64,000 nucleotides of DNA, taken from assembly GCF_003330845.1 (NCBI RefSeq), contig NZ_CP026121.1:6181501-6245500 (forward strand), written 5' to 3'. Positions 1 to 64,000 of this stretch are shown in pieces; positions within the stretch are counted from its first letter, which is position 1, and each line of letters starts with the position of its first letter. The position numbers and the translations under genes are program-made. The stretch comes from Streptomyces sp. Go-475. GTDB lineage: Bacteria; Actinomycetota; Actinomycetes; Streptomycetales; Streptomycetaceae. Under the pieces are notes generated by a model that was not told the origin of the DNA, ran no database searches, and was given only the letters and a program-made list of their open reading frames with translations.

Positions 1-634
1 GGGCCCCTACGTGGTGATCCGGCCGCGCGAGTGGCAGCAGGACGAGGCGGCCGCCCGCAAGAAGATCGTCGACCTCGCCGGCGAGCACGGCTGGCCGCTG
101 TTCGTGAAGCCCTCCCGCGCCGGTTCGTCGATCGGCATCACCAAGGTCGACGACCTCTCCGGCCTGGACGAGGCGATCGCCGAGGCGCAGCGCCACGACC
201 CCAAGATCCTCGTCGAGGCGGCCCTGCGCGGCCGTGAGATCGAGTGCGGCGTCCTGGAGTTCGAGGACGGCCCCCGGGCCTCCGTTCCCGCGGAGATCCC
301 CTCACCCGAGGCGCACGCCTACTACGACTTCGAGGCCAAGTACATCGACTCGACGCCGGGGATCGTGCCGGCGCCCCTCACGCCCGAGGAGACGGCCGAG
401 GTGCAGCGCCTGGCGGTCGACGCCTTCGAGGCGGCGTCCTGCGAGGGCCTGGTCCGCGCGGACTTCTTCCTCACCGAGGACGGCGAGTTCGTGATCAACG
501 AGATCAACACGATGCCCGGCTTCACGCCCATCTCGATGTATCCGCAGATGTGGGAGGCGAGCGGGGTGAGCTACCCGGAGCTGATCGACCGCTTGGTGCA
601 GGCGGCACTTCGCAGGCCGACAGGACTGCGTTGA
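1..634 (+). CDS. ddl: D-alanine--D-alanine ligase, C-terminal part (5' end outside window)
   Basis: ATP-dependent ligase that joins two D-alanines for the peptidoglycan stem peptide, in the cytoplasm. Only about the last 210 residues are present; the reading frame is open to the left edge, so the N-terminal and part of the ATP-grasp domain lie outside. Visible family marks are the ATP-grasp stretch KPSRAGSSIGI, the adenine/Mg loop around EIECGVLE, and near the end RADFF followed by INEINTMPGF, which carry the Asp, Glu and Asn metal ligands. The gene ends in a perfect hairpin plus T-run (679-706), so it is probably the last gene of its transcript. Identification is firm; which Ddl paralogue it is cannot be told. 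Confidence 0.95.
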   Translation, partial: GPYVVIRPREWQQDEAAARKKIVDLAGEHGWPLFVKPSRAGSSIGITKVDDLSGLDEAIAEAQRHDPKILVEAALRGREIECGVLEFEDGPRASVPAEIPSPEAHAYYDFEAKYIDSTPGIVPAPLTPEETAEVQRLAVDAFEAASCEGLVRADFFLTEDGEFVINEINTMPGFTPISMYPQMWEASGVSYPELIDRLVQAALRRPTGLR

Positions 635-673
635 TAGCAACCACATAGGGCCCGCAGATTCAGACGTGCGGCG

Positions 674-1201
674 CTAAGAGGCGATCCCCTCGGGGATCGC
701 CTTTTTCACAGCCGAGGCCAGATCGATCAGGACACCGGAGCTGTCCACACCCTCCGGCACCTGGACCTCCACATAGGCCTCACGGTTCGCCGTGGTGAAC
801 CGGTACCCCCCGTCCCCCTGCTTCTCCATCAGCCAGTCCACCCCGTTCACACCCCCGGCGACGGCGTCCGCGTCCCGCCCCTCGGCCACCTTCGGGTCGA
901 CCATCTTGGGCGGCTGCGGCACACCGCAGCGCAGTATGATCGCCGGGCTGCCCCAGGCCGCCGTCAGCGCCGACGCGGGCTCGGGATCCTGGCGACGCTC
1001 ACCGTCCACCTTCGCGGGCAGTACCTTGTCCAGGTTCCGGCACAGTTCCGTGGCCTTCGCGTCCGGACCGGGAACCGCCGCCGACGCGCTGTCGTCTGCT
1101 GAGGAGCAGCCCGCGGCAGTGATCAACAGCGCGAGAGCGGGCAGGCGGAGGACAACGCGGAAGACACGGCGGTGCCGGTGACGGAAAAGGTTCACCGGCA
1201 C
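674..1201 (-). CDS. DUF3515 family lipoprotein
   Basis: A 175-residue exported lipoprotein of unknown function. The N-terminus has an Arg/His-rich stretch, a hydrophobic segment (LALLITAAG) and a lipobox-type Cys near residue 32, followed by a Ser/Asp/Ala-rich linker. The remaining domain matches the actinobacterial DUF3515 pattern, with Cys residues around 54 (ELCRNL) and 91 (ILRCGVPQP) that could form a disulfide outside the cell. It is convergent with ddl and its last codons contain the ddl terminator. The neighbourhood with cell-wall gene ddl hints at an envelope role, but this is inference only. Confidence 0.85.
   Translation of the reverse strand: MPVNLFRHRHRRVFRVVLRLPALALLITAAGCSSADDSASAAVPGPDAKATELCRNLDKVLPAKVDGERRQDPEPASALTAAWGSPAIILRCGVPQPPKMVDPKVAEGRDADAVAGGVNGVDWLMEKQGDGGYRFTTANREAYVEVQVPEGVDSSGVLIDLASAVKKAIPEGIAS
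679..706 (+). terminator. Intrinsic terminator of ddl, embedded in the end of the convergent gene
   Basis: Perfect 11-bp stem AGGCGATCCCC / GGGGATCGCCT with a 2-nt loop, followed by TTTT on the plus strand. It overlaps the last codons of the convergent DUF3515 lipoprotein gene, so the same bases code the C-terminus of one protein and stop transcription of the other gene. Confidence 0.85.
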
Positions 1202-1215
1202 AGGGTAGACGGGGG

Positions 1216-1449
1216 CTACAGATGCACGACCGGGCAGGTCAGGGTGCGGGTGATGCCGTCCACCTGCTGGACCTTGGCGACCACCATGCGGCCGAGGTCG
1301 TCGACGGTGTCCGCCTGGGCCCGCACGATGACGTCGTAGGGTCCTGTCACGTCCTCGGCCTGGATGACCCCAGGGATCTTGCTGATCGTCTCGGCGACGG
1401 TCGACGCCTTGCCGACCTCCGTCTGGATCAGGATGTACGCCTGTACCAC
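1216..1449 (-). CDS. Stand-alone Lrp/AsnC-type ligand-binding (RAM) domain protein
   Basis: A 77-residue protein consisting only of the C-terminal ligand-binding and oligomerisation domain of the Lrp/AsnC family (YILIQTEVGKA, then GPYDVIVRA, ending CPVVHL), with no helix-turn-helix. Such SAM (stand-alone RAM) proteins bind amino acids or oligomerise with full-length Lrp proteins. The reading frame is open further upstream, but GTG at 1449 is preferred because GGAGG lies 4 nt before it and the upstream translation is low-complexity Pro/Arg. It ends 14 nt before the DUF3515 gene and is divergent from thiL. Confidence 0.88.
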   Translation of the reverse strand: MVQAYILIQTEVGKASTVAETISKIPGVIQAEDVTGPYDVIVRAQADTVDDLGRMVVAKVQQVDGITRTLTCPVVHL

Positions 1450-1655
1450 GGAACCTCCAGGGCGGCCACGAGGATCATGTGGGGAAAAGGAACGCCACGG
1501 TATCGCGTCGCCGCTCGCCGCGGGGAGACCCGCGGGCACCGGGTCTTGCGCGCCGGGTCGCGGGTCCGGCAGAACGTGACGGTCACTTCGACCGTAGCGA
1601 GGACCGAGATGCCTCGCGACCGGGCACGGACAGGGACAGAAGGGGAGAAAGGGCA

Positions 1656-2621
1656 ATGAAGGGCACTGTTGGTGAGCTCGGTGAGTTCGGGCTCATCAGG
1701 GAGCTCACCTCCCGTCTGACCACCACCCCGGCGGTCCGGGTCGGCCCCGGCGACGACGCCGCCGTGGTGGCCGCGCCCGACCGCAGGGTCGTGGCCAGTA
1801 CGGACATCCTGGTGGAGGGCCGGCACTTCCGCCGCGACTGGTCGACGGCCTACGACGTGGGCCGCAAGGCCGCCGCGCAGAACCTCGCCGACATCGCCGC
1901 CATGGGCGCCGTGCCGACCGCGCTGCTGCTCGGCCTGGTCGTCCCGGCCGAGCTGCCGGTGACGTGGCCGAGCGAGCTGATGGACGGCCTGCGGGACGAG
2001 TGCCAGGTGGCGGGCGCCGCCGTGGTCGGCGGTGACGTCGTGCGCGGCGATTCGATCATGGTGTCGATCACCGCGCTCGGCGATCTGCGCAACCAGGAGC
2101 CCGTGACGCGGGCGGGCGCGCAGCCCGGGGACCTCGTCGCGGTGACGGGGTGGCTGGGCTGGTCCGCGGCCGGGTTCGCGGTGCTGTCCCGGGGGTTCCG
2201 CTCGCCGCGGGCGTTCGTGGAGGCCCACCGGCGCCCCGAGCCGCCGTACCACGCGGGGCCGGCCGCCGCCGGGCTCGGGGCGACCGCGATGTGCGACGTG
2301 AGCGACGGGCTGATCGCCGACCTGGGGCACATCGCCGAGGCCAGCAAGGTGCGCATCGACATCCGCTCCCAGGCGATCGACATCCCGTCCCAGATGAACG
2401 ACATCGGGCAGGCCGTCGGCGTCGACCCGATGCAGTGGGTGCTGACCGGGGGAGAGGACCACGCGATCGTGGCGACGTTCCCGCCGGACGTGAAGCTGCC
2501 CGCCCGCTGGAAGGTCATCGGCGAGGTCCTCAACCCCTCGGCGCTGCCCCAGGTGACCGTCGACGGGGCGCCGTGGACCAGCAAGGGCGGCTGGGACCAC
2601 TTCGGGGACATGGACTCATGA
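1656..2621 (+). CDS. thiL: Thiamine-monophosphate kinase
   Basis: Phosphorylates thiamine monophosphate with ATP to the active cofactor thiamine diphosphate. The 321-residue length is normal. The PurM-like fold shows in [10 protein letters not shown] (residues 29-38, Mg/ATP Asp pair), [11 protein letters not shown] (48-58), GDVVRGD and CDVSDGL. ATG at 1656 is chosen because AGGGGAGAAAGGG stands just before it; an upstream open stretch exists but looks non-coding. The stop overlaps the thiD start as ATGA, so the two are translationally coupled and form a thiamine mini-operon. The divergent neighbour is the Lrp-type protein. Confidence 0.96.
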
Positions 2622-3409
2622 TCCCCAACGTCCTCACGGTGGCGGGCTCCGACTCGGGCGGAGGCGCGGGCATCCAGGCCGACCTGAAGACGATGCTCGC
2701 GCTCGGCGTGCACGGCATGAGCGTCGTCACGGCGGTGACCGCGCAGAACTCCCTGGGCGTGCAGGGGGCTTGGGAGCTGCCCGTGGAGGCAGTGCGCGCC
2801 CAGTACCGCAGTGTCGTCGACGACATCGGCGTCCAGGCGGTCAAGACCGGCATGCTCGCCTCCGCCGAACTCGTCGAGGCGGTCGCCGCGTTGATCGCGG
2901 GGACGGACGCCCCGGCGGTCGTCGACCCGGTCGGCGTCTCCAAGCACGGCGACTCGCTGCTGGCCGCCTCCGCGCTGGACTCCGTCCGTACGAGGCTGCT
3001 GCCGGCGGCGACGGTCGCCACGCCCAACCTCGACGAGGTGGCCCAGCTGACGGGCGTGCGCGTCGAGTCGGAGGGGGAGATGCGGCGGGCCGCGGCGGCC
3101 GTGCTGGCGTACGGGCCGCGCTGGGCGCTGATCAAGGGCGGCCACCTGTCCGGGGACGCCGTGGACCTGCTCACGGACGGTTCAGAGGAGCACTGGCTGC
3201 GGGCGCCGAGGCATGACAACCGCCACACCCACGGCACCGGCTGCACCCTCGCGTCGGCGATCGCCGCGCAGCTCGCGAAGGGCGACTCCGTGCCGGAGGC
3301 GGTGGCGGCGGCCAAGGAGTACGTCACCGGGGCCGTCGCGGCCGGGTTCGCGCTCGGCGGGGGCATCGGGCCGGTGGATCATGGGTGGCGGTTCCGGGCC
3401 GGGTCCTGA
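2618..3409 (+). CDS. thiD: Hydroxymethylpyrimidine/phosphomethylpyrimidine kinase
   Basis: Carries out two phosphorylations of the thiamine pyrimidine precursor HMP to HMP-PP. The 263-residue protein starts [20 protein letters not shown], the ribokinase-like substrate loop, includes [16 protein letters not shown] sequence ([10 protein letters not shown]), the TPNLDE segment, and ends with the anion-hole motif [13 protein letters not shown]. The ATG lies inside the thiL stop (ATGA), which fixes the start. Together with ThiL it covers the pyrimidine and final steps of thiamine-PP synthesis; the window's other thiamine locus, a riboswitch-controlled importer, is at the right end. Confidence 0.96.
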
Positions 3410-3457
3410 GCGTCGGGGCGGGCGTTCAGGGCCGGTGCCTGTGCATCCGGGCACGGC

Positions 3458-3487
3458 AAAAAGCCGGTCCACCAGGGGTGGACCGGC
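3458..3487 (-). terminator. Intrinsic terminator of rpmB
   Basis: On the minus strand a perfect 11-bp stem (GCCGGTCCACC / GGTGGACCGGC, loop of 3) is followed by TTTTT. It lies 42 nt beyond the rpmB stop and also faces the end of thiD, so it may serve both directions. Confidence 0.85.
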
Positions 3488-3528
3488 TCTCTACAGCGAA
3501 CCAGCAGTGGCCGCGCGCTAGCTGAGCG

Positions 3529-3714
3529 TCAGCGCGAGACCTTGCCGGCCTTGATGCACGAGGTGCAAGCGTTCACGCGCTTCGGCGTCCCGCCCACCAC
3601 GGTACGCACACGCTGGATGTTCGGGTTCCAGCGACGGGACGTACGGCGGTGCGAGTGCGAGATGTTGTTGCCGAAGCCCGGCCCCTTGCCGCAGACGTCG
3701 CAGTTGGCAGCCAC
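3529..3714 (-). CDS. rpmB: 50S ribosomal protein L28
   Basis: Large-subunit ribosomal protein of 61 residues. It retains both CxxC pairs (C5/C8 and C50/C53), i.e. it is the zinc-ribbon 'C+' form; streptomycetes also have zinc-free L28 paralogues induced by zinc starvation, so this copy should be the zinc-replete version. The rest, with [16 protein letters not shown], is typical L28. It is transcribed away from the DhaL/fatty-acid-kinase gene, has a strong terminator of its own, and has palindromes in its upstream region (3751-3843). Identification is secure. Confidence 0.97.
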
Positions 3715-3750
3715 GGGTCACTCCAAAGACTTCAGATGCACTTACGGTTA

Positions 3751-3843
3751 ATCCCGGCATGCCGGGATCGAGATCTTGTGGCTCCAGGAGCCGGTCGAGA
3801 TCTGAGTGGCGCTGCCAGGGGGAAGGCCCGATCAGGATCGGGC
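3751..3843. promoter_or_regulatory. Palindrome-rich intergenic region between rpmB and the DhaL gene
   Basis: The 267-nt divergent gap (3715-3981) holds an 18-bp perfect palindrome at 3751-3768 (ATCCCGGCATGCCGGGAT), a GGCTCC-A-GGAGCC repeat at 3780-3792, two copies of CGAGATCT about 27 nt apart, and a second inverted repeat GCCCGATC-AG-GATCGGGC at 3826-3843. These may be 5'-leader hairpins of rpmB or operator sites. No -10/-35 pair is clear enough to call. Confidence 0.5.
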
Positions 3844-3981
3844 AACCGGAGCAGCATACAACGGCTGCACCCGTAGAGCGAAACTACCATGGCAGCTCAG
3901 GGCCCCGCCCCGGCCCTCTTCCGGTGGCCACCGTCCCGGGGTCTACGCTGCCTGCCACGTCCAGCAGCTCAGGGAGGCGCA

Positions 3982-5940
3982 GTGGCGCAGGTGCCGCAGA
4001 CATTCTTCGATGCTCTCGCGGTGCGCACCTGGTGCGGTCTCGCGCTCGAGACGCTGGGGCGGGCGCGTGAGGAGATCGACGCGATCAACGTCTATCCCGT
4101 GGCGGACGGCGACACCGGCACGAACCTGTACCTGACCCTGGAGTCGGCGGTCGCGGCGGTCGAGGCGGTGTTCGTGGGGCACGCGGCGGGCTCGCCGGGG
4201 GCCGAAGGCCCCGGTCCGAAGGAGCCGACCCTGGCCGACGCGGCCCGGGCGATGGCGCACGGGGCGCTGATCGGTGCCCGGGGGAACTCCGGGACCATCC
4301 TCGCGCAGCTGCTGCGCGGCATGGCCCAGGTGCTGGCCGACGGCGCGAGTGTGCAGGCGGACGGCGCGAGCGTGCACGCGGACGGCCAGGGTCTGCGGCT
4401 CGCCCTGCGGCACGCGGCCGACTCCGCCCGCCAGGCCGTGGCCCACCCCGTGGAGGGCACGGTCCTCACGGTCGCCTCGGCCGCGGCCGACGCCGCCGAC
4501 GCCGCCGGCGGTGCCGAGAGCGACTGCGGGAACGTCGCACGGGCCGCCTACGAGGGAGCGCGCGAGGCCCTGGCCGCCACCCCGGACCAGCTGCCCGTGC
4601 TGGAACGCGCCGGGGTGGTCGATGCCGGCGGGCGGGGGCTGGTGGCCGTGCTCGGGGCGCTGGTGGAGACGTTCACGGGGGAGAGGCCGCGCGGGCCGGT
4701 GACGAGCGCGGGGCGGGTGCCGGGGGCCCGGGGTTCCGGGCCGGGAGCCGGGCCGGGGGCCGGGGCCGGGGAGCCGGCGGGGGCGCACGCGCGCGTGGAG
4801 CCGGCGGAGTCCCTCGCGGAGCCCGTCCCGGCTTGCACCGGCGCGGACAGCGCTGCCGGGCCCGGTCGGGGCGGCGCAGGGCCCGTCCCGGCCTGCGTCG
4901 ATCCCGGTGACGGGGCCGGCAGCGCCGCCGCGCCCGGCCAAGGCGGCGCTGAGTCCCTTCCGGCTTGCGCCGACCCCGGTGACGGCGTCGACAGCGTCAC
5001 CGCGCCCGGTCGGGACGGGCCCGCCTTCGAGGTGATCTATCTCCTGGAGGCCGAGGACGACACCGTGGCGCGGTTGCGGGAGCGGCTCGACGGGCTCGGG
5101 GACTCCCTCGTCGTGGTCGGCGGCGACGGGCTGTGGAACGTCCACGTCCATGTCGACGACGCGGGCGCCGCCGTGGAGGCCGGCATCGAGGCCGGGCGGC
5201 CGTACCGGATCCGTATCACGCACTTCGGGGCCGGTGACGTGCACACCACCGGCGCCGAGCGGCCGCCCCGGGAGCGTGCCCAGCGGGCCGTCGTGGCGGT
5301 CGTGCCCGGGGAGGGCCTGGCCGGGCTCTACACCGAGGCCGGCGCCACCACCGTGCTCGCGCGCCCCGGGGAGCCGCCCGCGAGCGGCGAGCTCGTGCAG
5401 GCCGTACGGCGGGCCCACGCGCACGAGGTCGTCCTGCTGCCCAACGACGCCGACCTGCGCCACACCGCCGCTGCTGCGGCCGAGCAGGTCCGCACGGAGG
5501 GCGTCCGCGTCGCCCTCATCCCGACCCGCTCGGCGGTCCAGGGCATCGCGGCCCTGGCCGTGCACGAGCCGGAGCGCCGCTTCGACGAGGACGTCGTGTC
5601 GATGACCTCGGCCGCCGGCGCCACCCGCTACGCCGAGGTCACCGTCGCCGAACGCCAGTCGTGGACGATGGCCGGCATCTGCCAGGCCGGCGACGTGCTC
5701 GGCCTGATCGACGGCGACGTGGCCGTGATCGGCTCGGACGTCACGGCCATCGCCGAGACGGTCCTGGACCGCATGCTCGCGGCCGGGGGAGAGATGGTCA
5801 CCCTGGTCCTCGGCGACGAGGCCCCCGACTCCATCGCCGAGCATTTGGAGGGCCGGGTCCGCGAGGGGTACCTCGCCGTCGACACCGTCGTGTACCGGGG
5901 CGGACGGCAGGGCTCCCTGCTGCTCATCGGCGTGGAGTAG
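3982..5940 (+). CDS. DhaL/DegV-like protein, fatty acid kinase A homologue
   Basis: Resembles FakA (YloV family): an N-terminal DhaL kinase domain and a C-terminal domain that works with a fatty-acid-binding FakB to make acyl-phosphate from exogenous fatty acid. The DhaL part shows INVYPVADGDTGTNLYLT (residues 35-52, metal/nucleotide loop) and LIGARGNSGTILAQ (97-110). At 652 residues it is longer than typical FakA (about 550) because of a Gly/Ala/Pro-rich linker at about 238-345 built from degenerate repeats. GTG at 3982 is chosen for the AGGGAGG before it. In Bacillus the homologue lies just before recG; here an opposite-strand gene pair separates the two. The 3' end overlaps that convergent TPR gene by 17 nt. 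Confidence 0.85.
   Translation: MAQVPQTFFDALAVRTWCGLALETLGRAREEIDAINVYPVADGDTGTNLYLTLESAVAAVEAVFVGHAAGSPGAEGPGPKEPTLADAARAMAHGALIGARGNSGTILAQLLRGMAQVLADGASVQADGASVHADGQGLRLALRHAADSARQAVAHPVEGTVLTVASAAADAADAAGGAESDCGNVARAAYEGAREALAATPDQLPVLERAGVVDAGGRGLVAVLGALVETFTGERPRGPVTSAGRVPGARGSGPGAGPGAGAGEPAGAHARVEPAESLAEPVPACTGADSAAGPGRGGAGPVPACVDPGDGAGSAAAPGQGGAESLPACADPGDGVDSVTAPGRDGPAFEVIYLLEAEDDTVARLRERLDGLGDSLVVVGGDGLWNVHVHVDDAGAAVEAGIEAGRPYRIRITHFGAGDVHTTGAERPPRERAQRAVVAVVPGEGLAGLYTEAGATTVLARPGEPPASGELVQAVRRAHAHEVVLLPNDADLRHTAAAAAEQVRTEGVRVALIPTRSAVQGIAALAVHEPERRFDEDVVSMTSAAGATRYAEVTVAERQSWTMAGICQAGDVLGLIDGDVAVIGSDVTAIAETVLDRMLAAGGEMVTLVLGDEAPDSIAEHLEGRVREGYLAVDTVVYRGGRQGSLLLIGVE
4821..5019 (+). 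repeat. Degenerate coding repeat in the linker of the DhaL protein
   Basis: About three units of 60-72 bp, each encoding a variant of PVPAC...D...AGPGRGGAG (4821-4880, 4881-4951, 4953-5019). They follow a GAGPGAGPGAG-like stretch. The repeats are in frame and lie between the DhaL and C-terminal domains, so they look like an expanded flexible linker rather than a functional domain. Confidence 0.7.
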
Positions 5941-8900
5941 GACCTGTGCCCGCATCCGGCTGGTCCGCCAGGAGCCGGAGCAGTTGCTCGGCCTCCGCCC
6001 GGCGGGCCCGTGCCGCCTCGCTGCTCGCGGCCCCCTCGTCGCCCTGCCCCCCGTACGCCGCCAGCACCGCACGCGCGCGTGCCGCCGCGTCGACCGGCCT
6101 GCCCAGGTCGGCCTCCAGCCGGCCCGCGGCGAGTTCCGAGCCGGTACGGCTGTGCAGCGCACCGTCCCCGAGGGAGGCGAACACCTCGGCCGACACCAGC
6201 ACTCGGGCCAGCGCCTCCTCGAACACGGCCCGGGCCGAGGCCTCGTCGGCGTCCTCGGTGACGGAACGGACCAGCAGGTCGCCGAACTGCCGGTGCGTAT
6301 GCCCGAGTTCGGCCACGAGCTGCTGCCGCGACTCCTCGTCCGCCGCCGTGTCCAGCGCCGCCTCGCACGCCCGGACCGCGTCCGCCATCAGGCCGCGTGC
6401 GTCCTCCAGCCCGTCCCGCCCGTCCGGCCCACCCGGCCTGTCCTGCCCGTCCCGCCCGTCCGGCCCACCCGGCCTGTCCTGCCCGTCCCGCCCGTCGCGC
6501 CCGTCCAGCGCCAGCCAGGCGCGGGCGCGCAGCGAGCGGACCAGCCCCGGGACGTTGCCGAGTTCGCGCCACAGGGAGCCCGCGCGGGCGTAGGCCCGGT
6601 CCGCCTCGGCGGACAGCCCGGCCTCCGCGAGGGACTCCCCGGCCAGGTGGGCGAGGGTCGCGTGGTCCTGCTGCTCGGGCCACTGCCGGGCGATCTCGGC
6701 CGCCTGCAGGCGCCGTTCGGCGGCGGCGCGGTGCTCGCCGAGTTCGCTCAGGCAGTCACCGAGCCACCACAGCGTCTGCACGACCGCCCCGTCGCCGTGC
6801 GTCTCGGCGGTCAGCTCGGGCAGCGCCGACTCCAGCACCTCCGCGGCCTCGGCCCACCGCCCCTGCCGCAGCAGGAACCCGCCGAGCTGCTGCCGGGCCC
6901 AGGCGCCCAGCGTCGCGCTCTCGCCCGCCTCGTCGGCCCAGTGCGCGGCCTCCAGGGCGTGCCCGGCTGCCTCCACGGCATCGCCCCGGTCGCCGACCAG
7001 CTCCGCGAGCTGGAGGTGCAGCTGGGCCCGCCCGGGCGCCTCCAACTGGGCGCCGCCGTGCTCCAGGGCCGCCCGCAGCGCCCGTTCCGCCTCGGCCATG
7101 TCGCCGAGGTGGTGGGCCAGCGAGGCCAGCCGGGCCTCGTACTCCACCGCGAACCAGGGCAGCCCCGCCGCGACGAACGCCGCAGCGCCCCGCGCGAACA
7201 GCTCCGCCGCCGCCTCCAGGTCCCCGGCCAGCCCCGCCAGCTCGCCGAGCATCGCCCGGGCCTCGGCGGCCCGCGCGGCCAGCCGTACGTCCTCCCCGGT
7301 CCGCCCGTCGACGAGCGCCAGGACCTCCCGCACGGCGGCTTCGGCCGCGGCGCGCACCGCGTCCGGGCCGGGCTCCTCGTGCGCCCGGCGCAGCAGGGTC
7401 CGGGCCCGTCCCATCAGGACCGACGCCGTCTGCCGCAGTCCCGTGCCGCCGGCCGCGTACAGCGCGAGGACCTCCTCGTACGGGCCGGCCACGGCCGCGA
7501 CCGCCCCGGCCACGTCACCGGCCAGCGCGCGTACGTACGCGCCACGCGCGCGTGCCGCCAGGGCCTCGCCCGGATCGCCCGCCTCCGCGTAGAGCCCGGC
7601 GGCCCGCTCGAAGAGCGCGACCCCCTCCGGGCCGAGGGACATCGCCTCGTGGTCGGCCATCTCGGCCCGGTCACGCGGGTCCAGCTCGACGCCCTCCGCG
7701 GCGGCGGCGACCGCCGCCCACGCCTCCACGGCGCCCGGCCGCAAGGTGTCCGACAGCCGCCGCGCCTCGGCCAGCAGCGCGGGCAGATCCGGCCGGCCGG
7801 CGACGGGAGCCGCGTCCACCGGGGGAGCGGGCGCCGGGACCGGCCGCACCCCCGGCGACAACCGCACCCCCAGCGGCAGCCGCTCCACCAGCGGCTTCCG
7901 CGCCATACGCGCGCGTGCCCGCTCGCTGACGTACGTCGTGCCGTTGCGCTCGTCGAACCGCGCCGCCAGCGCCAGGGCGCCCGCACGCGCGTGTGCGGCC
8001 AGTTCGCGGGCGGTCCACTCCCGGCCGGCCGGACCGGGCACCTGCCGGTCGCCCAGGCCGAGCCCGGTCAGCCGGTCCATGAGCAGGGCCACCACGCTCA
8101 TGAACTCCAGCTTGCTCTGCGGATGCCCGTCGTCCGTGAAGTACGCCGGCCGCTCGGCGAGCAGCTCCAGTCCCCGCGCCTCGTTGCCGGTCAGCGCGCA
8201 GAACTCCACGTGCTCCGCGTACGCGCCGCGCATGCTCTCCATGGCCCGGACCAGCCGGAAGCCCCGCAGATGGTTGGCCCTGGCCTCGTCCGTGCGGCCC
8301 AGCCGCAGCAGCGGCACGAGGGAGGACGCCAGGGCCGTGTGCGGCTCGTGGGCGCAGGCGTACTCGCCGTCCAGCACCGGCCGCCACAACTGAAGCGCCT
8401 GCGCGTCCCGGCCCAGCTCCGCCTGCCACCAGCCCTGTCCGTGCAGCTCGCAGGCGTGGCAGTCGGCCATGCTGTCGCGGTCGGCCGCCAGCCACGCGGC
8501 GTACGCCCGCTCGGCCCGCGCCACGTCCCCGACATGCGCGGCCACACAGTGCTCGGCGCTGCGCACGGCCCGCTCGGAGTGCCCGGCGAGCCGGTAGCGG
8601 CGCTCCATCTCGCCGAGCCACTTCTCGATCGAGGCGAGCGGGATGTGCGGCTGGTCGAGCATGCCGGACGACACCCACTTGAAGACCCAGTGCAGCGAGT
8701 GGGTCTCGTACGCGTCGAAGTCCTCGGGCCGTTCGTCCCACATGCGCAGCAGCCGCGCGAAGGGGACGAACATCTTCCCCTTCTCGGAGCTGTAGTTGTA
8801 GACCTTCAGCTGGTGCCCGAGCGCCTCGATCACGGCGAGCGGGATGTTCAGCTTCTCGGCCGCCGTCAGCAGCTCCTCCGCGCGCGCGTTGCGGGCCGGC

Positions 8901-8968
8901 CCCTCCGGCTGCTCGGCGTTCTCCGCCATCGCCCGGCGCAGGGCGTCGAAGTCCGTGATCTCGCTCAT
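5924..8968 (-). CDS. Large TPR-repeat protein coupled to the Hsp90-like gene
   Basis: A 1014-residue soluble protein of unknown function, almost wholly alpha-helical. Residues 1-360 are a conserved N-terminal region (VYNYSSEKGKMFVPF, HWVFKWVSSGMLDQP), with helical repeats following; a Pro-rich hinge lies at about 370-390, then many tetratricopeptide-like repeats such as AEAARWADEAGE-type helices. Residues about 830-853 carry two perfect 12-residue repeats (GRDGQDRPGGPD). The ATG at 8968 overlaps the stop of the Hsp90-like gene as ATGA, so the two are translationally coupled. By analogy with eukaryotic Hsp90 co-chaperones, a TPR partner role is plausible but is inference. The 3' end overlaps the convergent DhaL gene by 17 nt. 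Confidence 0.85.
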   Translation of the reverse strand: MSEITDFDALRRAMAENAEQPEGPARNARAEELLTAAEKLNIPLAVIEALGHQLKVYNYSSEKGKMFVPFARLLRMWDERPEDFDAYETHSLHWVFKWVSSGMLDQPHIPLASIEKWLGEMERRYRLAGHSERAVRSAEHCVAAHVGDVARAERAYAAWLAADRDSMADCHACELHGQGWWQAELGRDAQALQLWRPVLDGEYACAHEPHTALASSLVPLLRLGRTDEARANHLRGFRLVRAMESMRGAYAEHVEFCALTGNEARGLELLAERPAYFTDDGHPQSKLEFMSVVALLMDRLTGLGLGDRQVPGPAGREWTARELAAHARAGALALAARFDERNGTTYVSERARARMARKPLVERLPLGVRLSPGVRPVPAPAPPVDAAPVAGRPDLPALLAEARRLSDTLRPGAVEAWAAVAAAAEGVELDPRDRAEMADHEAMSLGPEGVALFERAAGLYAEAGDPGEALAARARGAYVRALAGDVAGAVAAVAGPYEEVLALYAAGGTGLRQTASVLMGRARTLLRRAHEEPGPDAVRAAAEAAVREVLALVDGRTGEDVRLAARAAEARAMLGELAGLAGDLEAAAELFARGAAAFVAAGLPWFAVEYEARLASLAHHLGDMAEAERALRAALEHGGAQLEAPGRAQLHLQLAELVGDRGDAVEAAGHALEAAHWADEAGESATLGAWARQQLGGFLLRQGRWAEAAEVLESALPELTAETHGDGAVVQTLWWLGDCLSELGEHRAAAERRLQAAEIARQWPEQQDHATLAHLAGESLAEAGLSAEADRAYARAGSLWRELGNVPGLVRSLRARAWLALDGRDGRDGQDRPGGPDGRDGQDRPGGPDGRDGLEDARGLMADAVRACEAALDTAADEESRQQLVAELGHTHRQFGDLLVRSVTEDADEASARAVFEEALARVLVSAEVFASLGDGALHSRTGSELAAGRLEADLGRPVDAAARARAVLAAYGGQGDEGAASSEAARARRAEAEQLLRLLADQPDAGTGPTPRR
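6409..6496 (-). repeat. 36-bp coding minisatellite inside the TPR gene
   Basis: Two identical 36-bp units (6409-6444 and 6445-6480) plus a 16-nt start of a third. Each unit begins GCCCGTCCCGCCCGTCCGGC on the plus strand and encodes 12 residues rich in Gly, Asp, Arg and Pro on the minus strand. Copy number changes would keep the frame. Confidence 0.9.
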
Positions 8969-10806
8969 GCCCGGCCGTCCTCGCTGTGCGTGGCCCACTC
9001 CAGGAGGCCGATGAACGCCCGGTTGAGCAGCGCCGAGTCGGCGGGCCGCAGCGGCCGCTGCGCCATCAGCAGCGCCTGCCCGTACAGCGACTCCGTGGCC
9101 GTGCCGATCAGCTCCGGGTCGGGCAGCGCGCCGATCCGCCGCACGAGCGGGTTGAGGTGGTTGAGCACCAGACGCGCGCGGGGGGCGCTGCCGCGCAGGG
9201 AGCCGAGGATGCCCGCCCACAGGTCGTCGGCCCGCGCCTCGGCGTCCGCCCGGGCCTGTTCGTGCCGGGCGTCCCGGTCGTCGAGGTGCAGCGCGGGCAC
9301 GGACAGCGGGTGGAACGCCCGCAGGACGACGTCGCAGCCCAGCGGGTCGAGCCGGGCCCGCGCGGCGGCCAGGAAGCCGGACAGGGCCAGCTCCTCGGCC
9401 GGATCGACCGCGTCCAGGTGCGCGGTCACCGTCTCGGCGTCCAGCTCGGCGACCACCGTCCCCGGCCGCACCGACGGCAGCGCCTGAACCAGCTCGCTGT
9501 CGTACGTGTAACCGCCGTTGATCACGCCGATGCCCTGCGCGGACGCGATCGGCGCGACCTGCCGGTACTCCTCCACCGTCCGCGTGAAGTGCACCACCGG
9601 GTGCCGCTGCGCGAACTCCTCCAGGGACAGCCGCCCGTCGGTCGTCTCGAAGGGCAGCCACGGCAGCATCGTGCGCAGCATCTCCCGGTCGTGCCGGGCC
9701 AGCGACTTCACGCCCAGGTGGTGCACCGACAGGAACGCGGCCAGCCGCTCCGGATCACCGGCCGCGAGGCCGCTCAGCCAGGCGCGGATCCGCTCGCCCA
9801 GCGCCTCCCGTACGGCCGCCAGCGTCTCGTCCTCGTACAGCGCCTCGCGCGAGGCCGTGGGCCGCAGGCTGTCCGTGTCGAGCACGCAGCGCACGAAGAA
9901 CGCCCAGTCGGGCAGCAGCTGTTCGGCCCGCTCGGTCAGCAGCATGCCCTTCAGGTGCACGCGGTGACCGGCGCGCTGGGCCGGGCTGACCGCCGACGGC
10001 AGCACGTACGCGATCCCGCGCACGCCCGCCAGCGGCACGGACAGGTCGATCGTGTCCAGCGGCGTGAAGCCGAACAGGTCCTGGCAGTGCCGGGCGAGGG
10101 CGACGCGGCGGGCCGCCGGGCCCGGATACGGCCGGTCCCAGGGCGCGGGCAGGTCGGTGACCGCCTCGTCGCCCACCCGGACGTCGTACGGCAGCAGCGA
10201 CCCGAAATCCCGGGCCAGCGCCTCGACCCGCTCGGGCGTGAGCCACTCCGCGGCCCCGGCCCGGGCCACCAGGTGCACGGTGGTGCCCGGTTCGGGCCGC
10301 TCGGCGTCCGGCAGGGTCCGCACGGTGTACGAACCGTCGTCGGACGCCGTCCACTCCACGGGCGGCGCCCCGGGCGTACGGGCACTGCGGCTGACGACCC
10401 GGATGCGCTCGGCGACGACGAAGCAGGCCAGCAGGCCGATGCCGAACTGCCCGAGGAAGTCGGACCTGGCCTCCTGAAGGCCCTCGGCGCGCTTGGAACT
10501 GCGCCCGATCGTGGCCAGCAGGCTGTGCACGTCCGCCTCGGTGAGCCCGACGCCGGTGTCCTCGACCCGCAGGGCCCCGCCCTCCGCGCGCAGCCGTACC
10601 CGGGCCGGGGCGCCGGGCTCCTCCGCGCGTCTGGCCGTGATGGCGTCCACGGCGTTCTGCAGCAGCTCGCGCAGGTACACCTTGGGACTGGAGTAGAGGT
10701 GGTGGGAGAGCAGGTCCACCAGACCACGCAGGTCGACCTGGAACGTATGAGGTGATCGGGGGGAAAGGGGTGCCTGGGATGCCTGTGAGGTCTGGGAGTC
10801 CATCAT
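8965..10806 (-). CDS. Hsp90-family (HtpG-like) GHKL ATPase
   Basis: Molecular chaperone-type ATPase of about 613 residues. The Bergerat-fold nucleotide pocket is visible: LRELLQNAVDA (about 46-56, catalytic Glu and Asn), VEDTGVGL (81-88), and FLGQFGIGLLACF (117-129), then GTTVHLVARAG. The middle domain has TASREALYEDET, holding the conserved SRE arginine. It differs from canonical HtpG through much of the C-terminal half and lacks any MEEVD-like tail, so it is a divergent branch. Three possible starts follow each other (GTG 10809, ATG 10806, ATG 10803); no clear Shine-Dalgarno decides, and 10806 is chosen. It is followed by the TPR gene with a 4-nt overlap and is divergent from recG. Confidence 0.88.
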   Translation of the reverse strand: MMDSQTSQASQAPLSPRSPHTFQVDLRGLVDLLSHHLYSSPKVYLRELLQNAVDAITARRAEEPGAPARVRLRAEGGALRVEDTGVGLTEADVHSLLATIGRSSKRAEGLQEARSDFLGQFGIGLLACFVVAERIRVVSRSARTPGAPPVEWTASDDGSYTVRTLPDAERPEPGTTVHLVARAGAAEWLTPERVEALARDFGSLLPYDVRVGDEAVTDLPAPWDRPYPGPAARRVALARHCQDLFGFTPLDTIDLSVPLAGVRGIAYVLPSAVSPAQRAGHRVHLKGMLLTERAEQLLPDWAFFVRCVLDTDSLRPTASREALYEDETLAAVREALGERIRAWLSGLAAGDPERLAAFLSVHHLGVKSLARHDREMLRTMLPWLPFETTDGRLSLEEFAQRHPVVHFTRTVEEYRQVAPIASAQGIGVINGGYTYDSELVQALPSVRPGTVVAELDAETVTAHLDAVDPAEELALSGFLAAARARLDPLGCDVVLRAFHPLSVPALHLDDRDARHEQARADAEARADDLWAGILGSLRGSAPRARLVLNHLNPLVRRIGALPDPELIGTATESLYGQALLMAQRPLRPADSALLNRAFIGLLEWATHSEDGRA

Positions 10807-10989
10807 CACGGCGCCGGTGGGGGACTCGCGACGGCGCGGGGTCGGGCGGTCCCGGTGAGGCGGTGACCGCGAGAAAGGCCGGGGCGCGTCATCCTAAGGC
10901 CGGAACCGGCCGCCTGACCAGGGATTTCCGGGACGTGTACGGCGACCTCCGCCACGGCCTGGGCGCCGATGTCAGTGGCGTGGTGTGCA

Positions 10990-13227
10990 ATGGATCTCGT
11001 GCCCGCACTGGAAGAACCCCTGCGCCAACCGCTGAAGTCGGTGCTCGGCCCCGCCACCGCGAAGGTGATGGCCGAGCACCTCGGCCTGCTCACCGTCGGC
11101 GACCTCCTCCACCACTACCCGCGCAGATACGAGGAGCGCGGCCAGCTCACCCACCTCGCCGACCTCCCCATGGACGAGCACGTCACGGTGGTCGCCCAGG
11201 TCGCCGACGCCCGCCTGCACACCTTCGCCTCCGCCAAGGCCCCGCGCGGCAAGGGCCAGCGCCTGGAGGTCACCATCACGGACGGCAGCGGCCGGCTCCA
11301 ACTGGTCTTCTTCGGCAACGGCGTTCACAAGCCCCACAAGGAGCTCCTGCCGGGCACCCGCGCGATGTTCGCGGGCAAGGTCTCCGTCTTCAACCGCCGC
11401 CTCCAACTCGCACATCCGGCCTACGAGTTGCTGCGCGGCGACCCGGAGGAGTCCGTGGAGACCTGGGCGGGGGCGCTGATCCCGATCTACCCCGCCACCG
11501 CCAAGCTGGAGTCCTGGAAGATCGGCAAGGCGATCCAGACGGTCCTGCCCACGGCCCAGGAGGCCGTCGACCCGCTCCCGGACGGCCTGCGTGAGGGCCG
11601 TGGCCTGGTCCCGCTCCCCGAAGCCCTCCTCAAGATCCACCGCCCGCACACCAAGGCCGACATCGAGGACGCCCGCGCCCGCCTCAAGTGGGACGAGGCC
11701 TTCGTCCTCCAGGTCGCCCTGGCCCGCCGCCGCCACGCGGACGCCCAACTCCCGGCGGTCGCCCGAGAGCCGTCCCCGGACGGCCTCCTCACGGCCTTCG
11801 ACGCCCGCCTCCCGTTCACCCTCACCGAGGGCCAGCAGCGGGTCTCCCGCGAGATCTTCGCCGACCTGGCGACGGAACACCCGATGCACCGGCTGCTCCA
11901 GGGGGAGGTGGGTTCCGGGAAGACCATGGTCGCCCTGCGCGCCATGCTCGCCGTGGTCGACGCCGGCGGGCAGGCCGCCATGCTCGCCCCCACCGAAGTG
12001 CTCGCCCAGCAGCACCACCGGTCCATCGTCGAGATGATGGGCGAGCTGGCCGAGAGCGGCATGCTGGGCGGGGCCGAGCAGGCCACCAAGGTGGTGCTGC
12101 TCACCGGCTCCATGGGCACGGCCGCCCGCCGCCAGGCCCTGCTCGACCTCACCACCGGCGAGGCCGGCATCGTCATCGGCACGCACGCGCTGATCGAGGA
12201 CAAGGTGCAGTTCCACGACCTGGGCCTGGTCGTTGTCGACGAACAGCACCGCTTCGGCGTCGAGCAGCGCGACGCCCTGCGCGGCAAGGGCAAGCAGCCC
12301 CCGCACCTGCTGGTCATGACGGCCACGCCCATTCCGCGCACGGTCGCCATGACGGTCTTCGGCGACCTGGAGACCTCCGTCCTCGACCAGCTCCCGGCCG
12401 GCCGCTCGCCGATCGCCAGCCATGTCGTCCCGGCCGCCGACAAGCCCCACTTCCTGGCCCGCGCGTGGGAACGGGTCCGCGAGGAGGTGGAGAACGGCCA
12501 CCAGGCGTACGTCGTCTGCCCCCGCATCGGCGACGAGGAGGACGACCCGAAGAAGGCCGGCAAGAAGAAGTCCTCGGAAGTCCCCGGGTCCCCCGAGGAC
12601 GCCGCCGAGAAGCGCCCGCCCCTCGCCGTCCTCGACGTGGCCGACCACCTGGCCAAGGGCCCCCTGCAGGGCCTGCGCGTCGAGGTCCTGCACGGCCGGA
12701 TGCACCCGGACGACAAGGACGCGGTCATGCGCCGCTTCGCCGCCGGCGACGTGGACGTCCTGGTCGCCACGACGGTCATCGAGGTCGGCGTCAACGTCCC
12801 GAACGCCACCGCCATGGTGATCATGGATGCCGACCGCTTCGGCGTCTCCCAGCTCCACCAGCTGCGCGGCCGCGTCGGCCGAGGCTCGGCTCCCGGCCTC
12901 TGCCTCCTGGTCACCGAGATGCCCGAGGCGAGCGCCGCCCGCCAGCGCCTCAACGCCGTCGCCTCCACCCTCGACGGCTTCGAACTCTCCCGCATCGACC
13001 TGGAACAGCGCCGCGAGGGCGACGTCCTCGGCCAGGCCCAGTCGGGCGCCCGGACCTCCCTGAAGGTCCTCGCGGTCATCGAGGACGAGGAGATCATCGC
13101 GGAGGCCAGAGAGGAGGCGACGGCGGTAGTGGCCGCCGACCCGGAGCTGGCCGACCTCCCTGCACTTCGGACGGCTTTGGACGCCCTGCTGGACGAGGAG
13201 AGGGAGCAGTACCTGGAAAAGGGGTGA
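10990..13227 (+). CDS. recG: ATP-dependent DNA helicase RecG
   Basis: Helicase that reverses stalled replication forks and processes branched DNA. The 745-residue protein has the N-terminal wedge/OB domain (GDLLHHYPRRYEER near residue 40), Walker A GEVGSGKT at about 305, the DEQH box at about 416, and C-terminal helicase motifs including ATTVIEVGVNVPNA and QLRGRVGRG. There is a charged insert around residues 515-540 (KKAGKKKSSE). The start is uncertain because no good ribosome site is seen: ATG 10990, GTG 10999 and an upstream ATG-like codon at 10969 are all in frame. It precedes rsmD and coaD, a common bacterial order. Confidence 0.97.
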   Translation: MDLVPALEEPLRQPLKSVLGPATAKVMAEHLGLLTVGDLLHHYPRRYEERGQLTHLADLPMDEHVTVVAQVADARLHTFASAKAPRGKGQRLEVTITDGSGRLQLVFFGNGVHKPHKELLPGTRAMFAGKVSVFNRRLQLAHPAYELLRGDPEESVETWAGALIPIYPATAKLESWKIGKAIQTVLPTAQEAVDPLPDGLREGRGLVPLPEALLKIHRPHTKADIEDARARLKWDEAFVLQVALARRRHADAQLPAVAREPSPDGLLTAFDARLPFTLTEGQQRVSREIFADLATEHPMHRLLQGEVGSGKTMVALRAMLAVVDAGGQAAMLAPTEVLAQQHHRSIVEMMGELAESGMLGGAEQATKVVLLTGSMGTAARRQALLDLTTGEAGIVIGTHALIEDKVQFHDLGLVVVDEQHRFGVEQRDALRGKGKQPPHLLVMTATPIPRTVAMTVFGDLETSVLDQLPAGRSPIASHVVPAADKPHFLARAWERVREEVENGHQAYVVCPRIGDEEDDPKKAGKKKSSEVPGSPEDAAEKRPPLAVLDVADHLAKGPLQGLRVEVLHGRMHPDDKDAVMRRFAAGDVDVLVATTVIEVGVNVPNATAMVIMDADRFGVSQLHQLRGRVGRGSAPGLCLLVTEMPEASAARQRLNAVASTLDGFELSRIDLEQRREGDVLGQAQSGARTSLKVLAVIEDEEIIAEAREEATAVVAADPELADLPALRTALDALLDEEREQYLEKG

Positions 13228-13240
13228 CGGTTGCCGCCCC

Positions 13241-13298
13241 CAGGGGCGCGGGGCTGTACTCCCTGTGCCGCTACCGCCGCGCGGGCGCGACCAGCCAC
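13241..13298 (+). repeat. Dispersed 58-bp repeat, copy A (recG-rsmD gap)
   Basis: Begins CAGGGGCGCGGGGC and ends GGGCGCGACCAGCCAC. It matches 47 of 58 positions, without gaps, to copy B at 23678-23735 inside smc. I recognise this kind of sequence as a common dispersed intergenic repeat of Streptomyces. It fills most of the 108-nt gap between recG and rsmD and includes a short GC-rich inverted arm. Confidence 0.85.
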
Positions 13299-13335
13299 AC
13301 TGATACCTGAAGCCGCCCACAACCAAGGACCACAG

Positions 13336-13923
13336 ATGACCCGCGTGATCGCCGGCACAGCCGGCGGACGTCGACTCGCCGTACCCCCCGGCACCGGCAC
13401 CCGCCCCACCTCCGACCGCGCACGCGAAGGCCTCTTCTCCACCTGGCAATCCCTCCTCGGCGGCCCCCTCGAAGGCGAACGCGTCCTGGACCTCTACGCC
13501 GGATCAGGAGCCGTAGGCCTGGAGGCCCTCTCCCGCGGCGCCGGCCACGCCCTCCTCGTGGAGGCCGACGCCAAAGCCGTCCGCGCGGTCCGCGAGAACG
13601 TGAAGAACCTCGGACTCCCCGGCGCCGAGGTCAGAGCTGGCAAAGCGGAACAGATCATCCGCACCCCACCCCCCGGCGCCCCCTACGACCTGGTTTTCCT
13701 CGACCCCCCGTACGCCGTCACGGACGACGATCTTCGGGAGATCCTCCTCACACTCCGCTCGGAACGCTGGCTCGCCGAAGAAGCCCTCGTCACCGTGGAG
13801 CGCAGCACCAGAGGCGGCGAATTCCGATGGCCCGAGGGTTTCGAACCCCTCCGGGCCCGTCGCTACGGCGAGGGAACGTTTTGGTACGGTCGCGCCGCCT
13901 CTACGTGCGAAGACGCACGATGA
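13336..13923 (+). CDS. rsmD: 16S rRNA (guanine966-N2)-methyltransferase
   Basis: Methylates G966 of 16S rRNA using SAM. The 195-residue protein begins MTRVIAGTAGGRRL, the family N-terminus, followed by GTRPTSDRAREGLFS. The SAM site is LDLYAGSGAVGLEALSRGA (about 50-68) and the catalytic N-methylase motif is DPPY at about 122. The start follows the dispersed repeat by 37 nt. Its end overlaps upstream sequence of coaD, so rsmD and coaD are likely cotranscribed, as in many bacteria. Confidence 0.95.
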   Translation: MTRVIAGTAGGRRLAVPPGTGTRPTSDRAREGLFSTWQSLLGGPLEGERVLDLYAGSGAVGLEALSRGAGHALLVEADAKAVRAVRENVKNLGLPGAEVRAGKAEQIIRTPPPGAPYDLVFLDPPYAVTDDDLREILLTLRSERWLAEEALVTVERSTRGGEFRWPEGFEPLRARRYGEGTFWYGRAASTCEDAR

Positions 13924-13949
13924 CCGGACCGGAGAGCGAGGGATCACAA

Positions 13950-14429
13950 GTGCGCCGCGCCGTCTGTCCCGGGTCGTTCGACCCGATCACCAACGGACAT
14001 CTCGACATCATCTCCCGCGCCTCCAGGCTGTACGACGAGGTCTACGTCGCGGTGATGATCAACCAGTCGAAGAAGGGCCTGTTCGAGATCGACGAGCGGA
14101 TCGACCTGATCCGCCGGGTCACCGCCGAGTACGGCAACGTCCGCGTCGAGGCCTTCCACGGCCTGCTCGTCGACTTCTGCAAGCAGCGCGACATCCCCGC
14201 CATCGTGAAGGGCCTGCGCGCGGTCAGCGACTTCGACTACGAGCTGCAGATGGCCCAGATGAACAACGGCCTCTCGGGCGTCGAGACCCTCTTCATCCCC
14301 ACCAACCCCACTTACAGCTTCCTGTCGTCCTCCCTGGTCAAGGAGGTCGCGACCTGGGGCGGCGACGTCTCCCACCTGGTGCCCGCCGAGGTCCTCCAGG
14401 CCCTCACCGAGCGCCTGCGGAAGGACTGA
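13950..14429 (+). CDS. coaD: Phosphopantetheine adenylyltransferase
   Basis: Fourth step of coenzyme A synthesis: transfers AMP from ATP to 4'-phosphopantetheine. The 159-residue size is exactly typical. Motifs are CPGSFDPITNGHLDII (T/HxGH nucleotide site, residues 6-21), KGLRAVSDFDYELQMAQMN (substrate loop) and SFLSSSLVKEVA (the ISSTxxR-like motif). An in-frame ATG at 13920 overlaps the rsmD stop, but GTG at 13950 has GAGGGA 6 nt upstream and gives the normal family N-terminus. Confidence 0.96.
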   Translation: MRRAVCPGSFDPITNGHLDIISRASRLYDEVYVAVMINQSKKGLFEIDERIDLIRRVTAEYGNVRVEAFHGLLVDFCKQRDIPAIVKGLRAVSDFDYELQMAQMNNGLSGVETLFIPTNPTYSFLSSSLVKEVATWGGDVSHLVPAEVLQALTERLRKD

Positions 14430-14550
14430 ACGCGCCCCGGGCGCCCCCCGGGAGCCTGACAGGCCGTCACCCGGTGTCCCCCGGTGACCCCGTGGCCGTA
14501 CAGTCGTCCCGTCCGTCTCCAACGCATCTGTAGAGAGTGGCGAGCACACG

Positions 14551-15627
14551 GTGGACGTGCAGAAGAAGCTCGACGAGATCGTCGCCGCGATCTCCGGCGC
14601 CCGGTCCATGCCCATGTCGGCCTCGTGCGTGGTCAACCGCGCCGAACTGCTCTCCATGCTGGAGGAGGTCCGCGCGGCGCTGCCCGACTCCCTCGCCCAG
14701 GCCCAGGAGCTGATCGGCGGCCGGGAGCAGATGGTCGAGCAGGCCCGCCAGGAGGCCCAGCGGATCATCGAGAGCGCGCACGCCGAGCGCGGCTCGCTGA
14801 TCTCCGACACCGAGGTCGCCCGCCGCTCCCAGGCCGAGGCCGACCGGATCCTCGCCGAGGCCCGCCAGGAGGCCGAGGAGATCCGCGCCGAGGCCGACGA
14901 CTACGTCGACTCCAAGCTCGCCAACTTCGAGGTCGTCCTCACCAAGACCCTCGGCTCCGTCGGCCGCGGCCGCGAGAAGCTCCTCGGCACCGGCCCCGGC
15001 ACCGACGAGCAGGGCTACGAGGACGAGGACGCCCCCGAGCGCAGCCACGACCCGGAGACCCAGCGCCGCACCGCCGACGAGTACGTCGACGCCAAGCTCG
15101 GCGCCTTCGAGGCGGTCCTCGCCAAGACCCTGGAGGCCGTCGGCCGCGGCCGGCAGAAGCTGCACGGCCGGATCGCCACCGACGACCTCGGCGCCCTCGC
15201 CGACGACACCAGCACCGTCCAGCACTCCAGCGACGCCGACTACCTCGCCGGCCTGGCCGCCCTCGCGGAGGAGAAGCCCCCGGCCGAGCAGCCCGCCCAG
15301 CAGCAGGACTACGGACAGCCGCAGCCGGCCTACGGCTACCAGCAGCAGCCCGACCCCTACGGCGGCTACCAGCAGCCCGCCTACGCCGCCCAGCAGGACC
15401 CGTACGGCTACCAGCAGGCAGACCCCTACGCCTACCAGGGCTACGACCCCCAGCAGGCCGCGTACGACCCGAACCAGGTCCCGCAGCAGGCGCAGCAGCC
15501 GCAGCAGGGGCACCAGAACCCTCAGGCCCACCAGGGGTACGCCCTCGACGAGACCAGCCTCTTCGACACCAGCATGATCAGTGCCGAGCAGTTGCGGGCC
15601 TACGAGCAGGGCCGCGGCCAGGGCTGA
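14551..15627 (+). CDS. DivIVA-like coiled-coil protein with Gln/Tyr-rich tail
   Basis: A 358-residue protein common next to coaD in streptomycetes, often labelled cell-division initiation or ATP synthase subunit B-like. Residues about 45-125 form an Ala/Glu/Arg coiled coil (EQARQEAQRIIESAHAE). Two related segments, DDYVDSKLANFEVVLTKTL and DEYVDAKLGAFEAVLAKTL, are an internal duplication. The last 110 residues are disordered and rich in Gln, Tyr, Pro and Gly (QQQPDPYGGYQQP). No membrane segment is seen. A role in polar growth or cytoskeletal organisation is inference from the DivIVA resemblance. Confidence 0.85.
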   Translation: MDVQKKLDEIVAAISGARSMPMSASCVVNRAELLSMLEEVRAALPDSLAQAQELIGGREQMVEQARQEAQRIIESAHAERGSLISDTEVARRSQAEADRILAEARQEAEEIRAEADDYVDSKLANFEVVLTKTLGSVGRGREKLLGTGPGTDEQGYEDEDAPERSHDPETQRRTADEYVDAKLGAFEAVLAKTLEAVGRGRQKLHGRIATDDLGALADDTSTVQHSSDADYLAGLAALAEEKPPAEQPAQQQDYGQPQPAYGYQQQPDPYGGYQQPAYAAQQDPYGYQQADPYAYQGYDPQQAAYDPNQVPQQAQQPQQGHQNPQAHQGYALDETSLFDTSMISAEQLRAYEQGRGQG

Positions 15628-15756
15628 GCACCGGATTGGGCCGACGGCGAAAGGTCCAGTATCCTGGCTCTTCGGTCGCGCGTACGTCCGCGATCAACGC
15701 TGCCCGGGAACACCGAAGGGCGGCGTCCCCCCGAGCTCAGCAGATCGAAAGCAGGA

Positions 15757-16401
15757 ATGGCCCTGAACGCCCGCCTCGACCACCGCAACCCGCTTGTGTT
15801 CGACACGCACGAGCTGGGTCGGCGGCCTGGTGCGCTGCAGCGCCTGACCCGCACGGTCGACGCTCCCAAGGACCTCGGTATCAAGGGGGTCATCGGAGTG
15901 CCGGAAGGCGCCCCGGTGGAGCTCGAACTCCGTCTGGAGTCGGTCATGGAAGGGGTGCTCGTCACAGGCACCGCCCGTGCCGAGGCCGAGGGGGAGTGCG
16001 TAAGGTGTCTGGAGCCGCTGGAGCTGGAGCTCGAAGCGGACTTCCAGGAGATGTTCTCGTACCCTGACGCCGACGACCGGGGCCGCGTGATCGCGGAACC
16101 GGGCGACGACGCCGAGGACGACGAGGACAGGCTCTTCCTCGAGGACGGCCTGTTCGACCTCGAGCCCGTGCTGCGTGACGCGGTGGTGCTCGCACTGCCG
16201 ATGCAGCCGGTGTGCCAGGAAGACTGCCCTGGTCTGTGCGCCGAGTGCGGCGCACGGCTGGCGGACGACCCGGACCACCACCATGACGCCGTCGACATCC
16301 GTTGGGCGGCACTGCAGGGACTCGCCGGTTCACTCGAGCCGGGCGATAAGGACGAGATCAGCGGCGCCGAAGCGGGCGTCGACGAGAAGCAGGAGAAGTA
16401 G
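15757..16401 (+). CDS. DUF177/YceD family protein, rRNA accumulation factor
   Basis: A 214-residue protein of the YceD family, coupled to rpmF in most bacteria and, in known members, required for normal 23S rRNA accumulation. The conserved C-terminal part has two Cys pairs, [13 protein letters not shown], as well as [11 protein letters not shown] in the middle, suggesting a metal-bound form in actinobacteria. The acidic stretch [22 protein letters not shown] is typical. The ribosome site before ATG 15757 is weak (AGGA directly upstream). It ends 2 nt before rpmF. Confidence 0.92.
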
Positions 16402-16403
16402 CC

Positions 16404-16577
16404 GTGGCTGTTCCGAAGCGGAAGATGTCGCGCAGCAACACGCGCCACCGCCGGTCGCAGTGGAAGGCTGCGGTCCCCACCCTGGTTGCGTGCGAGCGCT
16501 GCCACGAGCCCAAGCTGCAGCACATCGCGTGCCCGTCGTGCGGCACCTACAACAAGCGCCAGGTCCTCGAGGTCTGA
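16404..16577 (+). CDS. rpmF: 50S ribosomal protein L32
   Basis: A 57-residue ribosomal protein, starting [20 protein letters not shown] and containing the zinc-ribbon cysteines CERCHE and [16 protein letters not shown] at 16404 has AGGAG about 9 nt upstream, inside the end of the DUF177 gene. The short size means it is easily missed. It keeps all four Cys, so it is the zinc-containing form, as is L28 in this window. Downstream rnc follows closely, giving the usual DUF177-rpmF-rnc order. Confidence 0.97.
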
Positions 16578-16596
16578 GCGGCTGGTGAGAGGCACT

Positions 16597-17436
16597 GTGT
16601 CCACGCCTAAGAACAAGTCTTCCCGCGTGAGCGGGAGTGCTCCGGCGGACAACCAGGCCTCGTCCCACACGCTTCTGGAAGGGCGGCTCGGCTACAAGGT
16701 CGAGTCCGCCCTTCTGGTGCGCGCACTGACCCACCGGTCGTACGCATACGAGAACGGCGGTCTGCCGACCAACGAGCGCCTGGAGTTCCTCGGGGACTCC
16801 GTCCTCGGCCTCGTGGTCACGGACACGCTGTACCGCACCCACCCCGACCTGCCAGAAGGCCAGCTGGCCAAGCTGCGGGCCGCGGTGGTGAACTCGCGTG
16901 CGCTCGCCGAGGTGGGCCGCGGGCTCGACCTGGGCTCCTTCATCCGGCTCGGCCGCGGTGAAGAGGGCACGGGCGGGCGGGACAAGGCGTCCATCCTGGC
17001 CGACACCCTGGAAGCGGTGATCGGCGCGGTCTACCTCGACCAGGGACTGGACTCGGCGGCGGAGCTGGTGCACCGCCTGTTCGACCCCCTGATCGAGAAG
17101 TCCTCGAACCTCGGAGCCGGCCTGGACTGGAAGACCAGTCTCCAGGAGCTCACCGCGACCGAGGGGCTCGGCGTCCCCGAGTACCTGGTCACGGAGACCG
17201 GCCCCGACCACGAGAAGACCTTCACTGCTGCCGCCCGCGTCGGAGGCGTCTCGTACGGCACCGGCACCGGCCGCAGCAAGAAGGAGGCGGAGCAGCAGGC
17301 CGCCGAGTCCGCCTGGCGGTCCATCCGGGCCGCCGCGGACGAGCGCGCCAAGGCGGCGAAGGCCGCCGAGGAGACGCGGACGGCGGCGGCCCAGGCCGCC
17401 CACACGGCCGTCGACGGCAGCACCGTCGACGGCTGA
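16597..17436 (+). CDS. rnc: Ribonuclease III
   Basis: Cleaves double-stranded RNA, processing rRNA precursors and mRNAs; in S. coelicolor this gene (absB) is a global regulator of antibiotic production. The signature [12 protein letters not shown] is at 59-70, the second acidic site at [15 protein letters not shown], and the dsRNA-binding domain ends the protein ([19 protein letters not shown]) before an Ala/Lys-rich tail. GTG at 16597 is chosen for GAGAGG 4 nt upstream; GTG at 16585 would add four residues (VRGT). A perfect 16-bp terminator follows. Confidence 0.95.
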
Positions 17437-17480
17437 CGAGCCGGCCGCCCGCAGTGGGCGTCCGGCCACAGCACAGCGCA

Positions 17481-17518
17481 CCCGAGCGCCCGCCCCTGCC
17501 CGGGGGCGGGCGCTCGGG
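17481..17518 (+). terminator. Strong hairpin after rnc
   Basis: Perfect 16-bp stem CCCGAGCGCCCGCCCC / GGGGCGGGCGCTCGGG with a 6-nt loop. No T-run follows (TCGTCC), which is common for Streptomyces terminators. It separates rnc from mutM. Confidence 0.75.
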
Positions 17519-17547
17519 TCGTCCGCACGTTCGTGACGGGGGATCCC

Positions 17548-18408
17548 ATGCCCGAGTTGCCCGAGGTCGAGGTCGTCCGGCGCGGTCTGGAGCGGTGGGT
17601 CGCCCACCGGACCGTCGCCGAGGCCGAGGTGCTGCACCCGCGCGCGGTGCGTCGCCACCTCGCCGGCGCCGACGACTTCGCGCACCGCCTCAAGGGCCAC
17701 CGCATCGGCGTCCCGAGCCGTCGCGGCAAGTACCTGTGGCTGCCCCTGGAGGACACGGACCAGTCGATCCTGGCCCACCTCGGCATGAGCGGCCAGCTGC
17801 TGGTCCAGCCGCACACCGCCCCGGACGAGAAGCACCTGCGCATCCGCGTCCGCTTCACCGACACCCTGGACACCGAACTCCGCTTCGTCGACCAGCGCAC
17901 CTTCGGCGGCCTGTCGCTCCACGAGAACACCGTGGACGGGCTGCCCGACGTCATCGCGCACATCGCCCGGGACCCGCTCGACCCGCTCTTCGACGACGAG
18001 GCCTTCCACCAGGCGCTGCGCCGCAAGCGGACCACGATCAAACGGGCCCTGCTCGACCAGTCGCTGATCAGCGGCGTCGGCAACATCTACGCGGACGAGG
18101 CCCTGTGGCGCTCCCGCATCCACTACGAGCGCCCGACCGCGACCTTCACCCGCCCCCGCACCCTGCTGCTCCTGGGCCATGTCCGGGACGTGATGAACGC
18201 GGCCCTCGCCGTGGGCGGCACCAGCTTCGACAGCCTCTACGTCAACGTCAACGGCGAGTCGGGCTACTTCGACCGGTCCCTCGACGCCTACGGGCGTGAG
18301 GGCCTGCCCTGCCGGCGCTGCGGCACGCCCATGCGCCGCCGGGCCTGGATGAACCGGTCGAGCTACTTCTGCCCGCAGTGTCAGCGGGCGCCGCGCGTCT
18401 CGTCGTAA
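17548..18408 (+). CDS. mutM: Formamidopyrimidine-DNA glycosylase
   Basis: Base-excision repair enzyme that removes oxidised guanine and nicks the backbone. The start [15 protein letters not shown] places the catalytic Pro next to the removed Met, which fixes ATG 17548 rather than the in-frame codon 15 nt upstream. Further marks are [22 protein letters not shown], and a C-terminal zinc finger CRRCGTPM...FCPQC with four Cys. 286 residues is normal. Its tail overlaps the convergent HxlR gene by 28 nt. Confidence 0.96.
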
Positions 18409-18785
18409 CGCTCGCGCGCCGCCAGCACGTCGTCCATCCGCCCCTCCACGAAGTGGATGAGGCTCAGCAGCCGTTCGGCGACCCCGCGCCCCAGCGGCGT
18501 CAGCTCGTAGTCCACCCGGGGCGGATTGGTGGGCTGCGCCTCGCGGTGCACCAGGCCGTCGCGCTCCAGCGCGTGCAGCGTCTGGGAGAGCATCTTCTCG
18601 CTGACGCCGTCGACCCGGCGGCGCAGCTCGTTGAAGCGCAGCGAGCCCTCGTACAGGGCGCCCAGCGTGAGTCCGCCCCAGCGGCCCGTGACGTGCTCCA
18701 GCGTGCCGCGCGAGGGACAGGCCTTGGCGAACACGTTGTACGGAAGGTCGTCGAGCCCTTCCGCGCGCTCCTGGGTGGTGGTCAT
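18381..18785 (-). CDS. HxlR-family transcriptional regulator
   Basis: Winged-helix DNA-binding protein of 134 residues. HxlR hallmarks are [17 protein letters not shown] near the start, [20 protein letters not shown] (recognition region) and [19 protein letters not shown] in the wing. Cys at about 23 is at the position used as a redox/electrophile sensor in several HxlR members (YodB, QorR type). The gene is divergent from a flavodoxin-fold quinone reductase-like gene, and a perfect palindrome lies between them, the usual layout of an HxlR repressor and its target. Convergent overlap with mutM. Confidence 0.9.
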
Positions 18786-18824
18786 ATGCCCAGCCTACGC
18801 CAGCGCAGCGCTAACCGACAGGTT

Positions 18825-18845
18825 GCACTAACCGAGAGTTAGTGC
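18825..18845. promoter_or_regulatory. Likely HxlR operator (21-bp palindrome)
   Basis: GCACTAAC-CGAGA-GTTAGTGC, 8-bp perfect arms around a 5-bp centre, midway between the divergent HxlR and flavodoxin genes. A weaker partner AACC-GACA-GGTT is at 18813-18824 just beside it. ACTAAC/GTTAGT half-sites are unusually AT-rich for this genome, which supports a binding site. Confidence 0.75.
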
Positions 18846-18892
18846 TTTCCTTTGGTCATTGTTTCTGGCCTGCCTATTTCAGGAGTACGTAC

Positions 18893-19477
18893 GTGACCAC
18901 CCCTGTTGTCTCCCTCGCCTACCACTCCGGCTACGGCCACACCGCCGTCATCGCCGAGGCCGTCCGGGCCGGTGCCGTCGCGGCCGGTGCCGAGGTGCAC
19001 CTGATCAAGGTCGACGAGATCACCGAGGAGCAGTGGGCGGTCCTCGACCGCTCGGACGCCATCGTGTTCGGATCGCCGACCTACATGGGCACCGCGTCCG
19101 GTGCCTTCCACGTCTTCGCGGAGGCCACCTCGAAGCGCTGGGCCACCCAGGCGTGGAAGGACAAGCTGGCCGCCGGCTTCACCAACTCCGCCTCCAAGAG
19201 CGGCGACAAGCTGCACACCCTGCAGTACTTCCAGATCCTCGCCGCGCAGCTCGGCATGCACTGGGTCAACCTCGGCCTGCTCCCGGGCTGGAACAGCAGC
19301 ACCGGCTCCGAGCACGACCTGAACCGCCTCGGCGTCTTCACCGGCGCCGCCGCCCAGACCAACGCCGACGAGGGCCCCGACGCCGTCCACAAGGCCGACA
19401 TCGCCACGGCCGAGCAGCTGGGCCGCCGCGTGACGGAGACGGCCAGGGTCTTCCTCAGGGGCCTGGCCGCCGCCTGA
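18893..19477 (+). CDS. Flavodoxin-family NAD(P)H:quinone oxidoreductase-like protein
   Basis: A 194-residue protein of the WrbA/flavodoxin-like reductase group. The FMN phosphate loop appears as YHSGYGHTAVIAEAV (residues 9-23), the second flavin loop as FGSPTYMGTASGAFHVF, and a third as HWVNLGLLPGW. It probably reduces quinones or similar electrophiles in the cytoplasm by two electrons. GTG at 18893 follows AGGAGTACGTAC. Control by the divergent HxlR repressor through the palindrome at 18825-18845 is inferred from layout. Confidence 0.88.
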   Translation: MTTPVVSLAYHSGYGHTAVIAEAVRAGAVAAGAEVHLIKVDEITEEQWAVLDRSDAIVFGSPTYMGTASGAFHVFAEATSKRWATQAWKDKLAAGFTNSASKSGDKLHTLQYFQILAAQLGMHWVNLGLLPGWNSSTGSEHDLNRLGVFTGAAAQTNADEGPDAVHKADIATAEQLGRRVTETARVFLRGLAAA

Positions 19478-19492
19478 GCCCCGTGCGGGGCT

Positions 19493-20692
19493 TCAGTAGC
19501 CGAAGTTCTGGGTCCACCAGGGGCCGCCGGAGCCGAACTCGACGCCGACGCCCAGTGTCTTGAAGTCGCAGTTCAGGATGTTGGCGCGGTGGCCGGGGCT
19601 GTTCATCCAGGCGTCCATCACCGCCGCGGCGTCGGCCTGGCCGCGGGCTATGTTCTCGCCGCCGAGGTTGGATATGCCGGCCTTCTCGGCCCGGTCCCAC
19701 GGCGTCCGCCCGTCCGGGTCGGTGTGGTCGAAGAAGCCGCGCGCGGCCATGTCCTCGCTGTAGTTCTGGGCCAGCTCGGTCAGCGCGCTGTTCGCGGCGA
19801 GCGGGCTGCAGCCCACCTTGGCCCGCTCGTCGTTCACCAGCGCGAGCACCTGGGCCGCGGCGGCGGACTCCCCGGAGAGCGCGGCGGAGGCGCTGGGCTT
19901 CCGCGGCGCCTTGGTGGCCGTGCGGGACGGCGTGTTGTCCGGCTTCTCGTCGGGGGTGGCCGCCGGCTGCTTCTTCTCCGGGGTCTTCTCCTGTGCCTTG
20001 TCCGACTTCTCCGGCTTCTCCGGCGTCTTCGTCGGCGCGGCGGAGGACTTCGACGCGGACGGCGACGGGGAGGCGGAGCGCTCGGCGTCCCGGCTGGTGG
20101 GGACGCCGCCCCGGCTGTCGGCGCTGCCGGAGGTGCCGCCCTGCTCGATCGGGGTGTTCGTCGGCGTGTCCCCGGCCTGCACCTTGTCGGCGCCGTTGGT
20201 GCCGCCGAGCTTGTAGTTCTCGAGGCCGGGCACCGCGCCCGTGGCGACCGCGACCGTGCCGAGGGCGACCGCGGCGGACACGCCGAGCAGCCCGGTGCGC
20301 ATCGGGCGCGCGGCCTTCTTCCGGCGGCGGTGCGCACCGGCGCGGCGGACGCCGCCGTCGGGCGTGAAACGGTCCCCCGCGAAGCCGTCGCTCGCGAAGC
20401 CGTCACCCGCGAAGCCATCACTCGAGAAGCCGTCCCGCGTGAGACCGTCGCTCGCGAAGACGGCCGTGTCCTCGTAGCGGTCACCCGCTGCGGACGCCTC
20501 CGCCCCGAACAGGTAGGCCTCGCTCTTCGCGTAGCTCTCGGCGTACGCCTCCGGGTTCAGGTAGGGCGCGGTGCCCATCGTCGGGGCGTCTTCCGCGGTG
20601 GAGTGCAGCGGGTCGTGGCCCTCCGCGGCGCCGTCGGCCCGCGTGATCCCCGTGGCGGCGCGGCCGGCGGCGGAGCGTCGGTGGCGTCCCAT
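19493..20692 (-). CDS. Membrane-anchored CAP (SCP-like) domain protein
   Basis: A 399-residue protein with a cytoplasmic N-terminus of about 130 residues, one membrane segment (LLGVSAAVALGTVAVATGA, about 134-152), a Thr/Pro/Lys/Ser-rich extracellular stalk, and a C-terminal CAP domain (ALVNDERAKVGCSPL, MAARGFFDHTDPDG, GENIARG, WMNSPGHRANIL, WWTQNFGY). The His and Glu residues of the CAP pocket are present. The cytoplasmic part holds six five-residue repeats of the type xxDGF. Function of bacterial CAP proteins is unclear; a surface role is inferred. The upstream region carries repeats and a strong palindrome (20722-20785). Confidence 0.88.
   Translation of the reverse strand: MGRHRRSAAGRAATGITRADGAAEGHDPLHSTAEDAPTMGTAPYLNPEAYAESYAKSEAYLFGAEASAAGDRYEDTAVFASDGLTRDGFSSDGFAGDGFASDGFAGDRFTPDGGVRRAGAHRRRKKAARPMRTGLLGVSAAVALGTVAVATGAVPGLENYKLGGTNGADKVQAGDTPTNTPIEQGGTSGSADSRGGVPTSRDAERSASPSPSASKSSAAPTKTPEKPEKSDKAQEKTPEKKQPAATPDEKPDNTPSRTATKAPRKPSASAALSGESAAAAQVLALVNDERAKVGCSPLAANSALTELAQNYSEDMAARGFFDHTDPDGRTPWDRAEKAGISNLGGENIARGQADAAAVMDAWMNSPGHRANILNCDFKTLGVGVEFGSGGPWWTQNFGY
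20366..20455 (-). repeat. Six 15-bp tandem units in the CAP-protein gene
   Basis: Units of GAAGCCGTCxCxCGC on the plus strand start at 20366, 20381, 20396, 20411, 20426 and 20441, and encode a five-residue repeat (such as FAGDG, FASDG) in the cytoplasmic N-terminus. The repeats are degenerate but exactly periodic. Confidence 0.85.
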
Positions 20693-20721
20693 GTCCTGGC
20701 CTTCCTCGTCCTGGCGGTCGA

Positions 20722-20759
20722 CTCGTCCTCGAGATCAACACTCGTCCTCGAGATCAACA
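20722..20759. repeat. 19-bp perfect tandem repeat upstream of the CAP-protein gene
   Basis: CTCGTCCTCGAGATCAACA occurs twice head to tail (20722-20740, 20741-20759), 30 nt before the CAP-protein start codon and directly beside the palindrome at 20762-20785. Each copy contains the CTCGAG palindrome. Confidence 0.9.
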
Positions 20760-20761
20760 CC

Positions 20762-20785
20762 AAACTCACTCGATCGTGTGAGTTT
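20762..20785. promoter_or_regulatory. 24-bp near-perfect palindrome, probable operator
   Basis: Arms AAACTCAC (20762-20769) and GTGAGTTT (20778-20785) with a CGATCG core; only one symmetric pair is mismatched. The inner 16 bp have the form TCAC-n-CGATCG-n-GTGA, which recalls, from memory, the palindromic site reported for the developmental regulator BldM. The site lies between the CAP-protein gene and acyP. Confidence 0.65.
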
Positions 20786-20872
20786 CATATGAGATTCGTT
20801 GAGGGGGGACGGTACCGCATGGCGCAAGTGGAGGAAGTGCCCGGAGGAAGATCGTGCGGTTAGGTTGCAGTC

Positions 20873-21154
20873 ATGAGCGAGGATGTGCGACTGGTCGCCT
20901 GGGTGCGGGGACGCGTCCAAGGTGTGGGTTTCCGCTGGTTCACCCGGGCCAAGGCCCTGGAGATCGGCGGCCTGAGTGGTTTTGCTCTCAATCTGGGCGA
21001 CGGACGGGTCCAAGTGGTCGCGGAGGGCGCACGGGAGGGCTGTGAAGGCCTTCTGGAATGGCTCCGGAGTGACGACACGCCCGGCCGCGTGGACGGTGTC
21101 ACCGAGATCTGGGACACACCTCGCGGCGGCTACGAGGGCTTCGCCATCCGCTGA
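20873..21154 (+). CDS. acyP: Acylphosphatase
   Basis: Small enzyme of 93 residues that hydrolyses acyl phosphates. The catalytic pattern is clear: [13 protein letters not shown] (phosphate loop with Arg at about 22) and the Asn of [16 protein letters not shown] (about 40). In most streptomycetes, from memory, it precedes smc as here. ATG 20873 is the only good start. The divergent CAP-protein gene shares the palindrome-bearing upstream region. Confidence 0.95.
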
Positions 21155-21535
21155 CCCCGTGCCGCCGGGCGGCCCAAGGGGGCGCCCACGGACAGGCCGC
21201 GGGCCGTCGCCCCGCAGGGAAACTTGCTGGTGATTGCCAGAACCGCTTGCCTTGGCAGGCTCCGCACGCAAGGATGATCGCCACGCCCCGAGGGCCCCGC
21301 AGAAGCCGCCGCACCGCCGTTCCCGGCCGTGTGCGCCCGGGTCGCCCGCCAATACGGGGCGTGATCGTGTTGACCGTCAAACTTTTTGGTGAGACGCTGA
21401 AAGCACCCCGCGCACCTTAGCTGTTTGGCATGGCTGAACGGCAGCACAACTCCAGGCCTGCCAGGCAGGGCGGGTGCGAATCCCTCACGACCCACACCGC
21501 ATCGGTCGGTCACTCATTGTGGAGGACCATCCATC
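21155..21535. other. 381-nt gap between acyP and the 67-residue protein gene
   Basis: No convincing gene. TTGACC at 21370-21375 with a T-rich stretch after it may be a -35 element. Further on there is a 5-bp hairpin CCTGC-CAG-GCAGG (21457-21469) and a segment GGGTGCGAATCCC (21472-21484) that resembles a tRNA T-arm or part of a cobalamin-riboswitch core; neither can be completed. It may be a structured 5' leader of the next gene. Confidence 0.4.
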
Positions 21536-21739
21536 ATGGCAAAGGCGCTTCTCGGTTACGTCGGCGGCTCCGACCCTCGACTCCTCGCCGAGATGCGACG
21601 GCTCCAGCAGCGCGTCCAGGACCTGGAATCCGAGCTCGTACGGATCCAGGCGGAGAACGAAGCGCTGACGGCTGCCGCTTCTCACGACAGGATCATGGAG
21701 AGCGTTGACGCACACCAGGCGGAGCCTGCGCTCACCTGA
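21536..21739 (+). CDS. Small coiled-coil protein upstream of smc
   Basis: A 67-residue protein beginning MAKALLGYVGGSDPRLLAEM, with a heptad-like helix (RRLQQRVQDLESELVRIQAE) and a short disordered end HQAEPALT. I recognise it as a small protein conserved in streptomycetes at this place, but its function is unknown. GGAGG lies about 10 nt before ATG 21536. It has its own terminator. Short length, coiled coil and position before smc are all that can be said; an oligomeric adaptor is one possibility. Confidence 0.75.
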   Translation: MAKALLGYVGGSDPRLLAEMRRLQQRVQDLESELVRIQAENEALTAAASHDRIMESVDAHQAEPALT

Positions 21740-21811
21740 TCACTGCATCGCTCCACAACAGCACAGCAGTGGTCGGGCCGCCCGTCACAACCGCTGAGTT
21801 GTCAGAAGTGC

Positions 21812-21840
21812 AAGGGACGCCCTAGGCGTCCCTTCTTTCT
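21812..21840 (+). terminator. Intrinsic terminator after the 67-residue protein gene
   Basis: Perfect 10-bp stem AAGGGACGCC / GGCGTCCCTT with a 3-nt loop, followed by CTTTCT. It stops transcription before smc. Confidence 0.9.
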
Positions 21841-21950
21841 TTCCCCGCGCATCCTTTCACCGTCTTTAACGTCTGGTGTGCCCTGCGCGTTCAGCGGCGA
21901 AACCGTGGGTTCATGGAGTGAGACGAACCCGGGCGGTAGAGTCCGGCGGC

Positions 21951-24900
21951 GTGCACCTCAAGGCCCTGACCCTCCGCGGGTTCAAGTCGTTCGCCTCGGC
22001 CACCACCCTCCGGTTCGAGCCGGGGATCACGTGCGTCGTCGGACCGAACGGCTCGGGCAAGTCCAACGTCGTCGACGCGCTCAGCTGGGTCATGGGCGAG
22101 CAGGGCGCCAAGTCGCTGCGCGGCGGCAAGATGGAGGACGTCATCTTCGCCGGCACCACCGGCCGCCCGCCCCTGGGCCGCGCCGAGGTGTCCCTGACCA
22201 TCGACAACTCCGACGGGGCCCTGCCCATCGAGTACGCCGAGGTCACCATCACGCGGATCATGTTCCGCAACGGCGGCAGCGAGTACCAGATCAACGGCGA
22301 CACCTGCCGTCTCCTCGACATCCAGGAACTGCTCTCCGACTCCGGCATCGGCCGCGAGATGCACGTCATCGTCGGGCAGGGCCAGCTCGACTCCGTGCTG
22401 CACGCCGATCCCATGGGCCGCCGCGCCTTCATCGAGGAGGCCGCCGGCGTCCTCAAGCACCGCAAGCGCAAGGAGAAGGCGCTGCGCAAGCTGGACGCGA
22501 TGCAGGCCAACCTCGCGCGCGTGCAGGACCTCACCGACGAGCTGCGCCGCCAGCTCAAGCCCCTCGGCCGCCAGGCCGCCGTCGCGCGCAGGGCCGCCGT
22601 CATCCAGGCCGACCTGCGCGACGCCCGGCTGCGGCTGCTCGCCGACGACCTCGTCCGGCTCCGGGAGGCCCTCCAGGCCGAGGTCGCCGACGAGGCCGCG
22701 CTGAAGGAACGCAAGGAGGCCGCCGAGCAGGAGCTGCGCCGGGCGCTCCAGCGCGAGGCCCTGCTGGAGGACGAGGTACGGCAGCTCACACCGCGCCTGC
22801 AACGCGCCCAGCAGACCTGGTACGAGCTCTCCCAGCTCGCCGAGCGGGTGCGCGGCACGATCTCGTTGGCCGACGCCCGCGTGAAGAGCGCCACCTCCGC
22901 GCCCCCCGAGGAGCGGCGCGGCCGCGACCCCGAGGACCTGGAGCGCGAGGCCGCCCGCGTCCGCGAACAGGAGGCCGAGCTGGAGGCGGCCCTGGAGGCG
23001 GCCGAGCGCGCCCTGGAGGACACGGTCGCCCACCGCGCCGAGCTGGAACGCGAACTGGCCCAGGAGGAACGGCGACTGAAGGACGCCGCCCGCGCCATCG
23101 CCGACCGGCGCGAGGGCCTGGCCCGGCTCAGCGGCCAGGTCAACGCGGCCCGCTCCCGTGCCGCCTCCGCCCAGGCCGAGATCGAACGCCTGGCGGCTGC
23201 CCGCGACGAGGCGCAGGAACGTGCCGTCACCGCTCAGGAGGAGTACGAGGCCCTCCAGGCCGAGGTCGACGGCCTGGACGCCGGCGACGTCGAACTCGCC
23301 GAGCAGCACGAGGCCGCGAAACAGCAGCTCACCGAGGCCGAGGCAGCCCTCACGGCAGCCCGGGAGGCCGCCACGGCGGCGGAACGCCGGCGCGCCGCGA
23401 CCCAGGCCCGGCACGAGGCCCTGGCCCTCGGCCTGCGCCGCAAGGACGGCACCGGGATACTGCTCGCGGCCAAGGACCGCCTCTCCGGCCTGCTCGGCCC
23501 GGCGGCGGAACTCCTGACGGTGACCCCGGGCCACGAGGTGGCCCTGGCCGCCGCGTTCGGGGCGGCGGCGGACGCCATCGCGGTCACGTCCCCGGCATCC
23601 GCGGCCGACGCGATCCGACTCCTCCGCAAACAGGACGGTGGCAGGGCCACCCTGCTCCTGGCAGGAGATGACGCCCTCAGGGGCGCGGGGCCGCATCAGA
23701 CGTGCGGCTGCCGCCGCGTGGGCGCGACCAGCCACGACGGCGCCGCGGACGTCCGCCACACCTACGCCGCAGACCTGGTCCGCGGCCCCACGGACCTCAT
23801 GCCCGCCGTCAGGCGGCTCCTGCACGGCATCGTCGTGGTCGACACCCTCGAGGACGCGGAAAGCCTCGTCTACACCCACCCGGACCTCACCGCCGTCACC
23901 GCCGAGGGCGACCTCCTCGGCGCCCACTTCGCCCACGGCGGCTCCGCAGGCGCCCCCAGCCTCCTCGAAGTACAGGCCTCCGTCGACGAGGCCGCAGCCG
24001 AGCTGGAAGAGCTCGCTGTCCGTTGCGAGGAGCTGACCGAGGCCCAGCAGGAGGCCGTCGAGCGGCGCAAGGAGTGCGCCGCGCTGGTCGAGGAGCTGGG
24101 GGAGCGGCGCAGGGCCGCCGACCGGGAGAAGTCGGCCGTCGCCCAGCAGCTCGGGCGGCTGGCGGGACAGGCACGCGGCGCCACCGGAGAGGCGGAACGC
24201 GCCACCGCCGCCGCGGCCCGTGCCCAGGAGGCCCTCGACAAGGCACTCCAGGAGGTCGAGGAACTCGCCGAGCGGCTCGCCGTCGCCGAGGAGATGCCGA
24301 TCGAGGAGGAGCCCGACACCGCCGTGCGGGACCGGCTCGCCGCCGACGGTGCCAACGCCCGCCAGACCGAGATGGAGGCCCGGCTCCAGGTCCGTACGCA
24401 CGAGGAACGGGTCAAGGGCCTGGCAGGGCGGGCCGACTCCCTGGACCGGGCCGCCCGCGCGGAACGTGAGGCACGCGCGCGTGCCGAGCAGCGGCGGGCC
24501 CGGCTGCGGCACGAGGCGGCCGTGGCGGAGGCCGTCGCCTCCGGCGCCCGGCAGCTGCTCGCGCACGTCGAGGTGTCCGTCGCCCGCGCCGACGAGGAGC
24601 GCACCGCCGCCGAGGCCGCCAAGGCCCGGCGCGAGCAGGAACTCGCCCGCGCCCGCACCGAGGGGCGCGATCTCAAGGCGGAACTCGACAAGTTGACGGA
24701 TTCGGTCCACCGCGGCGAGGTACTCGGCGCCGAGAAGCGGCTGCGGATCGAGCAGCTGGAGACCAAGGCGCTGGAGGAGCTGGGTGTCGAACCGGCCGGG
24801 CTCATGGCGGACTACGGTCCGCACCAGCTCGTGCCGCCCTCGCCCCCCGCCGAGGGCGAGGAGCTGCCGGAGGACCCCGAGCACCCGCGCAACCAGCCGA

Positions 24901-25556
24901 GGCCGTTCGTCAGGGCCGAGCAGGAAAAACGCCTCAAGGCCGCCGAGCGCGCCTACCAGCAGCTCGGCAAGGTGAACCCGCTCGCCCTGGAGGAGTTCGC
25001 GGCGCTGGAGGAACGCCACCAGTTCCTCAGCGAGCAGCTGGAGGACCTGAAGAAGACCCGCGCCGACCTGCTCCAGGTCGTCAAGGAGGTGGACGAGCGC
25101 GTCGAGCAGGTCTTCACCGAGGCCTACCGGGACACCGCCCGGGAGTTCGAGGGCGTCTTCAGCCGGCTCTTCCCCGGTGGTGAGGGGCGACTGGTGCTGA
25201 CCGACCCCGACAACATGCTCACCACGGGCGTGGACGTCGAGGCCCGGCCGCCGGGCAAGAAGGTCAAGCGGCTGTCGCTGCTCTCCGGCGGGGAGCGGTC
25301 GCTGACGGCCGTCGCGCTGCTCGTGTCGATCTTCAAGGCACGGCCCAGCCCGTTCTACGTCATGGACGAGGTCGAGGCCGCCCTCGACGACACCAACCTC
25401 CAGCGGCTCATCCGGATCATGCAGGAGCTGCAGGAGGCGTCCCAGCTGATCGTGATCACGCACCAGAAGCGCACCATGGAGGTCGCCGACGCGCTGTACG
25501 GCGTCTCCATGCAGGGCGACGGTGTGTCGAAGGTCATCTCGCAGCGCCTCCGCTAG
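21951..25556 (+). CDS. smc: Chromosome segregation ATPase SMC
   Basis: Core subunit of condensin, organising the chromosome; in Streptomyces it matters for segregation into spores. The 1201-residue protein has Walker A GPNGSGKS at 31-38, two long coiled coils, a hinge around residues 500-620, the ABC signature LSLLSGGERSL at about 1108 and Walker B FYVMDEVEAALDD at about 1134. Inside the hinge, residues about 576-595 (ALRGAGPHQTCGCRRVGATS region) are encoded by a dispersed 58-bp repeat also found near recG. GTG 21951 gives the normal N-terminus MHLKALTLRGFKSFA; upstream open sequence is not SMC-like. Confidence 0.97.
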   Translation: MHLKALTLRGFKSFASATTLRFEPGITCVVGPNGSGKSNVVDALSWVMGEQGAKSLRGGKMEDVIFAGTTGRPPLGRAEVSLTIDNSDGALPIEYAEVTITRIMFRNGGSEYQINGDTCRLLDIQELLSDSGIGREMHVIVGQGQLDSVLHADPMGRRAFIEEAAGVLKHRKRKEKALRKLDAMQANLARVQDLTDELRRQLKPLGRQAAVARRAAVIQADLRDARLRLLADDLVRLREALQAEVADEAALKERKEAAEQELRRALQREALLEDEVRQLTPRLQRAQQTWYELSQLAERVRGTISLADARVKSATSAPPEERRGRDPEDLEREAARVREQEAELEAALEAAERALEDTVAHRAELERELAQEERRLKDAARAIADRREGLARLSGQVNAARSRAASAQAEIERLAAARDEAQERAVTAQEEYEALQAEVDGLDAGDVELAEQHEAAKQQLTEAEAALTAAREAATAAERRRAATQARHEALALGLRRKDGTGILLAAKDRLSGLLGPAAELLTVTPGHEVALAAAFGAAADAIAVTSPASAADAIRLLRKQDGGRATLLLAGDDALRGAGPHQTCGCRRVGATSHDGAADVRHTYAADLVRGPTDLMPAVRRLLHGIVVVDTLEDAESLVYTHPDLTAVTAEGDLLGAHFAHGGSAGAPSLLEVQASVDEAAAELEELAVRCEELTEAQQEAVERRKECAALVEELGERRRAADREKSAVAQQLGRLAGQARGATGEAERATAAAARAQEALDKALQEVEELAERLAVAEEMPIEEEPDTAVRDRLAADGANARQTEMEARLQVRTHEERVKGLAGRADSLDRAARAEREARARAEQRRARLRHEAAVAEAVASGARQLLAHVEVSVARADEERTAAEAAKARREQELARARTEGRDLKAELDKLTDSVHRGEVLGAEKRLRIEQLETKALEELGVEPAGLMADYGPHQLVPPSPPAEGEELPEDPEHPRNQPRPFVRAEQEKRLKAAERAYQQLGKVNPLALEEFAALEERHQFLSEQLEDLKKTRADLLQVVKEVDERVEQVFTEAYRDTAREFEGVFSRLFPGGEGRLVLTDPDNMLTTGVDVEARPPGKKVKRLSLLSGGERSLTAVALLVSIFKARPSPFYVMDEVEAALDDTNLQRLIRIMQELQEASQLIVITHQKRTMEVADALYGVSMQGDGVSKVISQRLR
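23678..23735 (+). repeat. Dispersed 58-bp repeat, copy B, inside the smc hinge region
   Basis: Same length as copy A at 13241-13298 and identical at 47 of 58 positions, including 14 bp at the left end and the last 16 bp. Here it is translated in frame as part of Smc, giving a Cys/Arg-rich patch (TCGCRRVGATSH) unlike its surroundings. Confidence 0.85.
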
Positions 25557-25658
25557 ATGGGTGCGGTGTACACCCTTCTCACCTGCGACTCTGGCTGACT
25601 TCATTTATTGAACACATCGCTGCCACACCCCTGCCTCAGATTCACAGCAGGCGCCCTA

Positions 25659-25722
25659 TTGACTTCGAAACTTGAAGGCATAGTCTCGGCAACGTTCCTT
25701 TTACCTTCAGGTACCTTCAGGT
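25659..25722 (+). promoter_or_regulatory. Promoter and tandem operator-like repeats of glcP
   Basis: TTGACT (25659-25664), 16 nt, then TAGTCT (25681-25686) fits a vegetative promoter. Downstream, ACCTTCAGGT occurs twice head to tail (25703-25712, 25713-25722); each unit is itself a short inverted repeat (ACCT..AGGT), and AGGTGGCACCT follows. Placement after the -10 suggests a repressor site. The gap is AT-rich compared with its surroundings. Confidence 0.6.
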
Positions 25723-25779
25723 GGCACCTCGAAGGGCTGACCCCCTCCGGCAGCGTTGCCGGTGGCCCGAGGAGTACAC

Positions 25780-27198
25780 GTGACCAGCACAGCGCAGGCA
25801 CCCCAGTCAGGAGCCAGGACGGCTCATCCCGATCATCTCGGGCACGTCATCTTCATCGCGGCGGCGGCCGCGATGGGCGGTTTCCTCTTCGGCTACGACA
25901 GTTCCGTGATCAACGGCGCCGTCGAGGCCATCCGTGACCGCTACGACGTCGGCTCCGCGGCCCTCGCCCAGGTCATCGCCATCGCCCTGATCGGCTGCGC
26001 CATCGGCGCCGCGACCGCCGGCCGCATAGCCGACCGCATCGGCCGCATCCGGTGCATGCAGATCGCGGCGATCCTCTTCACGATCAGCGCCGTCGGCTCC
26101 GCGCTGCCCTTCGCGCTGTACGACCTCGCCTTCTGGCGCGTCGTCGGCGGCTTCGCCATCGGCATGGCCTCCGTGATCGGCCCGGCCTACATCGCCGAGG
26201 TCGCCCCGCCCGCCTACCGCGGCCGGCTCGGCTCCTTCCAGCAGGCCGCGATCGTCATCGGCATCGCCGTGTCACAGCTGGTCAACTGGGGTCTGCTGAA
26301 CGCCGCCGACGGCGACCAGCGCGGCAAGCTGATGGGCCTGGAGGCCTGGCAGGTCATGCTCGGCGTCATGGTCGTCCCGGCCGTCCTCTACGGGCTGCTC
26401 TCCTTCGCCATCCCGGAGTCCCCGCGCTTCCTGATCTCCGTCGGCAAGCACGAGCGCGCCCGCGAGATCCTCACCGAGGTCGAGGGCAAGGACGTCGACC
26501 TGGACGCCCGTGTCGCCGAGATCGAGGGCGCCATGAAGAGCGAGCACCGCTCCAGCTTCAAGGACCTGCTCGGCGGCAGCTTCTTCTTCAAGCCGATCGT
26601 CTGGATCGGTATCGGCCTGTCGGTCTTCCAGCAGTTCGTCGGCATCAACGTCGCGTTCTACTACTCCTCGACGCTGTGGCAGTCGGTCGGCGTCGACCCG
26701 ACGGACTCGTTCTTCTACTCCTTCACGACGTCGATCATCAACATCGTCGGCACCGTCATCGCGATGATCTTCGTCGACCGCATCGGCCGCAGGCCGCTCG
26801 CGATCATCGGCTCGGTCGGCATGGTCATCGGCCTCGCCCTGGAGGCCTGGGCGTTCTCGTACCACCTGGTCGACGGCAAGCTGCCCGCCGCGCAGGGCTG
26901 GATCGCCCTGATCGCCGCGCACGTCTTCGTCCTCTTCTTCGCCCTGTCCTGGGGTGTGGTCGTCTGGGTCATGCTCGGCGAGATGTTCCCCAACCGGATC
27001 CGCGCCGCCGCCCTGGGCGTGGCCGCCGCCGCGCAGTGGATCGCCAACTGGGCCATCACCGCGAGCTTCCCGTCGCTGGCCGACTGGAACCTGTCCGCGA
27101 CGTACGTGATCTACACGGCGTTCGCCGCGCTCTCGATCCCGTTCGTCCTGAAGTTCGTCAAGGAGACGAAGGGCAAGGCCCTGGAGGAGATGGGCTGA
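25780..27198 (+). CDS. glcP: MFS glucose permease (sugar:proton symporter)
   Basis: Major facilitator sugar transporter of 472 residues with 12 predicted membrane helices. Sugar-porter signatures are FLFGYDSSVINGA near the first helix, GRIADRIGRIR (loop 2-3), PESPRFLI, and DRIGRRPLAI (loop 8-9). From memory it matches Streptomyces GlcP closely, the main glucose transporter and therefore important for glucose repression. GTG 25780 follows GAGGAG by 5 nt. It has its own promoter, tandem operator-like repeats and terminator, so it is a single-gene unit after smc. Confidence 0.9.
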   Translation: MTSTAQAPQSGARTAHPDHLGHVIFIAAAAAMGGFLFGYDSSVINGAVEAIRDRYDVGSAALAQVIAIALIGCAIGAATAGRIADRIGRIRCMQIAAILFTISAVGSALPFALYDLAFWRVVGGFAIGMASVIGPAYIAEVAPPAYRGRLGSFQQAAIVIGIAVSQLVNWGLLNAADGDQRGKLMGLEAWQVMLGVMVVPAVLYGLLSFAIPESPRFLISVGKHERAREILTEVEGKDVDLDARVAEIEGAMKSEHRSSFKDLLGGSFFFKPIVWIGIGLSVFQQFVGINVAFYYSSTLWQSVGVDPTDSFFYSFTTSIINIVGTVIAMIFVDRIGRRPLAIIGSVGMVIGLALEAWAFSYHLVDGKLPAAQGWIALIAAHVFVLFFALSWGVVVWVMLGEMFPNRIRAAALGVAAAAQWIANWAITASFPSLADWNLSATYVIYTAFAALSIPFVLKFVKETKGKALEEMG

Positions 27199-27260
27199 GC
27201 CCGTCCCGCGCACTCGGGGAGGAGGGCCAAAGTCCCCGCTGCCCCTCTCCCCGTAACCCG

Positions 27261-27301
27261 CCGCCGCCCCGGTTCGGCCACTGCCCGAGCCGGGGCGGCG
27301 G
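27261..27301. terminator. Bidirectional hairpin between glcP and the LLM gene
   Basis: A 17-bp stem (CCGCCGCCCCGGTTCGG with its partner ending GGGGCGGCGG, one G-T pair) with a 7-nt loop, between two convergent genes. No T-run is present. Confidence 0.8.
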
Positions 27302-27303
27302 TC

Positions 27304-28275
27304 TCATGCCGCGAGCCCGGGCAGCACCTGCTCGCAGAACAGCTGCAGACTCCGCCACCCCTCCTCCACCGGCATGCCGCCCGCCAGCGGGTGCAGGACG
27401 TAGGAGCCCAGCCCCAGCCCCGCGCACTGCTCCGGCGTGAGGATCCGGTACACGCCCTCCGCGCGCAGTTCCTCGACGGTCGTCGCGGCCGACTTCACCG
27501 CCGAGCGCACCCCGCCCGACTGCCAGGCGGCGTACGTCCGCGCCTCGTGCAGGAAGTGCCGGCCGTACTCCGCCCAGGCCCGGTCCGGATCCTCGGCCAC
27601 GTGCAGCAGGGGCGTCTCGGCCGCCGGCATCATGACCCAGCCCTCGGTGCCGTACTCGACGAGCAGCTCCTTGTAGTACGTCTCCAGCTCCGGCAGGTGC
27701 GCGCTGGGGAAGAAGGGCAGGCCGAGCCGGGCGGCCCGGCGGGCGGCGGCCCTGGAGGAGCCGCCGACCAGGAGCAGGGGATGGGGGTCGGTGAACGGGC
27801 GCGGGGTGATCCGGACCGTGCGGCCCCGGTAGGGGAAGGGCTCGCCCGTCCATGCCTTCAGCAGCGTCTCCAGCAGCTCGTCCTGGAGCCTGCCGCGCCG
27901 GGCGAAGTCCACCCCGAACTGCTCGTACTCCTCCGGCCGGTACCCGATCCCGGCGACCGTCACCAGCCGGCCGCCGCTCAGCAGGTCCAGCACGGCGATC
28001 TCCTCGGCGAGCCGCAGCGGGTCGTGCAGCGGGCCGATGATCGCCGAGACGGTGACCGCGACACGCCGGGTCGCGCCGAAGACGGCTCCCGCGAAGGCGA
28101 ACGGCGACGGCAGCCAGTTGTTCTCCGCCCCGTGGTGCTCCTCCGTCTGCACCGTGGTGACGCCCCGGTCGTCGGCGTACGCGGCCATCTCCAGGGCCGC
28201 CCGGTAGCGGGCGCCCAGCTCGGCGGGGGAGGCCCCGGGAGCGACGAGGTTGAAGCGTGCGACCGTGACGGGCAT
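27304..28275 (-). CDS. LLM-class (luciferase-like) flavin-dependent oxidoreductase
   Basis: TIM-barrel oxidoreductase of 323 residues using FMN or F420. Family marks include VQTEEHHGAENNWLPSP, VAVTVSAIIGPLHDPLRLAEE, LDLLSGGRL, GIGYRPEEYEQFGVD and LVGGSSRAAARRAARLG. The substrate is unknown. AAGGGAGACGCC before ATG 28275 is a good ribosome site; the long open frame upstream is not similar in composition to this family. It is convergent with glcP and divergent from ftsY. Confidence 0.88.
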   Translation of the reverse strand: MPVTVARFNLVAPGASPAELGARYRAALEMAAYADDRGVTTVQTEEHHGAENNWLPSPFAFAGAVFGATRRVAVTVSAIIGPLHDPLRLAEEIAVLDLLSGGRLVTVAGIGYRPEEYEQFGVDFARRGRLQDELLETLLKAWTGEPFPYRGRTVRITPRPFTDPHPLLLVGGSSRAAARRAARLGLPFFPSAHLPELETYYKELLVEYGTEGWVMMPAAETPLLHVAEDPDRAWAEYGRHFLHEARTYAAWQSGGVRSAVKSAATTVEELRAEGVYRILTPEQCAGLGLGSYVLHPLAGGMPVEEGWRSLQLFCEQVLPGLAA

Positions 28276-28446
28276 GGCGGCGTCTCCCTTCACCGGGCGG
28301 GGGCTCGGCTTCACCGGCGGGTGTCCGGGGGACGTTAGCTGACGGGACGTCAGACATCCAGGGGTGTGGAGATCCGGCGGCCCCCGGCCCTTCGGGGCGG
28401 TACAAGCAGGGTGACCCGGGGCCCCATGACTGATACTGGACGCGTT

Positions 28447-29646
28447 ATGGACATCGTCATCCTTGCTGTAGTCATCGCCGTGGTCGTGCTCGGCGCGCTC
28501 GGCGGGCTCATCGTCGGCAGCCGGCGCAAGAAGCAGCTGCCGCCGCCCCCGCCCGCGGCGCCCGACATCACCGCCCCACCGGCCGAGCCGCACGTCGGCG
28601 ACGAGGCCGAGACGCCGCGGGAGGAACCGCGGCGCACGATAGAGGAGGTGGATCTTCCGGACGGCTCGGCTCCGGTCGTCGTCGAGGAGCCGCCCGCCGA
28701 GGCTCCCGAGATCGAGGTCCCGGAGCCCACCGCGGGCCGTCTGGTCCGGCTGCGGGCCCGGCTCTCCCGCTCGCAGAACGCCCTGGGCAAGGGCCTGCTG
28801 ACCCTGCTGTCCCGCGAGCACCTCGACGAGGACACCTGGGAGGAGATCGAGGACACGCTGCTCACCGCCGACGTCGGCGTGCAGCCCACCCAGGAGCTGG
28901 TCGAGCGGCTGCGCGAGCGCGTGAAGGTGCTCGGCACCCGCACCCCCGAGGAGCTGCGCACCCTGCTCCGCGAGGAGCTCATCACGCTGGTCGGCCGCGA
29001 CATGGACCGCGCGGTCAAGACCGAGCCGGAGGACCGCAAGCCCGGCATCGTGATGGTCGTCGGCGTCAACGGCACCGGCAAGACCACCACCACCGGCAAG
29101 CTCGCCCGCGTCCTGGTCGCCGACGGCCAGAGCGTGGTGCTCGGCGCCGCCGACACCTTCCGGGCCGCCGCCGCCGACCAGCTCCAGACCTGGGGCGAGC
29201 GCGTCGGCGCCCACACCGTGCGCGGGCCGGAGGGCGGCGACCCGGCCTCCGTGGCCTTCGACGCGGTCAAGGAGGGCAAGGAGATGGGCGCGAACGTCGT
29301 GCTCATCGACACCGCCGGCCGCCTGCACACCAAGACCGGCCTCATGGACGAGCTCGGCAAGGTCAAGCGGGTCGTGGAGAAGCAGGCCCCGGTCGACGAG
29401 GTGCTGCTCGTCCTCGACGCCACCACCGGCCAGAACGGCCTGGTCCAGGCCCGGGTCTTCGCCGAGGTCGTCGACATCACGGGCATCGTCCTCACCAAGC
29501 TCGACGGCACGGCCAAGGGCGGCATCGTCGTCGCGGTCCAGCGCGAGCTGGGCGTCCCGGTCAAGCTGGTCGGGCTCGGCGAGGGCGCGGACGACCTCGC
29601 GCCGTTCGAGCCGGAGGCGTTCGTTGACGCCCTTATCGGGGAGTGA
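28447..29646 (+). CDS. ftsY: Signal recognition particle receptor FtsY
   Basis: Membrane receptor for SRP-ribosome complexes. At 399 residues it starts with a single hydrophobic segment (VILAVVIAVVVLGALGGLIV), typical of actinobacterial FtsY, followed by an acidic Pro/Glu linker (about 35-95) and the NG domain. GTPase motifs are GVNGTGKTTTTGKLA (about 203-217), DTFRAAAADQL, DTAGRLHT and TKLDGTAKGG. Its partner ffh lies 7 kb downstream in the same direction. The start has only weak ribosome-site support. Confidence 0.97.
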   Translation: MDIVILAVVIAVVVLGALGGLIVGSRRKKQLPPPPPAAPDITAPPAEPHVGDEAETPREEPRRTIEEVDLPDGSAPVVVEEPPAEAPEIEVPEPTAGRLVRLRARLSRSQNALGKGLLTLLSREHLDEDTWEEIEDTLLTADVGVQPTQELVERLRERVKVLGTRTPEELRTLLREELITLVGRDMDRAVKTEPEDRKPGIVMVVGVNGTGKTTTTGKLARVLVADGQSVVLGAADTFRAAAADQLQTWGERVGAHTVRGPEGGDPASVAFDAVKEGKEMGANVVLIDTAGRLHTKTGLMDELGKVKRVVEKQAPVDEVLLVLDATTGQNGLVQARVFAEVVDITGIVLTKLDGTAKGGIVVAVQRELGVPVKLVGLGEGADDLAPFEPEAFVDALIGE

Positions 29647-29694
29647 GCTCGGCACCAGCCGCGGCACGACCTGCGAAGAACCGTACCTGCGCGA

Positions 29695-29735
29695 GAAGCG
29701 CCCGCCCCCGAGGTGCAGTCGGGGACGGGCGCTTC
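29695..29735 (+). terminator. Hairpin terminator after ftsY
   Basis: A 17-bp stem with one mismatch (arms GAAGCGCCCGCCCCCGA and TCGGGGACGGGCGCTTC) and a 7-nt loop, between ftsY and the convergent prim-pol-like gene. Confidence 0.8.
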
Positions 29736-29755
29736 GCTCTGTGCCCTGGCCGCCG

Positions 29756-30421
29756 CTACGCGCGTGAGCGATGGGCCACGTACGCCAGCGTGCCCAGCAC
29801 CAGGCGGGCCTCCGGCGGGCGGGACGCGGAGTCCAGGGCGGGGGAGCGCAGCCAGCGGACGGGGCCGAGGCCGCCGCGGTCCGAGGGCGGCGCCGTGATG
29901 TGCGTGCCGGGGCCGAGGCCGCGCAGGTCGAGGGCGTCCGGGTCGTCCCAGCCCATGCGGTAGAGCAGCCCGGGCAGGTCGGCGGCGGCCCCGGGGGCGA
30001 CGAAGAAGTGGGCGCGGCCGTCCGGGGTGGCCGCGACCGGGCCGACGGGCAGGCCCATGCGCTCCAGCCGGGCCAGGGCGCGGCAGCCGGCCGGTTCGGC
30101 CACCTCGATGACGTCGAAGGCCCGGCCGACCGGCAGCATCACCGAGGCGCCGGGGAACTCGCCCCAGGTCTCCGTCACGTCGTCGAGCGTCGCCCCGGCG
30201 GGGATCACCGGGGCGAAGTCCAGCGGGTGCGCGCCCGGAGCCGGGCAGTCGCGGCGGCCGCACGAGCAGGCGCCCGCCGACGCCCGGGCGCCCGGTACCA
30301 CGTCCCAGCCCCACAGCCCGGTGTACTCGGCCACGGCGGTGCCGTCCGACGTGCGGCTGCGGCGGCGCGAGCCGGTCCGGATGTCGCGCATGCCCCGGCT
30401 GATGCCGATCGTGAAGCCCAT
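29756..30421 (-). CDS. Prim-pol (bifunctional DNA primase/polymerase N-terminal) domain protein
   Basis: A 221-residue protein that resembles the archaeo-eukaryotic-type primase/polymerase domain found in phage and plasmid replication proteins. The Cys/His motif CSCGRRDCPAPGAHPLDF is typical of that family. The expected catalytic hhDhD stretch reads AFDVIEV, with only one clear acidic Asp at the usual place, so activity is doubtful. There is no helicase domain and no replication neighbours. The strong ribosome site GGAGGGGGT fixes ATG 30421. It is conserved, from memory, beside nsdA in streptomycetes. Confidence 0.75.
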   Translation of the reverse strand: MGFTIGISRGMRDIRTGSRRRSRTSDGTAVAEYTGLWGWDVVPGARASAGACSCGRRDCPAPGAHPLDFAPVIPAGATLDDVTETWGEFPGASVMLPVGRAFDVIEVAEPAGCRALARLERMGLPVGPVAATPDGRAHFFVAPGAAADLPGLLYRMGWDDPDALDLRGLGPGTHITAPPSDRGGLGPVRWLRSPALDSASRPPEARLVLGTLAYVAHRSRA

Positions 30422-30867
30422 ACCCCCTCCAACGGGTCCGACGCACCCATGGTTACGCAGCGGACGCGGCGCGTGACTCTCCGTTTCCGCCTTCCCGGCG
30501 GCGGCCGGTTCACTCGGCGCCCGGAAGCGCCTCGGGGTGGTGCACCCGACGACACGCGCCCCCGAGTGCATCGCTGCACCCGCTCCTGGGTGTCCTGTGT
30601 CAAGTGAATCGCGCGCAGGTGTACGTGAGTTCATTCGATGGGGTGGCGAATGGTGGCGTTTCCGTGTGAGCCGTGGCTGGACGGGTGATCGTAGGATTAC
30701 TTTGTGTGCACGAGTCCTGGGGGCACATGCACTCGTGGGTATGCCGGAGGCAAGTCGGCTTTCCGTTCGAAGGGTGACAAGGACCGGGCGGACGGCCGTA
30801 CGAACCGGCATGCTGATAGGGCTTGGCGCACTCGGCGACAAGTGGTCTCAGGGATGGGGGCGTTCCA
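30422..30867. other. 446-nt divergent gap between the prim-pol-like gene and nsdA
   Basis: No gene supported. It is less GC-rich than the surrounding coding DNA. TAGGAT near 30692 could be a -10 of nsdA, but no matching -35 is clear. A CACGAGT...ACTCGTG inverted repeat (30709-30715, 30731-30737) lies downstream of it and may be a leader hairpin or binding site. Confidence 0.4.
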
Positions 30868-32364
30868 GTGAGCGGCAACGGCGGAAGCGGAACGAACGCT
30901 GCACACGCGACGCACACTGACAAGCGCCCGAACGAGCTGCTCACCTCCTGGTTCGTGCGCAGCGGCTGGTCCAAGGGCGAGCTCGCCCGCCAGGTCAACC
31001 GCAGGGCACGGCAGTTGGGCGCCAATCACATCTCCACCGACACTTCGCGCGTGCGCCGCTGGCTCGACGGCGAGAACCCCCGCGAGCCGATCCCCAGGAT
31101 CCTCTCCGAGCTGTTCTCGGAGCGCTTCGGCGTCGTCGTCTCCGTCGAGGACCTGGGGCTGCGCACGGCGCGTCAGTCACCCTCCGCGACCGGCGTCGAC
31201 CTGCCCTGGACGGGCCCGCAGACCGTGGCCCTCCTCAGCGAGTTCTCGCGCAGCGACCTGATGCTGGCGCGGCGCGGCTTCCTCGGGAGCTCGCTGGCCC
31301 TGTCCGCGGGCCCGGCCCTCATCGAGCCGATGCAGCGCTGGCTCGTCCCCGCGCCCCCGGCGCCGCGTTCCGAGCCCGACCTCGCGGCCGGGGCGGGGCG
31401 CGCCCGCGGCCGGCTCTCCAAGCCGGAGCTGGACCTGCTGGAGTCCACGACGGTCATGTTCCGCCAGTGGGACGCCCAGTGCGGCGGCGGCCTGCGCCGC
31501 AAGGCGGTCGTCGGCCAGCTGCACGAGGTGACCGACCTGCTCCAGGAACCCCAGCCCGAGGCCACCACCCGGCGCCTGTTCAAGGTCGCCGCCGAGCTGG
31601 CCGAGCTGGCCGGCTGGATGTCGTACGACATCGGGCTGCAGCCGACCGCGCAGAAGTACTTCGTCCTCGCGCTCCATGCCGCCAAGGAGGCCGGTGACCG
31701 GCCGCTGGGCTCCTACGTCCTGTCCAGCATGAGCCGCCAGATGATCCACCTCGGCCGGCCCGACGACGCGCTGGAGCTGATCCACCTCGCGCAGTACGGC
31801 AGCCGGGACTGCGCGAGCCCGCGCACCCAGTCGATGCTGTATGCGATGGAGGCCCGCGCCTACGCCAACATGGGGCAGCCCGGCAAGTGCAAGCGGGCGG
31901 TGCGGATGGCCGAGGACACCTTCGCCGAGGCCGACGAGTGGGACGAGCCGGACCCCGACTGGATCCGCTTCTTCTCCGAGGCCGAGCTCTACGGCGAGAA
32001 CTCCCACTCGTACCGCGACCTGGCCTACGTAGCCGGCCGCAGCCCGACCTACGCCTCGCTGGCCGAGCCCCTCATGAAGCGGGCCGTGGAGCTGTTCGCC
32101 GAGGACGGCGAGCACCAGCGGTCGTATGCGCTGAACCTGATCGGCATGGCCACCGTGCACCTCCTCCAGCGCGAGCCCGAGCAGAGCACGGTCTACGCGG
32201 CCCAGGCCATGCAGGTCGCCAAGAAGGTGCGCTCCGAGCGCGTCAACACCCGTATCCGAAAGACGGTCGACACCGCCGCGCGCGACTTCGGCCACCTCGG
32301 CGAAGTGGTCGACCTCACCGAGCGGCTCGCCGCCGAGCTGCCCGAGACAGCCGAGGCGGTCTGA
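30868..32364 (+). CDS. nsdA: NsdA, negative regulator of sporulation and antibiotic production
   Basis: A 498-residue cytoplasmic regulator; in S. coelicolor, disruption of nsdA raises antibiotic production and sporulation. The N-terminus (LLTSWFVRSGWSKGELARQV, then TDTSRVRRWLDGENPREP) looks like a DNA-binding, helix-turn-helix type domain, and residues about 180-480 consist of TPR-like helical repeats. Between them lies a short hydrophobic stretch RRGFLGSSLALSAGPALIE. GTG 30868 is preceded by a GGGGG run. It is monocistronic, with a long upstream region. Confidence 0.88.
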   Translation: MSGNGGSGTNAAHATHTDKRPNELLTSWFVRSGWSKGELARQVNRRARQLGANHISTDTSRVRRWLDGENPREPIPRILSELFSERFGVVVSVEDLGLRTARQSPSATGVDLPWTGPQTVALLSEFSRSDLMLARRGFLGSSLALSAGPALIEPMQRWLVPAPPAPRSEPDLAAGAGRARGRLSKPELDLLESTTVMFRQWDAQCGGGLRRKAVVGQLHEVTDLLQEPQPEATTRRLFKVAAELAELAGWMSYDIGLQPTAQKYFVLALHAAKEAGDRPLGSYVLSSMSRQMIHLGRPDDALELIHLAQYGSRDCASPRTQSMLYAMEARAYANMGQPGKCKRAVRMAEDTFAEADEWDEPDPDWIRFFSEAELYGENSHSYRDLAYVAGRSPTYASLAEPLMKRAVELFAEDGEHQRSYALNLIGMATVHLLQREPEQSTVYAAQAMQVAKKVRSERVNTRIRKTVDTAARDFGHLGEVVDLTERLAAELPETAEAV

Positions 32365-34377
<2,013 letters not shown>

Positions 34378-34415
34378 GGGCCCTTGACGCAGGCAAACAG
34401 AACAGGAGTCGCTGG

Positions 34416-36863
34416 GTGACGGGAACGGACGTGCAGAAGGAAGCAGAGGACTCGGGACCCAGCGGCTACGCGGCGGCCCGGCTGCGTCTCCTCACCGAGG
34501 AGGCGCGGTCCGGGCCGCCGCGCCGTGCGGCCCTGGCCGAACTGACCGACGACTGGCTGACCGGCCTGTTCGCGGCGGGCGCCGAGGGGCTGCGCGGGGC
34601 CTCCCTGGTCGCCGTCGGCGGCTACGGCCGCGGCGAACTGTCGCCGCGCAGCGACCTCGACCTGCTCCTGCTGCACGACGGCAGCGACACCAAGGCGGTC
34701 GCCGCCCTCGCCGACCGGCTCTGGTACCCGGTGTGGGACCTGGGCCTGGACCTCGACCACTCCGTCCGCACGCCCGCCGAGGCCCGCAAGACCGCCGGCG
34801 AGGACCTCAAGGTGCAGCTCGGCCTGCTGGACGCCCGGCACATCGCCGGCGACCTCGGCCTCACCGCCGGGCTGCGGACGGCCGTCCTGGCCGACTGGCG
34901 CAACCAGGCGCCCAAGCGCCTGCCCGAACTCCAGGAACTGTGCGCCGAACGCGCCGAGCGGCAGGGCGAACTGCAGTACCTGCTGGAGCCCGACCTGAAG
35001 GAGGCCCGCGGCGGGCTGCGCGACGCCACCGCCCTGCGCGCCGTCGCCGCCTCCTGGCTCGCCGACGCCCCGCGCGAGGGCCTCGCCGACGCCCGGCGCC
35101 GCCTCCTCGACGTCCGGGACGCCCTGCACCTGGCCACCGGGCGGGCCACCGACCGGCTCGCCCTCCAGGAGCAGGACCAGGTCGCCGCCGAACTCGGCCT
35201 GCTGGACGCGGACACACTGCTGCGGCAGGTCTACGAAGCGGCCCGGGTCGTCTCGTACGCCAGTGACGTCACCTGGCGCGAGGTGGGGCGCGTACTGCGG
35301 TCGCGCGCCGTGCGGCCCCGGCTGCGCGCCATGCTGGGCGGCGGGAAACCGGCCCCGGAGCGGTCGCCGCTGGCGGAGGGCGTCGTGGAACAGGACGGCG
35401 AGGTCGTGCTCGCCCGTGCCGCTCGCCCCGAGCGCGACCCCGTACTGCCCCTGCGCGCCGCCGCGGCCGCCGCGCAGGCCGGACTCCCGCTCTCCCTGCA
35501 CGCCGTACGGCGCATGGCGGCCACCGTGCGCCCCATCCCCACGCCCTGGCCCGCCGAGGCCCGGGAACAGCTCGTCACCCTGCTCGGCTCCGGCCGCCCG
35601 ACCGTCGAGGTCTGGGAGGCGCTGGAGGCCGAGGGGCTGATCACCCGGCTGCTGCCCGACTGGGAGCGGGTCCGCTGCCGGCCGCAGCGCAACGCCGTGC
35701 ACCTGTGGACCGTCGACCGGCACCTCATCGAGACCGCCGTGCGCGCCTCCGAGTTCACGCGCCGGGTCAGCCGGCCCGACCTGCTGCTGGTCGCCGCGCT
35801 GCTGCACGACATCGGCAAGGGCTGGCCCGGCGACCACTCGGTGGCCGGCGAGATCATCGCCAAGGACGTCGCCGCCCGCATCGGCTTCGACCGCCACGAC
35901 GTGACCGTCATCGCCAACCTCGTACGCCACCACCTGCTGCTGATCGAGACGGCCACCCGGCGCGACCTGGAGGACCCGGCCACCGTGCGCTCGGTCGCCG
36001 AGGCCGTCGGCTCGCCGGGCACCCTGGAACTGCTGCACGCCCTCACCGAGGCCGACGCCCTGGCCACCGGCCCGGCCGCCTGGTCCTCCTGGCGGGGTTC
36101 GCTCGTCGCCGACCTGGTCAAGCGGGTCTCGGCGGTGCTCGCCGGGGACGCCCCCGACGACCCCGAGGACGCCGCGCCGACCGCCGAGCAGGAGCGGCTC
36201 GCCATCGAGGCCGTCGCGACCGGGAGCCCGGTCCTGTCCCTGCGGGCCCAGACCGAGCCGCCCGCCGGGCAGGAGCCGTCCGGCGACCCCGAGCCGCTCG
36301 GCGTGGAACTGCTCATCGCCGTCCCCGACCAGCCGGGCGTGCTGCCCGCGGTGGCCGGGGTCCTCGCCATGCACCGGCTCACCGTACGCACCGCCGAGCT
36401 GCGTTCCCTGACCCTCCCGGACGGCGTCGACGGCTCCGTCCTGCTGCTGGACTGGCGGGTCGCCGCCGAGTACGGCTCCCTGCCGCAGGCCGCCCGCCTG
36501 CGCGCCGACCTCGTGCGGGCCCTGGACGGCTCCCTGGACATCGCCGGCCGCCTCGCCGAACGGGACGCGGCCTATCCGCGCCGCCGGGGCGTGGTCGCAC
36601 CGCCGCCGAGGGTGTCGGTCCACCCGGCCGCCTCCCGGCTGGCCACGGTCATCGAGGTCCGCTCCCAGGACGCCCCGGGCCTGCTGTTCCGCATCGGCCG
36701 CGCCCTGGAGGACGCGAGCGTACGGGTGCGCAGCGCGCACGTCTCGACCCTCGGCGCCAACGCCGTGGACGCCTTCTACGTGACCGGCCCGGAGGGCGCG
36801 CCGCTGCCCGGCGACGAGGCGGCGTCGGTGGCGCGGAAGCTGGAGGAGACCCTGCGGGGGTGA
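34416..36863 (+). CDS. glnD: PII nucleotidyltransferase/nucleotidylyl-removing enzyme
   Basis: Bifunctional enzyme of 815 residues that modifies GlnK at Tyr51; in Streptomyces it is an adenylyltransferase. The nucleotidyltransferase domain shows GGYGRGELSPRSDLDLLLL (about 69-87, metal Asp pair), the HD phosphohydrolase domain LLLVAALLHDIGKG (about 457-470), and two C-terminal ACT domains begin near ELLIAVPDQPG and VIEVRSQDAPGLL. GTG 34416 is preceded by AGGAG. It follows glnK on the same strand and completes the GlnR-regulated nitrogen-sensing operon. Confidence 0.95.
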   Translation: MTGTDVQKEAEDSGPSGYAAARLRLLTEEARSGPPRRAALAELTDDWLTGLFAAGAEGLRGASLVAVGGYGRGELSPRSDLDLLLLHDGSDTKAVAALADRLWYPVWDLGLDLDHSVRTPAEARKTAGEDLKVQLGLLDARHIAGDLGLTAGLRTAVLADWRNQAPKRLPELQELCAERAERQGELQYLLEPDLKEARGGLRDATALRAVAASWLADAPREGLADARRRLLDVRDALHLATGRATDRLALQEQDQVAAELGLLDADTLLRQVYEAARVVSYASDVTWREVGRVLRSRAVRPRLRAMLGGGKPAPERSPLAEGVVEQDGEVVLARAARPERDPVLPLRAAAAAAQAGLPLSLHAVRRMAATVRPIPTPWPAEAREQLVTLLGSGRPTVEVWEALEAEGLITRLLPDWERVRCRPQRNAVHLWTVDRHLIETAVRASEFTRRVSRPDLLLVAALLHDIGKGWPGDHSVAGEIIAKDVAARIGFDRHDVTVIANLVRHHLLLIETATRRDLEDPATVRSVAEAVGSPGTLELLHALTEADALATGPAAWSSWRGSLVADLVKRVSAVLAGDAPDDPEDAAPTAEQERLAIEAVATGSPVLSLRAQTEPPAGQEPSGDPEPLGVELLIAVPDQPGVLPAVAGVLAMHRLTVRTAELRSLTLPDGVDGSVLLLDWRVAAEYGSLPQAARLRADLVRALDGSLDIAGRLAERDAAYPRRRGVVAPPPRVSVHPAASRLATVIEVRSQDAPGLLFRIGRALEDASVRVRSAHVSTLGANAVDAFYVTGPEGAPLPGDEAASVARKLEETLRG

Positions 36864-36946
36864 GGCCGACCCGGCGACTTGTCACGCCGGGATACCCTGG
36901 AGGGCGATTCCCCAGTCTGTCTCCGACCCCGAGGACCGCGAGCGCC

Positions 36947-38497
36947 GTGTTCGATACTCTTTCCGATCGCCTCTCAGCGACCTTCAAGAACCTGCGCGGC
37001 AAGGGACGGCTCTCCGAGGCGGACATCGACGCCACGGCGCGCGAGATCCGCATCGCGCTCCTCGAGGCGGACGTGGCGCTTCCCGTCGTCCGGACGTTCA
37101 TCAAGAACGTCAAGGAGCGCGCCCTCGGTGCCGAGGTCTCCAGGGCGCTGAACCCGGCCCAGCAGGTCCTCAAGATCGTCAACGAGGAACTGGTCACCAT
37201 CCTCGGTGGCGAGACCCGGCGCCTGCGCTTCGCCAAGCAGCCGCCCACCGTGATCATGCTGGCGGGTCTGCAGGGTGCCGGTAAGACCACCCTCGCGGGC
37301 AAGCTCGGCCGCTGGCTGAAGGAGCAGGGCCACTCCCCGCTGCTGGTCGCCTGTGACCTCCAGCGCCCGAACGCCGTCAACCAGCTCAGCGTCGTCGCCG
37401 AGCGCGCCGGGGTCGGCGTCTACGCGCCGGAGCCGGGCAACGGCGTCGGCGACCCGGTCAAGGTCGCCAAGGACTCCATCGAGCACGCGAAGTCCAAGGT
37501 CCACGACATCGTCATCGTCGACACCGCCGGCCGCCTCGGCATCGACCAGGAGATGATGCAGCAGGCCGCGGACATCCGCGACGCGGTCTCCCCGGACGAG
37601 ATCCTGTTCGTCGTCGACGCGATGATCGGCCAGGACGCCGTGAACACCGCCGAGGCCTTCCGGGACGGCGTCGGCTTCGACGGCGTGGTGCTCTCCAAGC
37701 TCGACGGCGACGCCCGCGGTGGTGCCGCCCTGTCGATCCGGCAGATCACCGGCAAGCCGATCATGTTCGCGTCGAACGGCGAGAAGCTCGAGGACTTCGA
37801 CGCCTTCCACCCGGACCGGATGGCCTCCCGCATCCTCGACATGGGTGACCTGCTCACCCTGATCGAGCAGGCGGAGAAGACCTTCGACCAGGCCGAAGCC
37901 CAGAAGATGGCGGAGAAGCTGGCCTCCAAGAAGGGCCAGGACTTCACCCTCGACGACTTCCTGGCCCAGATGGAGCAGGTCCGCAAGATGGGCTCCATCT
38001 CCAAGCTGCTCGGCATGCTCCCGGGCATGGGCCAGATCAAGGACCAGATCAACAACCTCGACGAGCGGGACGTCGACCGCACGGCGGCCATCATCAAGTC
38101 GATGACCCCGGGCGAGCGCCAGGACCCGACGATCATCAACGGCTCCCGCCGCGCCCGTATCGCGCGGGGTTCCGGTGTCGAGGTCAGCGCGGTGAAGAAC
38201 CTGGTCGAGCGGTTCTTCGAGGCCCGCAAGATGATGTCCCGCATGGCCCAGGGCGGCGGCATGCCGGGCATGCCCGGGATGCCGGGCATGGGCGGCGGCC
38301 CCGGCCGGACGAAGAAGAAGCAGAAGCAGGCCAAGGGCAAGCAGCGCTCCGGCAACCCGATGAAGCGCAAGCAGCAGGAGCAGGAGGCCGCCGCCCGCCG
38401 CGCGGCCGCCGCCGAGGCCGGAGGAGCCTTCGGGCTGCCGCAGCAGGGCGGCAAGGACTTCGAACTGCCGGACGAGTTCAAGAAGTTCATGGGCTGA
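36947..38497 (+). CDS. ffh: Signal recognition particle protein Ffh
   Basis: GTPase of the SRP that brings nascent membrane proteins to FtsY. The 516-residue protein has the N domain, GTPase motifs GLQGAGKTTLAGKLG (about 106-120), DTAGRL and SKLDGDARGG, and a Met-rich M domain (GSISKLLGMLPGMGQ, SRRARIARGSG) ending in a GMPGMPGMPGMGGG loop and Lys/Gln-rich tail. GTG 36947 gives the usual N-terminus MFDTLSDRLSATFKNLRGKG; ribosome-site support is weak. A terminator follows. Confidence 0.97.
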   Translation: MFDTLSDRLSATFKNLRGKGRLSEADIDATAREIRIALLEADVALPVVRTFIKNVKERALGAEVSRALNPAQQVLKIVNEELVTILGGETRRLRFAKQPPTVIMLAGLQGAGKTTLAGKLGRWLKEQGHSPLLVACDLQRPNAVNQLSVVAERAGVGVYAPEPGNGVGDPVKVAKDSIEHAKSKVHDIVIVDTAGRLGIDQEMMQQAADIRDAVSPDEILFVVDAMIGQDAVNTAEAFRDGVGFDGVVLSKLDGDARGGAALSIRQITGKPIMFASNGEKLEDFDAFHPDRMASRILDMGDLLTLIEQAEKTFDQAEAQKMAEKLASKKGQDFTLDDFLAQMEQVRKMGSISKLLGMLPGMGQIKDQINNLDERDVDRTAAIIKSMTPGERQDPTIINGSRRARIARGSGVEVSAVKNLVERFFEARKMMSRMAQGGGMPGMPGMPGMGGGPGRTKKKQKQAKGKQRSGNPMKRKQQEQEAAARRAAAAEAGGAFGLPQQGGKDFELPDEFKKFMG

Positions 38498-38530
38498 CGG
38501 CCCGCTCCGCACGATTGCTTCGTACGACAC

Positions 38531-38563
38531 CGAGGGCGCCCCTGCTCCGAAGGGGTGCCCTCG
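38531..38563 (+). terminator. Hairpin terminator after ffh
   Basis: 13-bp stem CGAGGGCGCCCCT / AGGGGTGCCCTCG with one wobble pair and a 7-nt loop, lying between ffh and the convergent methyltransferase gene. Confidence 0.8.
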
Positions 38564-38588
38564 CGGCCGTTCCGTCAGGCGCTGGGCG

Positions 38589-39443
38589 TCACGGCGTCCG
38601 GGCGATCAGGTACCGGAACACGTTCGGCATCCACACGGTCCCGTCGCGCCGCTGGTGCGGATGGAGCGCCTCGGTCAGCTCCTTGTCCACCTGCACCTGG
38701 TCCGTCGCCGTCATCGCCGCGTCGAACAGCCCCGTCGACTTCAGCCCGCGCACCGCGCTGTCCACGTCGGCGTACCCGAACGGGCACGCCACCCGCCCCG
38801 AGCCGTCCGGCTTGAGCCCGGCCCGCTGGGCGACCTCCTCCAGGTCGTCGCGCAGGGCGGGACGCCAGCTGCCCGAGGCGCGCAGCGGCTCCGCCAGCTT
38901 CGTGGCCACCCGCAGCACGGACGTCGTGGCGCAGCGCTCCGGCGGACCCCAGCCCGCCAGCACCACGGCCGCACCCCGCTCGGCGAGCGGCGTCGCCTCC
39001 GCGAGCTGCCCGCCCAGCCCCTCCGAGTCGCCCGCGAGGCACCCGATCGGCTCGAAGGCCGTCACGAGGCTGTAGGCGGGAGCACCCGGCTCCCGTGCCT
39101 CCCGGGGCGAGCCCTCGACCAGCCGGGTGCCCGCACGCGCGCGCGTGCTCCCCGCCCCGGGCAGCAGCCGCTCCCGTGCCAGGGCCATTCTTTCGGGGGA
39201 AGCGTCGACACCGGTGACCGCCGCTCCCCGGGCGGTGGCCATCAGCAGGGCGAGTCCGGAACCGCAGCCGAGGCCGAGCAGCCGCGTCGTGGGACCCACG
39301 TCCAGTCGCTCGTAGACGGCCTCGTAGAGCGGTACGAGCATCCGCTCCTGGATTTCGGACCAGTCACGCGCGCGTGCACGCAGGTCCACGCGGGGTGCGG
39401 CCCCCGCGTGAGGCAGGTGCTGCCGCACGAGCGTAGGTGTCAT
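38589..39443 (-). CDS. SAM-dependent methyltransferase (class I fold)
   Basis: A 284-residue protein with a Rossmann-fold SAM site: LLGLGCGSGLALLMATARGA (about 60-79) and GVDASPERMALARE. No substrate can be named. ATG 39443 is chosen although its ribosome site is poor; the frame is open for 24 codons more. It is convergent with ffh and divergent from the prolyl-tRNA synthetase gene. The expected first motif is LDLGCGxG; here the Asp is replaced (LLGLGCGSG), which is seen in some active enzymes. Confidence 0.8.
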   Translation of the reverse strand: MTPTLVRQHLPHAGAAPRVDLRARARDWSEIQERMLVPLYEAVYERLDVGPTTRLLGLGCGSGLALLMATARGAAVTGVDASPERMALARERLLPGAGSTRARAGTRLVEGSPREAREPGAPAYSLVTAFEPIGCLAGDSEGLGGQLAEATPLAERGAAVVLAGWGPPERCATTSVLRVATKLAEPLRASGSWRPALRDDLEEVAQRAGLKPDGSGRVACPFGYADVDSAVRGLKSTGLFDAAMTATDQVQVDKELTEALHPHQRRDGTVWMPNVFRYLIARTP

Positions 39444-39642
39444 AAGTAAGCGCCCCAATCCGCCGAGAGTTGCCTCTTGCCCGATTCCATGGCCCCCGTG
39501 ACAGTGCGCTCGCACTACCCCCGTATGCCAGGAAACTCCCCCCTCGACCTGTCGTCCAGTGGAATGCGCCCCGGCTTGCGAGTTGTCATGTGCCTATGGC
39601 GAGATTTCACATTCAGGCAACCTGGGCCCGTACCATCGCGCC

Positions 39643-41058
39643 ATGGCTAAAGCACCCGTTCTCACTCCCCGGGCGGACGATTTCCCGCGCTGGTACCAGG
39701 ACTTGATCACCAAGGCCGAGCTCGCCGACAACGGCCCGGTGCGCGGCACCATGGTCATCCGACCGTACGGGTACGGGCTGTGGGAGCGGATGCAGGCCGA
39801 GATGGACGCCCGCATCAAGGAGACGGGCACCCAGAACGCGTACTTCCCCCTGCTGATCCCCCAGTCGTACCTGACCAAGGAGGCGGACCACGTCGAGGGC
39901 TTCGCGCCCGAGCTGGCCGTGGTCACGCACGGCGGCGGCAAGGAACTCGAAGAGCCCGCCGTGGTCCGGCCCACCTCCGAGATGATCATCAACGACTACT
40001 TCTCCAAGTGGGTGCAGAGCTACCGCGACCTGCCCCTGCTCATCAACCAGTGGGCGAACGTCGTGCGCTGGGAGCTTCGGCCCCGCCTCTTCCTGCGCAC
40101 GACCGAGTTCCTCTGGCAGGAGGGCCACACCGCGCACGCCACGTACGAGGAGGCGCGCGATTTCGCCGCGCATATCCACCGGCGGGTCTACGAGGACTTC
40201 ATGGTGAACGTCCTCGCCATGGACGTCGTCCCCGGCCGCAAGACCGTCAAGGAGCGGTTCGCGGGCGCCATCAACACCCTCACCCTCGAAGGCATGATGG
40301 GCGACGGCAAGGCCCTCCAGATGGCCACGAGCCATGAACTGGGCCAGAACTTCGCCAAGGCCTTCAACACCCAGTACCTGTCCAAGGACGGCCGGCAGGA
40401 GCTGGTCTGGCAGACCTCCTGGGGCTCCACGACCCGCATGATCGGCGCCCTGGTGATGATGCACGGCGACGACCACGGCCTGCGCGTCCCGCCCCGGCTG
40501 GCGCAGATCCAGGCCGTGGTGCTCGCGATCAAGGGCGACGAGGCGGTTCTGGCCAAGGTCCGTGAGCTCGGTGACCGGCTGAAGGCGGCCGGGGTCCGCG
40601 TCCACGTCGACGACCGCACCGACACCCCGTTCGGCCGCCGCGCCGTCGACTGGGAGCTGAAGGGCGTCCCCGTACGCGTCGAGGTCGGTCCGCGCGACCT
40701 GGAGAACGGCACGGCGATGCTCGCGCGCCGCATTCCCGGTGGCAAGGAGCCGGTGTCCCTGGAGGACCTGGTCGAGCTGCTCCCGAAGGTGCTCGAAGAG
40801 GACCAGGCGCTGCTGCTGGAGCAGGCCCGGGAGCGCCGGGAGTCCCGTACGACCGACGTCTCCACGATCGAGGAGGCCGTCGAGGCCGCGACCGCCGGCG
40901 GCTGGGCGCGCATCCCCTGGGCGGTGCTCGGCGAGGAGGGCGAGGCCGCACTGGCCGACCACGCGGTGACCGTACGGTGTCTGGTCGCCGAGGACGGGTC
41001 GGTGCCGGACGCCGACGACGCACCCGGTAACCTCGCCGTCGTCGCACGCGCTTACTGA
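39643..41058 (+). CDS. proS: Prolyl-tRNA synthetase, archaeal/eukaryotic type
   Basis: Charges tRNA-Pro with proline. The 471-residue protein is class II: YFPLLIPQSYL, motif 2 RWELRPRLFLRTTEFLWQEGH, and motif 3 GALVMMHGDDHGLRVPPRLA. It lacks the large INS editing domain between motifs 2 and 3 of bacterial ProRS (usually about 570 residues) and ends in Tyr, both features of the archaeal/eukaryotic type. ATG 39643 starts MAKAPVLTPRADDFPRWY. From memory S. coelicolor has a bacterial-type proS elsewhere (SCO5699), so this may be a second copy; that cannot be tested here. Confidence 0.93.
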   Translation: MAKAPVLTPRADDFPRWYQDLITKAELADNGPVRGTMVIRPYGYGLWERMQAEMDARIKETGTQNAYFPLLIPQSYLTKEADHVEGFAPELAVVTHGGGKELEEPAVVRPTSEMIINDYFSKWVQSYRDLPLLINQWANVVRWELRPRLFLRTTEFLWQEGHTAHATYEEARDFAAHIHRRVYEDFMVNVLAMDVVPGRKTVKERFAGAINTLTLEGMMGDGKALQMATSHELGQNFAKAFNTQYLSKDGRQELVWQTSWGSTTRMIGALVMMHGDDHGLRVPPRLAQIQAVVLAIKGDEAVLAKVRELGDRLKAAGVRVHVDDRTDTPFGRRAVDWELKGVPVRVEVGPRDLENGTAMLARRIPGGKEPVSLEDLVELLPKVLEEDQALLLEQARERRESRTTDVSTIEEAVEAATAGGWARIPWAVLGEEGEAALADHAVTVRCLVAEDGSVPDADDAPGNLAVVARAY

Positions 41059-41084
41059 AGCGCGGCACGCGCTTTCCGGATGGG

Positions 41085-41113
41085 GCGCAAGGCGGCCGAA
41101 ACGCCTCTTGCGC
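41085..41113 (+). terminator. Possible terminator after proS
   Basis: GCGCAAG / CTTGCGC arms enclosing a smaller GGCG...CGCC pairing, 27 nt after the proS stop. No T-run follows. Confidence 0.5.
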
Positions 41114-41329
41114 ACCCGCGGACCTCTGGCTCCCCGGCGCGCGGATGTCGTCTACGCGCCGGGGCGTACGCGGGACTACGCACCACCTTGTGGTGAGCTG
41201 TGAGGCTTCTCCCCAGATCAGCGCAGGCGCCCTCGTCGGGACGCATCAGAGGCAACTGACGGGTACGTGCAAATTATTTGGGATGCCCCGGAATCGGAAC
41301 ACTGGGGCACCCCGGCTCGTTGTCATTAC

Positions 41330-41938
41330 GTGAGCACGACACAGACACCACCTGTTCTCGCCGCAGAGCTGGCACAGGCGTGGGCCGACATTCAGCGGTA
41401 CCACCCCGAGCTGCCCGACCTTGCCGCGCCAGAGTCCCTGATCGGGGAGTCGTCGTCCGCGTGCGGTCACGAGCTCTCCTTCGAGCGACTGCTCCATGAG
41501 GCAGTCCATGGCATCGCCGCCGCGCGCGGCGTCCGCGACACCTCCCGTGCCGGCCGCTACCACAACCGCAGATTCCTCGCGATCGCCGAGGAGCTGGGCC
41601 TGGACCACCCCGAGGAACCGCACCCCAGCAGCGGCTTCTCCCTGGTCACGCTCACCCCCGAGGCGAAGCGCCGCTACCGTCCGACGATGGAGCGCCTCCA
41701 GCGCGCCCTCAAGGCCCACACCGCGGCCACCTCCTCCGACACCTCCCGCACCTTCCGGGGCCCCGCCGCCCGGCACGGCTCCTCCGGCGGCGGCGTCCGC
41801 GTCAAGGCGGTCTGCGACTGCGGCCGCAACGTCCGCGTGGTGCCGTCGGTCCTCGCCCAGGCCCCCATCGTCTGCGGCGGCTGCGGCAAGCCGTTCCGGA
41901 TCCCGGAGGTCGTGGGGGCGGGAGCGGTCGCCGGCTGA
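41330..41938 (+). CDS. SprT-like HExxH protein with C-terminal zinc ribbon
   Basis: A 202-residue protein not usually given a function. It shows FERLLHEAVHGIAAARG (H56, E57, H60: HExxH) and 18 residues later YHNRRFLAIAEELGL, which resembles the HG..F..L..LG segment of SprT-family metalloproteases with a third His at about 78. The C-terminus has CDCGRNVRVV and CGGCGKPF, a two-CxxC zinc ribbon. Known relatives (SPRTN) cut DNA-protein crosslinks; whether this one does is inference. GTG 41330 is likely; an upstream in-frame ATG at 41267 lacks support. It lies between proS and the rpsP cluster. Confidence 0.75.
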   Translation: MSTTQTPPVLAAELAQAWADIQRYHPELPDLAAPESLIGESSSACGHELSFERLLHEAVHGIAAARGVRDTSRAGRYHNRRFLAIAEELGLDHPEEPHPSSGFSLVTLTPEAKRRYRPTMERLQRALKAHTAATSSDTSRTFRGPAARHGSSGGGVRVKAVCDCGRNVRVVPSVLAQAPIVCGGCGKPFRIPEVVGAGAVAG

Positions 41939-42225
41939 CGTCCGGCACCGGCATCTCGTGGCTGCCGGTCGAAGACGGACGCCGGGGCGGTGCGGCACCC
42001 GACGTACCTCACCTCCGCGCCGGGTGCCGCTCCGGCGTGCCCGCCCACGGCACACCCCTGGCCAGAGCGACCCGCAGGGTGTGGCACAATGGCTAGCTGT
42101 ACTCGACAGCCGCACAGGACCCCTCTCTCCTCCGGCTGACGCGTCCATCGGGCACTCGGGTACCGCAACCCCACGCGGCCATCTCGCCGTGCCCAACCAC
42201 GTCAAATCCAGGAGAACCCACTCCC

Positions 42226-42645
42226 GTGGCAGTCAAGATCAAGCTGAAGCGTCTGGGCAAGATCCGTTCGCCTCACTACCGCATCGTCGTCGCCGACTCC
42301 CGTACCCGTCGTGACGGCCGTGCGATCGAGGAGATCGGCAAGTACCACCCGACGTACAACCCGTCGGTGATCGAGGTCGACGCCGAGCGCGTGGCGTACT
42401 GGCTCGGTGTCGGCGCCCAGCCGACCGAGCCCGTGATGGCCATCCTCAAGAAGACCGGCGACTGGCAGAAGTTCAAGGGCGAGCCCGCTCCGGCTCCGCT
42501 CCTGACGCAGCCCGAGAAGGCCGCGCGCCCGTCGTTCGAGGCTCTCGGCGGTGACGACGAGGGCAAGGGTGAGGCGATCACCCAGAAGAAGAAGGCTGAG
42601 AAGAAGGACGACGCTGCCGCTGAGTCCGCTTCGACCGAGGCCTGA
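42226..42645 (+). CDS. rpsP: 30S ribosomal protein S16
   Basis: Small-subunit protein of 139 residues: [20 protein letters not shown], then [18 protein letters not shown]. The C-terminal 55 residues are an acidic/Lys/Ala extension ([19 protein letters not shown]) typical of actinobacteria. GTG 42226 follows CCAGGAGAACCC. It opens the well-known order rpsP-khpA-rimM-trmD-rplS. The 287-nt gap upstream must contain the promoter and leader, but I could not assign the elements with confidence. Confidence 0.97.
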
Positions 42646-42647
42646 GC

Positions 42648-42887
42648 ATGCTCGAGGAGGCTCTCGAGCACCTCGTGAAGGGCATCGTCGACAACCCTGA
42701 CGATGTGCAGGTCGCCTCGCGCAACCTGCGCCGTGGGCGGGTGCTCGAGGTCCGGGTCCACCCGGACGACCTCGGCAAGGTCATCGGCCGCAACGGCCGG
42801 ACCGCACGCGCCCTGCGCACCGTCGTGGGCGCCATCGGCGGTCGCGGAGTCCGCGTCGACCTCGTCGACGTGGACCACGTCCGCTGA
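42648..42887 (+). CDS. khpA: KH-domain RNA-binding protein
   Basis: A 79-residue single KH-domain protein. The RNA-binding GxxG loop is seen in GKVIGRNGRTARALRTVV. Homologues (KhpA) bind many small RNAs and mRNAs and affect cell division in firmicutes. It begins 3 nt after the rpsP stop, so it is cotranscribed with the ribosomal genes; the GAGG inside the end of rpsP may serve as ribosome site. Identification is secure; the target RNAs are unknown. Confidence 0.95.
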   Translation: MLEEALEHLVKGIVDNPDDVQVASRNLRRGRVLEVRVHPDDLGKVIGRNGRTARALRTVVGAIGGRGVRVDLVDVDHVR

Positions 42888-42968
42888 CGCTTATCGCAAC
42901 CGGCTCGGGCCGGGGAGGGCCTGAGGGCCGTCCCCGGCCCGTAGTCGTATGACAGGAGAGTTGGACAC

Positions 42969-43511
42969 GTGCAGCTGGTAGTCGCACGGATCGGCCGTGC
43001 CCATGGCATCAAGGGCGAGGTCACCGTCGAGGTACGTACCGACGAGCCGGAACTCAGGCTCGCCCCCGGCGCCGTACTCGCCACCGATCCCGCTTCCGCG
43101 GGACCCCTCACCATCGAGACGGGCCGCGTCCACAGCGGCCGTCTGCTGCTGCGCTTCGAGGGCGTCAGCGACCGCAACGCCGCCGAGGCCCTGCGCAACA
43201 CCCTCCTGATCGCCGAGATCGACCCGGAGGAACTGCCCGAGGGCGAGGACGAGTACTACGACCACCAGCTCATCGACCTCGACGTGGTCACCGCCGACGG
43301 CACCGAGGTCGGGCGGATCACGGAGATCTCGCACCTGCCCACCCAGGACCTGTTCATCGTGGAGCGCCCCGACGGCAGCGAGGTGATGATCCCCTTCGTC
43401 GAGGAGATCGTCACCGAGATCGACCTGGAGGAGCAGAAGGCCGTCATCACCCCGCCGCCGGGCCTGATCGACGACCGCGCGGAGATCGCGTCCTCCCGAG
43501 ACGAGGCCTGA
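42969..43511 (+). CDS. rimM: 16S rRNA processing protein RimM
   Basis: Ribosome maturation factor of 180 residues that binds S19 and assists assembly of the 30S head. It shows the RimM start [20 protein letters not shown], the [15 protein letters not shown] segment, and a PRC-barrel C-terminal domain ([28 protein letters not shown]). GTG 42969 has AGGAG about 10 nt upstream. Its stop shares one base with the trmD start (TGATG), so the pair is coupled. Confidence 0.96.
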
Positions 43512-44344
43512 TGCGTCTCGACGTCATCACGATCTTCCCCGAGTACCTCGACCCGCTGAACGTCTCCCTCGTCGGCAAGGCACGCGCGCGTGGACAGCTC
43601 AACGTCCACGTCCACGACTTGCGGACCTGGACCTACGACCGGCACAACACCGTCGACGACACCCCCTACGGCGGCGGCCCCGGCATGGTCATGAAGACCG
43701 AGCCGTGGGGAGACGCCCTGGACTGTGTCCTGGCCGACGGCTACGAGACCGGCTCCCACGAGCCGGCCCTCATCGTGCCCACGCCCAGCGGCCGCCCCTT
43801 CACCCAGGAACTCGCCGTCCACCTTTCCGAGCGCCCCTGGCTGATCTTCACGCCGGCCCGCTACGAGGGCATCGACCGGCGGGTCGTCGACGAGTACGCG
43901 ACCCGGATGCCGGTCTACGAGGTCTCCATCGGCGACTACGTCCTGGCCGGCGGCGAGGCGGCCGTGCTCGTCGTCACGGAGGCCGTGGCGCGGCTGCTGC
44001 CGGGCGTCCTCGGCAACGCCGAGTCCCACCGGGACGACTCCTTCGCGCCCGGCGCCATGGCGAACCTGCTGGAGGGGCCCGTCTACACCAAGCCGCCCGA
44101 GTGGCGCGGCCGGGACATCCCCGACGTGCTGCTCAGCGGCCACCACGGGAAGATCGCCCGCTGGCGCCGGGACGAGGCCCTGAAGCGCACGACCGCCCAC
44201 CGGCCCGACCTGATCGAACGGTGCGATCCCAAGGCCTTCGACAAGAAGGACCGCGAGATGCTCTCCATCCTGGGCTGGGCACCCGACCCGGCGGGGGAGC
44301 CGTACGGCCGATTTTGGCGCAGGACCGACGGCGTGGAAGAATAG
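43511..44344 (+). CDS. trmD: tRNA (guanine37-N1)-methyltransferase
   Basis: Methylates G37 next to the anticodon, preventing frameshifting. The 277-residue protein has the SPOUT-fold marks [25 protein letters not shown], the trefoil-knot SAM loop EVSIGDYVLAGGEAAV, and ARYEGIDRRV. The C-terminal part is a little longer than in E. coli (255) as in other actinobacteria. Coupled to rimM and followed by rplS after 135 nt. Confidence 0.97.
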   Translation: MRLDVITIFPEYLDPLNVSLVGKARARGQLNVHVHDLRTWTYDRHNTVDDTPYGGGPGMVMKTEPWGDALDCVLADGYETGSHEPALIVPTPSGRPFTQELAVHLSERPWLIFTPARYEGIDRRVVDEYATRMPVYEVSIGDYVLAGGEAAVLVVTEAVARLLPGVLGNAESHRDDSFAPGAMANLLEGPVYTKPPEWRGRDIPDVLLSGHHGKIARWRRDEALKRTTAHRPDLIERCDPKAFDKKDREMLSILGWAPDPAGEPYGRFWRRTDGVEE

Positions 44345-44479
44345 CCAGCTGTTGTGCGTCCGTCCGGCGTGCGCCCCTGCCACAGGGGGAGACGACGCCC
44401 GCCCCGACCCGCACAACCCTGATCCGAAACACCTAGTTTCCGTTGATGACCTGTGGCATCAGCGAGGAAAGCAGACGAC

Positions 44480-44830
44480 ATGTCTCACCTGCTCGACACC
44501 GTCGACTCCGCGTCGCTGCGCAGCGACGTCCCCGCCTTCCGCCCGGGCGACACCGTCAACGTGCACGTCCGCGTCATCGAGGGCAACCGCTCCCGTGTGC
44601 AGCAGTTCAAGGGCGTCGTGATCCGCCGCCAGGGCTCCGGCGTGCGCGAGACCTTCACGGTCCGCAAGGTCTCCTTCTCCGTCGGCGTCGAGCGCACCTT
44701 CCCGGTGCACACCCCGATCGTGGAGAAGATCGAGCTCGTCACCAAGGGTGACGTCCGCCGCGCCAAGCTGTACTACCTGCGCGAGCTGCGCGGCAAGGCC
44801 GCGAAGATCAAGGAGAAGCGCGAGAACTGA
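44480..44830 (+). CDS. rplS: 50S ribosomal protein L19
   Basis: Ribosomal protein of 116 residues at the subunit interface: [42 protein letters not shown] and [21 protein letters not shown] 44480 is chosen for its [14 protein letters not shown]-terminus; an ATG 27 nt upstream is also in frame. GAGGAAAG stands about 11 nt before. It closes the ribosomal block; four signal peptidase genes follow. Confidence 0.97.
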
Positions 44831-44875
44831 GCGCTCTCCGGGGTTCACACCGGGGCCGGATAGCATCTGGCTCCG

Positions 44876-45604
44876 ATGGACACCGAAGCACAGCCGACGG
44901 AGCGCGACCGCTCCTCCCGCCCTTCCGACTCCGAGCAGACCTCGGACCCCGGAGGGCCGGAGGAGCGGTCGCGTTTCGCTTTGGTGTCGCGTGTCGGCGC
45001 ATGGCTCCCGGGCGGCCGGATCACCCTCACCCTGCTGACCTGCCTGCTGTTCCTGCTGTTCCTCAGCACGTTCGTGGTGCGGCCGTTCCAGATCCCCAGC
45101 GGATCCATGGAGCAGGCGTTGAGGATCGGGGACCGGGTTCTCGTAAATAAGTTGGCGTACCGTTTCGGTGCCGAGCCGCAGCGGGGAGACATCGTCGTGT
45201 TCGACGGGACCGGCTACTTCGGGCACGCGGACTACATCAAGCGCGTTGTAGGCGTGGGGGGAGACCACGTGGTGTGCTGCGACAAGGAGGGGAGGATCCG
45301 GGTGAACGGCCGGCCGGTCGACGAGTCGGGCTTCCTGTACCCCGGCGACAGCCCGTCCGCGGTGCCCTTCGACGTCGTCGTGCCCGACGGCACCCTGTTC
45401 GTCCTCGGCGACCACCGCAGCCGCTCCAGCGACTCCCGTGACCACCTCGGCTCACCGGGCGGCGGCATGGTCCCGGTCGGCGACGTCATCGGCCGCGCCG
45501 ACTGGATCGTCTGGCCCTTCGGCCACGCCACCCGGCTGCAGCGCCCCGACGCCTACGCGCGCGTGCCCGCCCCCGCCGCCGGAGAGGCGGGCGCCCATGG
45601 GTAA
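44876..45604 (+). CDS. sipW: Type I signal peptidase SipW
   Basis: Removes signal peptides of exported proteins outside the membrane. 242 residues, one N-terminal membrane segment (LTLLTCLLFLLFLSTFVV, about 51-68), catalytic Ser in IPSGSMEQAL and Lys in YIKRVVGVGGD. The box GDHRSRSSDSRDH is the family's conserved GDNR-like region. It has no clear second membrane segment. It is first of four sip genes, as in S. lividans/S. coelicolor, and its stop overlaps sipX by 8 nt. Symbol assignment rests on order. Confidence 0.93.
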   Translation: MDTEAQPTERDRSSRPSDSEQTSDPGGPEERSRFALVSRVGAWLPGGRITLTLLTCLLFLLFLSTFVVRPFQIPSGSMEQALRIGDRVLVNKLAYRFGAEPQRGDIVVFDGTGYFGHADYIKRVVGVGGDHVVCCDKEGRIRVNGRPVDESGFLYPGDSPSAVPFDVVVPDGTLFVLGDHRSRSSDSRDHLGSPGGGMVPVGDVIGRADWIVWPFGHATRLQRPDAYARVPAPAAGEAGAHG

Positions 45605-46688
45605 CCGCGGCAAACCGCGCGGCGTCCCCGCCAGTCCCGCGGACAACCTGCTGCCCACCGGCGCCCGGCGCGCCTCCAGCCCGTCCGGCGGCCGTACGCG
45701 CGCCGAGCGGCGCAAACTCCAGAAGAAGGTCAAGCGGCGCCGCAGGCGCGGTGCCGTCAAGGAGATACCTCTCCTCGTCGGCGTCGCCGTCCTCATAGCT
45801 CTCGTTCTCAAGACCTTCCTCGTCCAGGCCTTCGTGATCCCGTCCGGCTCCATGGAGCAGACGATCCAGATCGGCGACCGCGTCCTGGTCGACAAACTCA
45901 CCCCGTGGTTCGGCTCGAAGCCGCAGCGCGGGGACGTCGTCGTGTTCAAGGACCCCGGCGGCTGGCTCCAGGACGAGCAGCCCACCACGCAGAAGGACGA
46001 CCCCGTCGTCATCAAGCAGATCAAGGAAGGGCTCACCTTCATCGGCCTGCTGCCGTCCGAGAACGAGAAGGACCTCATCAAGCGGGTCGTCGGCGTCGGC
46101 GGCGACCGCGTCAAGTGCTGCGACACACAAGGGCGCGTGACCGTCAACGGCGTCCCGCTGAACGAGGACTACCTGTACCCCGGCATCGCCCCGTCCGACA
46201 CGCCGTTCGACATCACGGTGCCCCCGGGGCGGCTGTGGGTGATGGGCGACCACCGGAACAACTCCGCCGACTCGCGCGCCCACCAGGACACCGACTACGG
46301 GGGCACGGTCTCCGAGGAGGAGGTCGTGGGCCGCGCCATGGTCATCGCCTGGCCCCTCGGGCACTGGACCATGCTCGAGGAACCGAACACCTACGCCTCC
46401 GTGTCCGACTCGGCCACCGGGTCGACCGCTGCCCCTCCCTCGTCGCATAGGGTTGCCTCCGACGATTCGAACGGAACGATCCAGCTCCCGACCCCTGCGG
46501 AACTCCCGCTCGTTATGGGAGTGGTGGGCCTGCGTCGTGTTTGGGGCAGGCGGCGGCACAGAGTGAGGAGTTGGCGTGGGGGATGTGGCGGTTGGCGCAC
46601 GGTCCGGACACGACGGCGAGGAGCACCGCGGACGCCCCGCGGAATCCACCGTCCCGGCCGCGGACAGCGCCGTGACCTCCGGGAGTGA
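45597..46688 (+). CDS. sipX: Type I signal peptidase SipX
   Basis: Second signal peptidase, 363 residues if the frame is read to its stop. It has a Lys/Arg-rich start, one N-terminal membrane segment (EIPLLVGVAVLIALVLKTFLV), catalytic Ser in IPSGSMEQTI, Lys in DLIKRVVGVGGD and MGDHRNNSADSRAH. The last about 38 residues are very Arg-rich and overlap the start of sipY by 113 nt in another frame, an unusually long overlap. Either the tail is real or a shorter form is used; the stop codon leaves no choice without a frameshift. Confidence 0.9.
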   Translation: MGNRGKPRGVPASPADNLLPTGARRASSPSGGRTRAERRKLQKKVKRRRRRGAVKEIPLLVGVAVLIALVLKTFLVQAFVIPSGSMEQTIQIGDRVLVDKLTPWFGSKPQRGDVVVFKDPGGWLQDEQPTTQKDDPVVIKQIKEGLTFIGLLPSENEKDLIKRVVGVGGDRVKCCDTQGRVTVNGVPLNEDYLYPGIAPSDTPFDITVPPGRLWVMGDHRNNSADSRAHQDTDYGGTVSEEEVVGRAMVIAWPLGHWTMLEEPNTYASVSDSATGSTAAPPSSHRVASDDSNGTIQLPTPAELPLVMGVVGLRRVWGRRRHRVRSWRGGCGGWRTVRTRRRGAPRTPRGIHRPGRGQRRDLRE

Positions 46689-47538
46689 CTCCGGGGCAGC
46701 CGAGGACGACAGGGTGACAGGCGAGCACACGACAGCCGAGGGCCAGGGGCCGGGCGGTACGGCCCGGACACCGAAGAAACCGCGCTCCTTCTGGAAGGAG
46801 CTGCCCATCCTGATCGGTATCGCGCTGGTACTGGCGCTGCTGATCAAGACCTTCCTGGTGCAGGCGTTCTCCATCCCCTCCGACTCGATGCAGAACACCC
46901 TCCAGCAGGGGGACCGCGTCCTGGTCGACAAGCTGACCCCCTGGTTCGGCTCCGAGCCCGAGCGCGGCGAGGTCGTCGTCTTCCACGACCCCGACAACTG
47001 GCTGGCGGGCGAGCCGACGACGGATCCGAACGCCCTGCAGACGTTCCTCAGCTGGATCGGCCTCATGCCCTCCGCCGAGGAGAAGGACCTCATCAAGCGC
47101 GTCATCGGCGTCGGCGGTGACACGATCGAGTGCAAGGGCACCGGCCCGCTGACGGTCAACGGCAAGGCGCTGGACGAGCGGTCGTACGTCTACGCCGGCA
47201 ACACGCCGTGCAGCGTGGACGACCAGGGCGGCCAGTTCAAGGTGAAGGTCCCCAAGGGCTACATCTGGGTCATGGGCGACCACCGGCAGAACTCGCGCGA
47301 CTCCCGCTACAACCAGTCGGACAAGAACCACGGCATGGTCCCCGTGAAGGACGTCGTGGGGCGGGCCATCGTGATCGCCTGGCCGATCAACCGCTGGGAC
47401 ACGCTGCCGGTGCCGGACACCTTCGACCAGGCCGGTCTGAACGCCCAGCCGGCCGCCGCGGGCTGGGCGGTCGCGCCGCAGGGGCTGGCGCTCGCCGGTG
47501 TGGTGCCGGTGGTGTGGTGGCGGCGCAGGAAGCGCTAG
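46576..47538 (+). CDS. sipY: Type I signal peptidase SipY
   Basis: Third signal peptidase, 320 residues. A disordered acidic N-terminus of about 70 residues precedes the membrane segment LPILIGIALVLALLIKTFLV; catalytic Ser lies in IPSDSMQNTL and Lys in DLIKRVIGVGGD; MGDHRQNSRDSRYN follows. The C-terminus has a second hydrophobic stretch (LALAGVVPVVWW) ending in RRRKR, matching SipY types with two membrane anchors. GTG 46576 follows GAGGAGTTGGC. Closely similar to SipX in the core, indicating tandem duplication. Confidence 0.93.
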   Translation: MGDVAVGARSGHDGEEHRGRPAESTVPAADSAVTSGSDSGAAEDDRVTGEHTTAEGQGPGGTARTPKKPRSFWKELPILIGIALVLALLIKTFLVQAFSIPSDSMQNTLQQGDRVLVDKLTPWFGSEPERGEVVVFHDPDNWLAGEPTTDPNALQTFLSWIGLMPSAEEKDLIKRVIGVGGDTIECKGTGPLTVNGKALDERSYVYAGNTPCSVDDQGGQFKVKVPKGYIWVMGDHRQNSRDSRYNQSDKNHGMVPVKDVVGRAIVIAWPINRWDTLPVPDTFDQAGLNAQPAAAGWAVAPQGLALAGVVPVVWWRRRKR

Positions 47539-47610
47539 TCCGCCCGGCGCGGGCAGTGATCCCACCCGTTTGCTGACCCCGGCCGGTACCCCCGGGTAGG
47601 GTGCGGACCC

Positions 47611-48390
47611 ATGGGTGGCGAGAGCATGACGCACACGGCCCCGCGCAGCGGCGGCACAGGCACGGGCCCGGTGGGCAGCCGGACCGGACAGCGCTTGTCC
47701 GGGCTGGCCGTCGCACTGGGCCTCGTGCTGTTCCTCGGCGGTTTCGCCTGGGGAGCGGTCGTCTACCGGCCGTACACCGTGCCCACCAGCTCCATGACGC
47801 CGACGATCGACGCGGGCGACCGGATCCTGGCGCAGCGGGTCGACGGCACCGACGTGCGCCGCGGTGACGTCGTCGTCTTCAAGGACGCGACCTGGGCCAA
47901 CGCGCCCATGGTCAAGCGCGTGGTCGCGGTCGGCGGCGACACGGTCTCCTGCTGCCAGGACGGCAAGCTCAAGGTCAACGGCAAGGAGATCGACGAAACG
48001 TACCTGCCCAAGGGCACACCGGCCGAGATGAGCAACTTCCCGACGGTGACCGTCCCCAAGGGCCGGCTGTTCCTGCTCGGCGACGAGCGCGGCAACTCCG
48101 TCGACTCCACCGCCCACCTGACCGACGCCGCCAGCGGCACGGTGGCCCGCTCCGCCGTGGACGCCCGCGTGGACGCCGTCGTGTGGCCCATGAAGGGCAT
48201 GCTGGAGCGCCCCACCGGCTTCGAACCGCTCGGCGCCCTCTCCTCGCCCGGACCACTGCGCACGATCACCGCCCTGGTGATCGCCGGCGCGGCGCTCGTC
48301 CTGGGCGGCGGCGCCTACGGCCCGATCGCCAAGCGCGCGGACGCGGCCCGGGCCCGCCGGGCGAGTGCGGAGCCCGCAGGTGCCCGCTGA
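47611..48390 (+). CDS. sipZ: Type I signal peptidase SipZ
   Basis: Fourth signal peptidase, 259 residues and the most different from the other three. One N-terminal segment (GLAVALGLVLFLGGFAWGAVV), catalytic Ser in VPTSSMTPTI, Lys in PMVKRVVAVGGD, GDERGNSVDST as the conserved box, and a C-terminal segment (ITALVIAGAALVLGGGAYG). ATG 47611 and 47626 are both possible. Its end overlaps the Nudix gene by 11 nt, and in S. lividans, from memory, sipZ is transcribed apart from sipWXY with downstream genes. Confidence 0.92.
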   Translation: MGGESMTHTAPRSGGTGTGPVGSRTGQRLSGLAVALGLVLFLGGFAWGAVVYRPYTVPTSSMTPTIDAGDRILAQRVDGTDVRRGDVVVFKDATWANAPMVKRVVAVGGDTVSCCQDGKLKVNGKEIDETYLPKGTPAEMSNFPTVTVPKGRLFLLGDERGNSVDSTAHLTDAASGTVARSAVDARVDAVVWPMKGMLERPTGFEPLGALSSPGPLRTITALVIAGAALVLGGGAYGPIAKRADAARARRASAEPAGAR

Positions 48391-48910
48391 GGCCGTGAGC
48401 GCGGGCCAGGACGGCCGCGGGGGCGGACTGCGCAAGGTCGCCCGGGTCGTGCTGCTCGACCCGCGGGACCGCATCCTGCTGCTGCACGGGCACGAGCCGG
48501 ACGATCCGGCCGACGACTGGTGGTTCACCCCCGGCGGCGGCGTGGAGGGCGACGAGACCCGTGAACAGGCCGCCCTGCGGGAACTCGCCGAGGAGACGGG
48601 CATCACCGGGGCCGAGGTCGAGCTCGGCCCGGTGCTGTGGCGGCGGAGGTGCTCGTTCCCGTTCGCGGGCCGCCGCTGGGACCAGGACGAGTGGTACTAC
48701 CTGGCTCGTACGGACCGTACGGCGATCGCCGCCACCGGGCTGACCGAGCTGGAACGGCGCAGCGTCGCCGGAGCGCGCTGGTGGACGTGTCCGGAACTGA
48801 GCCGGGCACATGAGACGGTGTATCCGACCAGACTCGCCGGGCTGCTGCGCACGCTGCTCGACGAAGGTCCCCCGGCCAGGCCCGTGATCCTTGACCCGGA
48901 AATCGTCTAG
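48380..48910 (+). CDS. Nudix hydrolase
   Basis: Hydrolyses nucleoside diphosphates linked to another group; substrate unknown. The Nudix box is complete: G-GVEGD-E-TREQAAL-REL-A-EETGI (about residues 53-75). 176 residues from GTG 48380, chosen because GGAG lies 7 nt upstream; GTG 48365 and 48395 are alternatives. It overlaps the end of sipZ, so the two are probably cotranslated. Confidence 0.9.
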   Translation: MPAEAVSAGQDGRGGGLRKVARVVLLDPRDRILLLHGHEPDDPADDWWFTPGGGVEGDETREQAALRELAEETGITGAEVELGPVLWRRRCSFPFAGRRWDQDEWYYLARTDRTAIAATGLTELERRSVAGARWWTCPELSRAHETVYPTRLAGLLRTLLDEGPPARPVILDPEIV

Positions 48911-48966
48911 GGGCTCGCGGGACTGGCGCACAATGGTGGGATCGCACGGCTGAAGGGGAACATGCC

Positions 48967-49275
48967 ATGAGCGCCGAGGACCTCGAGAAGTACGAGACCG
49001 AGATGGAGCTGAAGCTCTACCGGGAGTACCGCGATGTCGTCGGTCTGTTCAAATACGTGATCGAGACCGAGCGGCGCTTCTACCTGACCAACGACTACGA
49101 GATGCAGGTGCACTCGGTCCAGGGTGAGGTGTTCTTCGAGGTGTCCATGGCGGACGCCTGGGTGTGGGACATGTATCGGCCGGCGCGGTTCGTGAAGCAG
49201 GTGCGGGTCCTCACGTTCAAGGACGTGAACATCGAGGAGCTGAACAAGAGCGACCTGGAGCTGCCGAGCGGGTGA
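48967..49275 (+). CDS. DUF2469 family protein
   Basis: A 102-residue protein conserved throughout actinobacteria with no established function: MSAEDLEKYETEMELKLYRE, YVIETERRFYLTNDYEMQVH, and WDMYRPARFVKQVRVLTFKD. Soluble, acidic, no motif suggesting catalysis. It sits in the constant order rnhB-like/Nudix-DUF2469-yraN-comM-dprA. ATG 48967 follows GAAGGGGAA. Confidence 0.93.
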   Translation: MSAEDLEKYETEMELKLYREYRDVVGLFKYVIETERRFYLTNDYEMQVHSVQGEVFFEVSMADAWVWDMYRPARFVKQVRVLTFKDVNIEELNKSDLELPSG

Positions 49276-49382
49276 GGTTCACCCCGGCGGGTGACCGGGT
49301 TGTCCACAACCGCTGAGCTGTCCACCAAGATCCACTTCATGGTGGCGGCCGCGTGATCGTTGGCGCCGGAGGTGGTGCCGAC

Positions 49383-49745
49383 ATGAACGCACGCAGTGCG
49401 ATGGGCAGGTACGGAGAGACCCTGGCGGCCAGGCGGCTGGCGGAGGCGGGGCTGACGGTCCTGGAGCGCAACTGGCGCTCGGGCCGGTCCGGCGAGATCG
49501 ACATCGTGGCCCGGGACGGCGACGTCCTGGTCGTCTGCGAGGTGAAGACCCGCAGGGAAGGTCCCTTCGAGCATCCCATGGCGGCCGTGACCCGGCAGAA
49601 GGCGGACCGGCTGCGGGACCTCGCCGAGCGGTGGATCCAGACCCATGGGGGCGCGCCGCCCGGCGGCGTCCGCATCGACGTGGTCGGGGTGCTGCTGCCG
49701 GCCCGGGGCGCGGCCGTGGTCGAGCACGTGCGGGGGGTGGCCTGA
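49383..49745 (+). CDS. UPF0102 (YraN) endonuclease-fold protein
   Basis: A 120-residue protein of the YraN family, which has an archaeal Holliday-junction-resolvase-like nuclease fold. Motifs [32 protein letters not shown] (catalytic E..D) and VCEVKTRR (ExK) are intact, so a metal-dependent nuclease activity is possible though not shown for most members. ATG 49383 is selected by GGAGGTGGTG upstream. Its stop overlaps the comM start by one base. Confidence 0.93.
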
Positions 49746-51370
49746 TGGCATTCGCCCGTACGTGTTCGGTGGCGCTGGTGGGCGTCGAGGGCGTGGTCGT
49801 CGAGGTCCAGGCCGACCTCGAGCCGGGTGTCGCGGCGTTCACGCTGGTGGGGCTGCCCGACAAGAGCCTCACGGAGAGCCGGGACCGGGTGCGCGCCGCC
49901 GTCGTCAACTCGGGCGCGGCCTGGCCGCAGAAGAAACTCACGGTGGGCCTGAGCCCGGCCTCCGTGCCGAAGTCCGGCAGCGGCTTCGACCTGGCCGTCG
50001 CGGCGGCGGTCCTCGGCGCGGCGGAACGCATCGACCCGCGGGTCCTCGCCGACATCGTGATGATCGGGGAGCTAGGGCTGGACGGGCGGGTGCGGCCGGT
50101 GCGCGGGGTGCTGCCGGCGGTGCTGGCGGCGGCGGACGCGGGGTATGAGCAGGTGGTGGTGCCGGAGTGCGCGGCGGCCGAGGCGTCCCTCGTGCCCGGG
50201 GTCTCCGTCCTGGGCGTCCGCAGCCTGCGGCAGCTGATCGCCATCCTGGCCGACGAACCCGTACCCGAAGAGGAGCCCGACGAACTGGGACGCCCGGACC
50301 CGCTCCTCGCCGGCCTGCGCGTGCCGGGCACGGGCGCGGCCACCGGCATGCACAGCGTCGGCGCCGCCCAGCACGACCACGGCCACGACCTCTCGGACGT
50401 CGTGGGGCAGACGTCGGCGCGCACGGCGGTGGAGGTGGCCGCGGCGGGCGGGCACCACCTCTTCCTGGAGGGGCCGCCCGGGGCGGGCAAGACGATGCTC
50501 GCGGAGCGGCTGCCCACCGTCCTGCCCCGGCTCGGCCGGCAGGAGTCGCTGGAGGTCACGGCGGTCCACTCGGTGGCGGGTCTGCTGCCTCCCGGCAAGC
50601 CGCTGATCGACGTCGCCCCGTACTGCGCCCCGCACCACTCGGCCACGATGCAGGCACTCGTCGGTGGCGGTCCGGGCATCGCGCGGCCCGGCGCGGTGTC
50701 GCTGTCCCACCGCGGGGTGTTGTTCCTGGACGAAACTCCGGAATTCAACAGCCAGGCCCTGGACGCCCTCCGCCAGCCGCTGGAGGCCGGGCACGTCGTG
50801 ATCGCGCGCAGCGCGGGAGTCGTGCGCTTCCCGGCGAAGTTCCTCATGGTGCTCGCGGCCAACCCCTGTCCGTGCGGCCGGTTCTCCCTGCGGGACGACC
50901 TGTGCGAGTGCCCGCCCTCGGCGATCCGCCGGTACCAGGCGAGGCTCTCCGGACCGCTGCTCGACCGCGTCGACCTGCGCGTCGAGGTGGACCGTGTCAC
51001 CCGCACCGAGCTGACCGCCTGCGGTGCCCGGGGCGAGTCCACCGCGACGGTCGCCGACCGGGTCCGGGCGGCCCGGGAGCGGGCTGCGGAGCGCCTGGCG
51101 GGCACCCCCTGGCGGACGAACAGCGAGGTGCCCGGCCGCGAGCTGCGCAGCCGCTGGCACGCGACCTCCGGGGCGATGGACGAGGCGGAGCGGAACCTGG
51201 AGCGGGGCGTCCTGACCGCCCGCGGGCTCGATCGCGTCCTGCGCGTGGCCTGGACCGTGGCCGATCTCGTCGGCCACGACCGGCCCGACGCGACGGACGT
51301 CGCCCTCGCGCTCCAGTTGCGGACCGGCGTGCCGAGGGGCGTGCCCATGGCCATCGGGGCGCTGACGTGA
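49745..51370 (+). CDS. comM: ComM/YifB family Mg-chelatase-like ATPase
   Basis: Hexameric AAA+ helicase that promotes branch migration during integration of transforming DNA in other bacteria. 541 residues: N-terminal Lon-protease-like domain (FTLVGLPDKSLTESRDRVRAA, LSPASVPKSGSGFDLAVA), Walker A EGPPGAGKTMLAER (about 240-253), Walker B GVLFLDETPEF, and the zinc-like CPCGRFSLRDDLCECPP. Coupled to yraN (TGATG) and dprA (GTGA overlap). Natural competence is not established in Streptomyces, so its role here may be general recombination. Confidence 0.95.
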   Translation: MAFARTCSVALVGVEGVVVEVQADLEPGVAAFTLVGLPDKSLTESRDRVRAAVVNSGAAWPQKKLTVGLSPASVPKSGSGFDLAVAAAVLGAAERIDPRVLADIVMIGELGLDGRVRPVRGVLPAVLAAADAGYEQVVVPECAAAEASLVPGVSVLGVRSLRQLIAILADEPVPEEEPDELGRPDPLLAGLRVPGTGAATGMHSVGAAQHDHGHDLSDVVGQTSARTAVEVAAAGGHHLFLEGPPGAGKTMLAERLPTVLPRLGRQESLEVTAVHSVAGLLPPGKPLIDVAPYCAPHHSATMQALVGGGPGIARPGAVSLSHRGVLFLDETPEFNSQALDALRQPLEAGHVVIARSAGVVRFPAKFLMVLAANPCPCGRFSLRDDLCECPPSAIRRYQARLSGPLLDRVDLRVEVDRVTRTELTACGARGESTATVADRVRAARERAAERLAGTPWRTNSEVPGRELRSRWHATSGAMDEAERNLERGVLTARGLDRVLRVAWTVADLVGHDRPDATDVALALQLRTGVPRGVPMAIGALT

Positions 51371-52524
51371 GCGTCCTCGACGACCCGGACGACGAACTGC
51401 TCGCCCGCGTCTTCCTCACCCGCGTCATCGAGCCCGGGGACGAAGCCGGTGGGCGGTGGGTGCGGGAGTTCGGGGTCGGGGGAGTGGTGCGGCGGCTGGT
51501 GGAGGGCGGGGTGCCTCTGCCGGGGGTGAGCGGGAAGCGGTGGGCCGGGCTGCTGGCCCGGGCCGCGGTCGCCCGGCCGCGGCGGGATCTGGAGGTCGCC
51601 CGGGACGCCGGCGTGCGGTTCGTGTGCCCCGGGGACTCCGAGTGGCCCGGGCAGCTCGACGATCTCGGGGACGCCCGGCCCCTGGGCCTCTGGGTGCGGG
51701 GGAAGCCCAGCCTGCGCATGTGGGCGCTGAGGTCGGTCGCCGTCGTCGGCGCCCGGGCCTGCACCGAGTACGGGGCGCACATGGCGGCCATCCTCGCCGC
51801 CGGCCTCGCCGAGCAGGGCTGGGTCGTGGTGTCCGGCGGCGCCTACGGTGTCGACGGCGCCGCCCACCGCGGAGCGCTCGGCGCGGGCGGCGCCACCGTC
51901 GCCGTCCTCGCCTGCGGCGTCGACCGGCCCTACCCGCGCGGACACACCCAGCTGATCGGCAGAATCGCCGAACAGGGGCTCGTCATCGGCGAGTTGCCAC
52001 CCGGTGATCACCCGACGCCGAGCCGGTTCATCCTGCGGAACCGCGTGATCGCGGCCCTCACCCGCGGCACCGTGGTCGTCGAGGCCGCCCACCGCAGCGG
52101 CTCCCTGGTCACCGCCCGGGCGGCCCAGCGCCTGGGCCGGCACACGATGGGCGTGCCGGGCCCCGCCACCAGCGCGCTCTCCGCCGGGGTGCACGATCTT
52201 CTGCGCGCGGAAGCGGCCCTGGTCACCGACGCCGCCGAGGTCGTGGAGCTGGTCGGCGAGATCGGGCAGCTGGCCCCCGACCGGCGCGGGCCCGTCCTGC
52301 CCCGGGACCTGCTGGAGCCGGCCGCCCGGCAGGTGCTCGCCGCGCTGCCGGGGCGACGGGCCGCCCGGCCGGACGAGATCGCGCGGCGCGCACAGACCGC
52401 ACAGGACGACGCGATCGCGAGACTGTACGAACTCCGAGCACTCGGTTACGTCGAACGACACGGCGACGGCTGGAAGTTGACACGCCAGGCGGTGATGTCG
52501 GTCCGCGGCGGTCCCGAGCCGTGA
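51367..52524 (+). CDS. dprA: DNA processing protein DprA
   Basis: Loads RecA on single-stranded DNA. 385 residues with an N-terminal SAM-like region, the Rossmann domain [15 protein letters not shown] and [39 protein letters not shown], and a C-terminal winged helix (PDEIARRAQ...[14 protein letters not shown]). GTG 51367 overlaps the comM stop by 4 nt. The next gene is whiG after 275 nt. Confidence 0.95.
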
Positions 52525-52799
52525 GCACCGGCCGTGTTCGGCCGTCCGGGGGAACCCCGACACCCCTTGGAAATTCGCCCAGTTGGGGTCCTCCGGTCGG
52601 CGCGCCGAGCGATCGCGGCGCCCCGGCGGGATGCCTTCCGGAACGTATCTGCGCCCCCTTCGGCCACCGTCCTTCGCGCACCGCGACACCGCAGTCACGC
52701 TACGCTCACGAGGATCCCGACACGGACAGGCAACTCGACATCAGACAGACAGCTCACCCCAGCAGCACCACTTCGCAGCAGAACGGCACAAGGCGACGA

Positions 52800-53642
52800 A
52801 TGCCCCAGCACACCTCCGGGTCCGACCGGGCGGCGATCCCCCCAGCCGCCCGTGACGGTGGCAGCGTGCGGCCGCCCGCTCCCTCGACGCTCGACGAGCT
52901 GTGGCGGTCGTACAAGGCGACGGGGGACGAACGGCTGCGGGAGCAGCTGATCCTGCACTACTCGCCGCTGGTCAAGTACGTCGCGGGCCGGGTCAGCGTG
53001 GGCCTGCCGTCCAACGTCGAGCAGGCGGACTTCGTCTCCTCCGGGGTGTTCGGGCTGATCGACGCGATCGAGAAGTTCGACATCGACCGGGAGATCAAGT
53101 TCGAGACGTACGCGATCACCCGGATCCGCGGCGCGATGATCGACGAGCTGCGGGCGCTGGACTGGATCCCGCGCTCCGTGCGGCAGAAGGCGCGCAACGT
53201 GGAGCGGGCGTACGCCACGCTGGAGGCGCGGCTGCGGCGCACGCCGACGGAGGGCGAGGTGGCCTCCGAGATGGGCATCGCGGTCGAGGAACTCCACGCG
53301 GTGTTCAGCCAGTTGTCACTGGCCAACGTGGTCGCCCTGGAGGAGCTGCTGCACGTGGGTGGTGAGGGCGGCGACGGGCTGAGCGTCATGGACACGCTGG
53401 AGGACACCGCCGCCGACAACCCGGTGGAGGTCGCCGAGGACCGGGAGCTGCGGAGGTTCCTCGCCCGGGCGATCAACACGCTGCCCGAGCGGGAGAAGAC
53501 CGTGGTCACGCTCTACTACTACGAGGGCCTCACGCTGGCCGAGATCGGGAACGTGCTGGGCGTGACCGAGAGCCGGGTCAGCCAGATCCACACCAAGTCC
53601 GTGCTCCAGCTCAGAGCGAAACTGGCGAGCTTCGGCCGCTGA
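52800..53642 (+). CDS. whiG: RNA polymerase sigma factor WhiG
   Basis: Sporulation-specific sigma factor related to FliA, needed for aerial hyphae to begin septation; its activity is held by the anti-sigma RsiG with c-di-GMP. 280 residues. Regions: [20 protein letters not shown] (2.1), [19 protein letters not shown] (2.2), [18 protein letters not shown] (2.3-2.4), region 3 [16 protein letters not shown], and region 4 [23 protein letters not shown] 52800 gives the known [12 protein letters not shown] start and follows AAGG by 6 nt. Confidence 0.97.
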
Positions 53643-53711
53643 CCTGGCCGGATGGTGTCGGCCCGGTGGGAGCCACTCCCGTCCGGCCCGGTGCGTCCGT
53701 AGAGTGTTGAC

Positions 53712-54293
53712 GTGCCAAGGATTCGAGCGGCCTCCGTGGCCGAGCACCGGTCGATGCAGCGAGCCGCCCTGCTGGACGCGGCTCGTTCCTTGTTGTCCGA
53801 GGGCGGTACGGAGGCGCTGACCTTCCCGGCCCTCGCCGAGCGGACGGGCCTCGCGCGATCGTCCGTCTACGAGTACTTCCGGTCGCGGGCGGCCGTGGTC
53901 GAGGAGCTGTGCGAGGTCGACTTCCCCGTCTGGGCCGCGGAGGTGTCGGCGGCGATGGAGCGGGCGGAGACGCCCGAGGCCAAGGTCGAGGCGTATGTGC
54001 GGCAGCAGCTGGAGCTGGTCGGGGACCGGCGGCACCGGGCCGTGGTGGCGATCTCCGCGAGTGAGCTGGACGCGGGGGCCCGGGAGAAGATCCGGGGGGC
54101 GCACGGCGGGCTGGTCACGATGATCGTCGAGGCGCTGGCCGAGATGGGGCACGAGCAGCCCCGGCTCGCGGCGATGCTGGTGCAGGGCGTCGTGGACGCG
54201 GCCGTGCGGCGGATCGAGCTGGGGGCCGCGGAGGAGCCCGGGGCCATCACCGAGGCGGCTGTCTCCATGGCTCTGCGGGGTGTGCGGGGCTGA
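53712..54293 (+). CDS. TetR-family transcriptional regulator
   Basis: A 193-residue repressor-like protein with an N-terminal TetR helix-turn-helix: LLDAARSLLSEGGTEALTFP, ALAERTGLARSSVYEYFRSR. The ligand domain shows nothing to name an inducer. TAGAGT (53700-53705) lies 6 nt before GTG 53712 and no ribosome site is seen, so the transcript may be leaderless. It follows whiG on the same strand after 69 nt; any link to sporulation is not shown. Confidence 0.9.
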   Translation: MPRIRAASVAEHRSMQRAALLDAARSLLSEGGTEALTFPALAERTGLARSSVYEYFRSRAAVVEELCEVDFPVWAAEVSAAMERAETPEAKVEAYVRQQLELVGDRRHRAVVAISASELDAGAREKIRGAHGGLVTMIVEALAEMGHEQPRLAAMLVQGVVDAAVRRIELGAAEEPGAITEAAVSMALRGVRG

Positions 54294-54349
54294 GCCCCGT
54301 CAGCGGACACCCCCTGCTCGCAGAGCTTGGGGGAAGCCCGGCTGCCCGG

Positions 54350-54913
54350 CTAGGTGAGGACGGGCAGCAGCCTCGACGGGCCCCTGTTCAGGAGCCACGG
54401 TGGCAGCAGGGACAGCGGGTTCAGGTAGGTATCGCCCCGCCGCAGACCCCAGTGCACGCAGGGAGCGGAGCAGTGTGAGCCCGTTGCCGCCACCGTGCCG
54501 ATCACCTCGCCCGGCTCCACCTCCTCGCCCTCCTCGACGGACGCCGTCACCGGCTCGTAGGTCGTGCGGAGCGGGGGATCACCGGTCCCCGTGAGGTCCA
54601 CCGAGACCACCCCCTTGCCGGCCACCCGGCCCGCGAAGGCCACCCGGCCCGCCGCCACCGCCCGTACCGGCGTCCCGGGCGCTGCCGCCAGGTCGACGCC
54701 CCGGTGGCCCGGGCCGTACACCGTCGCCGGAGGCTCCCAGCCGCGCAGGACCGGGGGACGCAACCCCACGGGCCAGGCGCGGCCGAGGGCCGGCACCGTC
54801 GCGTCCGTGCCGGTCAGGGACAGGCTCGGCGGTGGGGACAGCAGGGCCGTCACCGTGAACACCAGCAGCAGGATCAGCCGCGTGCACCCGCGCACACATC
54901 GTTTCGCTCGCAT
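54350..54913 (-). CDS. M23-family peptidase-like protein, possibly impaired
   Basis: A 187-residue exported or membrane-anchored protein (N-terminal segment [14 protein letters not shown]) with a LytM/M23 fold: [17 protein letters not shown], the HxxxD zinc motif, and [15 protein letters not shown] near the end. In active enzymes the latter is HxH; here the first His is Cys, so one zinc ligand (second His) is kept but the general-base His is lost. It may be a regulator of wall hydrolases rather than an enzyme. It is convergent with the TetR gene and divergent from rpsB. Confidence 0.85.
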
Positions 54914-55186
54914 GCCGAAAGCGTCCCGGACCGCCGCCCGTCACCGGCCGTGGCTGTGGACCACCGCCCGGTTGTGGACAACGGCGTCACCCGGCGCCCC
55001 GCGGGTCCCGTACACTTCTGGTGGCGATCCGGGTCACCGGGTCGACTTCGCACGCCCCGATATGCAGCCCGGCAACGGGCCGTATCAGCGCCCCTCGGTC
55101 CCTCGTGGCACGGCGCGCAGCGGGCGTCAGGCGCGGAAGCCGTCCGGCATCCGCGGCACAACCGAGAAATTCAAGGAGAAACGGCC

Positions 55187-56080
55187 ATGGCCGTCGTCAC
55201 GATGCGGGAGCTGCTGGAGAGCGGCGTCCACTTCGGTCACCAGACCCGTCGTTGGAACCCGAAGATGAAGCGCTTCATCTTCACGGAGCGCAACGGCATC
55301 TACATCATCGACCTGCTCCAGTCGCTGTCGTACATCGACCGCGCCTACGAGTTCGTCAAGGAGACCGTCGCCCACGGCGGCACGGTCATGTTCGTCGGCA
55401 CGAAGAAGCAGGCGCAGGAGGCCATCGCCGAGCAGGCCACCCGCGTCGGCATGCCCTACGTCAACCAGCGCTGGCTGGGCGGCATGCTCACCAACTTCTC
55501 GACCGTCTACAAGCGTCTGCAGCGCCTCAAGGAGCTCGAGCAGATCGACTTCGAGGACGTCGCCGCGTCCGGTCTGACCAAGAAGGAGCTTCTCGTGCTC
55601 TCGCGCGAGAAGGCCAAGCTGGAGAAGACCCTCGGCGGTATCCGCGAGATGCAGAAGGTGCCCAGCGCCGTCTGGATCGTGGACACCAAGAAGGAGCACA
55701 TCGCCGTTGGTGAGGCCCGGAAGCTGAACATCCCGGTCGTCGCGATCCTCGACACCAACTGCGACCCCGACGAGGTCGACTACAAGATCCCGGGCAACGA
55801 CGACGCGATCCGCTCCGTCACCCTGCTCACCCGCGTCATCGCCGACGCCGTCGCCGAGGGCCTCATCGCCCGCAGCGGTGTCGCCACCGAGGGCAAGGGC
55901 GAGAAGGCCGCCGGCGAGCCGCTGGCCGAGTGGGAGCGTGACCTGCTCGAGGGCGAGAAGAAGGCCGACGAGGCCGCCCCCGCCGCGGAGGCCGCCCCGG
56001 CCGCCGAGGCTGCTCCGGCCGCCGAGGCCGCCCCCGCCGAGGCGGAGGCCGAGAAGCCGGCCGAGGCCGAGCAGGCCTGA
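55187..56080 (+). CDS. rpsB: 30S ribosomal protein S2
   Basis: Ribosomal protein of 297 residues: [35 protein letters not shown], and [19 protein letters not shown]. The last 45 residues are an Ala/Glu/Pro extension with repeated APAAEA units, as in other actinobacteria. ATG 55187 follows AAGGAGAAACGG. It opens the rpsB-tsf operon. An intercistronic hairpin stands before tsf. Confidence 0.97.
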
Positions 56081-56097
56081 CCCGTCAGTCCGCGTTG

Positions 56098-56159
56098 ACG
56101 GCGGGAGCGGCACTCCATCACAGGACGCCTTCCGGCGCGATGAAGTCCGCTCCCGCCGT
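56098..56159 (+). promoter_or_regulatory. rpsB-tsf intercistronic hairpin
   Basis: Perfect 13-bp arms ACGGCGGGAGCGG (56098-56110) and CCGCTCCCGCCGT (56147-56159) around a 36-nt loop that itself can fold (GCC-ttcc-GGC). It lies 18 nt after rpsB and may act as attenuator or mRNA processing/stability element, allowing different levels of S2 and EF-Ts. Confidence 0.7.
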
Positions 56160-56258
56160 TCACCCGTAGGTCAGCGGAAGGACAGCACCCCCGGGCTCCA
56201 TGGGGGTGCATCCCGCAGATCTTCGATCTTCCAGACTTCGAGAAAGATTCACAGACTC

Positions 56259-57095
56259 ATGGCGAACTACACCGCCGCCGACGTCAAGAAGCTCCGCGAG
56301 CTCACGGGCGCCGGCATGATGGACTGCAAGAAGGCGCTGGACGAGGCCGAGGGCAACGTCGAGAAGGCTGTCGAAGCGCTCCGCATCAAGGGCCAGAAGG
56401 GCGTCGCCAAGCGCGAGGGCCGCTCCGCCGAGAACGGCGCCGTGGTCTCGATCATCGCCGACGACAACTCCTCCGGTGTCCTCGTCGAGCTGAAGTGCGA
56501 GACGGACTTCGTCGCCAAGGGCGAGAAGTTCCAGGCCGTGGCCACCGCCATCGCCGAGCACGTCGCCAAGACCTCCCCGGCCGACCTGGAGGCCCTGCTC
56601 GCCTCCGAGATCGAGGCCGGCAAGACCGTCCAGGCGTTCGTCGACGAGGCCAACGCCAACCTGGGCGAGAAGATCGTCCTGGACCGCTTCGCGCAGTTCG
56701 CCGACGGCTACGTCACGGCGTACATGCACCGCACGATGCCCGACCTGCCCCCGCAGATCGGTGTCCTCGTCGAACTGGACAAGCCGAACGCGGAGATCGC
56801 CAAGGGCGTCGCCCAGCACATCGCCGCCTTCGCGCCGAAGTACCTCTCCAAGGAGGACGTGCCGGCCGAGGTCGTCGAGTCCGAGCGCCGCGTCGCCGAG
56901 GAGACCACCCGCGCCGAGGGCAAGCCCGAGGCCGCCCTGCCGAAGATCGTCGAGGGTCGCCTCAACGGCTTCTTCAAGGACGCCACGCTGCTCGGCCAGC
57001 CGTACGCGCTCGACAACAAGAAGTCCGTCCAGAAGATCCTGGACGAGGCCGGTGTCACCCTGAAGCGCTTCACGCGCATCAAGGTCGGCATCTGA
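56259..57095 (+). CDS. tsf: Elongation factor Ts
   Basis: Nucleotide exchange factor for EF-Tu, 278 residues. The N-terminal UBA-like domain MANYTAADVKKLRELTGAGM, MMDCKKALDEAEGNVEKAVE, and the TDFVAKGEKF exchange motif are present. The start is fixed by the conserved N-terminus; ribosome-site support (AGAAAGA) is moderate. It follows rpsB by 178 nt across the hairpin and is followed by another strong hairpin before pyrH. Confidence 0.97.
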   Translation: MANYTAADVKKLRELTGAGMMDCKKALDEAEGNVEKAVEALRIKGQKGVAKREGRSAENGAVVSIIADDNSSGVLVELKCETDFVAKGEKFQAVATAIAEHVAKTSPADLEALLASEIEAGKTVQAFVDEANANLGEKIVLDRFAQFADGYVTAYMHRTMPDLPPQIGVLVELDKPNAEIAKGVAQHIAAFAPKYLSKEDVPAEVVESERRVAEETTRAEGKPEAALPKIVEGRLNGFFKDATLLGQPYALDNKKSVQKILDEAGVTLKRFTRIKVGI

Positions 57096-57189
57096 GTCCG
57101 TACCGCGATCGACGCCCGACCCCGATAGGGTCGACAGCAGTCGTCCGCGTACGCCGTCACAGGGGTGACGGACGACAGCAGATCTGACG

Positions 57190-57243
57190 AGGAGGCCATT
57201 GCCGTATGGGATGCGAAACACGCCCCGCCGGCAATGGCCTTCT
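57190..57243. terminator. Strong hairpin between tsf and pyrH
   Basis: Perfect 12-bp arms AGGCCATTGCCG (57193-57204) and CGGCAATGGCCT (57229-57240), extended by about three pairs with wobbles, around a 24-nt loop; TCTTC follows. It may end the tsf transcript or control pyrH, whose start is 37 nt further. Confidence 0.7.
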
Positions 57244-57279
57244 TCGCATGCGCACCACGTGAAAGAGGCGGGATCCCCC

Positions 57280-58038
57280 ATGACCACCAAGGCCCAGAAG
57301 AGCGACGACGGCAAAGTACGCGGCCGGTTTCTGCTGAAGCTGTCCGGAGAGGCCTTCTCCGGCGGTGGGGGCCTGGGCGTCGACCCCGACGTGGTGCACA
57401 AGATCGCCCGCGAGATCGCGGCCGTCGTGCGCGACGGCGCGCAGATCGCGGTCGTCATCGGCGGCGGCAACTTCTTCCGCGGCGCCGAACTCCAGCAGCG
57501 CGGCATGGACCGGGCCCGCTCCGACTACATGGGCATGCTCGGCACGGTCATGAACTGCCTCGCCCTGCAGGACTTCCTGGAGAAGGTCGGCGTGGACTGC
57601 CGCGTGCAGACCGCCATCACCATGGGCCAGGTCGCCGAGCCGTACATCCCGCTGCGCGCCGTACGGCACCTGGAGAAGGGCCGTGTGGTGATCTTCGGCG
57701 CCGGTATGGGCATGCCCTACTTCTCCACCGACACCACCGCCGCCCAGCGCGCCCTGGAGATCGACGCCGAGGCGCTGCTGATGGGCAAGAACGGCGTGGA
57801 CGGGGTCTACGACTCCGATCCGAAGACCAACCCGGACGCCGTGAAGTTCGACCACCTCGGCTACGGCGAGGTCATCACCCGCGACCTGAAGGTCGCCGAC
57901 GCCACGGCCGTGACGCTGTGCCGCGACAACAAGCTCCCGATCGTGGTCTTCGAGCTGCTCGCGGAGGGCAACATCGGACGCGCCGTCAAGGGTGAGAAGA
58001 TCGGCACGCTGGTGGGGGACCCCGGCAGCCGGGACTGA
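57280..58038 (+). CDS. pyrH: UMP kinase
   Basis: Phosphorylates UMP to UDP; hexameric and regulated by GTP and UTP. 252 residues: [42 protein letters not shown], and [18 protein letters not shown], all conserved. ATG 57280 is chosen; the open frame runs upstream through the hairpin at 57190-57243, which argues against a longer protein. It heads pyrH-frr-cdsA. Confidence 0.96.
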
Positions 58039-58226
58039 GCACCCCGAGAGCCGGGGCCGGGTCCCCGGGAACAACCCCGTCCGGGGGACGGACGGGACGG
58101 AGCCGGGCCGGGGGATGGACAATGTCCTGCCGGTCGGGAACCGTGCAGGAAGAAGACGCGACGCAGCCGGCCGCCGCCCCACATGGAACCGCAGCCGGGC
58201 CTACTCAAGACACGCAGGAGCAAGTG

Positions 58227-58784
58227 GTGATCGAAGAGACCCTCCTCGAGGCCGAGGAGAAGATGGAGAAGGCCGTCGTGGTCGCCAAGGAGGACTTCGC
58301 CGCGATCCGCACCGGCCGTGCGCACCCGGCGATGTTCAACAAGATCGTGGCCGACTACTACGGCGCGCCGACCCCGATCAACCAGCTGGCCTCGTTCTCG
58401 GTGCCCGAGCCGCGCATGGCCGTGGTGACCCCGTTCGACAAGAGCGCGCTGCGCAACATCGAGCAGGCCATCCGCGACTCCGACCTGGGCGTCAACCCGA
58501 GCAACGACGGCAACATCATCCGGGTGGTGTTCCCCGAGCTGACCGAGGAGCGCCGCCGCGAGTACATCAAGGTCGCCAAGGGCAAGGGTGAGGACGCCAA
58601 GGTCTCCATCCGCTCCGTGCGCCGCAAGGCCAAGGACGCCATCGACAAGCTGATCAAGGACGGCGAGGTCGGCGAGGACGAGGGCCGCCGTGCGGAGAAG
58701 GAGCTCGACGACACCACCGCGAAGTACGTCGCGCAGGTGGACGAGCTCCTGAAGCACAAGGAAGCGGAGCTGCTCGAGGTCTGA
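58227..58784 (+). CDS. frr: Ribosome recycling factor
   Basis: Splits post-termination ribosomes together with EF-G. 185 residues, the usual length: [51 protein letters not shown], and [14 protein letters not shown]. Two GTG codons stand together; the second (58227) has AGGAG at 6 nt and gives the standard N-terminus. The stop shares a base with the cdsA start. Confidence 0.97.
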
Positions 58785-59911
58785 TGAACGACTCTTCCTG
58801 GGGGGCGCCGCCACAGGCCGGGTACTGGGGGCCCACCGACCACCCGCATGGACACGGGCAGGTCCACACCCCCGGCCAGGGGCACGTCCAGGGGGCCGCC
58901 CCGGCGGGTCCCGCATACGATGCGCATGACGCGCCTCAGACTCGGCCCATGCCCATCGTGCCCGACGTAGCCGCATACGGCGGAAACCAGGATGACGACC
59001 GAGGGGCTGCTCGGCGGAGCGGCCCTCCGGTCCGGAACGACACGAATCCGGAGCCCATGCCCGACGCCTCGCAGCCGGCCCCCAAGCCGCAGAAGAAGAG
59101 CGCGGGTCGCGACCTCAGTGCCGCGATAGGGGTAGGGGTCGGGCTCGGCGCGGTGATCGTCGCGTCGCTGTTCGTCGTCAAGGCCGTGTTCGTCGGCGTG
59201 ATCGCGGTCGCCGTCGTGGTGGGCCTGTGGGAACTGACCAAGCGGCTGGAGGAGCGCAAGGGCATCCGGGCGCCGCTCGTGCCGCTCGCGCTCGGCGGTG
59301 CCGCGATGGTCGTCGCCGGGTACGTCCGGGGCGCCGAGGGTGCCTGGGTCGCCATGGCGCTCACCGCGCTGGCCGTGCTGGTCTGGCGCATGACGGAACC
59401 GCCGGAGAACTACCTCAGGGACGTCACCGCGGGCGTCTTCGCGGCGTTCTACGTGCCGTTCCTGGCGACGTTCGTCGCGATGATGCTGACCGCGGACGAC
59501 GGGCCGCAGCGGGTGCTCACCTTCCTGCTGCTCACCGTCGTCAGCGACACCGGTGCCTACGCCGTCGGCTGGCGCTTCGGCCGGCACAAGCTCGCCCCGC
59601 GCATCAGCCCCGGCAAGACCCGCGAGGGGCTGCTCGGCGCGGTCGCCTTCGCCATGGTCGCGGGCGCGCTGTGCCTGCAGTTCCTCATCGACGACGGTGT
59701 CTGGTGGCAGGGCCTGGTGCTGGGCCTCGCGGTCGCGGTCAGCGCCACGCTCGGCGACCTCGGCGAGTCCATGATCAAGCGGGACCTCGGCATCAAGGAC
59801 ATGGGCACGCTGCTGCCCGGCCACGGCGGCATCATGGACCGGCTCGACTCGCTGCTGCCCACGGCCCCCGTGGTGTGGCTGCTGCTCGTGCTCTTCGTGG
59901 GATCCGGCTGA
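58784..59911 (+). CDS. cdsA: Phosphatidate cytidylyltransferase
   Basis: Makes CDP-diacylglycerol for all phospholipids. 375 residues: an unusual long disordered N-terminus of about 105 residues rich in Pro, Gly and His, then about eight membrane segments. The C-terminal family signature spans SATLGDLGESMIKRDLGIKD and GTLLPGHGGIMDRLDS, and DTGAYAVGWRFGRHKLAPRI is also typical. The start TGATG overlaps frr. A terminator follows. Confidence 0.95.
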   Translation: MNDSSWGAPPQAGYWGPTDHPHGHGQVHTPGQGHVQGAAPAGPAYDAHDAPQTRPMPIVPDVAAYGGNQDDDRGAARRSGPPVRNDTNPEPMPDASQPAPKPQKKSAGRDLSAAIGVGVGLGAVIVASLFVVKAVFVGVIAVAVVVGLWELTKRLEERKGIRAPLVPLALGGAAMVVAGYVRGAEGAWVAMALTALAVLVWRMTEPPENYLRDVTAGVFAAFYVPFLATFVAMMLTADDGPQRVLTFLLLTVVSDTGAYAVGWRFGRHKLAPRISPGKTREGLLGAVAFAMVAGALCLQFLIDDGVWWQGLVLGLAVAVSATLGDLGESMIKRDLGIKDMGTLLPGHGGIMDRLDSLLPTAPVVWLLLVLFVGSG

Positions 59912-59924
59912 GCGGATCCGCCCT

Positions 59925-59952
59925 GAGCCCCCGTCCACCAGGGCGGGGGCTC
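59925..59952 (+). terminator. Hairpin terminator after cdsA
   Basis: 9-bp stem GAGCCCCCG / CGGGGGCTC with a 10-nt loop, 13 nt after the cdsA stop; a TTTT lies a little downstream. Confidence 0.75.
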
Positions 59953-60025
59953 GTGGTCGTTTTCGGAGAGGCGGCGGACCACGCGAAGTGGGACGATTCA
60001 GGTGTACGCCGCAAAGGGGGTCATC

Positions 60026-60475
60026 ATGTCCGCCATCAGACAGTCCATCGATGTCGACCGCGCTCCCACGGACGTCTACGACTACGTCATGGACACCCCG
60101 CGCATGCCGGAGTGGCAGCTGAGCGCCGTGTCCGCGGAACGTCTCGACGAGGGGCCCGTCGGCATCGGCTCCAAGGTCCGGGTCACCCGGCACATCGGGC
60201 GCCGCACGATGCCGATGACCATGGAGGTCACCGAGTACGACCCGCCGCACAGCTGGGGCCTGCGCGGGATCGACGGCCCCGTCCGGGCACGGGTCCACGG
60301 CGAGGTCGAGCCGTTCGACGAGGGCCGCCGCTCCCACGTGACGATCGAGGTCGACTTCGAGGGCCACGGCATGGGCAAGGTCCTCGTCCCGCTCGTCGTA
60401 CGCCCGCAGGTCCGCAAGGAGCTGCCGCGCAACGAGCAGCTGCTCAAGGACCGGCTGGAGCACACGGGGGAGTAG
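60026..60475 (+). CDS. SRPBCC (polyketide cyclase/START-like) family protein
   Basis: A 149-residue hydrophobic-pocket protein. The pattern SIDVDRAPTDVYDYVMDTPRMPEWQ is the usual start of the SRPBCC lipid/ligand-binding fold, followed by VTRHIGRRTMPMTMEVTEYDPP. The ligand is unknown. ATG 60026 follows AAAGGGGGTCATC; the open frame begins 24 nt earlier. It stands between cdsA and the small membrane gene, whose strand is opposite. Confidence 0.85.
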   Translation: MSAIRQSIDVDRAPTDVYDYVMDTPRMPEWQLSAVSAERLDEGPVGIGSKVRVTRHIGRRTMPMTMEVTEYDPPHSWGLRGIDGPVRARVHGEVEPFDEGRRSHVTIEVDFEGHGMGKVLVPLVVRPQVRKELPRNEQLLKDRLEHTGE

Positions 60476-60506
60476 GGCGACGGCTCTACCGTCTTACGAG
60501 ACCGTC

Positions 60507-60695
60507 TTACGAGGCGAGCCCGGCCCGCTGCCGGCGGTCGGAGATCAGGAGGGTCACCGTGGTGACGGTGATCACGATCCAGCTCCCCCACATCGCCCAC
60601 ACCACGGGACGCAGGCCGACGGCGATGGTGCAGGCGACAACCGCGACCAGACTGGACAGCGTGGACACGGACAGAGCCTTGAGGGACCTTGGCAT
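60507..60695 (-). CDS. Small membrane protein, two segments
   Basis: A 62-residue protein with two hydrophobic segments, SSLVAVVACTIAVGLRPVVW and SWIVITVTTVTLLIS, joined by a short turn, and a basic end RRQRAGL. No family is recognised. The strong ribosome site GAGGAGGGGAC before ATG 60695 supports a real gene. It is divergent from rlmN and convergent with the SRPBCC gene. Function unknown. Confidence 0.7.
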   Translation of the reverse strand: MPRSLKALSVSTLSSLVAVVACTIAVGLRPVVWAMWGSWIVITVTTVTLLISDRRQRAGLAS

Positions 60696-60845
60696 GTCCC
60701 CTCCTCTTCCTGCTGAGAGCGGCACCGAGCCACATGCTCCCAGAAGCCTGCCCGCAACGGGCGCCGTTCCCACTTCCCGTCCCTGACCGACCGCTGTCGA
60801 TGGGCATCAGTGACCACCGTGTCGATCTGCGACACTGGTACAGCC

Positions 60846-61952
60846 ATGCCTAAGCCCGGAGAACTCACTTTCGTCGCCCCGCGCGGAGCCAAGAAGCCGC
60901 CGCGGCATCTCGCCGACCTCACTCCTGCCGAGCGCAAGGAGGCGGTCGCCGCTGTCGGGGAGAAGCCGTTTCGCGCCAAGCAGCTCTCGCAGCACTACTT
61001 CGCGCGGTACGCGCACGATCCGGAGCAGTGGACCGACATCCCGGCCGGTTCTCGTGGGCGGCTGCAGGAGGCGTTGCTGCCCGAGCTGATGACCGTCGTG
61101 CGGCATCTGTCGACCGACCAGGGCACCACCCGCAAGACGCTCTGGCGGCTGTTCGACGGGACGCTCGTCGAGTCCGTGCTGATGCGCTACCCGGACCGGG
61201 TGACCATGTGCATCAGCTCGCAGGCCGGGTGCGGGATGAACTGCCCGTTCTGTGCGACGGGGCAGGCGGGTCTCGACCGGAACCTGTCCACCGCCGAGAT
61301 CGTCCACCAGATCGTGGACGGGATGCGGGCCCTGCGGGACGGGGAGGTCCCCGGCGGCCCCGCGCGGCTCAGCAACATCGTCTTCATGGGCATGGGCGAG
61401 CCGCTCGCCAACTACAACCGGGTCGTCGGCGCCATCCGGCGGCTCACCGACCCCGAGCCGGACGGGGTGGGGCTGTCGCAGCGCGGGATCACCGTCTCCA
61501 CCGTCGGTCTCGTGCCGGCCATCCACCGGTTCGCCGACGAGGGCTTCAAGTGCCGGCTGGCGATCTCGCTGCACGCCCCCGACGACGAGCTGCGCGACAC
61601 CCTCGTGCCCGTGAACACGCGGTGGAAGGTCCGCGAGGTGCTGGACGCGGGCTTCGAGTACAGCGCCCGGTCCGGGCGGCGGCTGTCCATCGAGTACGCG
61701 CTGATCCGGGACATCAACGACCAGGCGTGGCGGGGTGACCGGCTCGGCCGGATGCTCAAGGGCAGGCCCGTGCACGTCAACCTCATCCCGCTGAACCCGA
61801 CGCCCGGGTCGAAGTGGACGGCCTCCCGGCCCGAGGACGAGAAGGCGTTCGTGGAGGCCATCGCCGCGCATGGTGTGCCGGTGACGATCCGGGACACCCG
61901 TGGTCAGGAGATCGACGGGGCGTGTGGTCAGCTCGCCGCCACCGAACGGTAG
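60846..61952 (+). CDS. rlmN: Dual-specificity 23S rRNA/tRNA adenine-C2 methyltransferase
   Basis: Radical-SAM enzyme that methylates A2503 of 23S rRNA and A37 of some tRNAs. 368 residues. The iron-sulfur CxxxCxxC is [17 protein letters not shown] (about 126-142); [12 protein letters not shown] and [16 protein letters not shown] are SAM-binding; the second catalytic Cys is in DGACGQLA at the end. ATG 60846 starts [20 protein letters not shown], and no ribosome site is visible, so it could be leaderless. Confidence 0.96.
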
Positions 61953-61996
61953 TCTGACCGTCGTAAGAACATCTGCATATCCGACACCTGCACATT

Positions 61997-62086
61997 CCGA
62001 CAGGGGAGCGCCACAGCGCTGAGAGTGCGGCACCCGGCCGCAGACCCTCCGAACCTGGCCCAGGTCATTCTGGGTAGGGAGATCGG
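61997..62086 (+). ncRNA. TPP riboswitch (THI element)
   Basis: The thiamine-pyrophosphate aptamer is complete. P1 pairs CCGA (61997-62000) with TCGG (62083-62086). The core contains GGGGAGCGCC, the invariant CTGAGAGT (62019-62026), ACCCTCCGAACCTG (62044-62057) and CTGGGTAGGGA (62070-62080). It precedes the thiamine ABC importer and should switch it off when TPP is abundant. Confidence 0.97.
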
Positions 62087-62105
62087 TCACCACTCGAGCT
62101 GTTGC

Positions 62106-62140
62106 GCCCTGCCCGGGACCCCGGAAGTCCCGGGCAGGGC
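62106..62140 (+). terminator. Expression-platform hairpin of the TPP riboswitch
   Basis: Perfect 14-bp stem, GCCCTGCCCGGGAC with GTCCCGGGCAGGGC, loop of 7, 20 nt after the aptamer. It may be a terminator controlled by the riboswitch, though the following TCTTCT is only moderately T-rich. Confidence 0.7.
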
Positions 62141-62148
62141 CGCGTCTT

Positions 62149-62167
62149 CTCCTGGTCACTCCAGGAG
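62149..62167 (+). promoter_or_regulatory. Shine-Dalgarno sequestering hairpin
   Basis: CTCCTGG (62149-62155) pairs perfectly with CCAGGAG (62161-62167), covering most of the AGGAGG ribosome site (62163-62168) of the next gene at GTG 62175. This is a second likely control point of the riboswitch, at translation. Confidence 0.65.
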
Positions 62168-62174
62168 GAATCCA

Positions 62175-63260
62175 GTGAGCATCAACATCAGGCGGCTGAC
62201 GGCGGTGGCCGTCGGGCTCGGCATGGTCGGCACGCTGGCCGCGTGCGGGTCGTCCGACGGCTCCCAGGGGGCCGGCGACTCCAAGACCGTGACGCTCGTC
62301 AGCCACGACTCGTGGGCCGCGTCCAAGGACGTCATCGCGGCCTTCGAGAAGCAGTCCGGCTACAAGGTCCGGGTCCTCAAGGACGGCGACGCCGGGCAGG
62401 CCGTGAACAAGGCCATCCTGACCAAGGACAACCCGCAGGGCGACGTCTTCTTCGGCGTCGACAACACGCTGCTGTCCCGCGCCCTCGACAACGGACTGTT
62501 CCAGCCGTACGAGGCGAAGGGGTCGGAGCGGATCAAGGCCGCGTACCGGGTCGACCAGGAGCAGCACCGCGTCACGCCCATCGACACCGGCGACATCTGC
62601 GTCAACTACGACAAGAAGTACTTCGCCGACCACAAGCTGGAGCCGCCGCGGAGCTTCGACGACCTGGTGAAGCCGCAGTACAAGAACCTGCTCGTGACCG
62701 AGAACGCCTCCGCGTCCTCGCCCGGCCTCGGTTTCCTGCTCGGCACCGCCGCGAAGTACGGGGACGACGGCTGGGCGGGCTACTGGAAGAGGCTCAAGGC
62801 CAACGGCGTGAAGGTCGTCGACGGCTGGGAGCAGGCCTACAACGAGGAGTTCTCCGGCTCGGCCGGCGGGAAGAAGGCCAAGGGCGACCGGCCGCTCGTC
62901 GTGTCGTACGCCTCCTCGCCGCCCGCCGAGGTCGTCTTCGCCGACCCGAAGCCGGCCACGGCCCCGACCGGGGTCGCCGAGGGCACCTGCTTCCGGCAGG
63001 TCGAGTACGCGGGGCTGCTCAGCAACGCCAAGAACGCCAAGGGTGGCAAGGCCCTCCTCGACTTCCTCGTCAGCGAGAGGTTCCAGCAGGACATGCCGCT
63101 CAACATGTTCGTGTACCCGGTGACCGAGGGCGCCCAGGTGCCGCCGGAGTTCGTGAAGTACGGGCCGCAGGCGAAGGACCCCGAGACCATGGACCCGGCG
63201 AAGATCGCCGACCACCGTGACCAGTGGGTCAAGTCGTGGACCTCACTCGTACTGAAGTAG
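62175..63260 (+). CDS. thiB: Thiamine ABC transporter substrate-binding lipoprotein
   Basis: Extracellular thiamine-binding lipoprotein, 361 residues. Signal segment LTAVAVGLGMVGTLAACGSS has the lipobox LAAC at about 23-26. The rest matches the ThiB/TbpA fold: VTLVSHDSWAASKDVIAAFE, GDVFFGVDNTLLSRAL, VTPIDTGDICVNYD, ASSPGLGFLLGTAAKYG. GTG 62175 is fixed by AGGAGG. It is controlled by the TPP riboswitch upstream, which supports thiamine as substrate. The permease gene overlaps its end by 25 nt. Confidence 0.93.
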   Translation: MSINIRRLTAVAVGLGMVGTLAACGSSDGSQGAGDSKTVTLVSHDSWAASKDVIAAFEKQSGYKVRVLKDGDAGQAVNKAILTKDNPQGDVFFGVDNTLLSRALDNGLFQPYEAKGSERIKAAYRVDQEQHRVTPIDTGDICVNYDKKYFADHKLEPPRSFDDLVKPQYKNLLVTENASASSPGLGFLLGTAAKYGDDGWAGYWKRLKANGVKVVDGWEQAYNEEFSGSAGGKKAKGDRPLVVSYASSPPAEVVFADPKPATAPTGVAEGTCFRQVEYAGLLSNAKNAKGGKALLDFLVSERFQQDMPLNMFVYPVTEGAQVPPEFVKYGPQAKDPETMDPAKIADHRDQWVKSWTSLVLK

Positions 63261-64000
63261 CCCTCCGGAGGCGGGGCGCGGCGGCGCGGTTCGGTCTGCT
63301 GGCCGTGCCCGTCGCGTTCTTCGGGGTCTTCTTCGCCTATCCGGTCGCCGCGATCGTCGCGCGCGGCCTGAAGGCCGACGGGGCCTGGCACCTCGGGCGG
63401 ATCGGGGAGGTGCTGGCGCAGTCCGACGTCCGGCACGTCCTGTGGTTCACCACCTGGCAGGCGCTCGTCTCCACCGCGCTCACGCTGCTGGTCGCGCTGC
63501 CCGGCGCGTATGTCTTCGCGCGCCTGGACTTCCCCGGCAAACACGTGCTGCGGGCGGTCGTGACCGTGCCGTTCGTGCTGCCGACGGTCGTCGTCGGTAC
63601 GGCGTTCCTGGCGCTGGTCGGGCGCGGCGGGCTGCTCGACGAGCTGTGGGGCGTGCGGCTGGACACCACGGTGTGGGCGATCCTGCTCGCGCACGTCTTC
63701 TTCAACTACGCGGTCGTCGTGCGGACCGTCGGCGGGCTCTGGGCGCAGCTCGACCCGCGGCAGGAGGAGGCCGCGCGGATGCTCGGCGCGTCGCCCCTGA
63801 AGGCCTGGCGGCAGGTCACGCTCCCGGCCCTCGCGCCCGCGGTGGCCGCCGCCGCGCTGATGGTGTTCCTGTTCACCTTCACCTCCTTCGGCGTCGTCCA
63901 GATCCTCGGCGGGCCCACCTTCTCGACCCTGGAAGTGGAGATCTACCGGCAGACGTCCGAGATCTTCGACCTGTCCACGGCGGCCGTGCTGACGCTGGTC
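63236..64000 (+). CDS. thiP: Thiamine ABC transporter permease, N-terminal part (cut by window end)
   Basis: First 255 residues of an inner-membrane permease of the ThiP type. Membrane segments include GLLAVPVAFFGVFFAYPVAA and WQALVSTALTLLVALPGAYV; the EAA loop that contacts the ATPase is QEEAARMLGASPLKAWRQVT. The frame is open to the right edge; full ThiP proteins contain two such halves in one chain. GTG 63236 overlaps thiB by 25 nt and is the first start in the frame. Confidence 0.9.
   Translation, partial: MDLTRTEVALRRRGAAARFGLLAVPVAFFGVFFAYPVAAIVARGLKADGAWHLGRIGEVLAQSDVRHVLWFTTWQALVSTALTLLVALPGAYVFARLDFPGKHVLRAVVTVPFVLPTVVVGTAFLALVGRGGLLDELWGVRLDTTVWAILLAHVFFNYAVVVRTVGGLWAQLDPRQEEAARMLGASPLKAWRQVTLPALAPAVAAAALMVFLFTFTSFGVVQILGGPTFSTLEVEIYRQTSEIFDLSTAAVLTLV

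Follow-up and report, generated by a model that had tools for sequence, protein, structure and literature searches.

A divergent Hsp90 gene and a TPR-protein gene form a nearly constant pair in Actinomycetota

Results

A divergent member of the Hsp90 family and a TPR protein are encoded by overlapping genes next to recG in Streptomyces sp. Go-475, and the pairing of these two families is nearly absolute. On balance, we consider it probable that the two proteins form a dedicated Hsp90–co-chaperone machine, self-contained and with a single TPR partner. This reading draws on the pairing and its near-exclusivity, the overlapping frames, the catalytic residues, the homology of the Hsp90 over its whole length and the fold of the partner. 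The window analysed here is a 64,000-nt stretch (positions 6,181,501 to 6,245,500 of contig NZ_CP026121.1) of a genome of 8.57 Mb that is assembled as a single contig.

The gene pair and its insertion site

The Hsp90 gene (8965–10809, minus strand; 614 codons from a GTG with ATG codons directly after it) encodes a divergent member of the NF010683 family and is followed by the gene for the TPR partner (5924–8968, minus strand; 1014 aa). As the first-pass annotation had described, the two frames share the 4 nt ATGA (8965–8968, minus strand), in which the Hsp90 stop codon overlaps the TPR start codon. On the left, a YloV/DAK2-fusion gene (3982–5940, plus strand; above the NCBIfam cut-off for that fusion, below the cut-off of the FakA model) converges on the pair, its 3′ end overlapping the end of the TPR gene; on the right, recG (10990–13227, plus strand; RecG match above the NCBIfam cut-off) is divergent relative to the pair. 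Upstream of the Hsp90 gene, a conserved promoter-like block (10891–10920, minus strand; TGGTCA, 18 nt, TAGGAT) is, judging from its sequence, a candidate promoter. The suggested stress role was addressed by a motif scan alone: the heat-shock operator patterns used gave no match in the window's intergenic region, and a sigma-R-like pattern matched 2 of 77 upstream regions.

The proposal that the pair was inserted between a fakA-like gene and recG held up: the flanks are YloV/DAK2 and RecG, and the YloV–recG site is without the pair in 16 of the 17 Streptomyces genomes searched with RecG, with a gap of 30–607 bp between alignment ends. These 16 comprise 13 of the 14 genomes chosen for the search for want of an NF010683 match and three that carry the pair elsewhere; the 17th is G751, whose RecG match was split. 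The loci nearest to the window in the species collection (best 80 of 399) come from Streptomyces with one exception, whose record says no more than actinobacterium. At these 80 named loci, obtained in one scan, the TPR gene is always directly downstream of the Hsp90 gene (80/80), and the window-type pair has both flanks at 66, one at 13 and neither at one. The 14 with incomplete flanks are mostly short or contig-end loci, yet L061 is full length and has no match to the YloV gene.

A divergent Hsp90 distinct from HtpG

The window Hsp90 is distinct from the cell's HtpG, which is encoded elsewhere. Against the NF010683 model ('HSP90 family protein') it scored 864.3 bits over residues 19–611 (cut-off 455), and against the HtpG model 174.9 bits, below the cut-off of 371. 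Another strong Hsp90 match in its own genome, near 720 kb, was taken as HtpG, and a second NF010683 gene lies at 8132661–8134475. That the window protein might simply be the ordinary HtpG of the organism, a possibility raised at first pass, is thus set aside. NF010683 (PRK14083), of which it is a member, is a named, uncharacterised family whose model is silent on partner and function.

What the protein has in common with HtpG, the general bacterial Hsp90, is homology over the whole length and conserved catalytic residues. In the GHKL ATP-binding domain (10162–10749, minus strand; about residues 21–216), the invariant E48 is encoded at 10666–10668; R321 (9847–9849, minus strand), the arginine of the middle-domain SRE motif, is likewise invariant in 15 relatives. 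Indeed, E48, N52, D84, G86 and R321 do not vary across the 15 relatives in the alignment, whose identity goes as low as 24%, confirming that the N-terminal GHKL motifs and the SRE arginine are intact. The C-terminal half, by contrast, had been called unlike HtpG, a description that has to be corrected: it is divergent but homologous, because the family profile aligns over nearly the whole of HtpG (residues 5–611 of the E. coli protein, 2iop). Using hhalign, the match to 21 sequences taken as HtpG was strong over the whole length (E 8.2e-47) and weak for the C-terminal part alone (probability 49%, E 1.8e-4). This part (residues 405–614; 8968–9597, minus strand) lacks a MEEVD tail, which is also absent at the C-terminus of the aligned relatives. 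An AlphaFold2 model of the Hsp90 built with 26 close orthologues reached a pLDDT of 39.7 and was not used.

Apart from falling below the HtpG cut-off, the window Hsp90 differs from HtpG in its neighbour: a profile of the conserved N-domain of the TPR family matched at 0 of 21 control loci from the same phylum, whose Hsp90s fall below the NF010683 cut-off and were taken as HtpG. For E. coli HtpG, no co-chaperones have been identified according to the available part of PMC4428384. Chen et al. 2006 (PMC1525184, in part) distinguished three HTPG groups, A–C, and found two copies in S. coelicolor, the second of which, HTPG2, has 615 aa and belongs to a different group; TPR proteins are not mentioned in the part of that paper available. 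HTPG2 probably belongs to the NF010683-type family. The geldanamycin-insensitive 'HtpG' of S. hygroscopicus, with its N92L change (PMC3603443, in part), was considered as a further family member on account of the L or F seen at the corresponding position in the family, and was rejected as the Streptomyces HtpGs compared also have L.

Co-occurrence and adjacency

NF010683 matches above the cut-off were found in 12 of 396 genomes sampled across the phylum, 95 of 150 from the genus and 46 of 394 from the class; no more than three candidates were scored for each genome in the phylum and class surveys, which may therefore have missed copies. The partner's N-domain was found in 49 of the 394 class genomes. 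Both families were present in 45 of these, the Hsp90 only in 1, the N-domain only in 4 and neither in 344 (Fisher p 2.5e-53 for co-occurrence, with kinship ignored). The first-pass annotation had allowed for the two genes occurring mostly apart, and the survey of co-occurrence and adjacency found the opposite: an N-domain gene lies directly downstream on the same strand at 53 of 54 NF010683 places (one half of a split Hsp90 gene in G800 was left out of this count). At the sole exception, in G325, the Hsp90 frame instead overlaps by 4 nt with that of a 297-aa protein that has TPR matches but is not demonstrably homologous to the partner family. Eight class genomes have two NF010683 places, and each of them has two pairs. 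Of the three two-copy genomes compared, two have each TPR protein closest to those that accompany the same type of Hsp90; G853 (locus L215) gave no clear answer. An NF010683 gene is likewise present in the control genomes of Deinobacterium chartae and Corynebacterium glutamicum.

Of 129 loci, 103 have an overlap of 1 or 4 nt between the end of the Hsp90 frame and the beginning of the TPR frame; the 129 include a miscalled Hsp90 frame (L203), a miscalled TPR start (L166) and a truncated Hsp90 match (L161). Such overlaps point to joint production of the two proteins. An apparent Hsp90–TPR gene fusion at L201 proved to have a stop codon in between, and a fusion was not seen in the loci examined.

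Distances within the two families correlate closely (Mantel r 0.937, n = 50, 0 of 2000 permutations; kinship ignored). Part of this correlation is explained by shared descent, and 53 of the 60 N-domain places in the 394 class genomes are paired with an Hsp90, leaving seven that have none directly upstream. These seven count against the co-chaperone reading, and both observations would suit a linkage that lacks joint function, with the genes being neighbours by common descent or hitchhiking. We regard the latter as highly improbable, given that the same pair occurs at unrelated sites and in two phyla and that adjacency holds at 53 of 54 places.

One of the seven lies in G853, where a single open frame holds a paired N-domain and this additional one. 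In two others, G204 and G695, the unpaired N-domain gene comes immediately after a YbjN-domain gene, and in Actinomyces oris, outside the count of 60 places, one is found one gene away. By locus, YbjN-domain genes scoring above the PF10722 cut-off immediately precede N-domain genes at L265 (5532–6008) and L267 (5969–6448) and stand one gene apart at L170 (4289–4762), none of these N-domain genes having an Hsp90 neighbour; YbjN-domain proteins are perhaps an alternative partner of TPR N-domain proteins.

The TPR partner

The partner begins with a conserved helical N-domain (7889–8968, minus strand; residues 1–360), which carries an invariant C170-x2-C173 (8450–8461, minus strand) and a third invariant cysteine, C205 (8354–8356, minus strand). 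A linker (7790–7888, minus strand; residues 361–393), with low model confidence at 369–390, leads to the C-terminal TPR superhelix (5966–7789, minus strand; residues 394–1001), which is more variable across the family than the N-domain. That this is a 1014-residue TPR protein, as annotated, is borne out by a TPR_12 match just below the gathering score (E 4.7e-6) and by a structural model (pLDDT 89.5) with a confident, LGN-like superhelix. In the model, the superhelix resembles the TPR domains of LGN/Pins, OGT and kinesin light chain, a generic repeat fold shared at ~15–20% identity that does not imply shared function. As the structure comparison with VIA-align covered mainly partner residues 468–1008, we describe the N-domain fold only as helical. 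Eukaryotic Hsp90 co-chaperones were not among the 50 VIA-align matches listed, which excludes nothing, and a search of the PDB with the N-domain profile (E up to 1) likewise found none.

A tandem repeat with 9-bp and 36-bp units inside the TPR gene (window 6405–6506) encodes a collagen-like Gly-Arg-Asp/Pro-Gly stretch that sits in a low-confidence loop of the partner model. For the partner of the second Hsp90 of G853 (L215, 9458–11656; L269; 732 aa), a single frame apparently spans two N-domains, much as Listeria (below) has two N-domain genes in tandem.

Genomic neighbours and defence

The pair is found at sites unrelated to one another, without a third gene that stays constant from lineage to lineage. 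Its neighbours are varied and many are housekeeping-like; they include an RNA 2′-phosphotransferase gene and a 330-aa gene (7 loci each), a MoxR-like and CoxE gene pair (1 locus), a gene identified by eye as secE (3 loci) and others. In the genome of Go-475 itself, the second pair, near 8.13 Mb, is preceded by a conserved gene of ~330 aa that matches no Pfam family (L147, 7472–8458) and has related genes in 7 loci. In G235 (L148, 6297–8565), genes for a MoxR-like AAA protein and a CoxE-type VWA protein directly precede the pair on the same strand, and MoxR, CoxE, Hsp90 and TPR genes there are perhaps a four-gene operon.

Such surroundings bear on whether the pair is an immune or conflict system, with the Hsp90 as a thresholding chaperone and the TPR protein as a sensor or effector scaffold acting against phages or other invaders. 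Its patchy presence (95 of 150 Streptomyces and 46 of 394 class genomes) would fit, as would the MoxR–CoxE genes in G235, such pairs being the core of conflict systems (PMC7159879, in part), and the presence of TIR genes next to a distant Pseudanabaena relative. We nevertheless judge this unlikely. PADLOC returned no match for the TPR protein and matched the Hsp90 in its ATPase part only (TmtA and REase_II models), an effector domain was not found in either window protein, and the neighbours vary and are often housekeeping-like.

In IMG/VR, query P0002 found no relative and the family alignment a single fragment of 25% identity. In the phage collection, both the TPR matches and those places where 80% or more of the Hsp90 is covered are unannotated fragments 1.6–6.6 kb long, and a 156-kb Salmonella contig bears the gammaproteobacterial pair among formate dehydrogenase genes. 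Two PHROG families without assigned function match, one per protein. The earlier suggestion of a toxin- or phage-related role has thus gained no positive evidence from the PADLOC matches to the ATPase part, the one IMG/VR fragment or the varied neighbours.

Similar pairs outside Actinomycetota

While the systematic survey covered Actinomycetota, individual records show related arrangements elsewhere. In a Listeria record, the Hsp90 gene is followed by genes for two tandem N-domain proteins (324 and 320 aa), and in a Paenibacillus record by one for a 353-aa N-domain partner with a 4-nt overlap; the N-domain can therefore stand without the superhelix.

The short partners also matter for the idea that the TPR protein is an obligate Hsp90 substrate with a job unrelated to chaperoning, that is, a client encoded beside its own chaperone. 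Strict one-to-one pairing and the large size of the partner in Actinomycetota would agree with it. Proteins of 320–353 aa, as in Listeria and Paenibacillus, make an obligate folding need less likely, however, and at the recG site of G884 (L268, 6551–9379) the TPR gene is intact (942 aa) although its adjoining Hsp90 is missing; this genome does have another Hsp90–TPR pair elsewhere. All told, we consider a client relationship of this kind rather improbable, more so than an immune role.

In Salmonella, E. coli, Xanthomonas and P. aeruginosa records, a more distant Hsp90-like gene is followed by a gene for a protein of 764–774 aa. The two of these Hsp90-like proteins that were scored (Salmonella, Xanthomonas) fall below the NF010683 cut-off, and the N-domain HMM does not find the gammaproteobacterial partners. 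The E. coli pair is chromosomal, and DNA matching found it in 245 of 5426 complete genomes; in the genome inspected it lies between fdhD and yiiG (L176, 8001–12144). An invariant CxxC is common to the four gammaproteobacterial partners aligned, and hhalign places it, weakly (probability 55%, E 1.2e-4), on C170/C173 of the window partner. The gammaproteobacterial pair is analogous to that of the window and, from these sequence comparisons, possibly homologous. For a Nonomuraea relative of the Xanthomonas-type TPR protein, no Hsp90 match was found within 4 kb.

In Pseudanabaena (L169, 4213–9795), the C-terminal extension of an Hsp90-like protein of 877 aa gives a weak TIR-like match, and the gene of this protein adjoins a TIR gene and a TPR gene. 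The TPR proteins of Pseudanabaena and of locus L150 are not demonstrably homologous to the partner family.

Discussion

The first-pass annotation had proposed a dedicated chaperone/partner module. Co-occurrence, adjacency, overlapping frames and recurrence at unrelated sites speak strongly for it, while its premise of a C-terminal half unlike Hsp90 has not survived. From the gene pair we infer transcription as one unit, a complex, a docking mode, client binding and a physiological role. The Hsp90 and its TPR partner probably share one transcript. Docking on the Hsp90 dimer would most likely fall to the conserved N-domain of the partner; it is the docking candidate because it is found in 53 of 54 partners of the class sample and occurs alone in the two Bacillota. 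The TPR superhelix, the more variable part and the candidate for client binding, may hold or present a narrow set of clients. The Hsp90, which keeps the residues for an ATP cycle, would then act on those clients and not on unfolded protein generally, the co-chaperone restricting it to clients of its own. As to role, leads may lie in conflict systems or in general proteostasis. Several observations weigh against the co-chaperone reading: the Hsp90 has no MEEVD tail, the recG site of G884 has the TPR gene but not its Hsp90, some unpaired N-domain genes have YbjN-domain neighbours, the Nonomuraea TPR gene has no Hsp90 match close by, and the link of the gammaproteobacterial partners to the family is weak.

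Eukaryotic Hsp90 with TPR co-chaperones such as Hop/Sti1 and Cpr6 likewise combines Hsp90 with a TPR partner. There, the partners bind the C-terminal MEEVD of Hsp90 (PMC11687934, in part), whereas that tail is absent from the window Hsp90. MoxR–vWA conflict systems (PMC7159879, in part) also join a chaperone to a dedicated partner, and one MoxR–CoxE pair adjoins an Hsp90–TPR pair; their ATPase is of a different family, however, and Hsp90 is not mentioned in the part of that paper available. An Hsp90–TPR pairing is not mentioned in the available parts of PMC4428384, PMC11687934, PMC3603443, PMC3534079, PMC7159879 and PMC10490939. Among the titles and abstract beginnings listed, a scope that leaves out most subscription journals, no report of a bacterial Hsp90–TPR gene pair was found.

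A broader proposition, to which we lean a little less than evenly, is that bacteria possess an autonomous Hsp90 with an obligate co-chaperone that docks through a cysteine-bearing helical domain and not an EEVD tail, an arrangement spanning Actinomycetota, Bacillota and, in diverged form with the same CxxC, Pseudomonadota. If true, this arrangement would amount to a second solution to the eukaryotic Hsp90–TPR partnership, one that is independent or even ancestral.

The pair suggests a bacterial Hsp90-partner machine, a type of system described otherwise in animals, plants and fungi. Reading it as a dedicated Hsp90 with its co-chaperone predicts a complex, a shared phenotype and shared clients. 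Strictly linked to one partner and absent from many close relatives, the pair offers a small genetic system for asking what a co-chaperone is for, and a point of comparison for the origin of the eukaryotic Hsp90–TPR network.
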